DNA of 64,000 bases, taken from Shinella yambaruensis. Lineage in GTDB: Bacteria > Pseudomonadota > Alphaproteobacteria > Rhizobiales > Rhizobiaceae. Under the pieces are notes generated by a model, which was given only the letters and a program-made list of their open reading frames with translations, was not told where the DNA came from and ran no database searches. The position numbers and the translations under genes are program-made. Every line of letters starts with the position of its first letter. The first letter of the stretch is position 1. The stretch spans positions 62,001-126,000 of the forward strand of contig NZ_JALJCK010000009.1 of the NCBI RefSeq assembly GCF_022899355.1, in the 5' to 3' direction. This document shows, piece by piece, positions 1-64,000 of this stretch.

Positions 1-1
1 C

Positions 2-1240
2 ATTGTTCTCGGCGCGGGGGTGGTCGGCATCTCGACCGCGATCCATCTCGTCCGGCGCGGCAAATCGGTCGTGCTCGTCGACCGGCGCGGGGCGGCGGAA
101 GAGACCTCCTACGGCAATGCCGGCCTCATCCAGCGCGAGGGCGTCTTCCCCTATGGCTTCCCGCACGATTTCGGCGCGCTCTTCCGCTATGCGCTGAACA
201 ACACGATCGACGCCCACTATCACCCTTCGGCGATCCCCGGCATCATTCCGTTCCTTGCCCGCTACTGGTGGCATTCCGGCTTCCGCCAGCACCAGAGCAT
301 CGCCCATCTCTATGCGCCGCTCATCGAGAACTCGATTTCCGAACATGCGGACCTCATCGCCGCCTCCGGCGCGGAGGAACTCATCCGCAAGGACGGCTGG
401 ATGAAGGTTTTCCGCACGGAGAAGGAGAGGGACAAGGCCTATGCGGATGCGGAGAAATTGTCCGCCAATTTCGGCGTCAACCATCAGAAGCTGACGACGC
501 GGGAGGTGGCGGAGGCCGAACCCTCCATCCGCGCCGAGCTCACCGGGGGTCTGCGCTGGACCGACCCGTGGTCGATCCTCGATCCGCAGAGCCTGTTGAA
601 GCGCTACCTCGCCTATTTCGAGTCGCTCGGCGGCCAGCTGAAATCGGGCGATGCGGCGACCATCGAACATGTTCTCGAAGGCGAGGGATGGCGCATCGCC
701 ACCCCTGAAGGCCCGCTCGAGGGCAAGGAAGTCGTGGTCGCGCTCGGCCCCTGGGCCGATACGGTGACGCGCAAGCTCGGCTACCGGTTCCCGCTTGCCG
801 TCAAGCGCGGCTATCATATGCATTACGGCACGGAAGAAGGCGCGAGGCTCAACAACTGGGTGCTCGATGCCGAGCGCGGCTATTTCCTCGCGCCCATGCT
901 GCGCGGCATCCGCCTGACGACGGGCGCCGAATTCGCGAAGCGCGACACGCGCAAGACCCCCGTCCAGCTGCGCCGGGCGGAGAAGGTGGCGCGCGAGTTC
1001 TTCCCGCTCGCCGAACGGCGTGACGAGGAGCCCTGGATGGGCGCCCGCCCCTGCACGCCGGACATGATGCCGATCATCGGCAAGGCCCCGCGCCACGCCG
1101 GCCTCTGGTTCGCCTTCGGCCACGCCCATCACGGCATGACGCTGGGCCCGATCACCGGCCGCGTGCTGGCGGAAAAGATGCTGGGCGAGCGGACGGTGAT
1201 CAATATCGGGCCGTATCGGCCGGAGCGGTTCATCGCCTGA
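2..1240 (+). CDS. DadA-like FAD-dependent D-amino acid dehydrogenase (5' truncated)
   Basis: The reading frame is already open at the left edge. It begins inside the Rossmann motif VLGAGVVGIS, so only a short N-terminus is missing. FAD oxidoreductases of the DAO family (DadA, glycine oxidase) oxidise amino acids or secondary amines and pass electrons to the respiratory chain or O2. The C-terminal part (ARPCTPDMMPIIG, then a glycine/histidine-rich FGHAHHGMTLGP) is typical of DadA-type proteins. About 412 codons are visible, close to the family's usual 410-430. It sits beside lysine-degradation genes, but nothing in the sequence fixes its substrate. The first in-frame GTG (position 20) lies within the FAD motif and is not the true start. 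Confidence 0.85.
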   Translation: MVLGAGVVGISTAIHLVRRGKSVVLVDRRGAAEETSYGNAGLIQREGVFPYGFPHDFGALFRYALNNTIDAHYHPSAIPGIIPFLARYWWHSGFRQHQSIAHLYAPLIENSISEHADLIAASGAEELIRKDGWMKVFRTEKERDKAYADAEKLSANFGVNHQKLTTREVAEAEPSIRAELTGGLRWTDPWSILDPQSLLKRYLAYFESLGGQLKSGDAATIEHVLEGEGWRIATPEGPLEGKEVVVALGPWADTVTRKLGYRFPLAVKRGYHMHYGTEEGARLNNWVLDAERGYFLAPMLRGIRLTTGAEFAKRDTRKTPVQLRRAEKVAREFFPLAERRDEEPWMGARPCTPDMMPIIGKAPRHAGLWFAFGHAHHGMTLGPITGRVLAEKMLGERTVINIGPYRPERFIA

Positions 1241-1337
1241 AAGCGATTGCGTGGTATCAAAGCGTCGTTGGAGCGAGGAGTGTCGCCCAGCCTGATCCCA
1301 TCGGTCGCCATCACCCACCGCGCTCACCCCACCCTCC

Positions 1338-1420
1338 GTCATCCTCGGGCTCGACCCGAGGATCCACGCGGCACGCCTTGAGTTCGTGACGTGGATCCTC
1401 GGGTCAAGCCCGAGGATGAC
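1338..1420. repeat. RIME-like palindromic intergenic repeat
   Basis: Two 30-base arms (1338-1367 and 1391-1420) are inverted copies with a single mismatch, separated by 23 bases. Each arm is itself a small palindrome of the form CCTCGGG-N5-CCCGAGG. This matches the type of short dispersed palindrome common between genes in Rhizobiaceae and related alphaproteobacteria (RIME-like). It lies between the 3' ends of two converging genes and can fold into a very stable hairpin, so it may also stop transcription. The family name is from memory. A genome-wide copy count would confirm it. Confidence 0.8.
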
Positions 1421-1484
1421 AGAGGAGAGGGGTCGGGCCTTGTTGGCCGGCTTTGATTGGCGATCCTTAGTTCCGAGCGACTTC

Positions 1485-1937
1485 TTAACGCCTAATTCGC
1501 GTCGACAGAATGATCGACGACAGCGTGCGCTCCACGCCGTCGATCGCGCCGATGCGGTCGATCAGGTGGTCGAGTTCGGCGATCGATGCCGCCTCGACCA
1601 CGGCGATCAGGTCGAAACTGCCGCTGACCGAATGCAGCGTGCGCACGGCCGAGATGGCGTGCAGTTCCGTCGTGATGCGCGCCAAGGTCTTCGGCGCGAT
1701 GGTGATCAGCACATGCGCCTTCACCATGCCGCTCTCATAGGCGTCCGAAAGCTTGACGCCATAGCCGGCGATCACGCCGTCCCGCTCCAGCCGGTCGATC
1801 TTCGCCTGCACGGTCGTGCGCGACAGGCCCAGTTTGCGGGCGATCGTCGCGGTCTGCTCGCGGGCGTTCTCGCTGAGGATGGCAAGCAGCTCGCGATCCT
1901 TGGCGCCTAGCGTCGAAATGCTCATTTCTACCGTCAT
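1485..1937 (-). CDS. Lrp/AsnC family transcriptional regulator
   Basis: A 150-residue protein with the Lrp/AsnC layout. An N-terminal winged helix-turn-helix spans about residues 15-62 (LLAILSENAREQTATIARKL, then a recognition helix with SRTTVQAKI). A C-terminal RAM ligand-binding domain follows from about residue 75 (VKAHVLITI). It is divergent from the L-lysine 6-dehydrogenase gene. Lrp-type regulators in this position usually sense the amino acid whose catabolic gene they control, so lysine-responsive control is likely but inferred. A second in-frame ATG at 1925 is an alternative start, and neither start has a strong ribosome binding site. Confidence 0.88.
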   Translation of the reverse strand: MTVEMSISTLGAKDRELLAILSENAREQTATIARKLGLSRTTVQAKIDRLERDGVIAGYGVKLSDAYESGMVKAHVLITIAPKTLARITTELHAISAVRTLHSVSGSFDLIAVVEAASIAELDHLIDRIGAIDGVERTLSSIILSTRIRR

Positions 1938-1950
1938 TCTGCCGATATCG

Positions 1951-1962
1951 ATAATGTATTAT
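1951..1962. promoter_or_regulatory. AT-rich palindrome between lrp and lysine 6-dehydrogenase
   Basis: The 12-mer ATAATGTATTAT has 5-base inverted arms around a 2-base centre and sits in the 100-base divergent gap. An AT-rich dyad here is a plausible binding site for the adjacent Lrp-type regulator, or part of a promoter. This is inferred from position and symmetry only. Confidence 0.35.
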
Positions 1963-2037
1963 GCCAGATGTGGCGCTTTAAATCGACAGCCTTCACCCTC
2001 AAAATATCAACATCAATTCATGCCGGAGGGAAATCAC

Positions 2038-3138
2038 ATGAAGGACATCGTCGTCATCGGCGCAGGCAAGATCGGCTCGACCATCGCCCGCATGCTGGCT
2101 CACAGCGGGGATTACCGCGTCACCGTCGCCGACCGTTCGGACGAGCAGCTTGCTGCCATCGAGCGCCATGCTGCCGTTTCGACCGCCGTCGTCGACATTG
2201 CCGACGGTGCCGCGCTCCGCGCCCTTCTCGCCGGCAAGTTCGCCGTTCTCTCTGCCGCGCCCTACCACCTGACCGTCGCCATCGCGGAAGCCGCCGCCGA
2301 TGCGGGCTTGCACTATCTCGATCTCACGGAAGACGTCGAATCCACCCGCCAGGTCAAGCGCATCGCGGAAAATGCCAGGACGGCCTTCATCCCGCAGTGC
2401 GGCCTTGCACCGGGCTTCATCTCCATCGTCGCCAACGACCTTGCCAGCCGCTTCGATTCGCTCGAAAGCGTGCGCATGCGCGTCGGCGCCCTGCCGCAGT
2501 ACCCGTCCAATGCGCTCAACTACAACCTCACCTGGAGCACGGACGGCGTCATCAACGAATATATCGAGCCCTGCGAAGCCATCGTCGAAAGCGCGCTGAT
2601 CGAGGTTCCGGCCCTCGAAGAGCGCGAGGAATTCTCGCTCGACGGCGTCACCTACGAGGCCTTCAACACCTCGGGCGGCCTCGGCACGCTCTGCGATACG
2701 CTGAAGGGCAAGGTGCGCACGCTGAACTACAAGACGATCCGCTATCCCGGCCATGCCGCCATCATGAAGGCGCTCTTGAACGACCTCGGCCTGCGCCACC
2801 GCCGCGAAGTCCTGAAGGACATCTTCGAAAACGCCCTGCCGACCACCACGCAGGACGTCGTCATCATCTTCGTGACCGTCTCGGGCCGCAAGGGCGGCCG
2901 CCTGATCCAGGAAACCTACGCCAACAAGGTCTACAGCGCCCCGGTCGCCGGCAGCCTGCATTCCGCCATCCAGATCACCACGGCCGGCTCTATCTGCGCC
3001 GTGCTCGACATGCTCGCCGACGGTTCGCTGCGCGCCGAGGGTTTCGTCCGCCAGGAGGAAATCGCCCTCGACACCTTCCTCGCCAACCGTTTCGGCCACT
3101 ACTACGCCCAGGAAAACCACGGCGCCCGCGCCGCCTGA
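2038..3138 (+). CDS. lysDH: L-lysine 6-dehydrogenase (saccharopine dehydrogenase-like family)
   Basis: A 366-residue NAD(P)-dependent enzyme with a Rossmann motif near the start (VIGAGKIGSTIA, residues 5-16). The motifs DLTEDVEST, QCGLAPGF and ALPQYPSNALNYNLTWSTDG closely match the characterised Agrobacterium L-lysine 6-dehydrogenase as I remember it. That enzyme oxidatively deaminates the side chain of lysine to 2-aminoadipate 6-semialdehyde, which cyclises to piperideine-6-carboxylate. The start is the ATG preceded by GGAGGG at 2025-2030. Saccharopine dehydrogenase proper is less likely: no lysine-ketoglutarate reductase is nearby, and the adjacent operon encodes all the steps downstream of the semialdehyde. 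Confidence 0.88.
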   Translation: MKDIVVIGAGKIGSTIARMLAHSGDYRVTVADRSDEQLAAIERHAAVSTAVVDIADGAALRALLAGKFAVLSAAPYHLTVAIAEAAADAGLHYLDLTEDVESTRQVKRIAENARTAFIPQCGLAPGFISIVANDLASRFDSLESVRMRVGALPQYPSNALNYNLTWSTDGVINEYIEPCEAIVESALIEVPALEEREEFSLDGVTYEAFNTSGGLGTLCDTLKGKVRTLNYKTIRYPGHAAIMKALLNDLGLRHRREVLKDIFENALPTTTQDVVIIFVTVSGRKGGRLIQETYANKVYSAPVAGSLHSAIQITTAGSICAVLDMLADGSLRAEGFVRQEEIALDTFLANRFGHYYAQENHGARAA

Positions 3139-3153
3139 TCTTCCAGACCCTTC

Positions 3154-3183
3154 AAACGCCTCGGTGCAATGCCGGGGCGTTTT
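3154..3183 (+). terminator. Rho-independent terminator of lysDH
   Basis: An 11-bp stem (left arm 3154-3164, right arm 3172-3182, one G-U pair) with a 7-base loop ends in a short T tract. It lies 15 bases after the lysDH stop codon. Confidence 0.75.
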
Positions 3184-3244
3184 CGCATCTGTGGCCCAGC
3201 CGCGGGGAAGAAGAGAACGCCGGAAAGGCGCGGACCATAAAAAT

Positions 3245-3268
3245 GGGGCCTCTTGCGAGGCCCCTTTT
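3245..3268. terminator. Bidirectional terminator between lysDH and the lysine operon
   Basis: A perfect 8-bp stem (GGGGCCTC / GAGGCCCC, 3245-3252 and 3257-3264) with a TTGC loop. It has T residues on the right for plus-strand transcripts and an A tract on the left, which becomes T residues for the minus-strand operon ending at 3293. It can therefore serve both convergent units. Confidence 0.8.
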
Positions 3269-3292
3269 CTTTTGCGGGTTACCGGGCGTGGC

Positions 3293-4531
<1,239 letters not shown>

Positions 4532-6055
4532 CTACTCGATGTCGAAGGAAACGCCCTGGGCGAGCGGCAGGGCCTTCGAATAGTTCACCGTGTTGGTGGC
4601 GCGGCGCATATAGGCCTTCCAGGCGTCGGAGCCGCTCTCGCGGCCGCCGCCGGTTTCCTTCTCGCCGCCGAAGGCACCGCCGATTTCCGCGCCCGAGGTG
4701 CCGATGTTGACATTGGCGATGCCGCAATCCGAGCCGTCGGCGGCGAGGAAGCGCTCGGCTTCCTGCATGTTCAGCGTGAAGATCGACGAGGAGAGGCCGG
4801 CCGAAACGGCATTGTGATCGTCCAGGACGGCGTCGAAGTCGGAATACTTCATGACGTAGAGGATCGGCGCGAAGGTCTCTTCGAGAACCGGGCCGGCCTG
4901 CTTCGGCATTTCGACGATGGCGGGCTTGACGTAATAGGCCGTTTCCTTGCCGGCTTCGGCAACGCGTTCGCCGCCGGTGACGGTGCCGCCTTCGGCCTTG
5001 GCGGCTGCCAACGCCTTCTGCATGCCGTCGAAGGCCTGCTTGTCGACGAGCGGGCCGACGAGTGCCGAGGTTTCCAGCGGGTTGCCGACGGAAACGCTGG
5101 TATAGGCCTTCTTCAGGCGCGGCACGAGCTGGTCGTAGACGCTGTCATGCACGAAGAGGCGGCGCAGCGTCGTGCAGCGCTGGCCGGCGGTGCCCATGGC
5201 GCCGAAGGCAATCGCGCGCAGCGCCATATCGAGGTCGGCCGAGGGGCAGACGATGCCGGCATTGTTGCCGCCGAGCTCGAGGATCGAGCGGGCGAAGCGC
5301 TTGGCAAGACGCGGGCCGACTTCCTTGCCCATGCGGGTGGAGCCGGTGGCCGAGACGAGCGCGACCTTGCGGTTGTCGACAAGGGCTTCGCCGATGGCGC
5401 GGTCGCCGATGAGAACCTGCGACAGGTTCGCCGGGGCGTCGCCGAAGCGAGAAAGGGCGCGCTCGAAGATCGCCTGCGATGCAAGGGCGGTCAGCGGGGT
5501 CTTTTCGGAGGGTTTCCAGACGATGGAATTGCCGGCGACGATGGCGAGCGCGGCGTTCCACGACCAGACCGCGACCGGGAAGTTGAAGGCCGAGATGATG
5601 CCGACGACGCCGAGCGGGTGCCAGGTCTCCATCATGCGGTGGCCGGGGCGTTCGGTGGCGATCGTCAGGCCGTAGAGCTGGCGGGAGAGGCCGACGGCGA
5701 AATCGCAGATGTCGATCATTTCCTGCACTTCGCCAAGACCCTCGGAGGTGATCTTGCCGGCCTCGATGGAGACGAGGCGGCCGAGATCGGCCTTGGCGGC
5801 GCGCAGTTCCTCGCCGAGCAGGCGGACGAGTTCGCCGCGCTTGGGGGCGGGAACGAGACGCCAGGCCTTGAAGGCTTCGTGGGCGGCGTCGATCGCCTTG
5901 TCGGTATCAGTGGCCGAAACGGTCTTCAGCTTGCCGATCTCCTCGCCGGTGACCGGGCTGTAGGAGGCCATGTCGCCACCCTGCCAAGCGCTGCGTGCGA
6001 TGCCGAGCTTGTCGAGAAGGGTTTCGGTTTCCTGTTTCACGTCGACTTTCGTCAT
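4532..6055 (-). CDS. amaB: L-aminoadipate-semialdehyde / piperideine-6-carboxylate dehydrogenase (ALDH7 family)
   Basis: A 507-residue aldehyde dehydrogenase. The general base Glu260 (LELGGNNAG) and the nucleophile Cys294 in GTAGQRCTTLRRLFVH are characteristic of the antiquitin/ALDH7 branch, which oxidises 2-aminoadipate 6-semialdehyde to 2-aminoadipate with NAD. The N-terminal NAD-binding part includes AFNFPVAVWSWN and WKPSEKTPLTA. It is the third gene of the lysine operon, 21 bases after the flavoprotein gene, and it takes the product of the lysine 6-dehydrogenase encoded on the opposite strand. The name follows the Pseudomonas putida AmaB convention. Confidence 0.9.
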   Translation of the reverse strand: MTKVDVKQETETLLDKLGIARSAWQGGDMASYSPVTGEEIGKLKTVSATDTDKAIDAAHEAFKAWRLVPAPKRGELVRLLGEELRAAKADLGRLVSIEAGKITSEGLGEVQEMIDICDFAVGLSRQLYGLTIATERPGHRMMETWHPLGVVGIISAFNFPVAVWSWNAALAIVAGNSIVWKPSEKTPLTALASQAIFERALSRFGDAPANLSQVLIGDRAIGEALVDNRKVALVSATGSTRMGKEVGPRLAKRFARSILELGGNNAGIVCPSADLDMALRAIAFGAMGTAGQRCTTLRRLFVHDSVYDQLVPRLKKAYTSVSVGNPLETSALVGPLVDKQAFDGMQKALAAAKAEGGTVTGGERVAEAGKETAYYVKPAIVEMPKQAGPVLEETFAPILYVMKYSDFDAVLDDHNAVSAGLSSSIFTLNMQEAERFLAADGSDCGIANVNIGTSGAEIGGAFGGEKETGGGRESGSDAWKAYMRRATNTVNYSKALPLAQGVSFDIE

Positions 6056-6076
6056 GGGGTGTCTCCCTGTCTGTTT

Positions 6077-7495
6077 TTAGAATGTGATGGTGCCGAGCGG
6101 GCCCGGCGAGGTGATGGTTTTCAGCCCGGCCGCAAGCGCGCGGAGCTTTTCCGGGGTGTATCTGTCGCAGAAGGCCTGGTTCTTGCGGCCGATGGCGTGT
6201 TCCGCGCTGAAGCTGCCGCCGAACTGCTCGACCGCGACGGTGAAGACCCATTCGCGCAGGTCCGCCTCGAAATCGGGATCGGCAAGCCGCGGGTCGTCCT
6301 TCGCGACGACCAGGTTGAAGTGCACGCCGCCATCGCCGATATGGCCGAAGTCGCAGATCGTGACGTCCTCGAAATGGTCCGGCATTTCCGCCTTCATATG
6401 GGCGAGGAAGGGCATGATGTCACCCCGGCGGAAGGACAGATCGAAGGCGATCAATCGCCCGCGATGCTTCACGCCCTCCGAGAGCGCATGGCGCAGCGCC
6501 CAGATCTCGTGCGGTTGGCCGACGAAGGCGTCGGCGAGCGGTGCGTCCTCGCGCTCCCAGATCGCGGCCAGCACCTCTTCCAGCACCGCGTCGAGCGGCT
6601 GCTCGCCCGCGCGCGGCGGGGTGGCGCGGGAGATTTCCGCGAGGATGACGAAGCCGGGCACCACGCCGCCCTGGAAGGGATTGCGCAGCGACGGCACATG
6701 GTCGAGCGCGGCGGCGACGGCGTTGCCGGACATGCCCTCGAAGGCCGAGAGATAGCTGCCGAGCGCGTCTTCCATGGCGACGAGCAGCGTCGCGACCTGG
6801 TCTGCCGAGGCGGGCACGAGCAGGGCGGTGGCGGATTGTTTCGGGGCGGGTTCGAGGTTCAGCACGCATTCGGTGACGACGCCGAAGGCGCCCGACGTGC
6901 CGATGAAGAGCTGCTTCCAGTCGACACCGGTATTGTTCTTGCGCAGGTCTGAGGAAAGGTCGAGCACGGTGCCGGCCTCGTCGGCGAGCACCACGGTGAG
7001 GCCGAGAACATTGCGGCGCACGTCGCCGTAGCGCAGGAACCGCGAGCCGCCGGTGTTCGTCGCGATCATGCCGCCGAGGCGCGGGTCTGCGCCGAGGTCG
7101 ATGGGGAAGAACAGGCCGCTCTCTTCCAGCCGGCCGTTGAGGTCGGAAAGGCGCAGGCCCGCCCCGGCCCTGACCGAGCGGTTCACCCGGTCGAGGTCGA
7201 AGGGGGCGGTCAGGCGGTTGAGGCTGAGCACGCCCTGACGGCCGCTCCCGTCGGGCGTCGAGCCGGAAACGAGGCCGGTATTGCCGGACTGCGGCACGAG
7301 CGCGATGGCGTTCCGCACGCAATAGGAGACGATGGCAGAGGCCTCCGCCGTCGTGGCCGGGCGGGCGACGAAGGCGGCGCGGCCCCTGTCGTAGCGTGCG
7401 CCGGTCTCGTAGGCGGCCATGTCGGCTTCTTCGGTGAGAAGACCCTTCTCGCCGGCAAGGCCCTTCAGCGCTTCGATATGGCGTGCCTCGATCAT
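6077..7495 (-). CDS. FAD-linked oxidase, probable D-2-hydroxyglutarate dehydrogenase
   Basis: A 472-residue two-domain FAD-binding oxidase (FAD_binding_4 plus FAD-oxidase C). The FAD domain shows PQSGNTGLVSGSTP and GADPRLGGMIATNTGGSR. The C-terminal domain has the metal/substrate motif HIGDGGVHFN and the terminal SAEHAIGRKN. Relatives oxidise D-lactate, D-2-hydroxyglutarate or glycolate. It follows hglS by 11 bases and precedes amaB by 21, and HglS makes D-2-hydroxyglutarate, so oxidation of that product to 2-oxoglutarate is the likely role. The start is the ATG at 7495 behind GGAAG overlapping the hglS stop region. A longer in-frame start at 7546 would run into hglS. Confidence 0.87.
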   Translation of the reverse strand: MIEARHIEALKGLAGEKGLLTEEADMAAYETGARYDRGRAAFVARPATTAEASAIVSYCVRNAIALVPQSGNTGLVSGSTPDGSGRQGVLSLNRLTAPFDLDRVNRSVRAGAGLRLSDLNGRLEESGLFFPIDLGADPRLGGMIATNTGGSRFLRYGDVRRNVLGLTVVLADEAGTVLDLSSDLRKNNTGVDWKQLFIGTSGAFGVVTECVLNLEPAPKQSATALLVPASADQVATLLVAMEDALGSYLSAFEGMSGNAVAAALDHVPSLRNPFQGGVVPGFVILAEISRATPPRAGEQPLDAVLEEVLAAIWEREDAPLADAFVGQPHEIWALRHALSEGVKHRGRLIAFDLSFRRGDIMPFLAHMKAEMPDHFEDVTICDFGHIGDGGVHFNLVVAKDDPRLADPDFEADLREWVFTVAVEQFGGSFSAEHAIGRKNQAFCDRYTPEKLRALAAGLKTITSPGPLGTITF

Positions 7496-7506
7496 GCGCT
7501 CTTCCG

Positions 7507-8904
7507 TCACTCCGCAGCGGCAGCCATGTTGACGATGCCGAGGCACATTTCAAGCGACGCGCGCTGGATGGCGGCATAGTGGGCGAATTCGTCGAGGACG
7601 GCGCTGCCGAGATCGCGTTCGAACATCACCTGGTTCGGGCTGGCGACGAAGTCCTGGGTCGCGTCGTCGCCGAGGTTCGACTGGAAGATGCCCGCGGCGC
7701 TGACCGGCAGGAAATCCTCGTAGACGATCGGGTCGAAGCGGATGAGGCCGGCTTCGATCGCCGTTTCGAGATCGGCGTTGCGGCCGGTGACGGACTTGCC
7801 CTTCTCCGTCAGGCAATAGGTGAAATAGCCGAGGCCCGCCTTGCGGATGCCGTCCCAGTCATCCGGGAAAGCCTTGAAGACGTCGGCGAGCGCGGCCTCG
7901 TATTCGGCGGCGTTGGAGCCATCGGCGGCCGGGCGCACGCGGGCGCGCGTCTCGGTGAGCAGCCGGTCGTAGAGCGCGCGGCCCTTCGGCGTCAGCGCCA
8001 CGCCGCGCTGCTCGATCTCGCCGAAGCGGGCCGTGTGGGAGCCTTGCTGCCAGGCGCCGTCGGCACCGATGAAGGAGACGGCCTCCTCCAGCGCCTTGAA
8101 CGAGGTCTGGCGCAGGAGGATCGGGCAGGTGCGGGTCGGCGGGCCCTCGACGACGGCCTTCGGGGCGATGCCCTCTTCCGGCATGCGGGCCTGTACCTTG
8201 TCGATGTCGAGTGTGCGCGGCGTCAGGTGGTTGATGTGCGGACCCTTGAAGGAGACGACGTCGGCGATCAGGCGATGCGCGTCGTGCAAGCGCTTATACA
8301 TGCCGGCGCTGACGATGGCCTGGTCGTGCCAGCGGAAGGTTTCCAGCACTTCGGTGACGAAGCGGGCGGCATGGGCTTCACCGAGACCGCCGTCACGCTC
8401 AGCCTTCTCGACGAGCCTGACGGCCTCGTCGGTGAAGATCTTTCGTGCGGCGAGCACGTCGGCCGCTTCTTCACGCAGCTTTTCGTCGGCGATGAGATCG
8501 AGGCGCAGCAACGAGGTGAAGACACGGAACGGGTTGCGGCTGAGGCTTTCGGCGCCGACCGGGCGGAAGGCGGTGGAGTGCACGGGAACGCCGGCGGTGG
8601 AGAGGTCGTAGTAGCCGACCGGGAACATGCCCATGACGGCGAAGACGCGGCGCATCATGGAAAGCTCGCCCGGCGTGCCGAGGCGGATGGCGCCATGGCG
8701 TTCCTCGGAGATGCGCTCCAGCGTGTCGGTCGCCTCCAGGCGCCCCTTGAGGATGGGATCGGCGGCGAGCGTTTCCGCGTTCACCTCGGCCACCAGCGAC
8801 ATCAGCGTGCCATAGGCGGGAACCTCGTTGCGGTACATGGCGGACATCGCGGCGGAGAAATCCGCGCGGATCTTATCAGCGGAAACGTGCGAATTTGCGT
8901 TCAT
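7507..8904 (-). CDS. hglS: 2-oxoadipate dioxygenase/decarboxylase HglS (DUF1338, VOC fold)
   Basis: A 465-residue DUF1338 (YdcJ-type) protein. Members convert 2-oxoadipate with O2 and Fe(II) to D-2-hydroxyglutarate plus CO2. As I recall, the P. putida enzyme uses His70, His226 and a glutamate near 294 for metal and Arg74 for substrate. Here His70 and Arg74 fall in SEERHGAIR, His223 and His226 in GPHINHLTPR, and the glutamates in RFGEIEQRG at 296 and 298, so the catalytic set is present. It is the first gene of the operon hglS-flavoprotein-amaB-aminotransferase and is divergent from a LysR gene, its likely regulator. Confidence 0.9.
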   Translation of the reverse strand: MNANSHVSADKIRADFSAAMSAMYRNEVPAYGTLMSLVAEVNAETLAADPILKGRLEATDTLERISEERHGAIRLGTPGELSMMRRVFAVMGMFPVGYYDLSTAGVPVHSTAFRPVGAESLSRNPFRVFTSLLRLDLIADEKLREEAADVLAARKIFTDEAVRLVEKAERDGGLGEAHAARFVTEVLETFRWHDQAIVSAGMYKRLHDAHRLIADVVSFKGPHINHLTPRTLDIDKVQARMPEEGIAPKAVVEGPPTRTCPILLRQTSFKALEEAVSFIGADGAWQQGSHTARFGEIEQRGVALTPKGRALYDRLLTETRARVRPAADGSNAAEYEAALADVFKAFPDDWDGIRKAGLGYFTYCLTEKGKSVTGRNADLETAIEAGLIRFDPIVYEDFLPVSAAGIFQSNLGDDATQDFVASPNQVMFERDLGSAVLDEFAHYAAIQRASLEMCLGIVNMAAAAE

Positions 8905-8929
8905 GGGAGCGGTCTCATCCTGGTGTTGC

Positions 8930-8973
8930 GCAATTCCGGATGGAAAACCGCTTCACACTTTTCCGGGAATTGC
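8930..8973. promoter_or_regulatory. Dyad in the hglS/lysR divergent promoter region
   Basis: The arms GCAATTCCGG (8930-8939) and CCGGGAATTGC (8963-8973) form an inverted repeat with one bulged base and a 23-base spacer. They lie 26-69 bases upstream of the hglS start codon. The position suits an operator for the divergent LysR protein. Support is symmetry and position only. Confidence 0.4.
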
Positions 8974-9074
8974 TTTAGAAGGGGTGGAGGCCCTGATCAT
9001 TCTCAAAACGGATCATACCGGATCGTTTCTTCCCGCGATTGCGACCGTTCTGACTATGTTGATGCGAGGAAAGA

Positions 9075-9971
9075 ATGAAGCTCAGTCGTAGGCTGATCCC
9101 CGACGTCACCACGCTACAGGCGTTCGAATGCGCCGCGCGCCACGGCAGCTTCACGCAGGCGGCCCATGAGCTGAACCTCACCCAGAGCGCCGTCAGCCGT
9201 CAGATCAAGGACCTCGAGGAACAGCTCGGCGTGCTCTTGTTCGAGCGCGTGCGCCAGCGCGTGGTGCTCTCCGACGATGGCCGCCGTTTCCTGCCGGAAG
9301 TGCGCAAGCTGCTGCACCAGACGGAGGAGACCATGCTGCGCGCCATGGCGTCGGCCTCCTCCGAGCACAGCCTTTCCATCGCGACGCTGCCGACCTTCGG
9401 CAGCCGCTGGCTGACGCCGCGCATTCCCGGCTTTCTCGCGGAAAATCCCGGCACGATCATCAACATCGCCTCGCGCTCGGCGCCGTTCGATTTCGACGAG
9501 GAGAATTTCGACCTCGCGATCCACTACGGCCAGCCGGTCTGGGCGCGGGCCGCCTGCACCTATCTGTGCAGCGAGGTCATCCTGCCCGCGGCAAGCCCGG
9601 AGCTGGTGAAATCCTGGAACCTTGCCGAACCGAAGGACCTGGAACGGGCGCCGCTCCTGCATCTTGCGACGCGCCCGAAGCTCTGGGCGCAATGGTTCGA
9701 GCTGAACGGCGGCTCGGCGGATACCGCCTATCGCGGCCATCGCTTCGACCAGTTCTCCATGGTCATCGAGACGGCCGTCGCGGGGCTCGGCTTCGCGCTG
9801 CTGCCGCACTACCTGATCGAGCAGGAGCTGGCGAGCGGCCGGCTTGCCGTCGTCTTCGACCGGCCGATGGAGACGGAGAACAGCTATTATCTCGTCGTGC
9901 CGGAAGGAAAGCTCGAAAACCCGCTGAGCCAGGCATTTCGCAGCTGGATTTCCAAGCAGGTCCCGGCATAG
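9075..9971 (+). CDS. LysR family transcriptional regulator (GcvA-like)
   Basis: A 298-residue LysR-type regulator. The N-terminal HTH spans residues 12-70 (LQAFECAARHGSFTQAAHEL, then TQSAVSRQIKDLEEQLGVLLFER). A periplasmic-binding-protein-like effector domain runs from about residue 92 to 295. It is close to the GcvA/AmpR branch. It diverges from hglS across a 170-base gap, the classic arrangement for LysR control of a neighbouring catabolic operon, so lysine or 2-aminoadipate/2-oxoadipate response is a reasonable inference. The start ATG has GAGGAAAGA just upstream. Confidence 0.9.
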   Translation: MKLSRRLIPDVTTLQAFECAARHGSFTQAAHELNLTQSAVSRQIKDLEEQLGVLLFERVRQRVVLSDDGRRFLPEVRKLLHQTEETMLRAMASASSEHSLSIATLPTFGSRWLTPRIPGFLAENPGTIINIASRSAPFDFDEENFDLAIHYGQPVWARAACTYLCSEVILPAASPELVKSWNLAEPKDLERAPLLHLATRPKLWAQWFELNGGSADTAYRGHRFDQFSMVIETAVAGLGFALLPHYLIEQELASGRLAVVFDRPMETENSYYLVVPEGKLENPLSQAFRSWISKQVPA

Positions 9972-10091
9972 CATTTCGGCGGCCGATCATGCGGCGGGGG
10001 CATGACCCCGTTCTCATTTTTTGCTTTAGTCGTCCTGCCGCATGGCCGATTGTGCGGCGAGACACCCTCCTCCTCGGAAAAGATTGACGCC

Positions 10092-11375
10092 ATGCTCAAC
10101 GACCCGCGCTCCCATGGCCTTTGGGAGATGACCGCTCCGCCCGCCCCCGAAACCGTCGCCTTTTCCGGCAGGGCGGAGGCGGATGTCGTCATCGTCGGCG
10201 GCGGGTATACCGGTTTTTCGACGGCGCTGCATCTGGCCGAGCGCGGCACGCGGGTCGTCCTGCTCGAAGGGGCGGAGATCGGCTATGGCGGCTCGGGCCG
10301 CAATGTCGGCCTCGTCAATGCCGGCATGTGGGTGATGCCCGACGAACTGCCCGGCGTGCTCGGCGACCTGTACGGCAGCCGGCTGCTGGAGCTTCTCGGC
10401 AATGCGCCGCGCGCCGTGTTCGACCTCGTCGAGAAGCATGCGATCGACTGCGAGATCAACCCGGCCGGCACGCTGCATTGCGCCGTCGGCCAATCCGGTC
10501 TCGACGAACTGAAGCAGCGCGCCGAGCAATGGGTCCGCCGCGGCGCGCCGGTACGCCTGCTGGACGCGGCCGAGACGGCGGCGAAGGTGGGCACGGAGGC
10601 CTATGCGGGCTCGCTTCTCGACCTGCGTGCCGGCACGATCCAGCCGCTCGCCTATGCGCGCGGTCTTGCCCGCGCGGCGATTGCGGCCGGTGCTGCCGTC
10701 TTCACGGCAAGCCCGGTGACGGGTGCGGAGCGGACGGGAAAACGCTGGACGGTGAAGACCGCGCGCGGCTCCGTCACGGCGGACTGGGTGGTCGTCGCCA
10801 CCAATGCCTATACGGTGGCACCCTGGAACGAGGTGCGCGCCGAGCTTGTACACCTGCCCTATTTCAACTTCGCCACCGTGCCGCTTTCGCCCGAGATGCA
10901 GGCGAAGATCCTGCCGGAGCGACAGGGGGCCTGGGACACGAAGGACGTGCTCTCCTCCTTCCGCTTCGACAAGCGCGGCCGGCTGGTGTTCGGCAGCGTC
11001 GGCGCGCTGCGCGGCACGGGCACCGGCATCCACAAGGCCTGGGCGCGCCGCGCGCTGAAAAAGCTCTTCCCCGCGATCGGCGACGTCGCCTTCGAGGCGG
11101 AATGGTACGGCAAGATCGGCATGACGACGGACAACCTGCCGCGCTTTCACCGCCTTGCCGAGAACGTCATCGGCTTTTCCGGCTACAATGGCCGTGGCAT
11201 CGCGCCGGGCACGGTCTTCGGCCGCACGCTGGCCGCGCTCATTTCCGGCGAGATCGCCGAGATGGACCTGCCTTTGCCGGTGAGCGCGCCCGAGGCGCAA
11301 TCCTTCCGCTCGATGCGCGAGGGCTACTATGAGCTCGGCGCGCAGGTCGCCCATTTCGCCGGCGCGCGTTTCTGA
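10092..11375 (+). CDS. FAD-dependent amine/amino-acid oxidoreductase (DAO family, PuuB/OrdL-like)
   Basis: A 427-residue DAO-family flavoprotein with an N-terminal dinucleotide fold (VVIVGGGYTGFSTALHLAERG), a second FAD segment (EIGYGGSGRNVGLVNAG) and a C-terminal FSGYNGRGIAPGT loop. Relatives include gamma-glutamylputrescine oxidase (PuuB) and glycine/D-amino-acid oxidases. The ATG at 10092 is preferred over the longer frame from 10002, because the FAD motif then starts about 30 residues in and a GGAAAAG element precedes it. It stands downstream of the lysine LysR gene on the same strand but is separated by 120 bases. The substrate is unknown. Confidence 0.82.
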   Translation: MLNDPRSHGLWEMTAPPAPETVAFSGRAEADVVIVGGGYTGFSTALHLAERGTRVVLLEGAEIGYGGSGRNVGLVNAGMWVMPDELPGVLGDLYGSRLLELLGNAPRAVFDLVEKHAIDCEINPAGTLHCAVGQSGLDELKQRAEQWVRRGAPVRLLDAAETAAKVGTEAYAGSLLDLRAGTIQPLAYARGLARAAIAAGAAVFTASPVTGAERTGKRWTVKTARGSVTADWVVVATNAYTVAPWNEVRAELVHLPYFNFATVPLSPEMQAKILPERQGAWDTKDVLSSFRFDKRGRLVFGSVGALRGTGTGIHKAWARRALKKLFPAIGDVAFEAEWYGKIGMTTDNLPRFHRLAENVIGFSGYNGRGIAPGTVFGRTLAALISGEIAEMDLPLPVSAPEAQSFRSMREGYYELGAQVAHFAGARF

Positions 11376-11493
11376 GCGCCGGGGAGGTGCAAACCTGCCT
11401 GTTTCCTGCGGAACAGCGGCGGGCGGGGGGATGTGAGACCTTCTGATCATCGGATGAGAGAGGCTCATCCTTCAAAGAGATCAGGAGAGACCC

Positions 11494-11664
11494 ATGCGCA
11501 AGATCATCGTTTCCGCCACCATCGCCCTCGTTGCCGCCGTCTCCTTCGCCGCCCCTTCGCAGGCCGGCTACTACGGCTACAAGCCGCACTGCTTCATCAA
11601 GAAGGTCAAGGCCTACGACTATTACGGCAATGTCGTCATCAAGAAGATCAAGGTCTGCAAGTAA
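11494..11664 (+). CDS. Small secreted protein of 56 residues
   Basis: ATG at 11494 is preceded by AGGAGAGA. The product has a clear signal peptide (MRKIIVSATIALVAAVSFAA, cleavage probably after SQA at residue 24). The mature part is about 32 residues, Tyr/Lys-rich, with two cysteines (CFIKKVKAYDYYG and a terminal VCK) that could form one disulfide. I do not recognise a family. Similar short secreted proteins occur in Rhizobiaceae. A terminator-like hairpin follows. Periplasmic or secreted location is supported; function is unknown. Confidence 0.72.
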   Translation: MRKIIVSATIALVAAVSFAAPSQAGYYGYKPHCFIKKVKAYDYYGNVVIKKIKVCK

Positions 11665-11690
11665 GCGCTTTTCCCGCTGACTTCCCCGAA

Positions 11691-11720
11691 GGCCCGGATG
11701 TCCCCTGCATCCGGGTCTTT
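11691..11720 (+). terminator. Terminator after the 56-residue secreted protein gene
   Basis: The stem GGCCCGGATG / CATCCGGGTC (11691-11700 and 11708-11717, one G-U pair) with a 7-base loop is followed by TTT. Confidence 0.65.
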
Positions 11721-11796
11721 GCCGTTTCTGGCGGCGGTGAATAAACGCCCGCCGTTCAGCGTCATGCGCAAGAGGCCATCTTCAGGGATCTTCTCC

Positions 11797-12180
11797 ATGA
11801 AACCCGCCTTCATCGCGCTCCTTCTTGCCCTGTCGCTCACCGGCTGTTCGTCATCCGCGACGCCGGAGGACCGCGCGGCGCTGATCGGCCTGTGGGCGCC
11901 GGAGGATGGCTCGGGCCTGACGATCGAGTTCCGGGAGAATGGCGAGTTCGATTTCGTCTATGCGGCCGCGCCGACGCGCACCATCCTTCGGGTCGGCTGG
12001 CAGCTGGAGAGGAAGGGCAGCGTCGACATGCTCGAGCACGACGGCTCCATCTACAAATCCTGCCCCTATCGCATCGAAGGCAGGATGCTGACGATCGACG
12101 ACGGCCGCGGTGCGGAATGCCTGCGCAGCGCCACTGCGCCGACGATGCGCATGGCAAGGCGCTTCCAGCGGGTGCCGTAA
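11797..12180 (+). CDS. Hypothetical lipoprotein
   Basis: A 127-residue protein with a lipoprotein signal: a hydrophobic stretch then LSLTGC, with Cys17 as the lipidated residue. The start at 11797 is chosen because AGGGA lies about 10 bases upstream and the signal peptide starts here. The upstream extension would place a charged segment before it. The mature domain (LIGLWAPEDGSGLTIEFREN, GWQLERKGSVDMLEHDGS) resembles small lipocalin-like or stress-related lipoproteins with a GxW motif, but I cannot name the family. Two further cysteines (in KSCPYR and AECLRS) could pair. Confidence 0.72.
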   Translation: MKPAFIALLLALSLTGCSSSATPEDRAALIGLWAPEDGSGLTIEFRENGEFDFVYAAAPTRTILRVGWQLERKGSVDMLEHDGSIYKSCPYRIEGRMLTIDDGRGAECLRSATAPTMRMARRFQRVP

Positions 12181-12199
12181 GCGCCTGCCCCGCCCGGTA

Positions 12200-13378
12200 T
12201 CAGAGGCGCAGGCCCGGAATGGCGAGGGGATTGTCGGACAGCGCGGCGCGGTCCGGCCGGTCGATCTTCGGCGTGCCGGTGAAGGCATCAAAGAGATCGC
12301 GCACGAAGGCTTCCGGCAGATCCCTGGTGATCAGCACCAGCCGCGTGCGCCGGTCGGCCGGATCGGGCCAGGCGGAAAGGCGCTCCGGCGGATGGAAGAC
12401 GCTCTGCACGCCCTGCAGCACCAGCGGCCGCTCCGGATTGTTGGACATCAGCACGATGCCCTTCATGCGCAGGAGCTTTTCCCCGTGCGCGGAGCGCAGG
12501 AGGTCGATGAACATCTCCAGCGCCATCGGATCGACCGGCCGGTCGTGCACGATGCTGAAGGAGCGGATCGTCGCGTCGTGACGGGTCACGTCATGAGCGT
12601 GCTGGTGGGCATGAGGGTGATGATGTTCGTGGTCATGGCCGTGATGGTGATGGTCATGATCGTGGTGATGCGCGTGACCGTGTCCATGATCATGGTGGTC
12701 GTGCGCCTCTTCGTGCAGCCAGCGGCGGACGTCGGGGATCTTGCTGCCGGGATCGTAGAGGCCGTTGGCGAGGAGGGCCGGGCCGACGAGGCCGGGGGTG
12801 TCGATGTCCGAGATGCTCGCCCGCGGATTGAGTGCGGCGATCTCTCGCTTCACCGCTTCCACCGCCGCGGCATCGGCAAGCGAGATCTTGCTGATCAGCA
12901 CGCGATCGGCGACGGCGACCTGCTTGACCGCTTCGGGATGGTTGGCGAGCGTCGACAGGCCGTGGACGGCATCGACCACCGTGATCACGCCGTCGAGGCT
13001 GAAGGACTGGCTGAGCACCGGATTGCCCATGACGGATTGCAGCACCGGCGCGGGATCGGCAAGGCCGGTCGTCTCGATCACCACGCGCTTCAGCGGCTGG
13101 ATCCTGCCCGTCTGCATGCGGTCCATCAGGTCGGCGAGCGTGTCGACCAGCTCGCCGCGGATCGTGCAGCACAGGCACCCGTCGGAAAGCGCGATGACGC
13201 CGTCGCTCGACTGTTCGACGAGCAGGTGATCGATGCCGACCTCGCCGAATTCGTTGATGATGACGGCCGTGTCGGTGAGCGCCGGGTCCTTCAGCAGGCG
13301 ATTGAGCAGGGTCGTCTTGCCCGCGCCCAGAAATCCGGTCAGCACGGAAACCGGCACGCGCCGCTCAGCAAGGGTCAT
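12200..13378 (-). CDS. CobW/G3E family GTPase with a long histidine-rich metal-binding loop
   Basis: A 392-residue G3E P-loop GTPase. Walker A is GFLGAGKTTLLNRLL (Lys21). The family's metal motif is GCLCC (Cys68, Cys70, Cys71), and the base/guanine region includes ETTGLADP and SKISLAD. Residues 222-267 hold 25 histidines, and a C-terminal CobW_C domain follows. Members are metallochaperones or metal-insertion GTPases, often for zinc or cobalt, and a His loop suits Zn/Co/Ni storage or delivery. The ATG at 13378 starts the conserved TLAERRVPVSVLTG. The preceding gene on the same strand is a D-alanyl-D-alanine carboxypeptidase. The metal and client are unknown. Confidence 0.9.
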   Translation of the reverse strand: MTLAERRVPVSVLTGFLGAGKTTLLNRLLKDPALTDTAVIINEFGEVGIDHLLVEQSSDGVIALSDGCLCCTIRGELVDTLADLMDRMQTGRIQPLKRVVIETTGLADPAPVLQSVMGNPVLSQSFSLDGVITVVDAVHGLSTLANHPEAVKQVAVADRVLISKISLADAAAVEAVKREIAALNPRASISDIDTPGLVGPALLANGLYDPGSKIPDVRRWLHEEAHDHHDHGHGHAHHHDHDHHHHGHDHEHHHPHAHQHAHDVTRHDATIRSFSIVHDRPVDPMALEMFIDLLRSAHGEKLLRMKGIVLMSNNPERPLVLQGVQSVFHPPERLSAWPDPADRRTRLVLITRDLPEAFVRDLFDAFTGTPKIDRPDRAALSDNPLAIPGLRL

Positions 13379-13385
13379 GGTCTTT

Positions 13386-13420
13386 CCAATCAAACAGGGC
13401 CAATCAAACGGGGCCAATCA
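13386..13420. repeat. 14-base tandem repeat ahead of the cobW-like gene
   Basis: Two and a half copies of a 14-base unit (plus-strand CCAATCAAACRGGG) occupy the gap between the dacC-like stop and the cobW-like start, ending 7 bases before the start codon. They span the position of the ribosome binding site, and no good Shine-Dalgarno remains. Copy-number change here could alter translation, but that is speculation. Confidence 0.7.
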
Positions 13421-14548
13421 GAAGGTCGTGGGACGCGGGATCGGGATCGGCACGTTGGCAAGGCCGCCGGTATCGCCGACGGCGACCTGCTCGTTGCCGG
13501 CGGGCTTGGCCGTGTCGCCGCCCATGAGGCCGGCGAAGACCAGCCTCAACGGCCGGTTCAGCTCATGGATATAGGGCGAGACGAGCTTCTGGCGCCCGGC
13601 TTCGTCGCGGCTTTCGCTGCGCACCTTGGCGGCGTGCTTCGAGCAGATCTCCTGCGAAACGTCGGCGACGACGTCGCGCGTCTCGCCATAGGGGCGCAGC
13701 TGGCCGAGCGTCGGCACATTGCCCGCCTGCTTCGTCAGGCCCTTTTCCAGCATGCCGGCGGAAATGTCCGCGCGCGCGCCAAGGCTGTCGGAGCCGAGCA
13801 CGACGGAGACGACGCTGCGGCCGTTGCGGGTGGCCGAGGACACCTGGTTGAAGCCGGAGGCGCAGATGAAGCCGGTCTTCATGCCGTCCGCGCCGTCGAA
13901 GCGGCCGATCAGCATGTTGAAGTTCGGATACTGCTTCTTGCCCGTGGTGAAGCCTTCCAACGCGAAATAGGAGGCATATTGCGGGAATTCGCGCTTCAGC
14001 GTCACGGCGAGCACGGCCAGGTCGCGCGCCGTCGTGTACTGCCCCTTGCCGGGCAGGCCGTTGGGGTTGATGAAGCGCGAGGAGCTCATGCCGATGCGGG
14101 CGGCCTCCGCGTTCATGCGGTCGACGAAGGCCTGCTCGGAGCCGGAGACCGCCTCGGCGATGGCGACGGAGACGTCGTTGGCCGACTTGACGAGGATGAT
14201 CTTCAGCGCGCTGTCGAGCGTCATCTTCTGGCCGGGCTTGAAATACATCTTGCTCGGCGGTTCGGCGGCGGCGTGCTTGCTCATGACGACCGGGCTTTCC
14301 AGCGTCAGCTCGCCGGCCTTGATGGCGCGGAACACGGTATAGGCGGTCATCAGCTTGGTCAGCGAGGCCGGATACCAGCGCTGGAAGGCATCCTCGTGCT
14401 CGATGACCTTCAGTGTGTTGACGTCCACCAGGATACGCGGGGCGGCGGTTGCCGCGGTTGCCAGAAGGGAGGCTGCGAGCAGCAGGCTGGAGCCCAAAAA
14501 CCGTGTGCTCCGGCGCGTCGTTCGTCCGTTCGTCTGCAAAGGTCTCAC
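13418..14548 (-). CDS. D-alanyl-D-alanine carboxypeptidase (serine-type, penicillin-binding protein)
   Basis: A 376-residue S11-family peptidase. It has a signal peptide (about residues 1-35), the active-site SxxK in ASLTKLM, SxN in KSANDVS and KTG in DGMKTGF. It trims the terminal D-Ala from peptidoglycan pentapeptides in the periplasm. The C-terminal region after about residue 275 is less conserved and ends in a Pro-rich tail. It is upstream of, and on the same strand as, the CobW-like GTPase with a 39-base gap, so the two may be co-transcribed. It is divergent from the M20 amidohydrolase gene. Confidence 0.9.
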   Translation of the reverse strand: MRPLQTNGRTTRRSTRFLGSSLLLAASLLATAATAAPRILVDVNTLKVIEHEDAFQRWYPASLTKLMTAYTVFRAIKAGELTLESPVVMSKHAAAEPPSKMYFKPGQKMTLDSALKIILVKSANDVSVAIAEAVSGSEQAFVDRMNAEAARIGMSSSRFINPNGLPGKGQYTTARDLAVLAVTLKREFPQYASYFALEGFTTGKKQYPNFNMLIGRFDGADGMKTGFICASGFNQVSSATRNGRSVVSVVLGSDSLGARADISAGMLEKGLTKQAGNVPTLGQLRPYGETRDVVADVSQEICSKHAAKVRSESRDEAGRQKLVSPYIHELNRPLRLVFAGLMGGDTAKPAGNEQVAVGDTGGLANVPIPIPRPTTF

Positions 14549-14664
14549 CTCGAAATCGGGAGTTGTCTCGAACCGTCGCCCTATTTAACCTATATGGCAC
14601 CGTGATGGCAAAGCCATCGAAAGCAGATGGCCGGTTTTGCGGCCGAAATGACAGGAAGTGTTGC

Positions 14665-15825
14665 ATGCCCATCCTCAACCGCGCCGCAGAGATGCAGGAC
14701 GAAATCGCTGAATGGCGCAGGCAGATCCACCGGGAGCCGGAAATCCTCTTCGCCGTGGAGAAGACCGCCGCCTTCGTGGCCGGGAAGCTGCGTGAATTCG
14801 GCGTCGACGAAATCGTGACCGGCATCGGCCGCACCGGCGTCGTCGGCCTCATCCGCGGCAGGGGCGCGGGGCGCACGATCGGCCTTCGCGCCGACATGGA
14901 CGCGCTGCCGATCGAGGAGACGAGCGGCAAGCCCTGGGCCTCGACCGCCAGGGGCAAGATGCATGCCTGCGGCCATGACGGCCACACGGCCATGCTGCTC
15001 GGCGCGGCGAAATACCTTGCCGAGACACGCAATTTCTCCGGCAATGTCGCGGTCATCTTCCAGCCGGCCGAGGAGGGCGGCGGCGGCGGCAACGAGATGG
15101 TCAAGGACGGCATGATGGAGCGCTTCGGCATTGCCGAGGTCTATGGCATGCACAACCTGCCCGGCATGCCGGTCGGCTCCTTCGGCACACGCCCCGGCCC
15201 GATCATGGCGGCGACCGACGAGTTCAGCATCACGGTGAGGGGGCGCGGCGGCCATGCCGCCCTGCCGCACAAGACGGTCGATCCGATCGTCATCGGCGCG
15301 CAGGTGGTTTCCGCGCTCCAGACCATCGTCTCGCGTGTCGCCGACCCGATCGCGTCCCTCGTCGTCTCCGTCACCAAGTTCAACGCCGGCTTCGCCCACA
15401 ACGTCATCCCGGAGACGGCGCAGCTTGCCGGCACCGTGCGCACCCTCAGCGCCGAAATGCGCCAGGAGGCGGAAACCCGCATCCGCCAGGTCTGCGACGG
15501 CCTTGCGGCCGCCCACGGCGCCGAGATCACGGTCGGTTACCACCGCAACTACCCCGTCACGGCCAACCACCCCGAGGAGACCGGCCACGCCGTCGCCGTC
15601 GCGCGCGAGATCGCCGGCGAGGCCGCCGTCGACCCGGCGCTCGACCCGATGATGGGCGGCGAGGATTTCTCCTACATGCTGCTCGCCCGGCCGGGCGCCT
15701 TCGTCTTCCTCGGCAACGGCGACAGCGCCGGCCTGCACCACCCGGCCTACGATTTCAACGACGATGCCATCCCCCATGGGGTGAGCTACTGGGTCAAGCT
15801 CGCCGAAAGCCGCCTTCCCGCCTGA
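14665..15825 (+). CDS. M20 family amidohydrolase (hippurate hydrolase/aminoacylase type)
   Basis: A 386-residue M20D metallopeptidase-like amidohydrolase. It has RADMDALPIEE, the metal motif MHACGHDGHTAMLLGAAKYL, QPAEEGGGGG, the dimerisation-domain motif GRGGHAALPH and a C-terminal GGEDFSYM. The family removes acyl or amide groups from N-acyl amino acids, hippurate or indole-acetyl amino acids in the cytoplasm. The start is the ATG at 14665 with AGGAAG upstream. A longer open frame from 14449 overlaps the divergent dac gene and is not supported. The substrate cannot be read from the sequence. Confidence 0.88.
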   Translation: MPILNRAAEMQDEIAEWRRQIHREPEILFAVEKTAAFVAGKLREFGVDEIVTGIGRTGVVGLIRGRGAGRTIGLRADMDALPIEETSGKPWASTARGKMHACGHDGHTAMLLGAAKYLAETRNFSGNVAVIFQPAEEGGGGGNEMVKDGMMERFGIAEVYGMHNLPGMPVGSFGTRPGPIMAATDEFSITVRGRGGHAALPHKTVDPIVIGAQVVSALQTIVSRVADPIASLVVSVTKFNAGFAHNVIPETAQLAGTVRTLSAEMRQEAETRIRQVCDGLAAAHGAEITVGYHRNYPVTANHPEETGHAVAVAREIAGEAAVDPALDPMMGGEDFSYMLLARPGAFVFLGNGDSAGLHHPAYDFNDDAIPHGVSYWVKLAESRLPA

Positions 15826-15871
15826 AAACCACTTGGCTAAAAGCCCCGGCTTTTGTATGGGTGCAATCAGT

Positions 15872-15948
15872 GGTCCCGTAGCTCAGCAGGATAGAGCACC
15901 AGATTCCTAATCTGGGGGTCCCGCGTTCGAATCGCGGCGGGATCACCA
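15872..15948 (+). tRNA. tRNA-Arg (anticodon CCT)
   Basis: A 77-base cloverleaf. It has a 7-bp acceptor stem GGTCCCG / CGGGATC (one G-U), a D arm with AGCTCAGCAGGATAGAGC, the anticodon loop TTCCTAA in a 5-bp CCAGA/TCTGG stem (anticodon CCT, reading AGG), a 5-base variable loop region and a T arm with GTTCGAATC. CCA is encoded. No integrase gene or direct repeat of its 3' end was noticed downstream. Confidence 0.96.
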
Positions 15949-16054
15949 CTCATTTTCGAGGCTTGCGTGGTGCCGCGCCATTCAGGACGGTGCGGATCAC
16001 CGACGGTTTGTTTCGTCATTCAGGAATGACGCCCGCTTCGCTTCCTCAGGGCCT

Positions 16055-16168
16055 TCACTTCTCATGGCACTCGACGAGGTCCATAGGCGTGACGACGCAG
16101 TTTGCGGGCCGGCCGGCCGTGCAGGCGCCGAGCAAGGCGATGGCGGCGATGAGAATGATGTGGCGCAT
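16055..16168 (-). CDS. Very small lipoprotein (37 residues)
   Basis: ATG at 16168 with an AAGGTGAAGGG purine-rich element upstream. The 37-residue product has a textbook lipoprotein signal (MRHIILIAAIALLGAC, lipidated Cys16) and a mature part of about 22 residues with two more cysteines. It resembles entericidin-sized lipoproteins in build, but I see no entericidin motif. The gene is too short for usual gene finders. It lies between tRNA-Arg and a run of small envelope-related genes on the same strand. Confidence 0.62.
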   Translation of the reverse strand: MRHIILIAAIALLGACTAGRPANCVVTPMDLVECHEK

Positions 16169-16259
16169 CCGGCCCTTCACCTTCGTGTTCCTGTACGCCT
16201 CGCACGCCGAAGCCGTTGGCGCGAATCGCTTCAGGTCGCTGTTCCCGCGAGGAGCTGCG

Positions 16260-16640
16260 TCAGACGTCTTCCGTCTCGCGCTCCGGCGTGACGACGCGGG
16301 GTTTCGGGCGGATGGAGGGGATGGCGGAGGGTTTGGTGACGACCTTCGGTTGCGGGGCCTTGAGGCCGAGGAGGCTGCGGATGCGGTCGGAAACGAGCGG
16401 GCGGAAGCGGGTGGCGCGGAAGGGCATGTCGTCGGCGCCGTAGCCTTCCGGGCCGTCGTCCTTGCCGCGGTAGAGCTCCATCAGCTTGATGCCGTAGAAA
16501 TCGCCGTCGACATAGTGGCGGTAGTGGCCGGTCCAGCGGACCGTGTAGACCTGCCCCTTGCGGATGCCCTGGTCGATCGAGACGTTCTTGAAGCGGTCGT
16601 TGATGCAGACGACCTTCTGTCCGACGCGGAATGTGGGCAT
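16260..16640 (-). CDS. Conserved hypothetical protein with an SH3-like N-terminus
   Basis: A 126-residue protein. The start is the ATG at 16640 behind GGAGGGACATCGC, shorter than the maximal open frame. The N-terminal half (MPTFRVGQKVVCINDRF, KGQVYTVRWTGH, DFYGIKLMELYRG) has the beta-rich look of an SH3/KOW-like small domain. The C-terminal third is basic and proline-rich. No signal peptide or membrane segment is visible. I do not recognise a named family and assign no function. Confidence 0.75.
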   Translation of the reverse strand: MPTFRVGQKVVCINDRFKNVSIDQGIRKGQVYTVRWTGHYRHYVDGDFYGIKLMELYRGKDDGPEGYGADDMPFRATRFRPLVSDRIRSLLGLKAPQPKVVTKPSAIPSIRPKPRVVTPERETEDV

Positions 16641-16670
16641 GCGATGTCCCTCCTCCAATGACCGGCCGGC

Positions 16671-17399
16671 TCAGCCGGTCTTGCGGCAGTTGACGCCCGG
16701 CGCGTTCTCGCCCCTGGTCAGGTCGTAGAGCGTCGCCTCGTCGCCCTTCGTCCACCATTCATACTGGCCGCCGGCATATTTGGCGCCGGAGGCCGAGAGC
16801 ACGTTGGCGGCGATGACCGTCTCCTCGGCGATCCTCAGGACGGCGAGCGAATTGGTGCCTGCATTGATGTATTCGACGACGACGCGCTGCTCGGCGTCGC
16901 ACTGGTAGTTGATCGTCTCGCGCGCCACGCTCTGTTCGGGACCCGGCAGGCGGATGACGATGTCGGTGTTGTTCTTGAGGCCGGCGAGGCGGATCGCGGG
17001 GGCGCCCTCCTTGCCCGTCAGGTGGAGGATGCCGTTTTCGAGCTTCCACGAGGTGACGGTGCCGAGCGCGTCGAAGAACTTCTGCTCCTGGTCCATGATG
17101 GCCGGCGCGCACATCTTGCGCGTGGCGGCGGCGGGGGCGAAGGCGATGTTGCCGTTCTGTACCTTCAATTTGCCGCGATAGGTGTTGCAGCCGCCATTGC
17201 CGCCATAGGAACCGTCCGGCTTGATCTCCAGCGTCGTCTGCAGGTCGTCGATGACGCCGTTGCCGCCGATATCCTCGGCAAGCCAGGTGCCGCCGAGACC
17301 GCCCGGGACCGGCTCGTCGGCATAGGCCGGAACTGCCGCCATGAAGGCGAGGCAGGCGAGGGTCCATACTCTCAGGCGTCGGTGCACAGATTTCTCCAA
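16671..17399 (-). CDS. Periplasmic META domain plus MliC-like lysozyme-inhibitor fusion
   Basis: A 242-residue exported protein with a signal peptide (about residues 1-27, ending AYADE). The first domain is META/HslJ-like (GTWLAEDIGGNGVID, then SYGGNGGCNTYRGKL and ATRKMCAP). The second, from about residue 160, looks like MliC: a cysteine-containing strand INYQCDAEQRVVVEY, then SASGAKYAGGQYEWWTKGDE. MliC-type domains inhibit c-type lysozyme; META domains are envelope-stress associated. The domain assignment is by motif recognition, and inhibition activity is inferred. It is divergent from dxr. Confidence 0.78.
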   Translation of the reverse strand: MEKSVHRRLRVWTLACLAFMAAVPAYADEPVPGGLGGTWLAEDIGGNGVIDDLQTTLEIKPDGSYGGNGGCNTYRGKLKVQNGNIAFAPAAATRKMCAPAIMDQEQKFFDALGTVTSWKLENGILHLTGKEGAPAIRLAGLKNNTDIVIRLPGPEQSVARETINYQCDAEQRVVVEYINAGTNSLAVLRIAEETVIAANVLSASGAKYAGGQYEWWTKGDEATLYDLTRGENAPGVNCRKTG

Positions 17400-17577
17400 T
17401 CGCGTCAGGGCGGAAGACCGCTTTGCCGGGACGTTATGGCCGTCCGGGCGAAAAGGTCAAGCCGCGGGTTTGCGAAGACGGGCGCAGCCTTCGCTTTACA
17501 GCATTTCCATGACTTGTTGCAGGCGTCTTTCGCCTGTAGAGCCTTTTGTCGATAACAAGAAAATCGCGGACTTCACC

Positions 17578-18753
17578 ATGGCTCCCGACGCGCGGCAAAA
17601 GCGCCGCATCACCATTCTCGGCTCGACAGGTTCCATCGGCACCAGCACGCTCGACGTGGTGCGCCAGCTCGGCGGGCAGGATCGCTACGAGGTCCTGGCG
17701 CTGACCGGCAACGGCAATGTCGATCTCCTCGCCGCACAGGCGAAGGACTGCGGAGCGAGGATGGCGGTGACGGCGGACGAGAGCCGCTACGGCGCGCTGA
17801 AGGAGGCCCTTGCCGGCAGCGGCATCGAAGCGGCTGCCGGACGCGCGGCGTTGCTGGAAGCGGCCTCCGGCGATGCGGAGTGGGTGATGGCGGCGATCGT
17901 CGGCACGGCCGGCCTTGCGCCGACGCTGGCGGCGGCGAGGAAGGGCGCGGACATCGCGCTTGCCAACAAGGAATGCCTCGTCTCGGCCGGCGACCTCTTC
18001 GTCCGGGCCGTCGCCGCGGGCGGCGGGCGGCTCATCCCGGTCGACAGCGAGCACAGCGCGATCTTCCAGGCGCTGGAGGACGACCAGCGCCATGCGGTCG
18101 AGCGCATCGTGCTGACGGCTTCCGGCGGGCCGTTCCGCACCTGGAGCCGCGCGCAGATGGCCGATGTCACCGCCGATATCGCCCGGGCTCATCCCAACTG
18201 GTCGATGGGCCTCAAGATCTCGATCGGCAGCGCCTCCATGTTCAACAAGGCGTTGGAGATGATCGAGGCGAAGCACCTCTTCGACGTTCGGCCGGACCAG
18301 ATCGAGGTGGTGGTGCATCCGCAGTCGATCATCCATTCGATGGTCGGTTATGTCGACGGCTCGGTGCTGGCGCAGCTCGGCGCGCCGGACATGCGCACGG
18401 CGATCGGCTATGCGCTGACCTATCCCGGGCGTTCGCCGCTCAATGTCGACCGGCTGGATTTCGCGAAACTGTCGCGGCTCGATTTCGAGGCGCCGGACGA
18501 GGAGCGCTTCCCGGCGCTGCGCCTGGCCCGCACGGCGCTCACGCGCGGCGGCCTGCAGGGCGCGGTGATGAATGCGGCCGAGGAGGTGGCGTTCCACGCC
18601 TTTGTCGGCGGGCGCATCGGCTTCCTCGCGATGGCCGATATTGCCGAGGCGGTGATGGACAGGCTTGCCCACCTGCCGCCGGCCGCCGCGATGGACGATG
18701 TCTTCGCCGCGGACGAAGAAGCCCGGCGGGTGGCCGCCGGGCTCATCGGATAG
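17578..18753 (+). CDS. dxr: 1-deoxy-D-xylulose-5-phosphate reductoisomerase
   Basis: A 391-residue DXR, the first committed step of the MEP isoprenoid pathway (DXP to MEP with NADPH and a divalent metal). It has the NADPH motif ILGSTGSIGTSTLDV, ALANKECLVSAG, the metal/substrate motif PVDSEHSAIFQ, TASGGPFR and GLKISIGSASMFNKALEMIEA. The start at 17578 is about 11 residues before the conserved ITILGSTG. A longer upstream frame crosses the divergent gene's promoter region. It converges on hemA with only 20 bases between stop codons; I recall the same hemA-dxr adjacency in Sinorhizobium. Confidence 0.95.
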   Translation: MAPDARQKRRITILGSTGSIGTSTLDVVRQLGGQDRYEVLALTGNGNVDLLAAQAKDCGARMAVTADESRYGALKEALAGSGIEAAAGRAALLEAASGDAEWVMAAIVGTAGLAPTLAAARKGADIALANKECLVSAGDLFVRAVAAGGGRLIPVDSEHSAIFQALEDDQRHAVERIVLTASGGPFRTWSRAQMADVTADIARAHPNWSMGLKISIGSASMFNKALEMIEAKHLFDVRPDQIEVVVHPQSIIHSMVGYVDGSVLAQLGAPDMRTAIGYALTYPGRSPLNVDRLDFAKLSRLDFEAPDEERFPALRLARTALTRGGLQGAVMNAAEEVAFHAFVGGRIGFLAMADIAEAVMDRLAHLPPAAAMDDVFAADEEARRVAAGLIG

Positions 18754-18773
18754 TGCCGGCTTACGCCGCGCCG

Positions 18774-19988
18774 TCAGGCGACGGCGCGCGCGAGCGCACA
18801 GCGCGACCAGAGCGAATGCAGGGCGCCGACGAGATGCTCGATATCCGCATCCGAATGCAGCGGCGTCGGCGTAATGCGCAGGCGCTCGGTCTTCTTCGGC
18901 ACGGTCGGATAGTTGATCGGCTGGACGTAGATGCCGAAATTGTCGAGCAACAGGTCCGAGATCCACTTGCACTTGGCCGCATCGCCCACCATGACCGGCA
19001 CGATATGGCTCGGATTGGGCATGTGCGGAATGCCGCTGCGGTCGAGCAGGCCGCGCAGCTTGCGCACGCGCTCCTGGTGGGCGAAGCGCTCGACCTGGCT
19101 TTCCTTGAGATGGCGGATTGCCGCGGCCGCGCCGGCGGCGATCGCCGGCGGCAGCGACGTCGTGAAGATGAAGCCGGAGGCGAAGGAGCGCACGAAGTCG
19201 CAGAGCGCCGCGGAGCCGGCAATGTAGCCGCCCATCACGCCGAAGGCCTTGCCGAGCGTGCCCTCGATGAGGGTGAGGCGGTGCATCAGGCCTTCGCGTT
19301 CGGCAATGCCGCCGCCGCGCGGGCCATACATGCCGACGGCATGCACTTCGTCGAGATAGGTCATCGCGCCGTATTTATCGGCAAGATCGCAGATCTCCTT
19401 GATGGGGGCGATGTCGCCGTCCATGGAATAGACCGATTCGAAGGCGATCAGCTTCGGCGCCTTCGGATCGGCGGCGGAAAGCTTGGCTTCAAGATCCTTC
19501 AGGTCGTTGTGCTTCCAGATCACCCGCTCGCATTTCGAATGGCGGATGCCCTCGATCATCGAGGCGTGGTTGCCGGCATCGGAGAAACAGATGATGCCGG
19601 GGATCCTGGAACAGAGCGTGCCGAGCGCGGCCCAGTTGGACACGTAGCCCGAGGTGAAGAGCAGGGCCGATTCCTTGCCGTGCAGGTCGGCGAGCTCGCG
19701 CTCCAGAAGGACATGGTAGTGGTTGGTGCCGGAAATGTTGCGGGTGCCGCCGGCACCGGCGCCACACTGGTCGATGGCGAGCTTCATCGCCTCGGTCACC
19801 TTGGGATGCTGGCCCATGCCGAGATAGTCGTTCGAGCACCAGACCGTGACGTCCTGCGGGCCGTTCGCCGTGTGGCGGGTCGCCCTCGGGAAATTGCCCT
19901 TCTGGCGCTCCAGGTCGGCGAAAACGCGATAGCGGCCTTCCTGATGCAGGCCATCCAGCTCGTTCTTGAAGTAGGTCTCGAAGTCCAT
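18774..19988 (-). CDS. hemA: 5-aminolevulinate synthase
   Basis: A 404-residue fold-type I PLP enzyme that condenses glycine and succinyl-CoA to 5-aminolevulinate (the C4/Shemin haem pathway of alphaproteobacteria). Visible features are [25 protein letters not shown], the PLP aspartate region [13 protein letters not shown] and the PLP lysine in [13 protein letters not shown]. The start at [11 protein letters not shown] (19988) matches the family's usual N-terminus, and upstream in-frame Met codons are not needed. A FixK/FNR-type box 163 bases upstream suggests induction at low oxygen. Confidence 0.96.
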
Positions 19989-20122
19989 CCAGAGTCTCCT
20001 GTCCGGCGGAAACCCGGACATCATCGTCGTTGGCGGTCGTTCAATCGGCTATATCAGTCGCCCTTTTCCCGCAACGGTATCCGCTGCGGCAAATCGGCGC
20101 CACCTTTGAACCATTCCAATGT

Positions 20123-20164
20123 ATCCTAAGCCCCCAAAGGCCATTTCCTGTTGATGCATGTCAA
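20123..20164 (-). promoter_or_regulatory. FixK/FNR box and candidate -10 upstream of hemA
   Basis: TTGATGCATGTCAA at 20151-20164 fits the FixK/FNR anaerobox TTGAY-N4-RTCAA exactly and is itself palindromic. On the minus strand a TAGGAT hexamer (20128-20123) is centred about 32 bases downstream. That is the spacing expected when an FNR-type activator at -41.5 recruits RNA polymerase to a -10 element. Established knowledge: hemA in Bradyrhizobium and Rhodobacter is oxygen-controlled through FixK2 or FnrL. Confidence 0.7.
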
Positions 20165-20173
20165 GTCTGCATG

Positions 20174-20201
20174 AAAAAAGGACGGCCTCAACCGTCCTTT
20201 T
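20174..20201 (-). terminator. Terminator of the CoxSLM-type operon
   Basis: A perfect 10-bp stem (20176-20185 with 20192-20201) with a 6-base loop. On the minus strand it is followed by six T residues, positioned just after the last gene of the operon, which stops at 20231. Confidence 0.85.
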
Positions 20202-20230
20202 AATCGAACAGTTTCAAGTTTTTCGAAGGG

Positions 20231-21028
20231 TCAGGCGGCGGCGGCGGCGCGCTTGGCCATGACCTTCACGAGATTGGCGCGATATTCCGCGCTGCCGTGG
20301 ATGTCCGAGAGCAGGTCGCCGGCATCGACGGTCACGCTTGCCGCGGCATCGGCCGACCAGTCGGCGGAAAGCGCGGCTTCCAGCCCGGCATGGCGGAAGA
20401 CGCCGTTGGCGCCGGCGCCCGTCACCGCCACCCGCACGCCGCCGCCCTCCGCCTTCGCCACGAAGACGCCGGTCATGGCATAACGCGAGGCCGGGTTCGG
20501 GAACTTGGAATAGCCGGCTTTCGCCGGCGCGTCGAAGGTCACCGCGACGACGATCTCGCCGTCTTCCAGCGCCGTCTCGAAGAGGCCGGTGAAGAAGTCG
20601 TCGGCGGGGATCTCCCTGGCATTGGTGACGATCGTCGCACCCAGCGCCAGCATGGCGGAAGGGTAGTCGGCGGCCGGGTCGTTGTTGGCGATGGAACCGC
20701 CTATCGTGCCCATATGCCGCACATGCGGGTCGCCGATATGGGTGGCGAGGTGGCAGATCGCGGGGCAGGCGGCCGCGAGCTCGGGCGAGGCCGAGACCTC
20801 GGCATGCGTCGTGCCGGCCCCGATGCGCACCCGGCTGCCGTTGACGGAGATGCCCTTCAACTCCGCGATGTGGCGGAGGTCGACGAGATCGGACGGGGCG
20901 GCGAGGCGCTGTTTCATGGTGGGGATCAGCGTCATGCCGCCGGAGACGTATTTCGCCTCATCGGAAGAGGACTGCAGGGCGACGGCCTCGGCGATCGAGG
21001 AGGGGCGATGGTAATTCGTGGCGTACAT
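20231..21028 (-). CDS. Molybdenum hydroxylase FAD subunit (CoxM-like)
   Basis: A 265-residue FAD-binding medium subunit of the xanthine dehydrogenase/CO dehydrogenase family. It carries the FAD motifs YVSGGMTLIP and TIGGSIANNDPAADYP and a C-terminal CO_deh_flav_C domain. It passes electrons from the [2Fe-2S] subunit to an acceptor. It is the last gene of an operon ordered S-L-M, 11 bases after the large-subunit gene. That order, with the AYRGAGR motif of the large subunit, marks the form II group, whose natural substrate is mostly unknown. Confidence 0.88.
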   Translation of the reverse strand: MYATNYHRPSSIAEAVALQSSSDEAKYVSGGMTLIPTMKQRLAAPSDLVDLRHIAELKGISVNGSRVRIGAGTTHAEVSASPELAAACPAICHLATHIGDPHVRHMGTIGGSIANNDPAADYPSAMLALGATIVTNAREIPADDFFTGLFETALEDGEIVVAVTFDAPAKAGYSKFPNPASRYAMTGVFVAKAEGGGVRVAVTGAGANGVFRHAGLEAALSADWSADAAASVTVDAGDLLSDIHGSAEYRANLVKVMAKRAAAAA

Positions 21029-21039
21029 GGCGTCCTCCG

Positions 21040-23391
21040 TCAGTTGCCGGCGGCCAGCGCCGCCGCCCAGACCTTCTGGGGCGTTGCCGGCATGGTGAGG
21101 TCATTGTTGCCGATGGCGTCGGTGATGGCGTTGATCAGCGCCGGCGGCGAGCCGATCGCGCCCGCCTCGCCGCAGCCCTTGATGCCGAGCGGATTGCCCG
21201 GGCAAGGGGTCACCTGGTGCGAGACCTTGAAGGAGGGCAGGTCGTCGGCACGCGGCATGGTGTAGTCCATGTAGCTCGCCGTCAGAAGCTGGCCCGTTTC
21301 CGGATCGTAGTGCACGCCTTCGAGCAGCGCCTGGCCGATGCCCTGGGCGATGCCGCCATGCACCTGGCCCTCGACGATCATCGGGTTGATGATGTTGCCG
21401 AAATCGTCGGCGGCGACGAACTGGACGATTGTCGTCTTGCCGGTTTCCGGGTCGACCTCGACTTCCGCGATGTAGCAGCCGGCCGGGAAGGTGAAGTTGG
21501 ACGGGTCGTAGAAGGCGCCTTCCTTCAGGCCCGGCTCCATGCCGGAGGGCAGGTTGTGCGCGGTATAGGCGGCCAGCGCCATCTGGAACCACGGCACCGA
21601 CTTGTCCGTGCCGGCGACCTTCAGCGCGCCGTTCTCGATGACGATGTCGCTCTCGTCGGCCTCCATCAGGTGGGCGGCGATCTTCTTGGCCTTGGCCTCC
21701 ACCTTGTCGAGCGCCTTGACGATGGCGGACATGCCGACGGCGCCGGAGCGCGAGCCGTAGGTGCCCATGCCCATCTGCACCTTGTCGGTGTCGCCATGCA
21801 CGATGGAGACGCTGTCGATCGGCACGCCGAAGCGTTCGGCGACGAGCTGGGCGAAGGTCGTTTCATGGCCCTGGCCGTGGCTGTGCGAGCCGGTCAGAAC
21901 CTCGATCGTGCCGACGGCGTTGACGCGCACCTCGGCCGATTCCCAGAGGCCGACGCCGGCACCGAGCGAGCCGACCGCCGCCGACGGTGCGATGCCGCAG
22001 GCCTCGATATAGCAGCTCATGCCGATGCCCCGCTTCATGCCGCGGCTTGCGGCTTCCGCCTTGCGGGCGGGAAAGCCGTTCCAGTCGGCGGCCGCCATGG
22101 CGGCTTCCAGCGAGGCCTCGTAGTCACCGGCGTCATAATTCATGATGACGGGCGTCTGGTGGGGGAAGGCGCGGATGAAGTTGATGCGGCGCAGCTCCGC
22201 CGGCGAAACGCCGAGCTCGCGCGCCGCCGTCTCCATGGTGCGTTCGAGCAGGTAGGTCGCCTCAGGCCGGCCGGCGCCGCGATAGGCATCGACGGCGGCG
22301 GTGTTGGTGTAGACCGCGCGCACATTGGCATGGATGGCCGGGATGGCGTACTGGCCGGAGAGCAGGGTGGCATAGAGGTAAGTCGGCACCGAGGAGGAGA
22401 AGAGCGACATGTAGGCGCCGAAATTGGCGATCGTGTCGACCTTCAGGGCCGTGATGCGGTTGTCGGCATCGAAGGCCATCTTGACGGTCGAGACATGGTC
22501 GCGGCCGTGCGCATCGGTGAGGAAGGCCTCGGTGCGGTCGCTCGTCCATTTCACCGGCACGCCCGCGCGCCTGGAGGCCCACAGACAGACGATCTCCTCC
22601 GGATAGATGAAGATCTTCGAGCCGAAGCCGCCGCCAACATCCGGGGCGATGACCCGCAGCTTGTTTTCCGGCGCGACATTGTAGAAGGCGCTCATGACGA
22701 GGCGGGCGACATGCGGGTTCTGGCTGGTCGTGTAGCAGGTGTAGTGGTCCTCGGCGGAATCATAGATGCCGAGCGCGGCGCGCGGTTCCATCGGGTTCGG
22801 CGCGAGCCGGTTGTTGACGATCCGTATCTCCGTGACATGGGCGGCGGCGGCGATGGCCGCATCGGTGGCGTCGGAATCGCCGAGCTGCCAGTCGAAGATG
22901 AGGTTGCCGGGCGCCTCGGGATGGAGCTGCGGCTGGCCGGCTTCGAGTGCCCTGACGGCGTCGGTGACGGCCGGCAGCACCTCGTAGTCGACGAGGACAG
23001 CCTCGGCCGCATCGCGCGCCTCGCCCATGCTGTCGGCGACAACCACGGCGACGGCGTCGCCGACATAGCGCACCGTCTCATGCGCGATCGGCCGCCAGGC
23101 GCCCATTTTCATCGGCGAACCGTCCTTGGAATGGATCATCCAGCCGCAGATCAGGTTGCCGATGCCGTCGTCGAGCATCTCTTTGCCGGTGAGCACGGCG
23201 ATGACGCCGGGCATGTCCCCTGCCGCCGACGTATCGATGCTCCTGATCCTCGCATGCGCATGCGGCGAGCGCACGAAGGCCGCATAGCGCATGCCCGGCA
23301 CGGACATGTCGTCCGTGTAGCGGCCCTGGCCCATGAGAAACCGCTTGTCTTCCTTTCGCGCGACGCGCGCGCCGATGCCTTCGACACCCAT
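21040..23391 (-). CDS. Molybdenum hydroxylase large subunit, form II CoxL-type
   Basis: A 783-residue molybdopterin-binding subunit. It has an N-terminal aldehyde oxidase a/b hammerhead domain ([20 protein letters not shown]), then Mo-cofactor regions including GGGFGSK, and the catalytic-site glutamate in [13 protein letters not shown] near the C-terminus. The active-site loop reads [10 protein letters not shown] at about residue 370, not the cysteine-containing AYRCSFR of true (form I) CO dehydrogenase. The enzyme is therefore a form II homologue and CO oxidation should not be assumed. The start at 23391 is the ATG eight bases behind GGAGG; an ATG two codons earlier is too close to that site. 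Confidence 0.9.
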
Positions 23392-23415
23392 CTTCATCTC
23401 CTCCAGAGAAGTGAG

Positions 23416-23505
23416 GCAGTAGGCGTTAGCCAATAGGCGCTAGGGATTCACCGTCGCGCAATTGGCCGCCCTACTGGCTACTGCCTATTGCCTAACGCCT
23501 ATTCC
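23416..23505. repeat. 22-base imperfect inverted repeat between coxS-like and coxL-like genes
   Basis: Left arm 23416-23437 and right arm 23484-23505 match as inverted copies at 19 of 22 positions, 46 bases apart. The right arm runs over the stop codon of the small-subunit gene. The element fills most of the gap inside an otherwise compact operon, so its transcript can form a large hairpin that might set the S:L ratio or protect an mRNA end. Related short units (GCCTATT, GCCTAACGCC) recur within it. Confidence 0.7.
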
Positions 23506-23990
23506 GCTGCCTGCCGGCCTGCCGCGCCCATTTCCTCGGCGGCGGCCAGGATGGCTTTCACGATGTTGTGGTAGCCGGTGCATCGACAGATGTTGCCTTC
23601 GAGGTTTTCCCGCACCGTCTTCTCGTCGAGCCTTGCGCCGTAGCGGTTGATCATGTCGACCGCGCTCATCACCATGCCGGGCGTGCAGAAGCCGCATTGC
23701 AGGCCGTGATTGGCCTTGAAGGCGGCCTGGACGGGATGCAGCTCGCCATTGGCCGCAAGGCCCTCGATGGTGAGGATCTCGGCGCCGGCGGCCTGAGCCG
23801 CCAGGATCGAACAGCTCTTCACCGCCTTGCCGTCCATATGCACGACGCAGGCCCCGCACTGGGACGTATCGCAGCCGACATGGGTTCCGGTGAGACTGAG
23901 CTGGTCGCGGATGAAATGGACAAGCAGCGTGCGGTCCTCGCACTCGCGGCTTACCTTCCGGCCATTGACGGTCATTGCCACTTTCGCCAT
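23499..23990 (-). CDS. Molybdenum hydroxylase [2Fe-2S] subunit (CoxS-like)
   Basis: A 163-residue iron-sulfur subunit. The N-terminal plant-type ferredoxin cluster has [16 protein letters not shown] and a following Cys (VKSCSIL). The C-terminal [2Fe-2S]-binding domain has [12 protein letters not shown] and the CRCTGYHNI signature. It hands electrons from the Mo site to the FAD subunit. It is the first gene of the S-L-M operon. The upstream region is a long gap shared with a divergent lipoprotein gene. No Cox maturation genes (coxD/E/F/G) are visible nearby. Confidence 0.93.
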
Positions 23991-24453
23991 GCGTTCCTCC
24001 CTGGCGGTTCACTGTCCGCTGGGGCGATCGATCCGACGTCACATGCAGCGGGCGTCCTCACGACGCGGGCCTGGGATCAAACGACACCAGCATTGTCTGT
24101 TCGCGTGCATTACATTCGTAGCGGGATGCCGCCGGCCGTTCCTCCGACCGCCGGCGCGGCATCAACAGTCATATCATTTGACTTTTTGCGGCGGCGATCA
24201 ACCGGTACTTTCAGGCAATCGCGAAATTTCTCGTGACCGGTCGACAGGCCGGGAGCAATCAAACGAAATGGAAACGATATTTATTCGCATGTCAAAAAAA
24301 TAGTTGAATGCCATGGACTTCCCGATTTCCGGGTATATTTTCGGTCTTGGACAAACCTCACCGTTGAAGACGGCCGCGGTATGTTTCCTGAGTAGAAGGG
24401 GATAGGGCGGACCCGGCAAACGCGGCCGCCGCTCAACTTTGGAGAATATCTTC
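23991..24453. other. 463-base intergenic region between the CoxSLM-type operon and a lipoprotein gene
   Basis: This divergent gap must hold the promoters of both units. Its centre (about 24160-24350) is clearly richer in A and T than the flanking genes. I see no convincing coding frame, tRNA or clear -35/-10 pair, and I cannot place an operator. The only firm element is GGAGAA just before the lipoprotein start at 24454. Confidence 0.5.
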
Positions 24454-24717
24454 ATGAAGAAAGTCATTGCGCTCGTTCTGGTCGGCCTGGCCGTGGCCAG
24501 CTGCACGCAGACGGAAAAGGGTGCGGGTATCGGCGCCGTCTCCGGCGCGATCATCGGTGGCGCTGTCACGGGTAACGTGCGCGGTGCCGCCGTCGGCGCG
24601 GCCATCGGCGGCGTCTCGGGTGCTGTCATCGGCAGCGTCTCCGAACAGCCGGGCCAGTGCTACTACCGTGACCGCTACGGCCGCCGTTACATCGACCGGT
24701 GCCCGTCAGGTTACTGA
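24454..24717 (+). CDS. Glycine-zipper outer-membrane lipoprotein
   Basis: An 87-residue protein with a lipoprotein signal (MKKVIALVLVGLAVASC, lipidated Cys17) followed by a glycine-zipper segment (GAGIGAVSGAIIGGAVTGN and AAIGGVSGAVIGSVSE) of the type found in SlyB/Rickettsia 17-kDa-antigen proteins. The short C-terminal tail is Tyr/Arg-rich with two cysteines. It probably sits in the outer membrane and has a structural or permeability role; the exact function is unknown. The start is the ATG behind GGAGAA rather than one five codons earlier. It is monocistronic with its own terminator. Confidence 0.85.
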   Translation: MKKVIALVLVGLAVASCTQTEKGAGIGAVSGAIIGGAVTGNVRGAAVGAAIGGVSGAVIGSVSEQPGQCYYRDRYGRRYIDRCPSGY

Positions 24718-24741
24718 TCGTCGGTTCATGCAACCTATGCG

Positions 24742-24768
24742 AAGCCCCGGAGTGTCTCCGGGGCTTTT
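24742..24768 (+). terminator. Terminator of the glycine-zipper lipoprotein gene
   Basis: A perfect 11-bp stem (AAGCCCCGGAG / CTCCGGGGCTT) with a TGT loop and a terminal T run, 25 bases after the stop codon. Confidence 0.9.
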
Positions 24769-24984
24769 GCTTTTCCGAGGGTGACGGAAAATCACCGCTC
24801 CGGTGCTTCAAATCTTGTCTCCATGCGTGTAAAACCGCCGTTAACATTACGGAAAACCTAACGCGTTAGGGTCTTTTCCTGCCTGAAAGCCCCGTATGAG
24901 GCGGGGCGCCTGAAGTTCGTGACGGAAGCTGTCGGTTTGCCGCGTGCACCGCACCTGAAGGAGAAAGGCGACGGATAGCTGCGG

Positions 24985-26913
24985 ATGCGGGATAAAGTGA
25001 ACCGGCCGGAAAAGAGTTTTGCGTTTTTGAGAGCTGGAACCGCGCTCGCGGTCGCGGCCGCCCTCGTATGCGGCCCCTTGTCCGCCGCGCCCGCCTCGGC
25101 CTTCGAGATCTTCGGCATGAAGTTCTTCGAGAACGACGACGAGGAAGCCGCCGCCGCCGTCATCGATCCCGTCAACTACACGCTGACGCTCGATCCCGGC
25201 ACGGACGACGCCGATCTCAAGGAAGCGATCGAGAACACCGCCCGTCTCAAGCAGGACGAGGGCAAGCCGGTGTCCGGCGATCTCGGCCTCGTCATCAAGG
25301 CGCGCGACGACCGGGACCGCATCCTGGCGGCGCTTTATGAAAAGGCCCGCTACGGCGGCGTGGTGACCGTGACGGTCGGCGGGCAGGACCTCGATTCGCT
25401 GCCGCCCAACCCCGAATTCAACCAGCGTGGCGCCGTTCCGGTGACGATCAGCGTCGAGCCCGGCCCGGCCTTCACCTTCGGCGAGATCGCCTTTTCCGGC
25501 GATGCGGAGGGACGCAATCCCGCCGATTACGGGCTGGTGCCCGGCGCCCGGGCCGATTCCACCCTCATCCTGAAAGCCGGCGAAAAGGTCGTCGTCGACC
25601 TGAAGGCCGAGGGCCGGCCGCTGGCGAGGCTCACCGAGCGCAATGCGACGGCCGACCACAAGACGCAGACCGTCGACGTGGTGATCGCGGCCGAGGGCGG
25701 GCCGGTCGCGCCCGTCGGCGAGGTCGGCGTTTCCGGCACCAAGACGGTCGATCCGGCCTTCGTGCAGCGCTATTCGCGCATCAATGCCGGCCAGCCCTAT
25801 TCGCCGGAAGCGCTCACCAAGGCGGCCGAGCGGCTGCGCACGCTCGGCGTCTTCTCCAGCGTGACGATCCGCGAGGCCGACAAGCTGGCGCCGGACGGCT
25901 CGCTGCCTATGACCATCGAGGTCTCCGAAGGCAAGCACCGCTATTTCGGCGTCGGCGCGCAATATTCGAACACGGATGGCCTGGGCCTGCAGGGCTACTG
26001 GGGCCATCGCAACCTTTTCGGCCAGGCCGAGTCCCTGCGCCTGGAAGGCTCGGTCAGCCGCATCGGCGAGTCGGATATCGGCAATCTCGACTATTCGGCG
26101 GGCATCCTCTTCTCCAAGCCCGGCGCGTTCGGACCGGCCTCGACCTTCAATGCCAGCCTCAAGGCCTCGATCGTCGATCCCGATGCCTACAAGGCCTTCA
26201 CCACAACGGCTGCCGCCGGCGTCAGCATCGAGCTTTCCGACACGGACACGGTCAGCGCGGGCGGCGAGGTCATGTGGAGCGATGTCGAGGACGCTTTCGG
26301 CAAGAACAAGTACCTCACGCTCGCCATCCCGATCGAATATGTGCGCGACACGCGCGACGACAAGCTGAACCCGACCGAGGGCTATCGCGCGATGATCAAC
26401 GCGAAGCCGAGCTACGAGATCGAGCGCGGCACCTTCTTCTCCAGTTTTGAAGGCGCGATCACGGGCTACCAGGCGTTCGGCGAGGAAAAGCGTTTCGTGC
26501 TGGCCGGAAAGCTTGCCGCCGGAACGATCATCGGCGGCGACGACCTCTCGGACATTCCGGCGACGCGGCGCTTCTTCCTCGGCGGCGGCGGCACGGTGCG
26601 CGGCTACGGTTACCAGGAGATCTCGCCGCGCGACGGCCGCAACAAGCTGCTCGGCGGCCGTTCCTATGTCGCGGCCACGGCCGAGGCGCGCATCGGCGTC
26701 ACCGAGACGATCGGCGTCGTGCCCTTCATCGACGTCGGCACGGTCTCGACCGACGAAGTGCCCGATTTCAAGGACATCCGGGCCGGCGCGGGCATCGGCC
26801 TGCGCTATGCGACGCCGTTCGGGCCGCTGCGCCTCGATGTCGCCGTGCCGCTGAAGAAATATCCCGGCGGCACCTCCTTCGGCGTCTATGCCGGCATCGG
26901 CCAATCCTTCTGA
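24985..26913 (+). CDS. tamA: Outer-membrane translocation module subunit TamA (Omp85 family)
   Basis: A 642-residue Omp85 protein. It has a signal peptide within about residues 1-40 (ALAVAAALVCGPLSAAPASA), POTRA domains between about 60 and 320 (GEIAFSGDAEG, VGEVGVSGTKTVDP), then a 16-strand-type barrel with the lid motif RRFFLGGGGTVRGYGY and a C-terminal aromatic residue (GIGQSF). With TamB it forms the translocation and assembly module, linked to outer-membrane protein insertion and phospholipid transport. BamA is excluded by the shorter POTRA region and by the TamB gene next door. The upstream Shine-Dalgarno is weak, so the start is less certain than the rest. Confidence 0.92.
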   Translation: MRDKVNRPEKSFAFLRAGTALAVAAALVCGPLSAAPASAFEIFGMKFFENDDEEAAAAVIDPVNYTLTLDPGTDDADLKEAIENTARLKQDEGKPVSGDLGLVIKARDDRDRILAALYEKARYGGVVTVTVGGQDLDSLPPNPEFNQRGAVPVTISVEPGPAFTFGEIAFSGDAEGRNPADYGLVPGARADSTLILKAGEKVVVDLKAEGRPLARLTERNATADHKTQTVDVVIAAEGGPVAPVGEVGVSGTKTVDPAFVQRYSRINAGQPYSPEALTKAAERLRTLGVFSSVTIREADKLAPDGSLPMTIEVSEGKHRYFGVGAQYSNTDGLGLQGYWGHRNLFGQAESLRLEGSVSRIGESDIGNLDYSAGILFSKPGAFGPASTFNASLKASIVDPDAYKAFTTTAAAGVSIELSDTDTVSAGGEVMWSDVEDAFGKNKYLTLAIPIEYVRDTRDDKLNPTEGYRAMINAKPSYEIERGTFFSSFEGAITGYQAFGEEKRFVLAGKLAAGTIIGGDDLSDIPATRRFFLGGGGTVRGYGYQEISPRDGRNKLLGGRSYVAATAEARIGVTETIGVVPFIDVGTVSTDEVPDFKDIRAGAGIGLRYATPFGPLRLDVAVPLKKYPGGTSFGVYAGIGQSF

Positions 26914-27017
26914 CTGTCGCCTCAATTTTCGTCTAGGCTCTTGATCGGCCGCGCGATTCAGATTCAAGACGGACCGGAGCGATTCCTTGCGCTCTTCGCA
27001 CGCGAAATGGATAAGGC

Positions 27018-30000
27018 ATGAACAGGCTGTCCCGAATTCTCCGCGCCACGCTCCGTTTTATCGGCTACGGCCTTGCCGTTCTCGTGGTCCTTCTTGCCGG
27101 GCTGATCGGTTTTGTCGGCTTTACGGATGCGGGCGCGCGTTTTGCCGTCTCGCAGGTGGAAAAGATCGCCGCGGCGAGCGGGCAGGTGATCTCGATCAGC
27201 GAGCCCTCGGGCCTGCTCACGGGCAGGCTCCGGGCCGGCACGATCACGGTCGGGGATGCGAAGGGCACCTATGCGGAAATCCGCGACCTTGCCGTCGACT
27301 GGTCGCCCTGGGAGCTTCTGTTCTTCAGCTTCGAGGCCGAGCGCGTCTCCGCCTCTTCCGTTTCCCTGCTGCGCCTGCCGGAGCCGAAGGCCGAGCCGGA
27401 ACCATCGGACGAACCGTTCACCCTGCCGGTGGAGGTGCATGTCGATGCGCTGGCGATCCCGGAGCTTTTCGTCTCCGGCACGGTCGCCGGCCGCGACCAG
27501 CGCATCGTCGTCTCCGGCAGCGGCGATGCGACCGCAGAGAGCGTCGCGATCAAGCTCTCCGCCTCGGAAAAGGCGCGGCCGGATGCGCGCGTCGCCGCCG
27601 ATATCGTCTTCAATCCCGCCGACAACGAGCTTCGCCTCGAGGCCGACGTCGCCGAGCCGAAGGGCGGGCTGCTCGCGGCGCTGCTCAAGCTGCCGAACGA
27701 CCCTGCCGTCGCGATCCGCCTGACGGGCGACGGTCCGCTCTCCGAATGGACGGGTCGGCTTTCCGCCGCGCTGGACGGCACGGAAATGCTGCGGGTCGAC
27801 GGGCGCCACGACCTTTCGGCGAACGGCCTGCACACGATCGCCCTCAATGGCGGCGGCACGTTCGATGCGCTGATGCCGCCGCAGCTTCGCCCGCTCTTTG
27901 CCGGCGAGACGGGCATCGATGTCGTCGCTGCCTTCGACGGCTCGGACATGCTGCGCATCGAGAAGGGCTCGATCTCGACGGGCGCCATGACGCTGGCCGC
28001 CTCGGGCACCGTCAGCGCCAAGGGCGCCAACGACCTCGACGTCAAGCTTTCCGGCAAGGATGGACCGATCGATTTCCGCTGGCCGCTCGCCGAGGGCGAT
28101 GCGCGCGTGCTGATCGAGGGCGCCGACCTGTCGCTCACCGGCGAGGCGACCGCGGCGGCGCTTGAGGCCAATGCCACCGTCGTTTCGGCCGCGCTGCCGG
28201 CCGGCCGGGTGGAAAATATCCGCCTCACGGCAAAAAGTGACGCCTTCAACGTCGCCAGTCAGTCCGGCCGCATCGACGCGGTGCTCGAAACCGGCGTGAC
28301 GGCCTTTGCCAGCGCCGATCTCGACCGCATGGTGAAGGGACCGGCAAAGCTGGTGGCGACACTTGCCGTCTCGCCCGACGAGATCGCCTTCGATCCCGCG
28401 ACGCTCGAAAGCGCCAGCATCGGCGGTACGCTGTCGGGCCGCTACGGGCTCACGAGCCGCGAGGCTGACGTCAATTTCCGCCTCTTCGCGCTGCCGGCCG
28501 TGCTGCCGCCGGCGCTGGCCGGCAAGTTCGACACGACGATCGCGATGGAGGGGCGGGTCCAGCTGGCGGGTGACGGCGCCGTTCAGGTCTCCGGGCTGCA
28601 GGTCAAGTCCGGCACGCTGGAGACGGCGGGCACGGTGTCGCTCGGCAATGGCACGCTCGACGCCGCGCTGACCGGCAAGGTGCTGGACCTCGGCAAGCTG
28701 CTCGCCGATGCGGCGGGCGAGGCGGCCTTCGAACTTTCCGCCACCGGCCCTGTCGCGGGGCTCGACGTGTCCGCCAAGGTCACGTCGAGCGGGGCGACCC
28801 TCTCCGGCCGCACGCTCAGCGATCTCGTGGTGACGCTGACCGGCAAGGCCGTCGCCGACAGCCCGTCCGGCGAGCTGACGGTGACCGGTGCGCTCGACGG
28901 CCAGCCGATCAATGTGCGCTCCAGCATCACCTCTCAGGGCGGGCGCATCTCCGTGCCGGTGCTGGAGGCGGAAATCGGTCCGAACACGCTGAAGGGCTCG
29001 CTCGCGCTGGCGCAGAACTTCATGCCGGACGGCACGATCCGCTTCGATTTCCCCGATCTCGGCCTGCTCGCCGCAATGGCGGGCCAGCAGGCGGCCGGCG
29101 ATCTCTCCGGCCAGGTGGAAATCGCAACCGGCAATGGCAGGACGTCCGCGACCGTCCAGGCTTCGGGTTCCGCCATCCGGCGTGATACCCTCAGCATCAC
29201 CAGGCCGGCGGTCGACCTCACCATTGCCGATCTTTCCACCGCGGCGATCACCGGCACGGTGCGCGCCGAGCGGGTCGCCTCGGGCGAGAACCGGCTCGAA
29301 GCGCTCAAGCTCGACTTTTCGCGCGAAGGGCAGGCGACCAATTTCGACCTGACCGGCCGCCTCGACGACGCGCCGCTTCTGACGAAGGGCAAGGTCATCC
29401 AGCGTGACGGCGGGCTGGACGTCGCCCTCGAGGCCTTCGAGGCCGCCCCGCGGCGCATTGCCTTGAAACTGGCCAAGCCGACGACGATCGGCGTCACCAA
29501 TGGCGTCGCCGCGCTCGACGGGCTGACGATCCAGGCCGGCCGCGGCTCCGCCACGGTCTCCGGCCGGGCGGGCGAGACGCTGGATCTGTCCGTCCGCCTT
29601 ACGGCGCTGCCGGCGGCGCTCGTCAACAATTTCGCCGCCGGCCTCGGTGCGGAGGGCACGATCGGCGGCACGGTCACTGTGAAGGGCCGCGCGGCGGCGC
29701 CGGTCGTCACTTATGCGCTGGATTGGGACGGGGCCGTGACGAGCCAGACCCGCGGCGCGGGCATCGGCGCGCTCACCATCAATGCCAAGGGGGAATTCGC
29801 CAACAACCAGGTGCGGCTCGATACGGTGCTTTCGGGCGGTGGCGGCCTCTCCTTCCGCGGCGGCGGCACGGTCGGCATCGGCGGGGCGACGCCGCTCGGG
29901 CTCAAGTTCAACGGCACGGTGCCGTTCGGCCTCTTGCAGGGCCAGCTTTCCGCCCAGGGCTTCGTCCTGACCGGCAATGCCGATGTCGATGTCTCCATCG

Positions 30001-31187
30001 GCGGCACGGCGGCCGCACCCTCGATCACCGGCAGCATCACCGCCGGTGGCGCGCGGCTCGTCGATGTGCGCCGCAACCTCGCGGTGGAGAACCTGACGAT
30101 CCGCGTCACCATGGACGGACGGCAGGCGGTGATCGAGACGGTCTCCGGCAGGCTCGCCAGCGGCGGCCAGCTTTCGGCCAGCGGGCGCGTCGGCATCGAT
30201 CCGGCCAGCGGTTTTCCGGTGGACGTCGCCATCAAGCTCGGCGACATCACCTATGTCGACGGCACGCTGGTGACGGCGAATGTCGCGGGCGACCTGACGC
30301 TGAAGGGGCCGGTGGCAGGGCTTTCGCTCGGCGGCAAGCTGCGCATCAACAAGGCGAACATCACCATTCCGCAGAAACTGCCGGCCTCGCTCTCCGAGAT
30401 CGACATCAAGCACCGCAACGCGCCGGCCGACGTCAAGCGCATGACGGCGGACGTGCAGCGTGACCAGGGCAGTAGCGGTGCCTCGCGCGGCATCGCGCTC
30501 GACCTCACCATCGAGGCGCCGGGCCAGCTCTTCGTGCGCGGCCGCGGCATCAATGCGGAACTCGGCGGCAGCCTGAAGATCACCGGCACGTCCGCCTCGC
30601 CGGTCGTGTCCGGCGGCTTCGAACTGGAGCGCGGGCGCATGGAGATCCTGACGCGTCGTCTCGACTTCACCAGCGCCCATATCGGCTTTGCCGGCGGCCT
30701 CGTGCCGACGGTCAATCTGGTGGCCGCCAGCACGGCCGGCTCGACGGAAATCACGGTGACGGTGGCCGGCCTTGCCAACAACCCGACGGTCACCTTCGCC
30801 TCCTCTCCCTCGCTGCCGCAGGATGAGATCCTGGCGCAGCTGATCTTCAACCGCTCGATGTCGAACCTTTCCGCGGTGCAGATCGCCCAGCTCGCCTCCG
30901 CTGCCAGCCAGCTTGCCGGCGGCAGCTCGACCGGCCTGCTCGACAGCCTGCGCAGCAAGCTCGGCGTCGACGATCTCGACATCACGACGGATGCGGAAGG
31001 CCGGGCGGCGGTCTCCGCCGGCAAATATCTCAACGAGCGGACCTATATCGAACTGAAGCAGGACCCGGAGACGAACGGCGCCAAGGCGGTCATCAACCTC
31101 GATGTCGGCCGCGGCCTGAAGCTGCGCGGCGAGGCCGGCAGCGCCGGCAGCGCCGGCGCGGGCATCTTTTACGAGAAGGAATATTGA
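27018..31187 (+). CDS. tamB: Inner-membrane-anchored translocation module protein TamB (DUF490/AsmA-like)
   Basis: A 1389-residue protein. One N-terminal transmembrane helix (about residues 12-36) anchors it in the inner membrane. A very long beta-strand-rich repeat region (many GxVxGxA-type repeats) then spans the periplasm. The conserved DUF490 C-terminus starts near residue 1210 (FTSAHIGFAGGLVPTVNLVA, SLPQDEILAQLIFNRS) and ends in YEKEY. It works with TamA in the outer membrane, as a bridge-like lipid transporter or in outer-membrane protein assembly. The gene follows tamA by 104 bases and ends in a strong terminator. Confidence 0.94.
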   Translation: MNRLSRILRATLRFIGYGLAVLVVLLAGLIGFVGFTDAGARFAVSQVEKIAAASGQVISISEPSGLLTGRLRAGTITVGDAKGTYAEIRDLAVDWSPWELLFFSFEAERVSASSVSLLRLPEPKAEPEPSDEPFTLPVEVHVDALAIPELFVSGTVAGRDQRIVVSGSGDATAESVAIKLSASEKARPDARVAADIVFNPADNELRLEADVAEPKGGLLAALLKLPNDPAVAIRLTGDGPLSEWTGRLSAALDGTEMLRVDGRHDLSANGLHTIALNGGGTFDALMPPQLRPLFAGETGIDVVAAFDGSDMLRIEKGSISTGAMTLAASGTVSAKGANDLDVKLSGKDGPIDFRWPLAEGDARVLIEGADLSLTGEATAAALEANATVVSAALPAGRVENIRLTAKSDAFNVASQSGRIDAVLETGVTAFASADLDRMVKGPAKLVATLAVSPDEIAFDPATLESASIGGTLSGRYGLTSREADVNFRLFALPAVLPPALAGKFDTTIAMEGRVQLAGDGAVQVSGLQVKSGTLETAGTVSLGNGTLDAALTGKVLDLGKLLADAAGEAAFELSATGPVAGLDVSAKVTSSGATLSGRTLSDLVVTLTGKAVADSPSGELTVTGALDGQPINVRSSITSQGGRISVPVLEAEIGPNTLKGSLALAQNFMPDGTIRFDFPDLGLLAAMAGQQAAGDLSGQVEIATGNGRTSATVQASGSAIRRDTLSITRPAVDLTIADLSTAAITGTVRAERVASGENRLEALKLDFSREGQATNFDLTGRLDDAPLLTKGKVIQRDGGLDVALEAFEAAPRRIALKLAKPTTIGVTNGVAALDGLTIQAGRGSATVSGRAGETLDLSVRLTALPAALVNNFAAGLGAEGTIGGTVTVKGRAAAPVVTYALDWDGAVTSQTRGAGIGALTINAKGEFANNQVRLDTVLSGGGGLSFRGGGTVGIGGATPLGLKFNGTVPFGLLQGQLSAQGFVLTGNADVDVSIGGTAAAPSITGSITAGGARLVDVRRNLAVENLTIRVTMDGRQAVIETVSGRLASGGQLSASGRVGIDPASGFPVDVAIKLGDITYVDGTLVTANVAGDLTLKGPVAGLSLGGKLRINKANITIPQKLPASLSEIDIKHRNAPADVKRMTADVQRDQGSSGASRGIALDLTIEAPGQLFVRGRGINAELGGSLKITGTSASPVVSGGFELERGRMEILTRRLDFTSAHIGFAGGLVPTVNLVAASTAGSTEITVTVAGLANNPTVTFASSPSLPQDEILAQLIFNRSMSNLSAVQIAQLASAASQLAGGSSTGLLDSLRSKLGVDDLDITTDAEGRAAVSAGKYLNERTYIELKQDPETNGAKAVINLDVGRGLKLRGEAGSAGSAGAGIFYEKEY

Positions 31188-31252
31188 CGGGTGCCGGCGA
31201 GGCGGCCGGTTGTTCCGCTGTGAATATTCTGCCGGTAAGGCTGAAAATATGC

Positions 31253-31278
31253 GGCCCCGCTATGGTGCGGGGCCTTTT
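31253..31278 (+). terminator. Terminator of tamA-tamB
   Basis: An 8-bp GC stem (GGCCCCGC / GCGGGGCC, 31253-31260 and 31267-31274) with a 6-base loop, followed by TTTT. Confidence 0.88.
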
Positions 31279-31375
31279 GCATTTCCGGCACGACAAACCG
31301 CGGTGCGTTTGAAAGATTTTAACTAGGGCGTGCATAGGATCGGGTCACGAAGCAGATGAAACTGGAAAGACCCCG

Positions 31376-31852
31376 ATGACCTCCATCAAGACGGCCGGCT
31401 TTGCCGGCGACACGCTCGAAATCATCGCATTCCGCCTGCACGATCAGGAATTCTGCGTGAAGACGACGACGATCCGCGAAATCCGCGGCTGGGCACCGTC
31501 CACGCCGATCCCGCATTCCCCGCCGGATGTCATCGGCGTGATGAATCTGCGCGGCACGGTGATCCCGATCATCGACCTTGCCCACAAGCTCGGCATGAAG
31601 AGCACCGAAGCGAACGAGCGCAGCGCCATCGTGGTTGCCGAAGTGCACAGCATGGTCGTCGGCCTCGTCGTCGATCGCGTCTCCGACATCCTCACCATCC
31701 GCAGCGAGCAGATTCAGCCGGTGCCGGAAGTGACGACCTCGTTCGACAAGGTCTATGCGGAAGGCATCATCGCCCATGAGAACGGCATGATCTGCTTCCT
31801 CAACCTGGCGCGCATGTTCAAGGAGCGCGACGTGGAAGAGATGGCAGCCTGA
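31376..31852 (+). CDS. cheW: Chemotaxis coupling protein CheW
   Basis: A 158-residue single CheW domain (residues about 12-150: IIAFRLHDQEFCVKTTTIRE, VIGVMNLRGTVIPIIDLAHK, GLVVDRVSDIL). CheW links chemoreceptors to the kinase CheA. It stands alone between tamB and a soluble chemoreceptor gene, away from any che operon in this window, so it is an orphan CheW probably serving the receptor encoded just downstream. It has its own terminator. Confidence 0.93.
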   Translation: MTSIKTAGFAGDTLEIIAFRLHDQEFCVKTTTIREIRGWAPSTPIPHSPPDVIGVMNLRGTVIPIIDLAHKLGMKSTEANERSAIVVAEVHSMVVGLVVDRVSDILTIRSEQIQPVPEVTTSFDKVYAEGIIAHENGMICFLNLARMFKERDVEEMAA

Positions 31853-32246
31853 CCTTTCCGACACATCACCGCTATCCGGACCGCCGTACGATTGTACGGC
31901 GGTTTTTTGTTGCCGGCCTGTTTATGCAACTTTACCGATAGTTTGCCTGCGCTCAGGATGACGCTCACCTAGCGTAACCTGAGTCCGTCGCTCCAGGATC
32001 AGGCGTAAGGCATTGTTATATAGGATTTCCCGAATCCTGTCGCTCGATTTTCATGGATTCTTAAGCCTGTAATGCCATCTTTGATTGTAGATGCGCATTT
32101 CATCGCTCCGGCATGAAGCCTCCCGCGAAGATTGTTTTCACCGCTGCCAGTGCGCGGCCGCCGAGGCGTCCGTGCCTGAGAGTCAACACCAGGACGATCG
32201 CCACGCGCGCAATCCCGGCCGTGGTCATCGCACAGGGGGACAGGGC
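31853..32246. other. 394-base region between cheW and the chemoreceptor gene
   Basis: It contains the cheW terminator at 31881-31908, then about 340 bases with lower GC. An open frame continues upstream of the chemoreceptor start to 32091, but its translation is compositionally unlike a protein and lacks a ribosome binding site. A small hairpin (GGATTTCCCGAATCC near 32022) is visible. I see no other gene and no confident promoter. Confidence 0.45.
31881..31908 (+). terminator. Terminator of cheW
   Basis: A 9-bp perfect stem (CCGCCGTAC / GTACGGCGG) with a GATT loop and a run of six T, 28 bases after the cheW stop. Confidence 0.93.
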
Positions 32247-34016
32247 ATGCTTTCATTCGCAAAATCCATGGATGCGGGCCATATCTTCGACGCGCTGTCG
32301 CGTTCGCAGGCCGTGATCCAGTTCGATCTCACCGGTACGATCCTGACCGCCAACGAAAACTTCTGCCGGACGCTCGGCTACGAGCTGAAGGAGATCGTCG
32401 GCAAGCACCATCGCATGTTCTGCGAGGCGGCCTATACGGCGAGCGACGAGTACCGTCAGTTCTGGGCGCGGCTGGCGCGGGGCGAATACGATTCGAACAG
32501 CTACAAGCGCCTGCGCAAGGACGGCGGCGAGATCTGGATCCAGGCGACCTACAATCCGGTCTTCCGCGGCGGAAAACCCTACAAGGTCGTCAAGTTCGCT
32601 TCCGACATCACCGAGGCGAGGAAGCGGGCGGCGGAGGATGCCAGCAAGCTCGACGCGATCGCCCGTTCGCAGGCGGTGATCGAGTTCACGCCGACCGGCG
32701 AGATCCTGACCGCCAACGAGAATTTCTGTGCGGCCCTTGGCTATGACCTTTCCGAAATCCGCGGCAAGCATCATCGCATGTTCTGCGACCCCGCCTATGT
32801 GCAGACCGCGGCCTATGCGGCTTTCTGGAGAAGCTTGGCCGAGGGCCGCTTCATCTCCAACGAATTCGTGCGCTACGGCAAGGGCGGGCGCGAGATCTGG
32901 ATCCAGGCGGCCTACAACCCGATCCGCGACCTTTCCGGCCGAGTCTACAAGGTGGTCAAGTTCGCGACGGATGTGACCGAGCGCATGTCGGCGATCAATG
33001 CGCTCGGCGCCGGGCTGAAGGCGCTGGCCGAGGGGGATCTGACGCAAACCCTCGCCACGGCCTTCGTGCCGTCGATGGAGACGGTGCGCAGCGACTTCAA
33101 CGATGCGGTGGCCGGCCTGCACGAGGCAATGCGCACGGTCGAGAGCAACGCCAATGCGATCGCCTCCGGTGCGCAGCAGATCCGCTCGGCCGCCGACGAC
33201 CTGGCGCGGCGCACCGAGCAGCAGGCGGCTTCCGTCGAGGAAACCGCCGCCGCCCTCGACGAGATCACCACCACGGTCGGCGATTCGAGCCGGCGGGCAG
33301 ACGAGGCCGGCATGCTGGTCGGCAAGACCCGGGCGGGCGCGGAACAATCCGGCGCGGTCGTCAAGAAGGCGATCGACGCGATGGGCCAGATCGAAAGTTC
33401 CTCGCGGGAGATCTCCAACATCATCGGCGTCATCGACGACATCGCCTTCCAGACCAACCTCCTGGCGCTCAATGCCGGTGTCGAGGCGGCACGGGCGGGC
33501 GAAGCGGGCAAGGGTTTTGCCGTCGTGGCGCAGGAGGTGCGCGAGCTCGCCCAGCGGTCCGCCAGCGCCGCCAAGGACATCAAGGCGCTGATCACCACCT
33601 CCGGCGAGCAGGTCAGGAGCGGCGTGGCGCTGGTCGACGAGACGGGGCGGGCGCTTCAGGAAATCCTGGTGCAGGTGCAGGGCGTGCATGCCAACGTGGT
33701 GGCGATCGTCGAGGCTTCGCGGGAGCAATCGACCGGGCTTCGCGAGATCAACCAGTCGGTCAATGCGATGGACCAGGCAACGCAGCAGAACGCGGCGATG
33801 GTCGAGGAGAGCACCGCGGCGAGCCACGCCATGGCGCGCGAGGCGGAGGCGCTGCACGCGCTCATCCGCCGGTTCCGGCTTGCGGGCAACCCCGCCCAGC
33901 CGGTGCAGCGCACGCCGTCGCCCACCCCCGTATCGCAGCTTCATGCCATGGCGCGCGCCCTGCGTGCGCCGCGCGGCTCCACGGCGCCGGCAGCGGAGAA
34001 CTGGGAAGAGTTCTGA
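32247..34016 (+). CDS. Soluble chemoreceptor with two PAS domains (McpY-like)
   Basis: A 589-residue methyl-accepting chemotaxis protein without a signal peptide or transmembrane segment, so cytoplasmic. Two tandem PAS domains (about 12-128 and 134-248) are near-duplicates (TANENFC, KHHRMFC and EIWIQA recur in each). A short HAMP-like linker follows (AGLKALAEGDL), then the kinase-control domain with the hairpin tip near IIGVIDDIAFQTNLLALNAG. The C-terminus ends NWEEF, similar to the CheR/CheB-tethering NWETF pentapeptide. It senses an intracellular cue, possibly redox or energy state. The start at 32247 has GGGGGACAGGG upstream. Confidence 0.92.
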   Translation: MLSFAKSMDAGHIFDALSRSQAVIQFDLTGTILTANENFCRTLGYELKEIVGKHHRMFCEAAYTASDEYRQFWARLARGEYDSNSYKRLRKDGGEIWIQATYNPVFRGGKPYKVVKFASDITEARKRAAEDASKLDAIARSQAVIEFTPTGEILTANENFCAALGYDLSEIRGKHHRMFCDPAYVQTAAYAAFWRSLAEGRFISNEFVRYGKGGREIWIQAAYNPIRDLSGRVYKVVKFATDVTERMSAINALGAGLKALAEGDLTQTLATAFVPSMETVRSDFNDAVAGLHEAMRTVESNANAIASGAQQIRSAADDLARRTEQQAASVEETAAALDEITTTVGDSSRRADEAGMLVGKTRAGAEQSGAVVKKAIDAMGQIESSSREISNIIGVIDDIAFQTNLLALNAGVEAARAGEAGKGFAVVAQEVRELAQRSASAAKDIKALITTSGEQVRSGVALVDETGRALQEILVQVQGVHANVVAIVEASREQSTGLREINQSVNAMDQATQQNAAMVEESTAASHAMAREAEALHALIRRFRLAGNPAQPVQRTPSPTPVSQLHAMARALRAPRGSTAPAAENWEEF

Positions 34017-34033
34017 GCGCACCGCGGCATGAA

Positions 34034-34059
34034 AACGGCCGGCAGCAATGCCGGCCGTT
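34034..34059. terminator. Shared terminator between the chemoreceptor and formate dehydrogenase operons
   Basis: An 11-bp stem (AACGGCCGGCA / TGCCGGCCGTT) capped by a GCAA tetraloop lies between two convergent units. The A residues on its left give a T tract for the minus-strand transcript. The plus-strand side has only TTC. Confidence 0.75.
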
Positions 34060-34077
34060 CGCGTTCTCGGGATGGGA

Positions 34078-34347
34078 TCAATGGGCGGCGGCGTTGCCGG
34101 CCCGTGCTGCCGGCGGCACCTCGGCCGGCGGTGGGCGGTGGATCAGCGGCGCGGCCTGAAGGACCAGGCTGTCGAGCCCTTCGCCGCCATGGTTGTCGAT
34201 GATGTCGAAGAATTGCCGGCGCATGCGCGGCTCCCAGAACTTGTTGATATGGGTCGCCACGCCGTTCGCCGCCTCGCTCGCCGGCTGCGAGTGGAAGAAG
34301 GTGGCGATCTGGTTTGCCATCCTGACGAGCTTGTTGCCTTCCGACAT
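34078..34347 (-). CDS. fdsD: NAD-dependent formate dehydrogenase delta subunit
   Basis: An 89-residue FdsD family protein (KLVRMANQIATFFHSQP, GVATHINKFWEPRMRRQF). It is the small delta subunit of the soluble molybdenum formate dehydrogenase FdsABGD, probably needed for assembly or stability. It is the last gene of the operon, 9 bases after fdhD. The C-terminal tail is Ala/Pro-rich. Confidence 0.9.
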   Translation of the reverse strand: MSEGNKLVRMANQIATFFHSQPASEAANGVATHINKFWEPRMRRQFFDIIDNHGGEGLDSLVLQAAPLIHRPPPAEVPPAARAGNAAAH

Positions 34348-34356
34348 TCCTGTCTC

Positions 34357-35190
34357 CTAACCGTTGCCGATCCGGCGTTGTGTGCCGGAGACGATGCGCT
34401 CCGCGCCGGTGAAAATCTCGAACTCCTCGCCGCGCACCAGCGCGATCAGCGTCATGCCGGCCTCTTCGGCGGTGCGGATGGCAAGCGCCGTCGGCGCGGA
34501 AATGGCGATGATGAAGGGGCTGCCGATGATCGCGGTCTTCTGCACCATCTCGACGGAAACGCGGCTCGTCACCACGACGGCGCCGGCGCTGCCCGCATGC
34601 CCCGCCCGCCGTGCGGCGCCGACGAGCTTGTCGAGCGCATTGTGCCGGCCGACATCCTCCCGCACGGCGATGAGGCCGTCGCCCGGGACATAGAACCCGG
34701 CGCCATGCACGGCGCGCGTCACCATGTGCAGCGGCTGCTGGCCGTTCAGGAGGCGTACCGCCTCGACGACCGCATCTTCGCTGAGCGTAAGGGAGGAGGC
34801 ACGCACCGAGGGCGTCACGCGCACCGCCTGCTCGATCGATTCGATGCCGCACAGACCGCAGCCGACGGGGCCGGCCATGTGGCGGCGGCGGGCGGTCAGC
34901 GCGTCGTTCTGCGCGTCCGCCAGCCGGATCTGCACGTCGATGCCCTTGTCCTCGGCCAGCACCTCGATGGTCTCGATCTCTCCGGGGTCGGTGATGATGC
35001 CTTCCGTCAGGCTGAAGCCGACGGCGAAATCCTCGAGGTCGGCGGGCGTCGCCATCATCACGGCATGGGTCGAGCCGGCATAGGAGAAGGCGACCGGGGT
35101 CTCCTCCGGCACGAAGCGTTCGCCCTCCGCAAGCCGCCCGTTGCGGCGGGCGATCTCGGCGACCTTGGTCGTGGTGGAAAAATCCGGCAC
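34357..35190 (-). CDS. fdhD: Formate dehydrogenase accessory sulfurtransferase FdhD
   Basis: A 277-residue FdhD/NarQ protein that transfers sulfur from the cysteine desulfurase to the molybdenum cofactor so that formate dehydrogenase is active. The catalytic CxxC is Cys111-Cys114 in GPVGCGLCGIES. Also visible are TEGIITDPGEIE and VREDVGRHNALDKL. It sits between fdsA and fdsD on the same strand, 9 bases after fdsA. Confidence 0.95.
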   Translation of the reverse strand: MPDFSTTTKVAEIARRNGRLAEGERFVPEETPVAFSYAGSTHAVMMATPADLEDFAVGFSLTEGIITDPGEIETIEVLAEDKGIDVQIRLADAQNDALTARRRHMAGPVGCGLCGIESIEQAVRVTPSVRASSLTLSEDAVVEAVRLLNGQQPLHMVTRAVHGAGFYVPGDGLIAVREDVGRHNALDKLVGAARRAGHAGSAGAVVVTSRVSVEMVQKTAIIGSPFIIAISAPTALAIRTAEEAGMTLIALVRGEEFEIFTGAERIVSGTQRRIGNG

Positions 35191-35199
35191 GCTGCTATC

Positions 35200-38079
35200 C
35201 TACTCCGCTGCCTCCAGCTTGCCCCTGATCCGGCGCGAGCGGCGGGCCAGGTCGTCATATTCGATCTGCCAGTCGGACGGGCCGTTCGACGGCGAGATCT
35301 GCACGGCGGTCACCTTATACTCCGGACAGTTCGTCGCCCAGTCGGAGAAATCGGTGGTAATGACGTTCGCCTGCGTCGTCGGGTGGTGGAAGGTCGTGTA
35401 GACGACGCCCGGCGCGACGCGATCGGTGACGAGGGCGCGCAGCGTCGTCTCGCCCGCGCGGCTGGCGAGGCGCACCCAGTCGCCGTCGCGGATGCCGCGG
35501 TTTTCCGCGTCGTGCGGGTGGATCTCCAGCCGGTCCTCCTCGTGCCAGACGACGTTTTCCGTACGCCGTGTCTGAGCGCCGACATTGTACTGGCTGAGGA
35601 TACGGCCGGTGGTGAGCAGTAGCGGGAAGCGCGGGCCGGTCTTCTCGTCCGTCGCGACATATTCCGTGCGGATGAACTTGCCCTTGCCGCGCACGAAGCC
35701 GTTGACGTGCATGATCGGCGAGCCCTGCGGGTTCTTCTCGTTGCAGGGCCACTGCACCGAGCCGTTCTTCTCCAGATAGTCATAGGAGACGAGGGCGAAG
35801 CTCGGCGTCGTCGCGGCGATCTCGTCCATGATCTCGGAAGGATGGCTGTAGTTCCAGGCAAGGCCCATGGCCCTGGCGAGGTTCTGGGTGACTTCCCAGT
35901 CCGCATAGCCGTTCTTCGGCGTCATCACGCGGCGCACACGGTTGATGCGGCGCTCGGCATTGGTGAAGGTGCCGTCCTTTTCGAGGAAGGTCGAGCCCGG
36001 CAGGAAGACATGGGCATAGTTCGCCGTCTCGTTGAGGAAGAGGTCCTGCACCACGACGCATTCCATGGCGGCGAGGCCTGCGGAGACGTGCCTGGTGTCC
36101 GGGTCGGACTGGAGGATGTCCTCGCCCTGGATGTAGAGGCCCTTGAACGAGCCTTCGACGGCGGCGTCCAGCATGTTGGGGATGCGCAGGCCCGGCTCGT
36201 TGTTGAGCGTCACGCCCCACAGCTTCTCGAAGATCTCGCGCGTCGCGTCGTCGGAGATGTGGCGGTAGCCCGGCAGTTCGTGCGGGAAGGAGCCCATGTC
36301 GCACGAGCCCTGCACATTGTTCTGGCCGCGCAGCGGGTTCACGCCGACGCCCTCGCGGCCGATATTGCCGGTCGCCATGGCAAGGTTGGCGATCGCCATG
36401 ACGGTCGTCGAGCCCTGGCTGTGCTCGGTGACGCCGAGGCCGTAATAGATCGAGCCGTTGCCGCCGGTGGCGAACAGGCGGGCGGCACCGCGCAGCGTCT
36501 CCGCCGGCACGCCGGTGAAGGCTTCGGTTTCCTCGGGGCTGTGACGCGGCTCGGCGACGAAAGCGGCCCAATCCTCGAACTCCGACCAGTCGCAGCGCTC
36601 GCGGATGAATTTTTCGTCGAAGAGGCCTTCCGTCACGATGACATGGGCGAGCGCCGTGACGACGGCGACGTTCGTGCCGGGCTTCAGCGGCAGGTGGTAG
36701 GACGCCTTGATGTGCGGCGAGGAGACGAGCTCGATGCGGCGCGGATCGATGACGATCAGCTTGGCGCCCTGGCGCAGGCGTTTCTTCAGGCGCGAGGCGA
36801 AGACCGGGTGGCCGTCCGTCGGGTTGGCGCCGATGACGATGACGACGTCCGTGTGCTCGACGCTGTCGAAATTCTGCGTACCGGCGGAAGTGCCGAAGGC
36901 CTGGCCGAGGCCGTAGCCCGTCGGCGAATGACAGACGCGGGCGCAGGTATCGACATTGTTGTTGCCGAAGCCGGCGCGGATCAGCTTCTGGACGAGGAAG
37001 GTCTCCTCGTTGGTGCAGCGCGAGGAGGTGATGCCACCGATCGAATCCCGGCCGTACTGGTACTGGATGCGGCGGAACTCGGCGGCGACGTGGGCATTGG
37101 CTTCCTCCCAGGTCACCTCGCGCCACGGGTCCGAGATCTTCTCGCGGATCATCGGGTTGAGGATGCGCTCCTTATGGGTCGAGTAGCCATAGGCGAAGCG
37201 GCCCTTGACGCAGGAATGGCCGCGGTTCGCCTGGCCGTCCTTCCAGGGCACCATGCGCACCAGCTCCTCGCCGCGCATTTCCGCCTTGAAGGAGCAGCCG
37301 ACGCCGCAATAGGCGCAGGTCGTGACGACGGAGTGTTCCGGCTGACCGATCTCGATGACGGATTTCTCGGTCAGCGTCGCCGTCGGACAGGCCTGCACGC
37401 AGGCGCCGCAGGAGACGCATTCGGATTCGAGGAAGTGCTCGTGCATGCCGGGCGAGACGCGGCTGTCGAAGCCGCGGCCCTCGATGGTCAGCGCGAAGGT
37501 GCCCTGCACCTCCTCGCAGGCCCGCACGCAGCGCGAGCAGACGATGCATTTCGACGGATCGTAGGTGAAATAGGGGTTCGATTCGTCCTTCGGCATCCAG
37601 CGGGCGTTGATCTCGCCGTTGCTGCGCGCCTTGACGTGGTTGTCGCCCTCGTAGCCGTAGCGCACGTCGCGCAGGCCGACCGCTCCGGCCATGTCCTGCA
37701 GCTCGCAGTCGCCGTTCGCCGCGCAGGTGAGACAGTCGAGCGGGTGGTCGGAGATGTAGAGCTCCATCACGCCCTTGCGGATGTTTTTGAGCCGGCTCGT
37801 CTGGGTGTGGACGATGAGGCCGGGCGCCACCGGGGTCGTGCAGGAGGCGGGCGTGCCGTTGCGGCCCTCGATCTCGACGAGGCAGAGCCGGCAGGAGCCG
37901 AAGGCATCCACCATGTCGGTGGCGCAGAGTTTCGGCACCTTTATGCCGGCCTCCATCGAGGCGCGCATGATGGAGGTGCCCTCGGGAACGGTGATCTCGT
38001 TCCCGTCGATGGTGAGCGTCACCATCCTTTCCGAGCGGGAGGCGGGAGTGCCGAAGTCGATTTCTGGAACGAGGGACAT
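35200..38079 (-). CDS. fdsA: NAD-dependent formate dehydrogenase alpha (catalytic) subunit
   Basis: A 959-residue molybdenum enzyme that oxidises formate to CO2. In order: a [2Fe-2S] domain (Cys52, Cys63, Cys66, Cys80), a His/Cys-ligated [4Fe-4S] site (His112, Cys116, Cys119, Cys125), two ferredoxin-type [4Fe-4S] sites (Cys178-Cys188 and Cys221-Cys231), the [4Fe-4S] of the bis-MGD domain (CAYCGVGC from Cys255), then the catalytic domain with the Mo ligand Cys383 in RVCHSP. The ligand is cysteine, not selenocysteine. The length and cluster set match Rhodobacter and Cupriavidus FdsA. Electrons pass to FdsB/FdsG and NAD+. Confidence 0.96.
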   Translation of the reverse strand: MSLVPEIDFGTPASRSERMVTLTIDGNEITVPEGTSIMRASMEAGIKVPKLCATDMVDAFGSCRLCLVEIEGRNGTPASCTTPVAPGLIVHTQTSRLKNIRKGVMELYISDHPLDCLTCAANGDCELQDMAGAVGLRDVRYGYEGDNHVKARSNGEINARWMPKDESNPYFTYDPSKCIVCSRCVRACEEVQGTFALTIEGRGFDSRVSPGMHEHFLESECVSCGACVQACPTATLTEKSVIEIGQPEHSVVTTCAYCGVGCSFKAEMRGEELVRMVPWKDGQANRGHSCVKGRFAYGYSTHKERILNPMIREKISDPWREVTWEEANAHVAAEFRRIQYQYGRDSIGGITSSRCTNEETFLVQKLIRAGFGNNNVDTCARVCHSPTGYGLGQAFGTSAGTQNFDSVEHTDVVIVIGANPTDGHPVFASRLKKRLRQGAKLIVIDPRRIELVSSPHIKASYHLPLKPGTNVAVVTALAHVIVTEGLFDEKFIRERCDWSEFEDWAAFVAEPRHSPEETEAFTGVPAETLRGAARLFATGGNGSIYYGLGVTEHSQGSTTVMAIANLAMATGNIGREGVGVNPLRGQNNVQGSCDMGSFPHELPGYRHISDDATREIFEKLWGVTLNNEPGLRIPNMLDAAVEGSFKGLYIQGEDILQSDPDTRHVSAGLAAMECVVVQDLFLNETANYAHVFLPGSTFLEKDGTFTNAERRINRVRRVMTPKNGYADWEVTQNLARAMGLAWNYSHPSEIMDEIAATTPSFALVSYDYLEKNGSVQWPCNEKNPQGSPIMHVNGFVRGKGKFIRTEYVATDEKTGPRFPLLLTTGRILSQYNVGAQTRRTENVVWHEEDRLEIHPHDAENRGIRDGDWVRLASRAGETTLRALVTDRVAPGVVYTTFHHPTTQANVITTDFSDWATNCPEYKVTAVQISPSNGPSDWQIEYDDLARRSRRIRGKLEAAE

Positions 38080-38134
38080 GGGAACCTCCGGGTCAATCCG
38101 TTGCGCCGCGGGTGGGCGGCGACTTCACTTGTTT

Positions 38135-38350
38135 CTACGACTTCGTCTCGGCGAGCGTCGCCGCGACGAGCGCATTGGCATGGCCATGGCCGAGACCGTG
38201 CGTTTCCTTGAGGAACGCGACGATCTGCATATGCGCCTTGCCGTCCTGCGCGCGGATGATCTCTTTCCAGTGCTCGATCGGCTGACCGTAGGTCTTCTCG
38301 ATCGAGGGGAAGTAGGATGCGGGGCCCTTGACCTTTTCCGTCGCGCTCAT
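38135..38350 (-). CDS. DUF4287-type small protein inside the formate dehydrogenase operon
   Basis: A 71-residue protein starting MSATEKVKGPASYFPSIEKT and containing GQPIEHWKEIIRAQDG and ETHGLGHGHANALVA, which matches the DUF4287 type as I recognise it. Its ATG overlaps the fdsB stop (ATGA), so translation is coupled to fdsB. It is followed 55 bases later by fdsA. A longer frame to 38575 is open but overlaps fdsB and is not a credible start. The role is unknown; position suggests a part in formate dehydrogenase assembly or function. Confidence 0.82.
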   Translation of the reverse strand: MSATEKVKGPASYFPSIEKTYGQPIEHWKEIIRAQDGKAHMQIVAFLKETHGLGHGHANALVAATLAETKS

Positions 38351-39903
38351 TCCGCCGCCTCCACCATCGGGGCCGGGGAAAAATCCTCCGGGAAATGCGT
38401 CATGGCGCTCATGACAGGATAGGGCGTGAAGCCGCCGAGGGCGCAGAGCGAACCAAACTTCATGGTGTTGCAGAGGTCGGCGAGCAGTTCGCGGTTCTTC
38501 TCGGGCTCGATGCCCTGGGCGATCTTGTCCGCGGTCTCGACGCCGCGCGTCGAACCGATGCGACAGGGCGTGCACTTGCCGCAGCTTTCGACGGCACAGA
38601 ATTCCATGGCGAAGCGCGCCTGCTTCAGCATGTCGACCGTGTCGTCGAAGACGGTGATGCCGGCATGGCCGATGAGGCCGTCCTTCGCGGCAAAGGCCTC
38701 GTAGTCGAAGGGCGTGTCGAACAGGGCGCGTGGGAAATAGGCGCCGAGCGGGCCGCCGACCTGCACGGCGCGGACCGGCCGGCCGGAGGCGGTGCCCCCG
38801 CCGATCGTGTCGACGATCTCGCCGAGCGTCAGGCCGAAGGCGGTTTCGTAGAGCCCGCCATGCTTGACGTTGCCGGCGATCTGGATCGGGATGGTGCCGC
38901 GCGAGCGGCCCATGCCGAAATCGCGGTAATAGGCGGCGCCCTTATCCATCACAACCGGCACGGAGGCGAGCGAGATGACGTTGTTGACCACCGTGGGGCG
39001 GCCCATGAAGCCCTGCAGGGCCGGCAGCGGCGGCTTGGCGCGCACGATGCCGCGCTTGCCTTCCAGGCTGTTGAGCAGCGCCGTCTCCTCGCCGCAGACA
39101 TAGGCGCCTGCGCCGACGCGGATCTCCATGTCGAAGGCCCTGCCGGAGCCGAGCACAGACGGGCCGAGCATGCCGGCGGCACGCGCGATGGCGACGGCAT
39201 CGTTCATCACGGCGATGGCGTGCGGATATTCGGAGCGGGTGTAGACGTAGCCCTTGGTGGCGCCGGTGGAAAGGCCCGCGATCGCCATGCCCTCGATCAG
39301 CACGAAGGGATCGCCTTCCATGATCATGCGGTCGGCGAAGGTGCCGCTGTCGCCCTCGTCGGCGTTGCAGACGATGTATTTTTGGTCACCCGGCGCATCG
39401 AGAACCGTCTTCCATTTGATGCCCGTCGGAAAGCCTGCGCCGCCGCGGCCGCGCAGGCCGCTGTCGGTGACTTCCTTGACGATGTCGGCGGGCGCCATCG
39501 CGATGGCCTTTTCGAGGCCTCGGAGGCCGCCATGGGCCTTGTAGTCCTCGAGCGAAAGGGGATCGATGACGCCGCAGCGGGCGAAGGTGAGGCGGGTCTG
39601 GTTCTTCAGGAACGGAATCTCTTCCGTTCCGCCAAGACAGAGCGGATGAGCCTTGCCGTCCAGCAGGCCGGCATCGAGCAGGGCGGGCACGTCGGCGGGC
39701 CTGACAGGCCCGTAGGCGATGCGGCCTTCGGCCGTCTCGACCTCGACCAGCGGCTCCAGCCAGTGCATGCCGCGCGAGCCGTTGCGCACGATCGTGATGT
39801 CGAGCCCGCGGGTCTCCGCCTCGCGGGAGAAGGCCTTGGCGACGCGGTCTGCGCCGAGCGCAAGGGCTGCGGCATCGCGGGGAACGTAAAGACGAACGGT
39901 CAT
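38347..39903 (-). CDS. fdsB: NAD-dependent formate dehydrogenase beta subunit (NuoF-like)
   Basis: A 518-residue diaphorase subunit. An N-terminal thioredoxin-like domain fused to a NuoF-type flavoprotein carries NADH/FMN motifs (GLRGRGGAGFPTGIKWK, GAGAYVCGEETALLNSLEGKRG) and a C-terminal [4Fe-4S] site (SCGKCTPCRIGSTRG). It receives electrons from FdsA and reduces NAD+. It overlaps fdsG by the ATGA junction upstream and the DUF4287 gene by ATGA downstream. Confidence 0.95.
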   Translation of the reverse strand: MTVRLYVPRDAAALALGADRVAKAFSREAETRGLDITIVRNGSRGMHWLEPLVEVETAEGRIAYGPVRPADVPALLDAGLLDGKAHPLCLGGTEEIPFLKNQTRLTFARCGVIDPLSLEDYKAHGGLRGLEKAIAMAPADIVKEVTDSGLRGRGGAGFPTGIKWKTVLDAPGDQKYIVCNADEGDSGTFADRMIMEGDPFVLIEGMAIAGLSTGATKGYVYTRSEYPHAIAVMNDAVAIARAAGMLGPSVLGSGRAFDMEIRVGAGAYVCGEETALLNSLEGKRGIVRAKPPLPALQGFMGRPTVVNNVISLASVPVVMDKGAAYYRDFGMGRSRGTIPIQIAGNVKHGGLYETAFGLTLGEIVDTIGGGTASGRPVRAVQVGGPLGAYFPRALFDTPFDYEAFAAKDGLIGHAGITVFDDTVDMLKQARFAMEFCAVESCGKCTPCRIGSTRGVETADKIAQGIEPEKNRELLADLCNTMKFGSLCALGGFTPYPVMSAMTHFPEDFSPAPMVEAAE

Positions 39904-40379
39904 CGGCGTGCCTCCGCGACGAGTTCCTTCGCCAGATCCGCATCGACCCGTCCATGCACCTCGCCGTCGAGCATCGCGGCGGGTGCGCAGGAACAGAGCC
40001 CGAGACAGTAGATCGGTTCCAGCGTGACGGCGCCGTCCAGCGTCGTCTGGTGGAAATCGATGCCGAGCAGCGCCTTCACGCGCTCCGCCAGCTCGTCCCC
40101 GCCCATCGACTGACAGGCCTCGGCGCGACAGAGCTTGAGCACATGCCGTCCGGTCGGGTGGTCACGATAGTCGTGATAGAAGGTGACGACGCCATGCACC
40201 TCGGCGCGCGACAGGTTGAGCGCGCGGGCGATCACCGGCAGGCTTTCCTGCGGCACGAAGCCGAACTCCGCCTGGATCTCGTGCAGGATGGGAAGAAGCG
40301 GCCCTTCGAGCCCCTTCAGTTCGCTGACGATCGCCAGCGTTCTTGCGCCGACATCGCTGCCGGGTACGTGCACATTCAT
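39900..40379 (-). CDS. fdsG: NAD-dependent formate dehydrogenase gamma subunit (NuoE-like)
   Basis: A 159-residue thioredoxin-like [2Fe-2S] protein of the NuoE family (GVVTFYHDYRDHPTGRH, cluster cysteines in CRAEACQSMGG and CLGLCSCAPAAM). It is the first gene of the formate dehydrogenase operon. The start ATG at 40379 follows GGAGGCCTGACG, five codons inside the longest frame. Confidence 0.94.
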   Translation of the reverse strand: MNVHVPGSDVGARTLAIVSELKGLEGPLLPILHEIQAEFGFVPQESLPVIARALNLSRAEVHGVVTFYHDYRDHPTGRHVLKLCRAEACQSMGGDELAERVKALLGIDFHQTTLDGAVTLEPIYCLGLCSCAPAAMLDGEVHGRVDADLAKELVAEARR

Positions 40380-40538
40380 CGTCAGGCCTCCCAACCGACA
40401 CGAATGAACCGCAAGGCCTCCGGGTTCTGCCGCGCCGATACCATTGAAACTGCTCGGCGAAGACCGGAACCCTGTCGATCCACGCGCTATTCTAACAGCT
40501 TCTCAGCCGGGAGACGACCGGTCAATAAAGCAAAGCCG

Positions 40539-40567
40539 TTGATCGATAGAAAAAACCTATCAATCGA
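40539..40567. promoter_or_regulatory. LysR-type T-N11-A operator upstream of fdsG
   Basis: The dyad GATAG-N7-CTATC (40545-40561) contains the LysR box T-N11-A with an A-rich spacer, and extends to 11-base arms with 9 matches (40539-40549 and 40557-40567). It lies 160-190 bases upstream of fdsG and overlaps the stop codon of the LysR gene. It is the best candidate site for that regulator. Confidence 0.6.
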
Positions 40568-41453
40568 TTCCCTTTTCCGCCAGCACGCGCGCTTCGTGCA
40601 GCAGGGCGGACACGAGCGGGGTGAAGGGCTCGCGATGGGTGGCGACGAGGCCGACGGTGTGGTGCGGCTCGGGATCGACGAGGGAAACTATACTTATTTC
40701 ATCAGGAAATCCAAACGATTTTGCGACGTTTCGCGGCATGATGCTCGCCCAGCGTCCTGTGCGCACATGGGAGAACAGCACGATCATCGAATTGGCTTCC
40801 AGCGAGGGCTCCACCGAAACGCCCGCTTCGGCAAAGTGCCGGTTGATGATGCGCCGGTTCTGCATGTCGGCGGTCAATAGGCAAAGTCGAACGCCGCCGG
40901 CCTCCTGCCAGGTCACGGTCTGGCGATCGGCAAAGGGCGTGCCGCGGGCGGTGACGAGGCAATAGTGCTCGTGCAGCAGCGGCACGCTGGTGACGCGGCC
41001 GAGCGGCTCGTTCTCGAGGTAGGTGAGGCCGGCGTCGATCTCCAGGTTCTCCAGGAGGCCGAGGATCTTGATCGACGTGGTCGAGACGATGGAGAAGGTG
41101 ACGTCCGGGTGCTTTTCCTGGAAGGGCGCGGTGATGCGCGGCACCATGGCGAGCGTCGTCGGGATGGCGGCAAGGCGGATATGGCCGGACAGGCCCTTGC
41201 GCGCCGCGCGCATCTCCTCGCGCATGGTGCGCGTGTCACCGACGATGCGGCGGGCCCATTCGAGCACGCGCTGGCCTTCCGGCGTCAGGCCCTGGTAGCG
41301 CGAGCCGCGCACGACGAGCATCACGCCCAGATGGTCCTCCAGCTGGCGGATCGCCGCCGAAAGCGTCGGCTGCGAGATGCCGAGCTCTTCCGCCGCCCGG
41401 GCGAAATGTCTCTCGCGGGCGAGCGCAATGAAGTATTCGAGCTTGTCTATCAT
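40560..41453 (-). CDS. LysR family regulator, probable control of formate dehydrogenase
   Basis: A 297-residue LysR protein. The HTH is in residues 1-60 (LEYFIALARERHFARAAEEL, SQPTLSAAIRQLEDHLGVML), with an effector domain from about residue 90. It is directly upstream of fdsG on the same strand with a 180-base gap holding a T-N11-A dyad. A LysR regulator (FdsR) controls fds genes in Cupriavidus, so the same role is inferred here. It diverges from acuI across a 96-base gap and might also act there. Confidence 0.88.
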   Translation of the reverse strand: MIDKLEYFIALARERHFARAAEELGISQPTLSAAIRQLEDHLGVMLVVRGSRYQGLTPEGQRVLEWARRIVGDTRTMREEMRAARKGLSGHIRLAAIPTTLAMVPRITAPFQEKHPDVTFSIVSTTSIKILGLLENLEIDAGLTYLENEPLGRVTSVPLLHEHYCLVTARGTPFADRQTVTWQEAGGVRLCLLTADMQNRRIINRHFAEAGVSVEPSLEANSMIVLFSHVRTGRWASIMPRNVAKSFGFPDEISIVSLVDPEPHHTVGLVATHREPFTPLVSALLHEARVLAEKGID

Positions 41454-41549
41454 CCCGTGCCTCCGCGTCCTTGATACAAAAGAACAGTGGCGGCACCAAT
41501 GCCCCGCGCCCTATATCTGGGACGAATGGATGAGCACGAGGAGAAAGCC

Positions 41550-42545
41550 ATGACGTTCCAGGCATTGCTGGTGGAGAAGGGGGCGGATGGCGCGGTTTCC
41601 GCGTCGGTCCAGGAACTGGACGATTCGCGGCTTCCGGACGGCGACGTCACCGTCGCCGTCGAATATTCGACGCTCAACTACAAGGACGGGCTCTGCATCA
41701 ACGGCAAGGGCGGGCTGGTGCGTGCCTTCCCGCATGTGCCGGGCGTCGATTTCGCCGGCACGGTCGAAGCCTCGGACGATCCGCGCTACCGCCCCGGCGA
41801 CCGGGTGGTGCTGACCGGATGGCGGGTCGGCGAAGTCTGGTGGGGCGGGTACGCGACGCGGGCGAAGGTCAAGGCCGACTGGTTGGTGCCGCTGCCGGAG
41901 GAGCTGTCGACCCGGCAGGCCATGGCGATCGGCACGGCGGGACTCACCTCCATGATGTCCGTCATCGCGCTGGAAGAGGCCGGCCTTTCGCCGCTGAAGG
42001 GCGAGGTTCTGGTGACGGGCGCGGCGGGCGGCGTCGGCTCGGTGGCGGTCGCGCTGCTGGCACGGCTCGGCTATTCGGTCGCCGCCGTCACGGGGCGGCC
42101 GGAAGCGGCGGGCTACCTGAAGGAACTGGGCGCCGAAACGATCGTCGACCGCGGCGAACTGTCGGAGGCGAGCAGCAAGCCGCTGGAATCGGAGCGCTGG
42201 GCCGGTGCCGTCGATGCGGTCGGCGGCGACATGCTGGCGCGGGTGCTCAAGCAGATGAAATATGACGGCGCCGTCGCCGCGGTCGGCCTTGCCGCCGGTG
42301 CCGCGGTTCCCTCCTTCACAGTCATCCCGTTCCTCCTGCGTGGTGTCAGCCTGCTCGGCATCGATTCGGTCATGCGGCCCTACGACCAGCGCGTCGATGC
42401 CTGGAATCGCATCGCCGCCGACCTGCCGATGGACAAGCTGGAGGCCATGGTGGTGGAGCACCGGCTGTCCGACCTGCCGGAGCTGGCCGGCAGGATCCTC
42501 GAGGGCAAGGTGAAAGGCCGCGTCGTCATAGACGTCAACGCTTGA
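41550..42545 (+). CDS. acuI: Acrylyl-CoA reductase AcuI (YhdH family, NADPH quinone-oxidoreductase-like)
   Basis: A 331-residue zinc-free MDR protein. It has an N-terminal GroES-like domain (STLNYKDGLCINGKGG, FPHVPGVDFAGTVEASDD) and an NADPH domain (VLVTGAAGGVGSVAVALLARLGY). The YhdH/AcuI group reduces the toxic acrylyl-CoA to propionyl-CoA. The start at MTFQALLVEK (41550) has GAGGAG upstream; the longer frame from 41487 overlaps the regulator promoter. It converges with an SDR gene, with 14 bases between stops. Confidence 0.88.
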   Translation: MTFQALLVEKGADGAVSASVQELDDSRLPDGDVTVAVEYSTLNYKDGLCINGKGGLVRAFPHVPGVDFAGTVEASDDPRYRPGDRVVLTGWRVGEVWWGGYATRAKVKADWLVPLPEELSTRQAMAIGTAGLTSMMSVIALEEAGLSPLKGEVLVTGAAGGVGSVAVALLARLGYSVAAVTGRPEAAGYLKELGAETIVDRGELSEASSKPLESERWAGAVDAVGGDMLARVLKQMKYDGAVAAVGLAAGAAVPSFTVIPFLLRGVSLLGIDSVMRPYDQRVDAWNRIAADLPMDKLEAMVVEHRLSDLPELAGRILEGKVKGRVVIDVNA

Positions 42546-42559
42546 CCGGGCCACCGGTC

Positions 42560-43330
42560 TCAGCAGATCAGCTGGCCGCCGTTCACCTCCAGCACCTGGC
42601 CGGTGATATAGCCGGAAAGGGCCTTGGAGGCGAGGAAGAGATAGGCGGGGGCGCAGTCCTCCGTCGTGCCGAGCCGCTGCAGCGGAATGGTCTTGCGTGT
42701 CGCCTCCAGCTTTTCGGCCGATGAATAGCGCGAATGGAAGTCGGTGGTGATCGTGCCCGGCGAGACGCAGTTGACGCGGATGCCGTCCGGCGCGAGCTCG
42801 CGCGCCAGCCCCTTGGAATAGGTCGAAACGAAGGCCTTGGTCGCCGAATAGATCGCCGAACCCGGGCTGCCGCCGGTGAGCGCCGAGATCGAGACCGTGT
42901 TGACGATGGCGGCGCTTGGCGCCCGGAGCAATGAAGGCAGCAGCGCGCGCGTCACCTCGACGACGGAGGTCTGGTTGAGGCGCACGACGGTCTCGTACTG
43001 CTCGTCCGTCAGCTCGGCGGCCGGGAAGCGGCCGACCATCGTGCCGGCATTGTTGATGAGCACGTCGACATGCGGGAAGAGGCTGTCCACCCGCTGCAGG
43101 ATCGCGCCGATGCCGCCTTCGACGAGGAAGTCGGAATAGACGATATGGGCGCGGGCCTCCGCGACGGCGTTTTCCAGGAAATCGGGCAATGGGCCGGAAG
43201 GCGCCCGCCCGCCATGCAGCAGCACATGGGCGCCGCAATCGAGGAACTGCCGGGCGATCTCCAGGCCGATGCCGCGCCCCGCGCCCGTCACGACGACGTT
43301 GGCGCCCTTGAACAAGGCCGGATGAAACAT
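42560..43330 (-). CDS. Short-chain dehydrogenase/reductase
   Basis: A 256-residue classical SDR. It has the cofactor motif VVVTGAGRGIGLEIAR, NNAG (VLINNAGTMVG), the catalytic Ser of TVSISALTG, YxxxK (YSATKAF) and a C-terminal SGYITGQVLEVNGGQ. The substrate is not readable. The start at MFHPALFKG (43330) follows GGGAGGAAAGCAC. It diverges from glpR and its start lies about 95 bases from the GlpR-like dyad. Confidence 0.85.
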   Translation of the reverse strand: MFHPALFKGANVVVTGAGRGIGLEIARQFLDCGAHVLLHGGRAPSGPLPDFLENAVAEARAHIVYSDFLVEGGIGAILQRVDSLFPHVDVLINNAGTMVGRFPAAELTDEQYETVVRLNQTSVVEVTRALLPSLLRAPSAAIVNTVSISALTGGSPGSAIYSATKAFVSTYSKGLARELAPDGIRVNCVSPGTITTDFHSRYSSAEKLEATRKTIPLQRLGTTEDCAPAYLFLASKALSGYITGQVLEVNGGQLIC

Positions 43331-43425
43331 GTGCTTTCCTCCCGATGCTCGCCGCAACCCGCTGCCCGCCCAGTATCACAAAAAGTGGGGCGCACTCCAA
43401 GAAGGCGGGGCGGATCAATTGATGT

Positions 43426-43462
43426 GCTTTCGTTTTTGCATATTATGAAAACAAACGAAAGC
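43426..43462. promoter_or_regulatory. Perfect dyad upstream of glpR (candidate GlpR operator)
   Basis: GCTTTCGTTT (43426-43435) and AAACGAAAGC (43453-43462) are perfect 10-base inverted copies 17 bases apart. A TATTAT hexamer (43441-43446) lies between them, where a -10 element could sit. The TTTCGTTT core recurs upstream of glpD, so this is a candidate autoregulatory operator of the DeoR-type repressor. Confidence 0.6.
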
Positions 43463-43476
43463 AATGGGAGGAGCCA

Positions 43477-44247
43477 ATGTTTCTGACAGGTCGCCAGGCG
43501 GAGATCCTCGATCTCGCCAAGGCCGAGGGCCGCGTGCTCGTGGAGGACCTTGCGGCGCGCTTCTCCGTGACGCCGCAGACCATCCGCAAGGATCTCAACG
43601 ATCTCTGCGATAACAAGGTCTTGACGCGCATCCATGGCGGGGCGCTGTTCCCGAGCGGCAACGAGAATGTCAAATACGAGGCGCGCCGCTCCATCGCCGC
43701 GCCGGAAAAGCAGGCGATCGGACGCGCCGCCGCCGCCATGATCCCGGACAATTCCTCGCTCTTCATCAATATCGGCACGACGACGGAGGCGGTGGGCGAA
43801 GCGCTGCTCGATCACAAGGAATTGATGGTCATCACCAATAATATCAACGTCGCCAACCGTTTGCGCGTCTACCCCTCGATCGAGGTGGTGATTGCCGGCG
43901 GTGTCGTGCGCGGCGCGGACGGCGGCATCGTCGGCGAGGCGGCGGTCGATTTCATCCGCCAGTTCAAGGTGGATTATGCCGTCATCGGCGTTTCCGCGAT
44001 CGATGAGGACGGCGCGCTGCTCGATTTCGACTATCGCGAGGTGAAGGTGGCGCAGGCGATCATCGCGAACGCGCGCCACGTCATCCTGGTTTCGGATTCG
44101 ACGAAATTCGAAAGGACCGCGCCGGTTCGCATCGGCCACCTCTCGCAGGTCCACACTTTCATCACCGACAGCTGTCCTTTCGAGGGCATTCGCAGCATTT
44201 GCCAGGAGCATGACGTGCGTCTCGTGGAGACGTCCTCTCCACCCTGA
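43477..44247 (+). CDS. glpR: DeoR-family glycerol repressor GlpR
   Basis: A 256-residue DeoR-type repressor. The N-terminal HTH (LTGRQAEILDLAKAEGRVLV, TPQTIRKDLNDLCD) is followed by the sugar-phosphate-sensing DeoRC domain (FINIGTTTEAVGEALL, VSDSTKFERTAPV). It is upstream of glpD and the glycerol transporter genes, so it is expected to repress them until glycerol-3-phosphate binds. The ATG follows GGGAGGAGCCA. Confidence 0.92.
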   Translation: MFLTGRQAEILDLAKAEGRVLVEDLAARFSVTPQTIRKDLNDLCDNKVLTRIHGGALFPSGNENVKYEARRSIAAPEKQAIGRAAAAMIPDNSSLFINIGTTTEAVGEALLDHKELMVITNNINVANRLRVYPSIEVVIAGGVVRGADGGIVGEAAVDFIRQFKVDYAVIGVSAIDEDGALLDFDYREVKVAQAIIANARHVILVSDSTKFERTAPVRIGHLSQVHTFITDSCPFEGIRSICQEHDVRLVETSSPP

Positions 44248-44273
44248 GGGCGGAAATGACGTTTTCACTCACA

Positions 44274-44303
44274 TTCGTTTGACATTCGAAATGTTTTCGT
44301 TTT
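44274..44303 (+). promoter_or_regulatory. Three TTCG half-sites upstream of glpD
   Basis: TTCG occurs at 44274, 44285 and 44296, exactly one helical turn (11 bases) apart, within ATTCGTTT, CATTCGAAATG and TTTTCGTTTT. The motif matches the TTTCGTTT core of the dyad upstream of glpR. It is the likely operator for GlpR control of glpD and the transporter genes. Confidence 0.55.
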
Positions 44304-44360
44304 AACTCCACTGGCTTTCGCAACTGCGCAGATTTGTGCGATGCGAAATGGGAGGGGAAT

Positions 44361-45878
44361 TTGAACGGCGACGTGATCCGCGATATTTTCGTTATCGGTG
44401 GCGGCATCAATGGCTGCGGCATCGCGCGCGATGCGGCGGGCCGTGGTTATTCGGTCGTGCTTGCCGAGATGAAGGACTTTGCGTCGGGCACGTCCTCGGC
44501 CTCCACCAAGCTCATCCACGGCGGCCTGCGTTATCTCGAACATTACGAATTCCGCCTGGTGCGCGAGGCGCTGATGGAGCGCGAAGTGCTCTGGGCCATG
44601 GCGCCGCACGTCATCTGGCCGATGCGCTTCGTGCTTCCCTTCCAGAAGGGCGGCCTGCGCCCGGCCTGGCTCATCCGCCTCGGCTTGTTCCTTTATGACT
44701 ATATCGGCGGGCGCAAGCTGCTGCCGGCCACCCGCACGCTCGACCTTGCAAAGGACCCGGCGGGCGGGCCGCTGAAGAAGCTCTTCCGCAAGGCCTTCGA
44801 ATATTCCGACGGCTGGGTGGACGATGCCCGCCTCGTCGTCCTGAATGCCCGCGACGCCGCCGATCGCGGCGCGGATATCCGCACGGCTACCCGGGTCGTC
44901 ACCGCGCGCCGCGAAAATGGCCACTGGGCCGTCGAGACCGAGAATGTCGAGACGGGCGCGCGTGAAAATTTCCGGGCGCGCATGCTGGTCAATGCGGCCG
45001 GTCCCTGGGTCGACAAGGTCCTCTCCACCGCCTTCGGCCGCAACGACGTGCACAATGTCCGTCTCGTGCAGGGCAGTCACATCGTCGTGAAGACGAAGTT
45101 CTCCGATCCGCGCGCCTACTTCTTCCAGAACCCGGACGGGCGTATCATGTTCGCCATTCCCTACCAGGAAGAGTTCACGCTGATCGGCACGACCGACCGG
45201 GACTACCAGGGCGATCCCCGGGATGTTCGCATCAGCGACGCGGAAATCGACTATCTTTGCGCCTCGGCGAGCGAATATTTCGCCGAGCCGGTGAAGCGGG
45301 ACGACATCGTCTGGACCTATTCCGGCGTGCGCCCGCTCTTCGACGACGGCGCCAGCAAGGCGCAGGAAGCGACGCGCGACTACGTGCTGAAGGTCGAGGG
45401 CGGCGATGGCCAGGCGCCGTTGCTCAACATTTTCGGCGGCAAGCTCACCACCTACCGGCGCCTCGCCGAATCGGCGCTGGAGAAGATCGGGGATGCGATC
45501 GGCGCGAAGGGGGACCGCTGGACGGCCGGTTCGCGCCTGCCCGGCGGCGATTTCAAGGTCGACGGGTTCGATGCCGAGGTGAAGGGGCTTTCCGCGCGGT
45601 TCGCCTTCCTCGCCCCGGCCCATGCCCGCCGGCTCGTGCGGCTCTACGGCACGCGGGCGGCGGCGATGCTGGACGGCGCGAAGGGCATCGACGATCTCGG
45701 CCGGCATTTCGGCAGCGACCTTTATGAGCGCGAAGTGCGCTGGCTGATGAAGGAAGAATGGGCCCGGCATGCCGAGGACGTGCTGTGGCGGCGGACCAAA
45801 CGCGGATTGCATCTGACAGCCGCGGAGGCGGCTGTTCTGGAAGACTACATGGCGGCTGCACAGGCGGCCCCCCACTAG
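44361..45878 (+). CDS. glpD: Glycerol-3-phosphate dehydrogenase (respiratory, FAD)
   Basis: A 505-residue flavoprotein that oxidises glycerol-3-phosphate to dihydroxyacetone phosphate and reduces quinone at the inner membrane. It has the FAD motif DIFVIGGGINGCGIARDAAGR, SSASTKLIHGGLRYLE, ETENVETG and the later DRDYQGDPRD, GGKLTTYRRLAE. A TTG start at 44361 is chosen: GGGAGGGG lies five bases upstream and the protein then begins 8 residues before the FAD strand. GTG at 44373 is the alternative. It is followed by glpS 40 bases later. Confidence 0.94.
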   Translation: MNGDVIRDIFVIGGGINGCGIARDAAGRGYSVVLAEMKDFASGTSSASTKLIHGGLRYLEHYEFRLVREALMEREVLWAMAPHVIWPMRFVLPFQKGGLRPAWLIRLGLFLYDYIGGRKLLPATRTLDLAKDPAGGPLKKLFRKAFEYSDGWVDDARLVVLNARDAADRGADIRTATRVVTARRENGHWAVETENVETGARENFRARMLVNAAGPWVDKVLSTAFGRNDVHNVRLVQGSHIVVKTKFSDPRAYFFQNPDGRIMFAIPYQEEFTLIGTTDRDYQGDPRDVRISDAEIDYLCASASEYFAEPVKRDDIVWTYSGVRPLFDDGASKAQEATRDYVLKVEGGDGQAPLLNIFGGKLTTYRRLAESALEKIGDAIGAKGDRWTAGSRLPGGDFKVDGFDAEVKGLSARFAFLAPAHARRLVRLYGTRAAAMLDGAKGIDDLGRHFGSDLYEREVRWLMKEEWARHAEDVLWRRTKRGLHLTAAEAAVLEDYMAAAQAAPH

Positions 45879-45918
45879 CGACCTTTTCCGGTGGCTGGGA
45901 GGAACGACGGAGACAGGA

Positions 45919-47001
45919 ATGCTGGAACTCAAGAACATCACGAAGGTGGCGGGGGCGGAGACGCACATCCATCCGACCAACCTCGTGCTCGAGCGCGGCT
46001 CGCTCAACGTGCTGCTCGGCCCGACGCTGTCGGGCAAGACCTCGCTGATGCGGCTGATGGCCGGCCTCGACACGCCGACATCCGGTTCCGTCTGGTTCGA
46101 CGGCAAGGACGTGACGGGCGTGCGCGTGCAGGATCGTGGCGTCGCCATGGTCTACCAGCAGTTCATCAACTATCCGGCGCTGACCGTCTACGAGAACATC
46201 GCCTCGCCGATGCGCATCAAGGGCGCCGACAACGGGACCATCGACCGGGAAGTGCGCAAGGCGGCCGATCTTCTGAAGCTGACGCCCTATCTCGACCGCA
46301 CGCCGCTCAACCTTTCGGGCGGCCAGCAGCAGCGCACTGCGCTCGCCCGCGCCATCGTCAAGAATGCCAGCCTCGTGCTGCTCGACGAGCCGCTCGCCAA
46401 CCTCGACTACAAGCTGCGCGAGGAACTGCGCCTCGAACTGCCGAAGATCTTCGCCGCCTCCGGCGCGATCTTCGTCTACGCGACGACGGAACCCTCCGAG
46501 GCGCTGCTGCTCGGCGGCAACACGGCGACGCTCTCCGAGGGCCGTATCACCCAGTTCGGCCGCACGATCGACGTCTACCGCCGGCCGAACGATCTTCTGA
46601 CGGCCCGCACCTTCGCCGACCCGCCGCTCAACACGATGCAGGTGCTGAAGACCGGCGGCCATTTCGAGATCGGCGGCAAGCCGGTCCTGCCGGTGCCGGC
46701 GCATCTTGTCGCGCTGCCGGACGGCCCCTGCACCATCGCCTTCCATCCGCATCACCTTTCGCTCGCCAGCCAGCATCCGGCTTCTGCGAGCCTTCAGGCG
46801 CGCACGGCGATTTCCGAGATCGCCGGCTCGGAAAGCTTCATTCACATCGAGTTCGAGGGCAGCCGCTGGGTCATGCTCTCGCCGGGCATCCACGACATCG
46901 AGCCGGACGCGGTCATCACCGTCCATGTCGACACGCGCCACCTGATGGCCTTCGGCACGGACGGCAGGGCGATCGCGGAACCCGCGGCCGCGGCGGCCTG
47001 A
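45919..47001 (+). CDS. glpS: Glycerol ABC transporter ATPase GlpS
   Basis: A 360-residue MalK-type ATPase of the rhizobial glycerol importer GlpSTPQUV. Walker A is GPTLSGKTS (Lys40), the signature LSGGQ is intact (132-136), and Walker B is LVLLDEP. The usual H-loop histidine is missing: the stretch normally VTHDQ reads ATTEP, with Thr190 in place of His. A C-terminal regulatory domain follows. Paired with GlpT it would form an asymmetric dimer. RBS GGAGG is upstream. Confidence 0.92.
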   Translation: MLELKNITKVAGAETHIHPTNLVLERGSLNVLLGPTLSGKTSLMRLMAGLDTPTSGSVWFDGKDVTGVRVQDRGVAMVYQQFINYPALTVYENIASPMRIKGADNGTIDREVRKAADLLKLTPYLDRTPLNLSGGQQQRTALARAIVKNASLVLLDEPLANLDYKLREELRLELPKIFAASGAIFVYATTEPSEALLLGGNTATLSEGRITQFGRTIDVYRRPNDLLTARTFADPPLNTMQVLKTGGHFEIGGKPVLPVPAHLVALPDGPCTIAFHPHHLSLASQHPASASLQARTAISEIAGSESFIHIEFEGSRWVMLSPGIHDIEPDAVITVHVDTRHLMAFGTDGRAIAEPAAAAA

Positions 47002-47011
47002 GGAGGAGACC

Positions 47012-48082
47012 ATGGCACGCATCAATCTCGACCACATCCGCCACGCCTACGGCGAAAAGCCGAAATCGGAAGCGGACTATGCGCTGAAGGAAGTGCACCA
47101 CGAGTGGAACGACGGCGGCGCCTATGCGCTGCTCGGCCCCTCGGGCTGCGGCAAGACCACGCTGCTCAACATCATCTCCGGCCTGCTGCAGCCGTCCGAG
47201 GGGCGCATCCTGTTCGACGGCAAGGATGTCACCTACCTTTCGACGCAGCAGCGCAACATCGCGCAGGTCTTCCAGTTCCCGGTCATCTACGACACGATGA
47301 CGGTCTACGACAATCTCGCCTTCCCCTTGCGCAACCGCGGCGTCGCCGAACCGGAAGTCGATCGCCGCGTGCGCGAGATCCTGGAAATGATCGATCTCGC
47401 GGGCTGGGCGAAGAAGACGGCGCGCGGGCTCACCGCCGACCAGAAGCAGAAGATCTCGCTCGGCCGCGGCCTCGTGCGCAACGACGTCAACGCCATCCTG
47501 TTCGACGAGCCGCTGACCGTCATCGACCCGCATATGAAATGGGTGCTGCGCTCGCAGTTGAAGAAGCTGCACCGGCAGTTCGGCTTCACCATGGTCTATG
47601 TCACGCATGACCAGACCGAGGCGCTGACCTTCGCCGACAAGGTGGTGGTCATGTATGACGGCCAGATCGTGCAGATCGGTACGCCGGCCGAGCTTTTCGA
47701 AAAGCCGAGCCACACCTTCGTCGGCTACTTCATCGGCTCGCCGGGCATGAACGTGCTGCCGGCATTCATCGACGGCAACAGCATCAGGGTCGGTGAAGAG
47801 ACGCTTACGCTCGACTACCGGCCGCAGGTCGCCGCCGGCGCGAAGACGGAACTCGGCATCCGCCCGGAATTCATCGCGCTGTCGCGCGAGGGCATGCCGG
47901 TCTCGATCAGCAAGGTCGAGGATATCGGCCGGCAGAAGATCGTGCGCGCCGAATTCGCCGGTAAGCCGATCGCCATCGTCGTTCCCGAGGACGGCGAAAT
48001 CCCCGCCGAGCCGCGCGTCACCTTCGATCCCGCGGCCATCAACATCTACGCCGATTCCTGGCGTGTCGGCAGGGAGGGCTGA
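47012..48082 (+). CDS. glpT: Glycerol ABC transporter ATPase GlpT
   Basis: A 356-residue MalK-type ATPase, partner of GlpS. Walker A is canonical (GPSGCGKTT, Lys48), Walker B is AILFDEP and the H-loop is intact (VTHDQ, His199). The signature motif is degenerate: LTADQ (140-144) replaces LSGGQ. The defect is complementary to that in GlpS. The gene begins 11 bases after glpS behind GAGGAGGAG. Confidence 0.92.
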   Translation: MARINLDHIRHAYGEKPKSEADYALKEVHHEWNDGGAYALLGPSGCGKTTLLNIISGLLQPSEGRILFDGKDVTYLSTQQRNIAQVFQFPVIYDTMTVYDNLAFPLRNRGVAEPEVDRRVREILEMIDLAGWAKKTARGLTADQKQKISLGRGLVRNDVNAILFDEPLTVIDPHMKWVLRSQLKKLHRQFGFTMVYVTHDQTEALTFADKVVVMYDGQIVQIGTPAELFEKPSHTFVGYFIGSPGMNVLPAFIDGNSIRVGEETLTLDYRPQVAAGAKTELGIRPEFIALSREGMPVSISKVEDIGRQKIVRAEFAGKPIAIVVPEDGEIPAEPRVTFDPAAINIYADSWRVGREG

Positions 48083-48084
48083 CG

Positions 48085-48951
48085 ATGAACAAGACCTGGA
48101 ACAACAAGGCCTGGTTCATGGTCCTGCCCGTCCTGCTGCTCGTCGCCTTCTCGGCGGTGATCCCGCTGATGACGGTGGTGAACTATTCGGTGCAGGACAC
48201 GTTCGGCAACAACCAGTTCTTCTGGAACGGCGTCGGCTGGTTCTCCGACGTTCTGGAATCCGACCGCTTCTGGCAGGCGCTCGGCCGCAACCTGCTCTTT
48301 TCCGGCATCATCCTGACCATCGAGATCCCGCTCGGCATCCTGATCGCGCTCAACATGCCCAAGAAGGGCCTCGGCGTGCCGGTCTGCCTCGTCCTGATGG
48401 CGCTGCCGCTGCTCATCCCGTGGAATGTCGTCGGCACGATCTGGCAGGTGTTCGGCCGCGTCGACATCGGCCTGCTCGGCCGCACGCTCCATTCGCTCGG
48501 CATCAACTACAACTATGTCAACAACGTCTTCGATGCCTGGCTGACGCTGATCATCATGGACGTCTGGCACTGGACGAGCCTTGTCGTGCTACTCTGCTAT
48601 GCCGGCCTCGTCTCGATCCCGGAGGCCTATTACCAGGCCGCCAAGATCGACGGCGCCTCGCGCTGGGCCGTGTTCCGCTATATCCAGTTGCCGAAGATGA
48701 AGCGCGTGCTGCTCATCGCCTTCCTGCTGCGCTTCATGGACAGTTTCATGATCTATACCGAGCCCTTCGTCGTCACCGGCGGCGGCCCCGGCAACTCGAC
48801 CACCTTCCTGTCGATCGACCTCGTCAAGATGGCGATCGGCCAGTTCGACCTCGGCCCGGCCGCGGCCATGTCCATCATCTACTTCCTGATCATCCTGCTG
48901 CTCTCGTGGATCTTCTACACGGTCATGACCAGCAGCGACGAACAGGCGTGA
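48085..48951 (+). CDS. glpP: Glycerol ABC transporter permease GlpP
   Basis: A 288-residue inner-membrane permease of the MalF/UgpA class with about six transmembrane helices (FMVLPVLLLVAFSAVIPLM, LLFSGIILTIEIPLGILIAL) and the ATPase-contact EAA loop PEAYYQAAKIDGASRWAVFR. It starts 2 bases after the glpT stop behind GGAGGGCTGACG. With GlpQ it forms the glycerol pore. Confidence 0.92.
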   Translation: MNKTWNNKAWFMVLPVLLLVAFSAVIPLMTVVNYSVQDTFGNNQFFWNGVGWFSDVLESDRFWQALGRNLLFSGIILTIEIPLGILIALNMPKKGLGVPVCLVLMALPLLIPWNVVGTIWQVFGRVDIGLLGRTLHSLGINYNYVNNVFDAWLTLIIMDVWHWTSLVVLLCYAGLVSIPEAYYQAAKIDGASRWAVFRYIQLPKMKRVLLIAFLLRFMDSFMIYTEPFVVTGGGPGNSTTFLSIDLVKMAIGQFDLGPAAAMSIIYFLIILLLSWIFYTVMTSSDEQA

Positions 48952-48962
48952 GGGAGGAAACC

Positions 48963-49843
<881 letters not shown>

Positions 49844-49844
<1 letters not shown>

Positions 49845-50263
49845 TGGCCGCCGTCGCAAACCGCAACAACCGCTGGCCCGTGGCGCTTGCCGCCGTGCTC
49901 GCCGCCTATGCCGTCATCACCGGCCTCCTCGTCATGGCGATCCCCGTCAAGGACGGCGCGCGCGACTGGTTCGCCTCGCTCATTCCGGGCGGCTGGATGG
50001 CCTGGTCGTTCCCGACGGCCATGTTCTTTCTGACGATCTTCACGCTGATCGCGCTGATGGCGGTGTGGGAATATGCCCGTCCGGGCGGGTCCCCGCGCGT
50101 CGGCATCCTGCGCTTCGAGACGACCCGCGGCGACCGGCTCTTCGTGTCGCTGCTCGGCTCGGCGTTCATTCATCTCGCATGGCTGGGGCTCGTCGGCCCC
50201 AACCTGTGGTGGGCTCTTGCCTTGTCCGTGGTCTACGCCATCGGCGTGTTCCGCTTCGTCTAG
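49844..50263 (+). CDS. glpU: Small membrane protein GlpU (DUF2160)
   Basis: A 139-residue DUF2160 membrane protein with about four hydrophobic segments (VALAAVLAAYAVITGLLVMA, FFLTIFTLIALMAVWEYARP, LWWALALSVVYAIGVFRF). In rhizobial glp operons this gene always lies between the permeases and the binding protein, as I recall. It is translationally coupled to glpQ. Its exact role in glycerol uptake is not established. Confidence 0.88.
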
Positions 50264-50338
50264 GCAAAGGAAAGGGAGGCCCCGGGGAGAATAGGGGCCT
50301 TCGCGCATGCAATCGCAAAACCCCAAGGGAGGATCAAT

Positions 50339-52060
50339 ATGCGAAAGCAACTTCTGACGACGACGGCAGCCATGCTGCTGGCGTTCACCGGCTCCGCATT
50401 CGCGGACATGGATGCCGCCAAGAAATTCCTCGATGCGGAAATCGGCGACCTGTCCGCGCTCGACCGCGCCGGCCAGGAAGCGGAGATGCAGTGGTTCATC
50501 GATGCCGCCAAGCCCTTCGCCGGCATGGAGATCAAGGTCGTTTCGGAAACGATCACCACGCATGAATACGAATCGAAGGTCCTTGCGCCGGCCTTCACCG
50601 CCATCACCGGCATCAAGATCACCCACGACCTGATCGGCGAAGGCGACGTCATCGAGAAGCTCCAGACGCAGATGCAGTCGGGCGAGAACATCTACGACGC
50701 CTATGTCAACGACTCGGACCTGATCGGCACCCATTGGCGCTACCAGCAAGCCCGTTCGCTGACCGATTTCATGGCGAACGAAGGCAAGGACGTCACCAAT
50801 CCCGGCCTCGACCTCGACGACTTCATCGGCAAGTCCTTCACGACCGCGCCGGACGGCAAGCTCTATCAGCTGCCCGACCAGCAGTTCGCGAACCTCTACT
50901 GGTTCCGCTACGACTGGTTCAACGACGAGAAGAACAAGGCGGACTTCAAGGAGAAGTACGGCTACGACCTCGGCGTTCCGGTCAACTGGTCGGCCTATGA
51001 GGACATCGCCGAGTTCTTCACCGGCCGCGAGATCGACGGCAAGAAGGTCTATGGCCACATGGACTACGGCAAGAAGGACCCGTCGCTCGGCTGGCGCTTC
51101 ACCGATGCGTGGCTCTCGATGGCCGGCAACGGCGACAAGGGCATCCCGAACGGCCTGCCGGTCGACGAATGGGGCATCAAGGTCGACGAGAATTCCCGTC
51201 CGGTCGGCTCGTGCGTCGCCCGCGGCGGCGACACCAACGGACCGGCTTCGGTCTATGCCATCCAGAAGTACCTCGACTGGCTGAAGGCCTATGCACCGGC
51301 GGCTGCCGGCGGCATGACCTTCTCCGAATCCGGCCCGGTTCCCTCGCAGGGCGAAGTCGCCCAGCAGATGTTCACCTATACGGCGTTCACCGCCGACTTC
51401 GTGAAGGAAGGCCTGCCGGTCGTCAATGAGGACGGCACGCCGAAGTGGCGCTTCGCCCCGTCGCCGCACGGCGTCTACTGGAAGGACGGCATGAAGCTCG
51501 GCTACCAGGACGTGGGTTCCTGGACGCTGTTGAAGTCGACGCCTGAAGACCGCGCCAAGGCCGCCTGGCTCTATGCGCAGTTCGTCGTCTCCAAGACGGT
51601 CGACGTCAAGAAGAGCCATGTCGGCCTGACGCTCATCCGCGAATCCTCGATCGCCCATCCGTCGTTCACGGAGCGGGCGCCGAAGCTGGGCGGTTTGATC
51701 GAGTTCTACCGTTCGCCGGCCCGCGTGCAGTGGTCGCCGACGGGTACGAACATCCCGGACTATCCGAAGCTGGCACAGCTGTGGTGGCAGGCGATCGGCG
51801 ATGCCTCCTCGGGCGCCAAGTCCGCGCAGGAAGCCATGGATTCTCTGTGCGCCGAGCAGGAGAAGGTGCTGGAGCGCCTCGAGCGCGCCGGCGTCATGGG
51901 CGACATGGGTCCGAAGCTCGCCGAAGAGCACGATCTCGAATACTGGAACAAGGATGCCGTTGCGAAGGGCAACCTCGCGCCGCAGCTGAAGATCGAGAAC
52001 GAAAAGGAAAAGCCGCTCACCGTCAACTATGACGAACTCGTCAAGAGCTGGCAGAAGTAA
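50339..52060 (+). CDS. glpV: Glycerol ABC transporter substrate-binding protein GlpV
   Basis: A 573-residue periplasmic binding protein, larger than most ABC binding proteins but normal for the GlpV group. The signal peptide is about residues 1-22 (cleavage near SAFAD). The two-lobed domain includes KLQTQMQSGENIYDAYVNDSD and YQLPDQQFANLYWFRYDWFN. It delivers glycerol to GlpPQ. The start follows GGGAGGATCAAT. It is the last gene of the operon, with a terminator after a short gap. Confidence 0.92.
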   Translation: MRKQLLTTTAAMLLAFTGSAFADMDAAKKFLDAEIGDLSALDRAGQEAEMQWFIDAAKPFAGMEIKVVSETITTHEYESKVLAPAFTAITGIKITHDLIGEGDVIEKLQTQMQSGENIYDAYVNDSDLIGTHWRYQQARSLTDFMANEGKDVTNPGLDLDDFIGKSFTTAPDGKLYQLPDQQFANLYWFRYDWFNDEKNKADFKEKYGYDLGVPVNWSAYEDIAEFFTGREIDGKKVYGHMDYGKKDPSLGWRFTDAWLSMAGNGDKGIPNGLPVDEWGIKVDENSRPVGSCVARGGDTNGPASVYAIQKYLDWLKAYAPAAAGGMTFSESGPVPSQGEVAQQMFTYTAFTADFVKEGLPVVNEDGTPKWRFAPSPHGVYWKDGMKLGYQDVGSWTLLKSTPEDRAKAAWLYAQFVVSKTVDVKKSHVGLTLIRESSIAHPSFTERAPKLGGLIEFYRSPARVQWSPTGTNIPDYPKLAQLWWQAIGDASSGAKSAQEAMDSLCAEQEKVLERLERAGVMGDMGPKLAEEHDLEYWNKDAVAKGNLAPQLKIENEKEKPLTVNYDELVKSWQK

Positions 52061-52166
52061 GGCGAAACGGCCGAGGGCGGTGTTTCGCCCGCGGCCATCT
52101 CTCCGGCATTTCCGGTAAAGCCGCGACGCGGTCTTGCGGGAACTGCCGTACCATCCGATCCCCTTT

Positions 52167-52197
52167 GCCCGCGTGCCGAAAGGTGCGCGGGCCTTTT
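52167..52197 (+). terminator. Terminator of the glycerol operon
   Basis: An 11-bp stem (GCCCGCGTGCC / GGTGCGCGGGC, two G-U pairs) with a GAAA tetraloop is followed by CTTTT, about 105 bases after glpV. Confidence 0.85.
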
Positions 52198-52201
52198 CGT
52201 C

Positions 52202-52831
52202 TCAGCCGAGCCGCTTCACCCAGAGCGTATCGATGATGGAGGGGAAGAGCGTGTCGAGCATGTCCGTGTCGCTGCCGCATTCGGCCATGCGGGAAAGCTT
52301 CTTGTCGAGCGTCAGGTGGGCGAAACCGTGCGCCGTCGACCAGATGCCGATCAGCATGGCCTCGCCCTCGGCGTCGAGTTCCTCGCCTTCCTTCTGGCCG
52401 CGCAAGGCACGCACGGTTCGTTCGAGCGCATTCCAGGCCTCGCCCGTCGCCCGGTCCAGCGACGGCTGGTCGTGCAGCAGCATGTCGTGGCGGAACATCA
52501 GGTGGAAGCGGCCGGGAAATTCCACGGCGAAGCGCACATAGGCGACGCCCTGCGCCTTGAGACGTTCGGCCGTGCTGCCGGTGTCGCCGGCAATCGCCAG
52601 CCGGCGGGCAAGCTCCGCCCAGCCGAGGGCGGCGACCTCCGTGAGAAGGCCGGCCGTGCCGCCGAAATGGTGCGAGGGGGCGGCGGGCGAGACCCCGGCG
52701 CGCCGGGCGGTCTCGCGCAGCGTGAACCCTTCGAGGCCCCGCTCGGCGAGCAGCTCGTCGGCAGCGCGGATCAGCGCGTCGCGCAGGTCGCCGTGGTGAT
52801 AGCCGCGTTCGGCAGTTTTTTTCTCGTTCAT
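52202..52831 (-). CDS. TetR/AcrR family transcriptional regulator
   Basis: A 209-residue TetR-type repressor. The HTH in residues about 12-58 reads RDALIRAADELLAERGLEGF and then TLRETARRAGVSPAAPSHHF, with a TetR_C_33-like ligand domain after it. The ATG at 52831 (GAGG upstream) is preferred: the ATG at 52849 is only six bases from the palindromic operator, too near for a promoter. It diverges from an SDR gene across a gap that carries the palindrome, which predicts control of both. Confidence 0.87.
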   Translation of the reverse strand: MNEKKTAERGYHHGDLRDALIRAADELLAERGLEGFTLRETARRAGVSPAAPSHHFGGTAGLLTEVAALGWAELARRLAIAGDTGSTAERLKAQGVAYVRFAVEFPGRFHLMFRHDMLLHDQPSLDRATGEAWNALERTVRALRGQKEGEELDAEGEAMLIGIWSTAHGFAHLTLDKKLSRMAECGSDTDMLDTLFPSIIDTLWVKRLG

Positions 52832-52854
52832 CGCAGGCCTCGCAGACATGTCAT

Positions 52855-52869
52855 CTTTACAGTGTAAAG
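52855..52869. promoter_or_regulatory. Palindromic operator between tetR and the SDR gene
   Basis: CTTTACAGTGTAAAG is a perfect 7-1-7 palindrome in the divergent gap. A related half (TGTAAACACTG) follows about 18 bases later. It is the likely binding site of the adjacent TetR-type repressor. Confidence 0.65.
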
Positions 52870-52921
52870 ATTATGCGCTAGCACAATGTAAACACTGTTC
52901 AGATTTCTGCGAGGTATCATA

Positions 52922-53890
52922 ATGCGTGCAGCCCGTGTGGCAACCGCCGAGACGAGGCGGGAACCATGGACCCTTTCGCAGATGCCGGATCAGGCCGGCC
53001 GCCTTGCCGTCGTCACCGGCGCCAATAGCGGCCTCGGCTTCCTGACGGCGCGCGAGCTTGCGAGGAAGGGCGCCGCGGTCCTGATGACCGCGCGCGACGA
53101 GGGCCGGGGGGAGCGGGCGCTGGCCCGCATTCGCACCGAGCTTCCCGGGGCCGAGGTCATGCTCCGCCGGCTCGATCTTGCCGATCTCGACGATGTCGCG
53201 GCCTTTGCCGCCAGGCTTGTCGCCGAAGGCCGGCCGGTCGATCTCCTCATCAACAATGCCGGTGTCATGATGCCGCCGCACGGGCTGACGCGGCAGGGCC
53301 ACGAAACCCAGTTCGGTGTCAACCACCTCGCCCATTTCGCGCTGACGCTGCGCCTGCTGCCGCTGCTGTCCGCCGCGCCCGGTGCCCGTGTCGTCACGGT
53401 CAGCTCCGAGCTGCACCGGCGCGGCCGCATCCATTTCGAGGACATCAGGGGCGAGAAGGCCTATGGCCGCCTTGCCTTCTACGCCCAGTCGAAGCTCGCC
53501 AACGTGCTCTTCGCGCTGGAACTCGACCGCCGTCTCAAGGCGGCCCGCCTGCCGGTGCTCAGCGTGCTCGCCCATCCCGGCTATTCCGCCACCAACCTCC
53601 AGACCAGTGCGACATCGGGCGCGCTGCGCCTCTTCATGCGCATCGGCAACCGCTTCCTCGCGCAGAATGCCGAGCAGGGCGTGCTGAACCAGCTCCATGC
53701 GGCAACCGCCGAAGGCCTTGTCGGGGGCGAGTTCATCGGCCCCGACGGGTTTCGCGAGATGCGCGGCGCCCCCGCGATCGTGCAGCCACTGCCCGCCGCG
53801 ACCGATCCTGTCCTTGCCGCGCGGCTGTGGCGGCTGTCGGAAGACCTTGCCGGCCTCACCTTCCCTTCCGTTGCGGAGCACCTGCGATGA
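52922..53890 (+). CDS. Short-chain dehydrogenase/reductase (retinol dehydrogenase-like)
   Basis: A 322-residue SDR of the longer RDH/WW-oxidoreductase-like type. It has the cofactor motif AVVTGANSGLGFLTAREL, NNAGVMMPP, the serine of TVSSELHRRG and YAQSKLANVLFALEL. The substrate is unknown. It is divergent from tetR and shares the ATGA junction with the methyltransferase downstream, so both are probably regulated by TetR. Confidence 0.85.
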   Translation: MRAARVATAETRREPWTLSQMPDQAGRLAVVTGANSGLGFLTARELARKGAAVLMTARDEGRGERALARIRTELPGAEVMLRRLDLADLDDVAAFAARLVAEGRPVDLLINNAGVMMPPHGLTRQGHETQFGVNHLAHFALTLRLLPLLSAAPGARVVTVSSELHRRGRIHFEDIRGEKAYGRLAFYAQSKLANVLFALELDRRLKAARLPVLSVLAHPGYSATNLQTSATSGALRLFMRIGNRFLAQNAEQGVLNQLHAATAEGLVGGEFIGPDGFREMRGAPAIVQPLPAATDPVLAARLWRLSEDLAGLTFPSVAEHLR

Positions 53891-54453
53891 CCGCCCTGAC
53901 GATGGACGCCTATCATTTCTTCCGTGCCTGGATGCGCGATCCGCTGCGCGTCGCTTCGGTCACGCCCTCCGGCAAGGCGCTGGCGGACCTCATCGTGCGG
54001 GAAATCGGGCCGGAGACCGGCCGGGTCATCGAGCTCGGCCCCGGAACGGGCGTCTTCACGCGGGCCCTGCTGCGTCGCGGCGTCGCGGAGGAGAACATTG
54101 TCCTCGTGGAAATGGGAGCGGAATTCGCGGCGCTGCTGCAGCAGCGCTTTCCCAAGGCGCAGATCGCCTGCACCGATGCGGCGCGCATCGCCCGGTTCTG
54201 CGCCGCGCCCGCGGGCGCGGCGATCAGCGGCCTGCCGCTGCTCTCCATGCGGCCGGAGAAGGTTTTCGCCATTCTTGCCGGCACCTTCGCGCGGCTTGGC
54301 GAGGGGGCAGCGCTCTACCAGTTCACCTATGGCCTGCGTTGCCCGGTGCCGCGCGCCGTGCTCGACCGGCTCGGTCTCTCCGCCGTCAGGGTCGGCGGCA
54401 CGCTGCGCAACGTGCCGCCGGCCTTCGTCTACCGGATCAGCCGCAAGGGCTGA
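53887..54453 (+). CDS. Class I SAM-dependent methyltransferase (PmtA-like)
   Basis: A 188-residue methyltransferase with the SAM-binding motif VIELGPGTGVFTRALLRRG and a following acidic residue (VLVEMGAEF). The start FFRAWMRDPLRVASVTPSGK and SGLPLLSM resemble the rhizobial phospholipid N-methyltransferase PmtA and related rRNA adenine methyltransferase-like proteins. Phosphatidylethanolamine methylation is possible, but the substrate is not proven. The start at 53887 overlaps the SDR stop (ATGA). Confidence 0.78.
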   Translation: MTALTMDAYHFFRAWMRDPLRVASVTPSGKALADLIVREIGPETGRVIELGPGTGVFTRALLRRGVAEENIVLVEMGAEFAALLQQRFPKAQIACTDAARIARFCAAPAGAAISGLPLLSMRPEKVFAILAGTFARLGEGAALYQFTYGLRCPVPRAVLDRLGLSAVRVGGTLRNVPPAFVYRISRKG

Positions 54454-54494
54454 ACCGTCCAAAGACCGTTTGCCGGATTCCATGCATTGCGCAG

Positions 54495-54527
54495 CGCGGG
54501 GTCTTCCGCTAAGAGACCCCGCGGTTT
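54495..54527 (+). terminator. GC hairpin between the methyltransferase and lysC genes
   Basis: The stem CGCGGGGTC / GACCCCGCG (54495-54503 and 54515-54523), extendable by two further pairs, is followed by GTTTC. The weak T tract fits a terminator for the tetR-linked SDR/methyltransferase unit, though a leader hairpin of lysC cannot be excluded. Confidence 0.6.
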
Positions 54528-54571
54528 CTCCCGCGCGCTCGCGCGAACATCTGGAATAGCGGTACACACAA

Positions 54572-55846
54572 ATGGCACGCATCGTGATGAAATTCGGCGG
54601 AACGTCCGTCGCTGACCTCGACCGTATCCACAATGTGGCCCGCCATGTGAAACGCGAGGTCGATGCCGGCCACGAGGTCGCCGTCGTCGTTTCCGCCATG
54701 TCCGGCAAGACCAACGAACTGGTCGCCTGGGTGCAGGGCATGCCGAAGGTGACGGGCGCCAACTCGCCCTTCTACGACGCGCGCGAATATGACGCGATCG
54801 TCGCCTCCGGCGAACTGGTTACCGCCGGCCTTCTCGCCATCGCGCTCCAGTCGATGGGCATCAATGCCCGCTCCTGGCAGGGCTGGCAGATCCCGATCCG
54901 CACCGACAACGCCCATGGCGCCGCCCGCATCCTCGAGATCGACGGCGGCGAAATCGTCCGCCGCATGGGCGAGGGCCAGGTGGCGGTCGTCGCCGGCTTC
55001 CAGGGCCTCGGCCCCGACAACCGCGTCGCCACGCTCGGCCGCGGCGGCTCCGACACGTCGGCCGTCGCCATCGCCGCCGCCGTCAAGGCGGACCGCTGCG
55101 ACATCTATACCGACGTCGACGGCGTCTACACGACCGACCCGCGCATCGAGCCGAAGGCCCGGCGCCTGAAGAAGATCGCCTTCGAGGAAATGCTCGAAAT
55201 GGCCTCGCTCGGCGCCAAGGTGCTGCAGGTGCGCTCGGTCGAGCTTGCCATGGTGCACAAGGTGCGCACCTTCGTCCGCTCGTCTTTCGTGGATCCCGAT
55301 GCGCCGGGCATGGGCGATCTTCTGAACCCGCCCGGTACGCTGATTTGTGATGAGGATGAGATCGTGGAACAGGAAGTCGTAACCGGCATCGCCTATGCCA
55401 AGGATGAAGCGCAGATTTCGCTCCGCCGCGTCGCCGACCGGCCGGGCGTTTCGGCCGCGATTTTCGGCCCGCTCGCCGAAGCCCACATCAATGTCGACAT
55501 GATCGTCCAGAACATTTCCGAGGACGGCTCGAAGACCGACATGACCTTCACCGTGCCGTCCGGCGACATGGAGAAGGCGCTCAAGGTGCTCGAAGGCGCC
55601 AAGGAGAAGGTCGGCTTCGACGTGATCCAGCACGAGACGGGCCTCGTCAAGGTCTCCGTCATCGGCATCGGCATGCGCAGCCATGCGGGCGTTGCCGCCT
55701 CGGCCTTCCGCGCGCTTGCCGAGAAGGGCATCAACATCCGGGCGATCACCACCTCCGAGATCAAGATTTCCATCCTGATCGACGGCGCCTATGCCGAACT
55801 CGCCGTTCGGACTTTGCATTCCGTCTACGGTCTCGATAAGAAGTAA
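54572..55846 (+). CDS. lysC: Aspartate kinase
   Basis: A 424-residue monofunctional aspartokinase, the first step of lysine, threonine and methionine synthesis. The kinase domain begins ARIVMKFGGTSVADLDRI and includes GRGGSDTSAVAIAAA. Two ACT domains fill about residues 265-424 (VSVIGIGMRSHAGVAASAF, NIRAITTSEIKISILI) and bind feedback inhibitors. The size and layout match the alpha-type LysC of other Rhizobiaceae. Confidence 0.96.
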   Translation: MARIVMKFGGTSVADLDRIHNVARHVKREVDAGHEVAVVVSAMSGKTNELVAWVQGMPKVTGANSPFYDAREYDAIVASGELVTAGLLAIALQSMGINARSWQGWQIPIRTDNAHGAARILEIDGGEIVRRMGEGQVAVVAGFQGLGPDNRVATLGRGGSDTSAVAIAAAVKADRCDIYTDVDGVYTTDPRIEPKARRLKKIAFEEMLEMASLGAKVLQVRSVELAMVHKVRTFVRSSFVDPDAPGMGDLLNPPGTLICDEDEIVEQEVVTGIAYAKDEAQISLRRVADRPGVSAAIFGPLAEAHINVDMIVQNISEDGSKTDMTFTVPSGDMEKALKVLEGAKEKVGFDVIQHETGLVKVSVIGIGMRSHAGVAASAFRALAEKGINIRAITTSEIKISILIDGAYAELAVRTLHSVYGLDKK

Positions 55847-55932
55847 GGACCGGCCGACTCGGTGCCGATCTCAAGGATCGCCGGCGTGGCCCGCGCCGGT
55901 GGAGTAACGTCATATTCGGGAGACGCCACGCG

Positions 55933-58200
55933 ATGAGAGACCTCTCCGCGGGTCCGCGCGTTCTTCTCAAGCGGCTGCGCGAACTGATGGCGGAGCCGCT
56001 CGAGCCGCAGGAGCGCCTTGACCAGATCGTGCGCCAGATCGCGCAGAACATGGTCGCGGAAGTGTGTTCCGTCTACGTGCTGCGCTCCGATGGCATCCTC
56101 GAACTCTATGCGACCGAAGGCCTCAATCCCGGGGCCGTCCACCTCGCCCAGCTCAAGATGGGCCAGGGCCTTGTCGGCACCATCGCCGCCTCCGCGCGGC
56201 CGCTGAACCTTTCCGACGCCCAGTCGCATCCCGCCTTCACCTACCTGCCGGAAACGGGCGAGGAGATCTACCACTCCTTCCTCGGCGTTCCTATCTTGCG
56301 CACCGGCAGGGCGCTCGGCGTGCTTGTCGTGCAGAACAAGGCGAGCCGCACCTACCGCGAGGACGAGGTGGAGGCGCTCGAAACGACGGCGATGGTGATT
56401 GCGGAAATGGTGGCGACCGGCGAGCTGAAGAAGCTCACCAAGCCCGGTCTCGAGCTGGACCTGTCCCGCCCCGTCGCGATCGAGGGGGCGAGCTTCGGCG
56501 AAGGCATCGGTCTCGGCTATGTCGTGCTGCACGAGCCGCGCATCGTCGTGACGAACCTTTTGAACGAGGATTCCGAACACGAGCTCGGCCGCCTCGCCGA
56601 GGCGCTCGGGTCGCTGCGCATCTCGATCGACGACATGCTCTCTCGCCGCGAAGTGTCGATGGAGGGCGAGCACCGCGAGGTGCTGGAAACCTATCGCATG
56701 TTCGCGCATGACCGCGGCTGGGTGCGGAAGCTCGAGGAGGCGATCCGCAACGGCCTGACCGCGGAAGCGGCCGTCGAGCGGGTGCAGAGCGAGACCAAGG
56801 CGCGCATGATCCGCCTGACGGATCCCTATCTGCGCGAGCGCATGCACGATTTCGACGATCTCGCCAACCGGCTCCTGCGCCAGCTGACCGGCTATGGCGC
56901 GAAGCTCTCGGCCAGCAGCTTCCCGAACGATGCGATCGTCGTCGCGCGTGCCATGGGCGCGGCGGAACTGCTCGATTATCCGCGCCAGAACGTGCGCGGC
57001 CTGGTGCTCGAAGAGGGTGCCGTCACCAGCCATGTGGTGATCGTCGCGCGCGCCATGGGCATTCCGGTGGTCGGCCAGGCGGCGGGTGCGGTGGCGCTTG
57101 CCGAAAACGGCGATTCCATCATCATCGACGGCGACGACGGCCGGGTGCATCTGCGGCCTTTGCCCGATCTCCAGCGCTCCTACGAGGAGAAGGTGCGTTT
57201 CCGCGCCCGCCGGCAGGAGCAGTACCGCGCGCTGCGCGCCGTGGAGCCCGTCACGAAGGACGGCCGGGCGATTAGTCTCCAGATGAATGCGGGCCTGCTC
57301 GTCGACCTGCCGCATCTCAACGAATCCGGCGCATCCGGCATCGGCCTCTTCCGCACCGAGCTCCAGTTCATGATCGCCTCGACCATGCCGAAGGCGGAGG
57401 AACAGGAGGCGTTCTATCGCAACGTGCTGAAGCATGCCGGCGGCCGCCCCGTGACGTTCCGCACGCTCGATATCGGCGGCGACAAGGTCGTGCCCTATTT
57501 CCGCGCGGCGGAGGAGGAGAACCCGGCGCTCGGCTGGCGGGCCATCCGCCTGTCGCTCGACCGGCCGGGCCTCCTGCGCACCCAGCTTCGCGCCATGCTG
57601 CGCGCCGCGGCGGGCGCCGATCTCCGGCTGATGCTGCCGATGGTGACCGAGGTTTCCGAGCTGAAGGAGGTCCGCGACCTTCTCCAGAAGGAAATCCAGC
57701 GGCAGTCCAAGATCGGCGAGCAGCTGCCCAAGAAGCTGCAGTTCGGCGCCATGCTGGAGGTGCCGGCGCTACTCTGGCAGCTCGACGAGCTGATGGCCGA
57801 GGTCGATTTCGTCTCGGTCGGCTCGAACGACCTCTTCCAGTTCGCCATGGCGGTCGATCGCGGCAATGCCCGCGTCTCCGACCGGTTCGACACGCTCGGC
57901 CGGCCGTTCCTGCGCATCCTGCGCGATATCGTGCGCGCCGGCATACGCAACGACACGCCGGTGACGCTTTGCGGCGAGATGGCGAGCAAGCCGATCTCGG
58001 CCATGGCGCTGCTCGGCATCGGCTTCCGCTCGGTCTCGATGTCGCCGGCGGCGATCGGCCCGGTCAAGTCGATGCTGCTGTCGCTCGATGCGGGCAAGCT
58101 CGAAGCGGTGCTGACGCCGGCGCTCGACGATACAAGGCCGACGGCCTCGATCCGCCAGATCCTCACCGACTTTGCGGCCGAGAACGGCGTTCCGCTTTAA
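55933..58200 (+). CDS. ptsP: PTS-Ntr enzyme I, phosphoenolpyruvate-protein phosphotransferase
   Basis: A 755-residue EI-Ntr. A GAF domain occupies about residues 20-165, followed by the EI N-terminal domain and the phosphohistidine His367 in EGAVTSHVVIVARAMGIPV. The PEP-binding TIM-barrel domain has GIGLFRTELQFM, FRTLDIGGDK, SVGSNDLFQFAMA and LCGEMASKP. It starts the PtsP-PtsO-PtsN phosphorelay linking nitrogen state to transport and metabolism; the GAF domain binds glutamine in relatives. It follows lysC by 86 bases. Confidence 0.96.
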   Translation: MRDLSAGPRVLLKRLRELMAEPLEPQERLDQIVRQIAQNMVAEVCSVYVLRSDGILELYATEGLNPGAVHLAQLKMGQGLVGTIAASARPLNLSDAQSHPAFTYLPETGEEIYHSFLGVPILRTGRALGVLVVQNKASRTYREDEVEALETTAMVIAEMVATGELKKLTKPGLELDLSRPVAIEGASFGEGIGLGYVVLHEPRIVVTNLLNEDSEHELGRLAEALGSLRISIDDMLSRREVSMEGEHREVLETYRMFAHDRGWVRKLEEAIRNGLTAEAAVERVQSETKARMIRLTDPYLRERMHDFDDLANRLLRQLTGYGAKLSASSFPNDAIVVARAMGAAELLDYPRQNVRGLVLEEGAVTSHVVIVARAMGIPVVGQAAGAVALAENGDSIIIDGDDGRVHLRPLPDLQRSYEEKVRFRARRQEQYRALRAVEPVTKDGRAISLQMNAGLLVDLPHLNESGASGIGLFRTELQFMIASTMPKAEEQEAFYRNVLKHAGGRPVTFRTLDIGGDKVVPYFRAAEEENPALGWRAIRLSLDRPGLLRTQLRAMLRAAAGADLRLMLPMVTEVSELKEVRDLLQKEIQRQSKIGEQLPKKLQFGAMLEVPALLWQLDELMAEVDFVSVGSNDLFQFAMAVDRGNARVSDRFDTLGRPFLRILRDIVRAGIRNDTPVTLCGEMASKPISAMALLGIGFRSVSMSPAAIGPVKSMLLSLDAGKLEAVLTPALDDTRPTASIRQILTDFAAENGVPL

Positions 58201-58222
58201 AGACCTGACTGGAGTTTGAACG

Positions 58223-59305
58223 GTGGCGAAGCTTCCCGTTGAAAAGATGCGCGAACTCGAACGCCGTTTCGGCGAGATCGAGGCACGCATGTCGGCGGGG
58301 CCGGATTCGGAGACCTATGTGCGTCTTGCCTCGGAATATTCCGAGCTTCAGCCGGTCGTGACGAAGATCCGCGAATACGAGAAGGTCAGCGGCGAGATCG
58401 CCGACCTCGACGCACTGCTTGCCGACAAGGCGACCGACCGCGAGATGCGCGACCTTGCGGAGATGGAGTTGCCGGAGCTGAAGGAACGGCTGGAGGGGCT
58501 GGAAAAGGAGATGCAGATCCTGCTTCTCCCCAAGGATGCCGCCGACGAGAAGAGCGCGATCCTGGAAATCCGCGCCGGCACGGGCGGTTCGGAAGCTGCG
58601 CTCTTTGCCGGCGACCTCTTCCGCATGTACGAGCGCTACGCTTCCGCCCATAACTGGAAGGTCGAGGTGCTGTCCGCGAGCGAGGGGGAAGCGGGCGGCT
58701 TCAAGGAAATCATCGCGACGATCACCGGGCGCGGCGTTTTTGCCAAGTTGAAGTTCGAATCGGGCGTGCACCGCGTCCAGCGCGTTCCGGAGACGGAGGC
58801 GAGCGGGCGCATCCACACTTCGGCGGCGACCGTCGCCGTGCTGCCGGAAGCGGAAGAGATCGACATCGAGATCCGGCCGGAGGATATCCGCGTCGATACG
58901 ATGCGCTCCTCGGGTGCCGGCGGCCAGCACGTCAACACGACGGACTCGGCCGTGCGCATCACCCACCTGCCGACCGGCCTCGTCGTGACGAGCTCGGAAA
59001 AGTCGCAGCACCAGAACCGCGCCAAGGCCATGCAGGTGCTGCGCTCGCGGCTCTACGACATCGAGCGCCAGCGCGCGGAAAGCGAGCGCTCCGCGGACCG
59101 CAAGAGCCAGGTCGGCTCGGGCGACCGTTCCGAGCGCATCCGCACCTACAATTTCCCGCAGGGCCGCGTAACGGACCACCGCATCAACCTGACGCTCTAC
59201 AAGCTCGACCGCATGATGGTCGGCGAGATCGACGAGGTGGTCGATGCGCTGGTCGCCGACTACCAGGCCGGCCTTCTCGCGCAGCTCGGCGAACAGGGGC
59301 GATGA
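58223..59305 (+). CDS. prfA: Peptide chain release factor 1
   Basis: A 360-residue RF1 that reads UAA and UAG. GGQ is residues 233-235 ([14 protein letters not shown]), the same numbers as in E. coli. The codon-recognition motif is [13 protein letters not shown] (PxT type, not the SPF of RF2). A GTG start follows CTGGAG. The gene overlaps prmC by four bases, so the factor and its modifying enzyme are co-expressed. Confidence 0.97.
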
Positions 59306-60174
59306 ACGGCCCGACGCTCGCCGAGGTGCTGGCCGCGGCGCGGCGCCGGCTTGCCGGAGCGGGCATCCGCGATGCAGCAGGCGACGCGCGGACCTTGCTC
59401 ATGGGCCTATTGGACCTGACGCCGACATCCTTCGTGACCGAGAGCGGCCGCAGTCTGGACGAGGCCGAGCGGCGCGCCGTCGATGCGGCGCTCGACCGCC
59501 GCATCGCGCGCGAGCCGGTTCACCGCATCCTCGGCCGCCGGGCCTTTTCGCGGCTCGACCTGGTGCTGTCGCCGGAAACGCTGGAGCCGCGTCCGGATAC
59601 CGAAATCCTCGTTGATGCCCTGGCGCCCTATGCGGAAAAGATCGTGCGCGCGACGGGCGGCTGCCGCATCCTCGATCTTGGCACCGGAACGGGCGCGATC
59701 TGTCTTGCCCTCCTGGACCTCGTGCCCGGGGCGACCGGCGTGGGGGCGGATCTTTCGGCCGGGGCCCTTGAAACGGCGCGGCGCAATGCCGATATCAACG
59801 GTGTCGCGGATCGCTTCGAAGCGGTCGAGAGCGACTGGTTTGCAGCCGTGACCGGGGCCTTCGACATCATTGTGTCAAACCCGCCCTATATCGTCCGCTC
59901 CGTGGTCGGAACGCTGGACGATGAGGTCCGGCTCCACGATCCGATACTGGCGCTGGATGGCGGTGAAGATGGGCTCGACGCCTATCGCGCCATTGCTGCC
60001 GGCGCGGGCGCTCATCTTCGGGAAAACGGCCTGGTGGCCTATGAGATCGGTTACGACCAGAAGGATGAGGTCACGGCCATCATGCGCGAGAAGGGTTTTT
60101 CGCGGATCGAGGCGATCAAGGATCTCGGCGGCAATGACCGCGCTCTTGTCTTTATAGCAGCGGTTGCCCGGTGA
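59302..60174 (+). CDS. prmC: Release factor glutamine methyltransferase
   Basis: A 290-residue PrmC/HemK. It methylates the GGQ glutamine of release factors. The N-terminal helical domain is followed by the SAM motif [15 protein letters not shown] and the catalytic NPPY (193-196, SNPPYIV). It is coupled to prfA by the ATGA overlap. Confidence 0.95.
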
Positions 60175-60502
60175 TTTGCTGCGCAAGCACAGTAAATTCT
60201 GCGACCGCAAAGAAAAGGCTTGGAATCGGGAAAGAAGCGGGATAGGTTGCGGCCACGCACTGGGCAAGCGGTCATGGCACAGAGATTCGTTCCTGCATGA
60301 CCCGATCGCGAGGATTGCTCTCTCGAAGAGTTGCTAGGGTTGAAGACTGCCTAGTGCGGGTACCTGTTAATTTGACGTCTTACGGCGACAGGACCACCGA
60401 CCGGCGTGGTTTGCCCGCGGGTAAGGATGCTTGATCTGGCGTGTCCCGATCAGGCGTGCAGACACATGATCATCAAGACACGATACGTTAGGTGAGTGAC
60501 AT
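60175..60502. other. 328-base leader region before the DUF4167 gene
   Basis: No convincing open frame, tRNA or known riboswitch was recognised. The segment has lower GC than its neighbours, a TTGACG hexamer at 60372 that might be a -35 (no clear -10), and AGGTGAG just before the start codon. The gap is longer than the gene needs, so a structured leader or small RNA is possible but unproven. Confidence 0.4.
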
Positions 60503-61165
60503 ATGAGGCCAGGACAGCAAAACAAGCGCGGCCGCGGGCGTAACAACAACAATAATAACAACAATAACAACAACCAACACCGCAAGGGCGGCAATCCCCT
60601 GACGCGGACCTATGACAGCTCGGGTCCGGACGTGAAGATCAGGGGCACGGCCCAGCATATCGCCGAAAAGTACGCAGCGCTTGCCCGTGACGCCCAGAGC
60701 GCCGGCGACCGCGTCATGGCGGAAAACTATCTCCAGCATGCCGAGCACTACAACCGCATCATTGCCGCCGCCCAGGCGCAGATGCAGGACCGTTTCCCGC
60801 GGGACGAGCGCTCGGACAATGCCGACCGGACGGATTTCAACGATCGCGACGGTTTCGAGCGGGACTCCGACGAGATCGATTCGACGGCCGTCGACGAGCC
60901 TGCAGCCGTTGCGGCTCCGGTTGCCCCGGCCCCCGTCGCCGAGCAGCCCGTCATCGATGGCACCGGCCCGCAGCCGATCATCGAAGGCACGCCGGCTGAA
61001 GTTTCGCTCGAAGACGAGGCTGCGGCCCCGGCCGCCGGCCGCGCGCCGTCGCGCCGCCGCAGCACGCCTCGCCCGCGCCGTCCGCGTCGGGGCGAAGCCC
61101 AGGCCGCCGGTGACGAGGCGCAGCCCGCAGGCGATGAGGCTCCGGCCCTCGAAGCGTCGGAATAA
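60503..61165 (+). CDS. DUF4167 protein with an asparagine tract
   Basis: A 220-residue protein conserved in Rhizobiales. It opens with a basic Arg/Lys segment (MRPGQQNKRGRGR) and 11 consecutive asparagines encoded by mixed AAC/AAT codons (60544-60576). The DUF4167 core is about 30-95 (GPDVKIRGTAQHIAEKYAAL, RVMAENYLQHAEHYNRI), and the long C-terminal tail is acidic, Pro/Ala-rich and disordered. The architecture suggests an RNA- or nucleic-acid-associated scaffold. Its place between prmC and clpB is conserved as I recall. The function is unknown. Confidence 0.88.
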   Translation: MRPGQQNKRGRGRNNNNNNNNNNNQHRKGGNPLTRTYDSSGPDVKIRGTAQHIAEKYAALARDAQSAGDRVMAENYLQHAEHYNRIIAAAQAQMQDRFPRDERSDNADRTDFNDRDGFERDSDEIDSTAVDEPAAVAAPVAPAPVAEQPVIDGTGPQPIIEGTPAEVSLEDEAAAPAAGRAPSRRRSTPRPRRPRRGEAQAAGDEAQPAGDEAPALEASE

Positions 61166-61183
61166 TTGCCTCCACCATCCTTG

Positions 61184-61217
61184 AAGAACCCGGCCTCGTG
61201 CCGGGTTCTTGCGTTTT
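61184..61217 (+). terminator. Terminator of the DUF4167 gene
   Basis: A perfect 11-bp stem (AAGAACCCGGC / GCCGGGTTCTT) with a 5-base loop, 18 bases after the stop and followed by GCGTTTT. Confidence 0.88.
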
Positions 61218-61260
61218 GCAAGGCGCCCGCGAAAAATCTCCGGCGGCGGCCAGGCGCTCC

Positions 61261-61289
61261 CTTTAATTCCAGAAAACCCTCCACCATAT
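61261..61289 (+). promoter_or_regulatory. Candidate heat-shock (sigma-32/RpoH) promoter of clpB
   Basis: CTTTAA at 61261-61266, a 17-base spacer, then CCATAT at 61284-61289. The alphaproteobacterial RpoH consensus is CTTGAA-N17-CYATAT as I recall. The -10 and spacing match and the -35 differs at one base (T for G). It precedes clpB, an expected RpoH target. The leader would be about 120 bases. Confidence 0.5.
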
Positions 61290-61415
61290 TCGTTTCAAGC
61301 GGTTGACCCGTCGCAAGGCCGGGGATCGCATGCATGACAGGCTCGCCTGATGGGAGCCTTATCCTGAAACGTCGACCGGTGCCTCGAAGGGCCGGCCGAG
61401 TCCTGGAGGTGAATG

Positions 61416-64000
<2,585 letters not shown>

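Follow-up and report, generated by a model that had tools for sequence, protein, structure and literature searches.

Does the hglS locus of Shinella yambaruensis, a soil bacterium and relative of the rhizobia, carry a single route from L-lysine to 2-oxoglutarate, or do several substrates reach HglS through the same enzymes? In the window (the whole stretch of 64,000 nucleotides analysed), the open-frame listing contains all five ORFs at 2038-8904, bearing out the initial annotation, which had placed five genes in one locus. It had also proposed that a lysine 6-dehydrogenase feeds the HglS route. L-lysine to 2-oxoglutarate is still the best reading, but lysine is probably not the sole entry. 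The flanks outside 2038-8904 hold LysR and AmaA-like genes beyond hglS and an Lrp gene beside lysDH, and because of these three genes (the AmaA-like one resembling L-pipecolate oxidase), two entries, lysine and pipecolate, most likely converge on AmaB. We consider it quite probable that this cluster degrades both lysine and pipecolate and that the two share one exit, which makes it a single testable locus for two probable entry routes.

LysDH would oxidise L-lysine at its side chain, giving 2-aminoadipate semialdehyde, which interconverts with piperideine-6-carboxylate, and the AmaA-like enzyme would bring L-pipecolate to the same semialdehyde/piperideine-6-carboxylate intermediate. AmaB would convert this to 2-aminoadipate, the AatB-type enzyme would transaminate 2-aminoadipate to 2-oxoadipate, HglS would turn the latter into D-2-hydroxyglutarate, and the flavoenzyme would yield 2-oxoglutarate. 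Control of the two ends is probably separate, with Lrp acting on lysDH and LysR on the hglS operon and perhaps amaA. We infer the substrates of LysDH, the aminotransferase, the flavoenzyme and the AmaA-like protein, and all of the regulation.

Layout of the locus and its flanks

The gene order is read directly from the window. The lysDH gene (2038-3138, + strand) starts at an ATG after a GGAGGG stretch and is divergent from the gene of an Lrp/AsnC-type regulator (1485-1937, - strand; Pfam AsnC_trans_reg and HTH_AsnC-type). Convergent with lysDH is a run of four - strand genes, encoding HglS (7507-8904), the flavoenzyme (6077-7495), the AmaB-type dehydrogenase (4532-6055) and the aminotransferase (3293-4528), with intergenic gaps of 11, 21 and 3 bp. 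Between lysDH and this run sits a terminator-like hairpin usable in both directions (3245-3264; 8 pairs, 7 of them G-C, with a T-rich stretch past the stem on both strands), so lysDH is a separate unit; the hairpin is a pattern match only, because 19 terminator-like sites were observed against 7.7 expected in 10.5 kb. The tight operon previously claimed for the last four genes agrees with their short gaps and with lysDH as a separate unit. A promoter scan found 0 sites against 1.0 expected.

Beyond hglS, a divergent control region with conserved blocks (8905-9074; alignment of the window and 14 chosen relatives) leads to a LysR-type regulator (9075-9971, + strand; PF00126 and PF03466) and an AmaA-like FAD oxidoreductase, the proposed L-pipecolate oxidase (10092-11375, + strand). 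The latter scores 467.3 bits with NF050086 over residues 7-421, below the cut-off of 600. It is the best match in the genome (the next reaches 245.5 bits) and is 39-45% identical to eight proteins over the AmaA cut-off in a phylum sample. Also in the genome are seven paralogs of Ldh_2 (possible DpkA), which were not told apart, and the lysine decarboxylase family OKR_DC_1 had no match there.

The absence of transport genes noted in the initial annotation applies to the genes at 1485-11375, but farther out, some 7 kb upstream of lysDH, there is a solute-binding-protein gene (L116:12223-13251). Several upstream frames matched no family and are probably antisense. A DadA-like gene at the window start matches D-amino acid dehydrogenase only weakly (149.9 vs 383 bits) and was left out of the cluster.

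Occurrence of the arrangement in relatives

We named 80 hglS loci, taking the best 80 out of 142 relatives, so the counts lean to close kin. Relatives were counted at an identity of at least 50%, and absence means absence within about 10 kb on either side (shorter stretches for L055 and L109). A search for the same gene order, proposed in the initial annotation, recovered AmaA-LysR / HglS-flavoenzyme-AmaB-aminotransferase / LysDH-Lrp in 18 of the best 80 loci. This recurrence is beyond what chance gives, and the whole arrangement is compatible with one origin; the bootstrap of the HglS tree had not settled. The LysR gene adjoins hglS in 73 of the best 80. An AmaA relative adjoins LysR-hglS in 36 and lies within the fetched stretch in 40, leaving uncounted the relatives of 44-47% identity in L047, L061, L063 and L094. 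The fetched stretch includes lysDH in 24 of these 80 and neither entry gene in 34.

Among 151 genomes of the family, hglS was detected in 46, a close lysDH in 45 and both in 32 (odds ratio 16, p 6e-12, kinship uncorrected); lysDH reached E 1e-60 in 61 of the 151, and the 45 counted have at least 64% identity. Both genes lie within 10 kb in 8 of the 32 genomes, farther apart on one contig in 5 and on different contigs in 19. On a lysDH tree of 43 chosen rows, omitting seven of the 24 linked loci (L038, L039, L041, L043, L048, L052 and L059), linkage to hglS changes four times, all forced by supported branches, with gains and losses undistinguished. This suggests that lysDH and hglS came together in rhizobia on more than one occasion.

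These counts bear on another reading, which we regard as unlikely: a mainly pipecolate/D-lysine pathway (LysR, AmaA-like, AmaB and HglS), beside which lysDH and its own Lrp would be a neighbour for osmotic adjustment, its product being either reduced to pipecolate or retained as aminoadipate. The standing of lysDH as a convergent unit of its own behind the hairpin, with its own regulator, would suit this reading, as would the 18 of the best 80 loci that have AmaA-LysR-hglS without lysDH. Two published accounts point the same way, with R. pomeroyi said to make aminoadipate by the LysDH route at high salt (PMC4334477) and an engineered strain making pipecolate with lysDH and proC (PMC6397837). 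Against it stand the four linkage changes on the lysDH tree, the 6 of 24 lysDH-linked loci (among the best 80) without an AmaA relative and the 32 of 151 family genomes with both lysDH and hglS.

The proposed path from the semialdehyde to the D-2-hydroxyglutarate exit

The AmaB-type L-piperidine-6-carboxylate / 2-aminoadipate semialdehyde dehydrogenase exceeds the curated cut-off of NF050084 (824 vs 730 bits), and its best structure matches include 6dbb, 6rtr and structures of alpha-aminoadipic semialdehyde dehydrogenase; a close AmaB is absent from 8 of the best 80 hglS loci (about 10 kb each side). HglS likewise exceeds its curated cut-off (NF049974, 752.9 vs 550 bits), is 97% identical to that of S. 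granuli and matches the hydroxyglutarate synthase structure 6w1g at E 4.7e-167. It retains H70, R74, H226, E296, V401 and S402, the active-site residues being the same as in the P. putida enzyme. These include the His-His-Glu metal triad (H70, H226 and E296) and Arg74 by which HglS is recognised in a published study (PMC7286885). A 2-oxoadipate dioxygenase/decarboxylase, predicted to act on 2-oxoadipate, is the best reading.

The class I aminotransferase is of the AatB type. Its best NCBIfam score, with an aspartate transaminase model, lies under the cut-off (563.9 vs 617), and its nearest solved relative is 6f35, 'Aspartate aminotransferase B' (747.6 bits). It shares 80% identity with its counterpart in the S. 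meliloti hglS operon, and that protein departs from 6f35 (AatB) at 5 of 410 residues. We propose 2-aminoadipate as its substrate; that the closest solved relative is named for aspartate counts against this. The locus also suggests a role in lysine degradation for AatB. A limited literature search found none on aatB in meliloti.

The last step is assigned to an FAD-linked 2-hydroxyacid dehydrogenase (PF01565 and PF02913), which we start at an ATG; the longest frame begins at GTG 7546 and overlaps hglS. Judged by its sequence it is GlcD-type and not YdiJ-type, as the YdiJ-type model NF049975 matches a short stretch only (42.8 vs 1350 bits); no YdiJ match was found in the genome at E 1e-60. Its nearest solved relatives, by sequence and by predicted fold, are 3pm9 and human D2HGDH (6lpn). 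The predicted model is fair (80.5) and says little on the active site, since residues 431-446, including Glu432 and His433, fall below 50.

The initial annotation had called this step D-2-hydroxyglutarate dehydrogenase-like. The metal and catalytic residues by which the canonical enzyme is recognised, Arg386, His434, His441, Glu475 and His476 of the human protein (PMC7801405), are kept in 48 of 48 flavoenzyme rows. However, Lys401, which holds the distal carboxylate and is called strictly conserved among orthologues (PMC7801405), is replaced by Ala in 46 of 48 rows, including Shinella, and by Gly in 2, which makes this the weakest step of the route. Tyr432 is Phe, Asn443 is kept and Thr390 is Ser (48 of 48 rows for the last two), and an arginine pair at 356-357, near the substrate residues, is invariant or nearly so. 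A GlcD-type gene was found in 44 of the best 80 loci, a YdiJ-type gene (query: the R. sullae FAD and Fe-S protein) in 7, neither in 29 and both in 0, within the fetched stretch; all 44 GlcD-type genes follow hglS directly on the same strand.

We tentatively suggest that the flavoenzyme is an unrecognised, divergent class of D-2-hydroxyglutarate dehydrogenase serving the HglS exit, with Arg356-357 perhaps replacing the missing lysine and a YdiJ-type FAD/Fe-S enzyme as its equivalent in other rhizobial hglS loci. Its role is predicted from gene neighbourhood and not from known substrate residues. That it instead uses another 2-hydroxyacid, while D-2-hydroxyglutarate is oxidised by a canonical enzyme encoded at another place in the genome, is unlikely. 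The Ala and Phe at positions 401 and 432 would fit such a substrate, at least one (L120) of six other genomic FAD-oxidase_C members has the canonical lysine motif, and the 29 loci of the best 80 have neither type of gene; the position directly after hglS in 44 of 44, the lack of any locus with both types, the conserved Asn443 and Ser and the arginine pair argue for the D-2-hydroxyglutarate role.

The first gene and known systems

The first gene probably encodes an L-lysine 6-dehydrogenase, with lysine as its predicted substrate. LysDH has the saccharopine-dehydrogenase NADP-binding and C-terminal domains, both above cut-off (PF03435, 82.6 bits; PF16653, 77.7 bits), and a predicted fold of low confidence (mean pLDDT 59.3). 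Among solved structures it matches 3ic5 in the N-terminal domain only (E 7e-23) and, as best long match, 3abi (PH1688; residues 4-286, E 3e-20), which we take to be an archaeal L-lysine dehydrogenase; human aminoadipic semialdehyde synthase comes behind both (E 1e-10). That it is some other member of the saccharopine dehydrogenase superfamily is improbable, for while superfamily domains alone exceed cut-off and no NCBIfam model specific for L-lysine 6-dehydrogenase matched, the linkage to the hglS/amaB cluster recurs, in one genome from outside the family (L186) lysDH has an AmaB relative beside it, and the best long solved match is 3abi. The Lrp protein, whose best NCBIfam model is LysM, below cut-off (81.7 vs 180), is a probable local regulator. 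Its gene adjoins lysDH in 24 of 24 lysDH-bearing loci among the best 80 of 142, and in S. meliloti too, and the aligned Lrp-lysDH gap has no evident shared Lrp site beyond the Shinella group.

The locus is a combination of known modules, with enzymes of known kinds in an arrangement common to close relatives. In P. putida, Thompson and colleagues reportedly described in 2019 a D-lysine/pipecolate route to HglS. The P. putida route comprises AmaA, AmaB, a LysR regulator and an exit via D-2-hydroxyglutarate. Shinella shares HglS and has probable counterparts of these other elements, but its lysDH would give L-lysine direct entry and its hglS operon includes the GlcD-type, not YdiJ, flavoenzyme and the aminotransferase. 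A lysdh-aasadh pathway in Ruegeria pomeroyi is said to have been described by Neshich and colleagues in 2013.

LysDH followed by semialdehyde dehydrogenase is an established route there, and the same pair of steps is predicted in Shinella; the passages on the R. pomeroyi pathway give no HglS link (PMC4334477). According to a 2020 paper, published S. meliloti fitness data speak for conservation of function in the hglS homolog (PMC7286885). Given these two sources, the view that the combination is little described was too strong. A limited literature search found none joining lysine 6-dehydrogenase with hydroxyglutarate synthase, and portions of the PMC9007349 main text mention neither hydroxyglutarate nor oxoadipate.

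Further comparisons come from other rhizobia. On pSymB of S. meliloti Ak57, LysR, HglS, flavoenzyme, aldehyde dehydrogenase and aminotransferase genes occur in the same order and an Lrp-lysDH pair is on the same replicon, but lysDH lies about 250 kb from the hglS operon and the two fetched stretches have no AmaA relative. R. sullae pWSM1592_3 and R. rhizogenes pRiA4 hold LysR, HglS, aldehyde dehydrogenase, aminotransferase, lysDH and Lrp together; unlike in Shinella, their fetched stretches contain no AmaA relative, and an FAD and Fe-S protein replaces the flavoenzyme.

Gene organization and protein identities

The source genome (6.87 Mb, 34 contigs) carries an Lrp regulator gene (1485-1937, minus strand) next to lysDH (2038-3138, plus strand), which is oriented toward the end of a convergent run of four minus-strand genes: HglS (7507-8904), the FAD-linked, GlcD-type flavoenzyme (6077-7495), the AmaB-type dehydrogenase (4532-6055) and the aminotransferase (3293-4528). 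lysDH and these four genes were all found where the initial annotation had placed them, and its tight four-gene run was borne out by a common strand and gaps of 11, 21 and 3 bp (from HglS to the aminotransferase). A sequence pattern resembling a terminator hairpin, potentially bidirectional, separates lysDH from the run. The gene set proposed as complete at 2038..8904 holds for these five genes, but the interval ends at hglS and misses what lies immediately past it, a divergent LysR gene (9075-9971, plus strand) and then an AmaA-like oxidoreductase gene (10092-11375, plus strand).

Both saccharopine-dehydrogenase domains were detected in LysDH by domain scan. Among solved structures, its top match was the 118-residue N-terminal domain 3ic5 and its best long match (residues 4-286) was 3abi, which we take to be an L-lysine dehydrogenase. 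For the aminotransferase, 6f35 (“Aspartate aminotransferase B”) gave a match of 747.6 bits, and the enzyme is 80% identical to that of the Sinorhizobium meliloti hglS operon. The S. meliloti protein and 6f35 are distinguished by 5 of 410 residues, so that the former can be identified as AatB. This S. meliloti operon is followed by a cupin gene and an “aspartate aminotransferase family protein” gene (L031:13828-15859). HglS (752.9 bits, cut-off 550) and AmaB (824 bits, cut-off 730) both pass their curated NCBIfam models. HglS shares 97% identity with its Shinella granuli counterpart, a solved hydroxyglutarate synthase can be aligned to it over almost its full length, and it retains the metal triad, Arg74 and the Val-Ser pair, residues named in PMC7286885.

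Two probable entries and a shared exit

The AmaA-like protein scores 467.3 bits, under the curated AmaA cut-off of 600, and is therefore not classed as AmaA, though it is clearly the best match to the model in the genome (runner-up 245.5 bits). AmaA scored above the cut-off in 8 of 299 genomes of the phylum sample; the window protein shares 39-45% identity with these eight, all of which have an AmaB relative nearby (six in short loci, two in wider stretches). Among the best 80 of the 142 hglS loci found as relatives, an AmaA relative adjoins LysR-hglS in 36 (18 with lysDH, 18 without) and lies elsewhere in the fetched stretch in four more. A second entry via the AmaA-like enzyme is probable.

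LysDH would convert L-lysine, and the AmaA-like enzyme pipecolate, to piperideine-6-carboxylate, from which AmaB, the aminotransferase, HglS and the flavoenzyme would lead to 2-oxoglutarate. We consider it likely that the locus is such a lysine and pipecolate degradation cluster with a shared exit. The route from lysine to 2-oxoglutarate via HglS proposed in the initial annotation is likely right, but lysine is probably not the only way in; a pipecolate entry is added as probable. The regulators Lrp and LysR lie at opposite ends of the locus, and an alignment of the window with 14 chosen relatives revealed conserved blocks in the LysR-hglS gap.

As an alternative, lysDH might serve mainly osmotic adjustment. 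Ruegeria pomeroyi is reported to use LysDH at high salt, forming aminoadipate (PMC4334477). PMC6397837 reports both an engineered strain that made pipecolate with lysDH and proC and a compatible-solute role of pipecolate in S. meliloti. LysDH with a semialdehyde dehydrogenase is an established route (PMC4334477), and PMC7286885 cites published fitness data for Pseudomonas fluorescens and S. meliloti, the latter supporting a conserved function of the hglS homolog. The parts of the degradation cluster are of known kinds. The literature on lysine 6-dehydrogenase with hydroxyglutarate synthase, on HglS/DUF1338 since 2019 (among the matches listed) and on pipecolate and lysine in S. meliloti yielded no description of the dual cluster; this coverage is incomplete, and hence we do not present the cluster as new to the literature.

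A DadA-like FAD oxidoreductase gene begins just ahead of the window and extends to position 1240 (L116:17972-19240, in the extended locus). It has a relative in 14 of the best 80 of 142 hglS loci, in 12 of them near Lrp, and its product might be a D-amino acid enzyme supplying the pipecolate branch. A solute-binding-protein gene (L116:12223-13251) lies about 7 kb upstream of lysDH.

The flavoenzyme of the hglS operon

By sequence and predicted fold (the model being poor around Glu432-His433), the closest solved relatives of the flavoenzyme are 3pm9 and human D-2-hydroxyglutarate dehydrogenase. In a 48-row alignment, the residues corresponding to human Arg386, His434, His441, Asn443, Glu475 and His476 are all conserved, Ser takes the place of Thr390 in every row, and Lys401 is replaced by Ala in 46 and by Gly in two. 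PMC7801405 describes Lys401 as the residue that binds the distal carboxylate and as strictly conserved among D-2-hydroxyglutarate dehydrogenase orthologues, and states that GlcD and most D-lactate dehydrogenases have a small residue at this site and a hydrophobic one at the Asn443 site. Judged by these residues, the window enzyme combines features of D-2-hydroxyglutarate dehydrogenases with those of GlcD/D-lactate dehydrogenases. Arg357 is invariant and Arg356 almost invariant (20 rows); our guess is that they replace the missing lysine. Six further members of the family are encoded in the genome; one or more of them carry the canonical lysine motif. A YdiJ search of the genome at E 1e-60 gave no hit.

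The gene neighbourhood favours D-2-hydroxyglutarate as the substrate. In the best 80 of 142 hglS loci, the flavoenzyme gene occurs in 44, always directly after hglS, a YdiJ-type gene in seven, neither in 29 and both in none. This mutual exclusion is no more than suggestive, since kinship between loci means that they do not count as independent cases. In six of the seven loci with a YdiJ-type gene, that gene comes after the aminotransferase gene in the same orientation; in L056, the seventh, it is more distant and oppositely oriented. On a Paracoccus plasmid, the FAD-binding gene beside hglS (L147:11386-11883) matches the window flavoenzyme at residues 7-97 only, as if truncated.

Distribution and linkage of hglS and lysDH

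Within the fetched stretch, lysDH is present in 24 of the best 80 of 142 hglS loci and an AmaA relative in 40, counts that include 18 loci with both; 34 loci have neither. The same gene order, which the initial annotation had envisaged searching for in relatives, recurs in these 18 of 80: every locus with both genes shows the complete arrangement of the window (Shinella, Mycoplana, Rhizobium and one other Rhizobiales isolate). On the HglS tree, the state with both genes requires one change (support 64/88, rough). Eight of the 80 loci lack a close AmaB relative in the fetched stretch (L049, L066, L074, L075, L078, L082, L083 and L088), and in five of them (L074, L075, L078, L082 and L088) HglS, flavoenzyme and aminotransferase are still in a row. 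Because of these eight loci and the 29 without either dehydrogenase type, we hold the reading as a dual-entry cluster slightly less firmly.

Among 151 genomes of the family, hglS was identified in 46 and lysDH (counted at 64% identity or more) in 45, with both in 32, hglS only in 14, lysDH only in 13 and neither in 92 (odds ratio 16, p 6e-12, not corrected for kinship). The two genes lie within 10 kb in 8 of the 32 co-carrying genomes, farther apart on one contig in five and on separate contigs in 19, many of which are draft assemblies. A lysDH tree built from 43 chosen rows requires four changes in linkage to hglS, all forced by supported branches, with gain and loss indistinguishable. Outside the family, two of the 299 phylum-sample genomes (G393 and G401) have both genes, on different contigs. 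In one family genome (G096), a close lysDH match (70%; C4:10553-11647) contains one stop codon.

The hglS cluster is also present on the Ri plasmid pRiA4 of Rhizobium rhizogenes (L149), adjoining FAD and 2Fe-2S oxidase-like genes, RidA and transporter genes, with iaaH beyond lysDH-Lrp, and on the Ti plasmid pTiCFBP4996 of Agrobacterium leguminum (L035), where the hglS operon is separated from lysDH by a decarboxylase gene annotated as lysA and by amino-acid transporter genes. As a guess, these plasmid clusters may serve a lysine-related opine.
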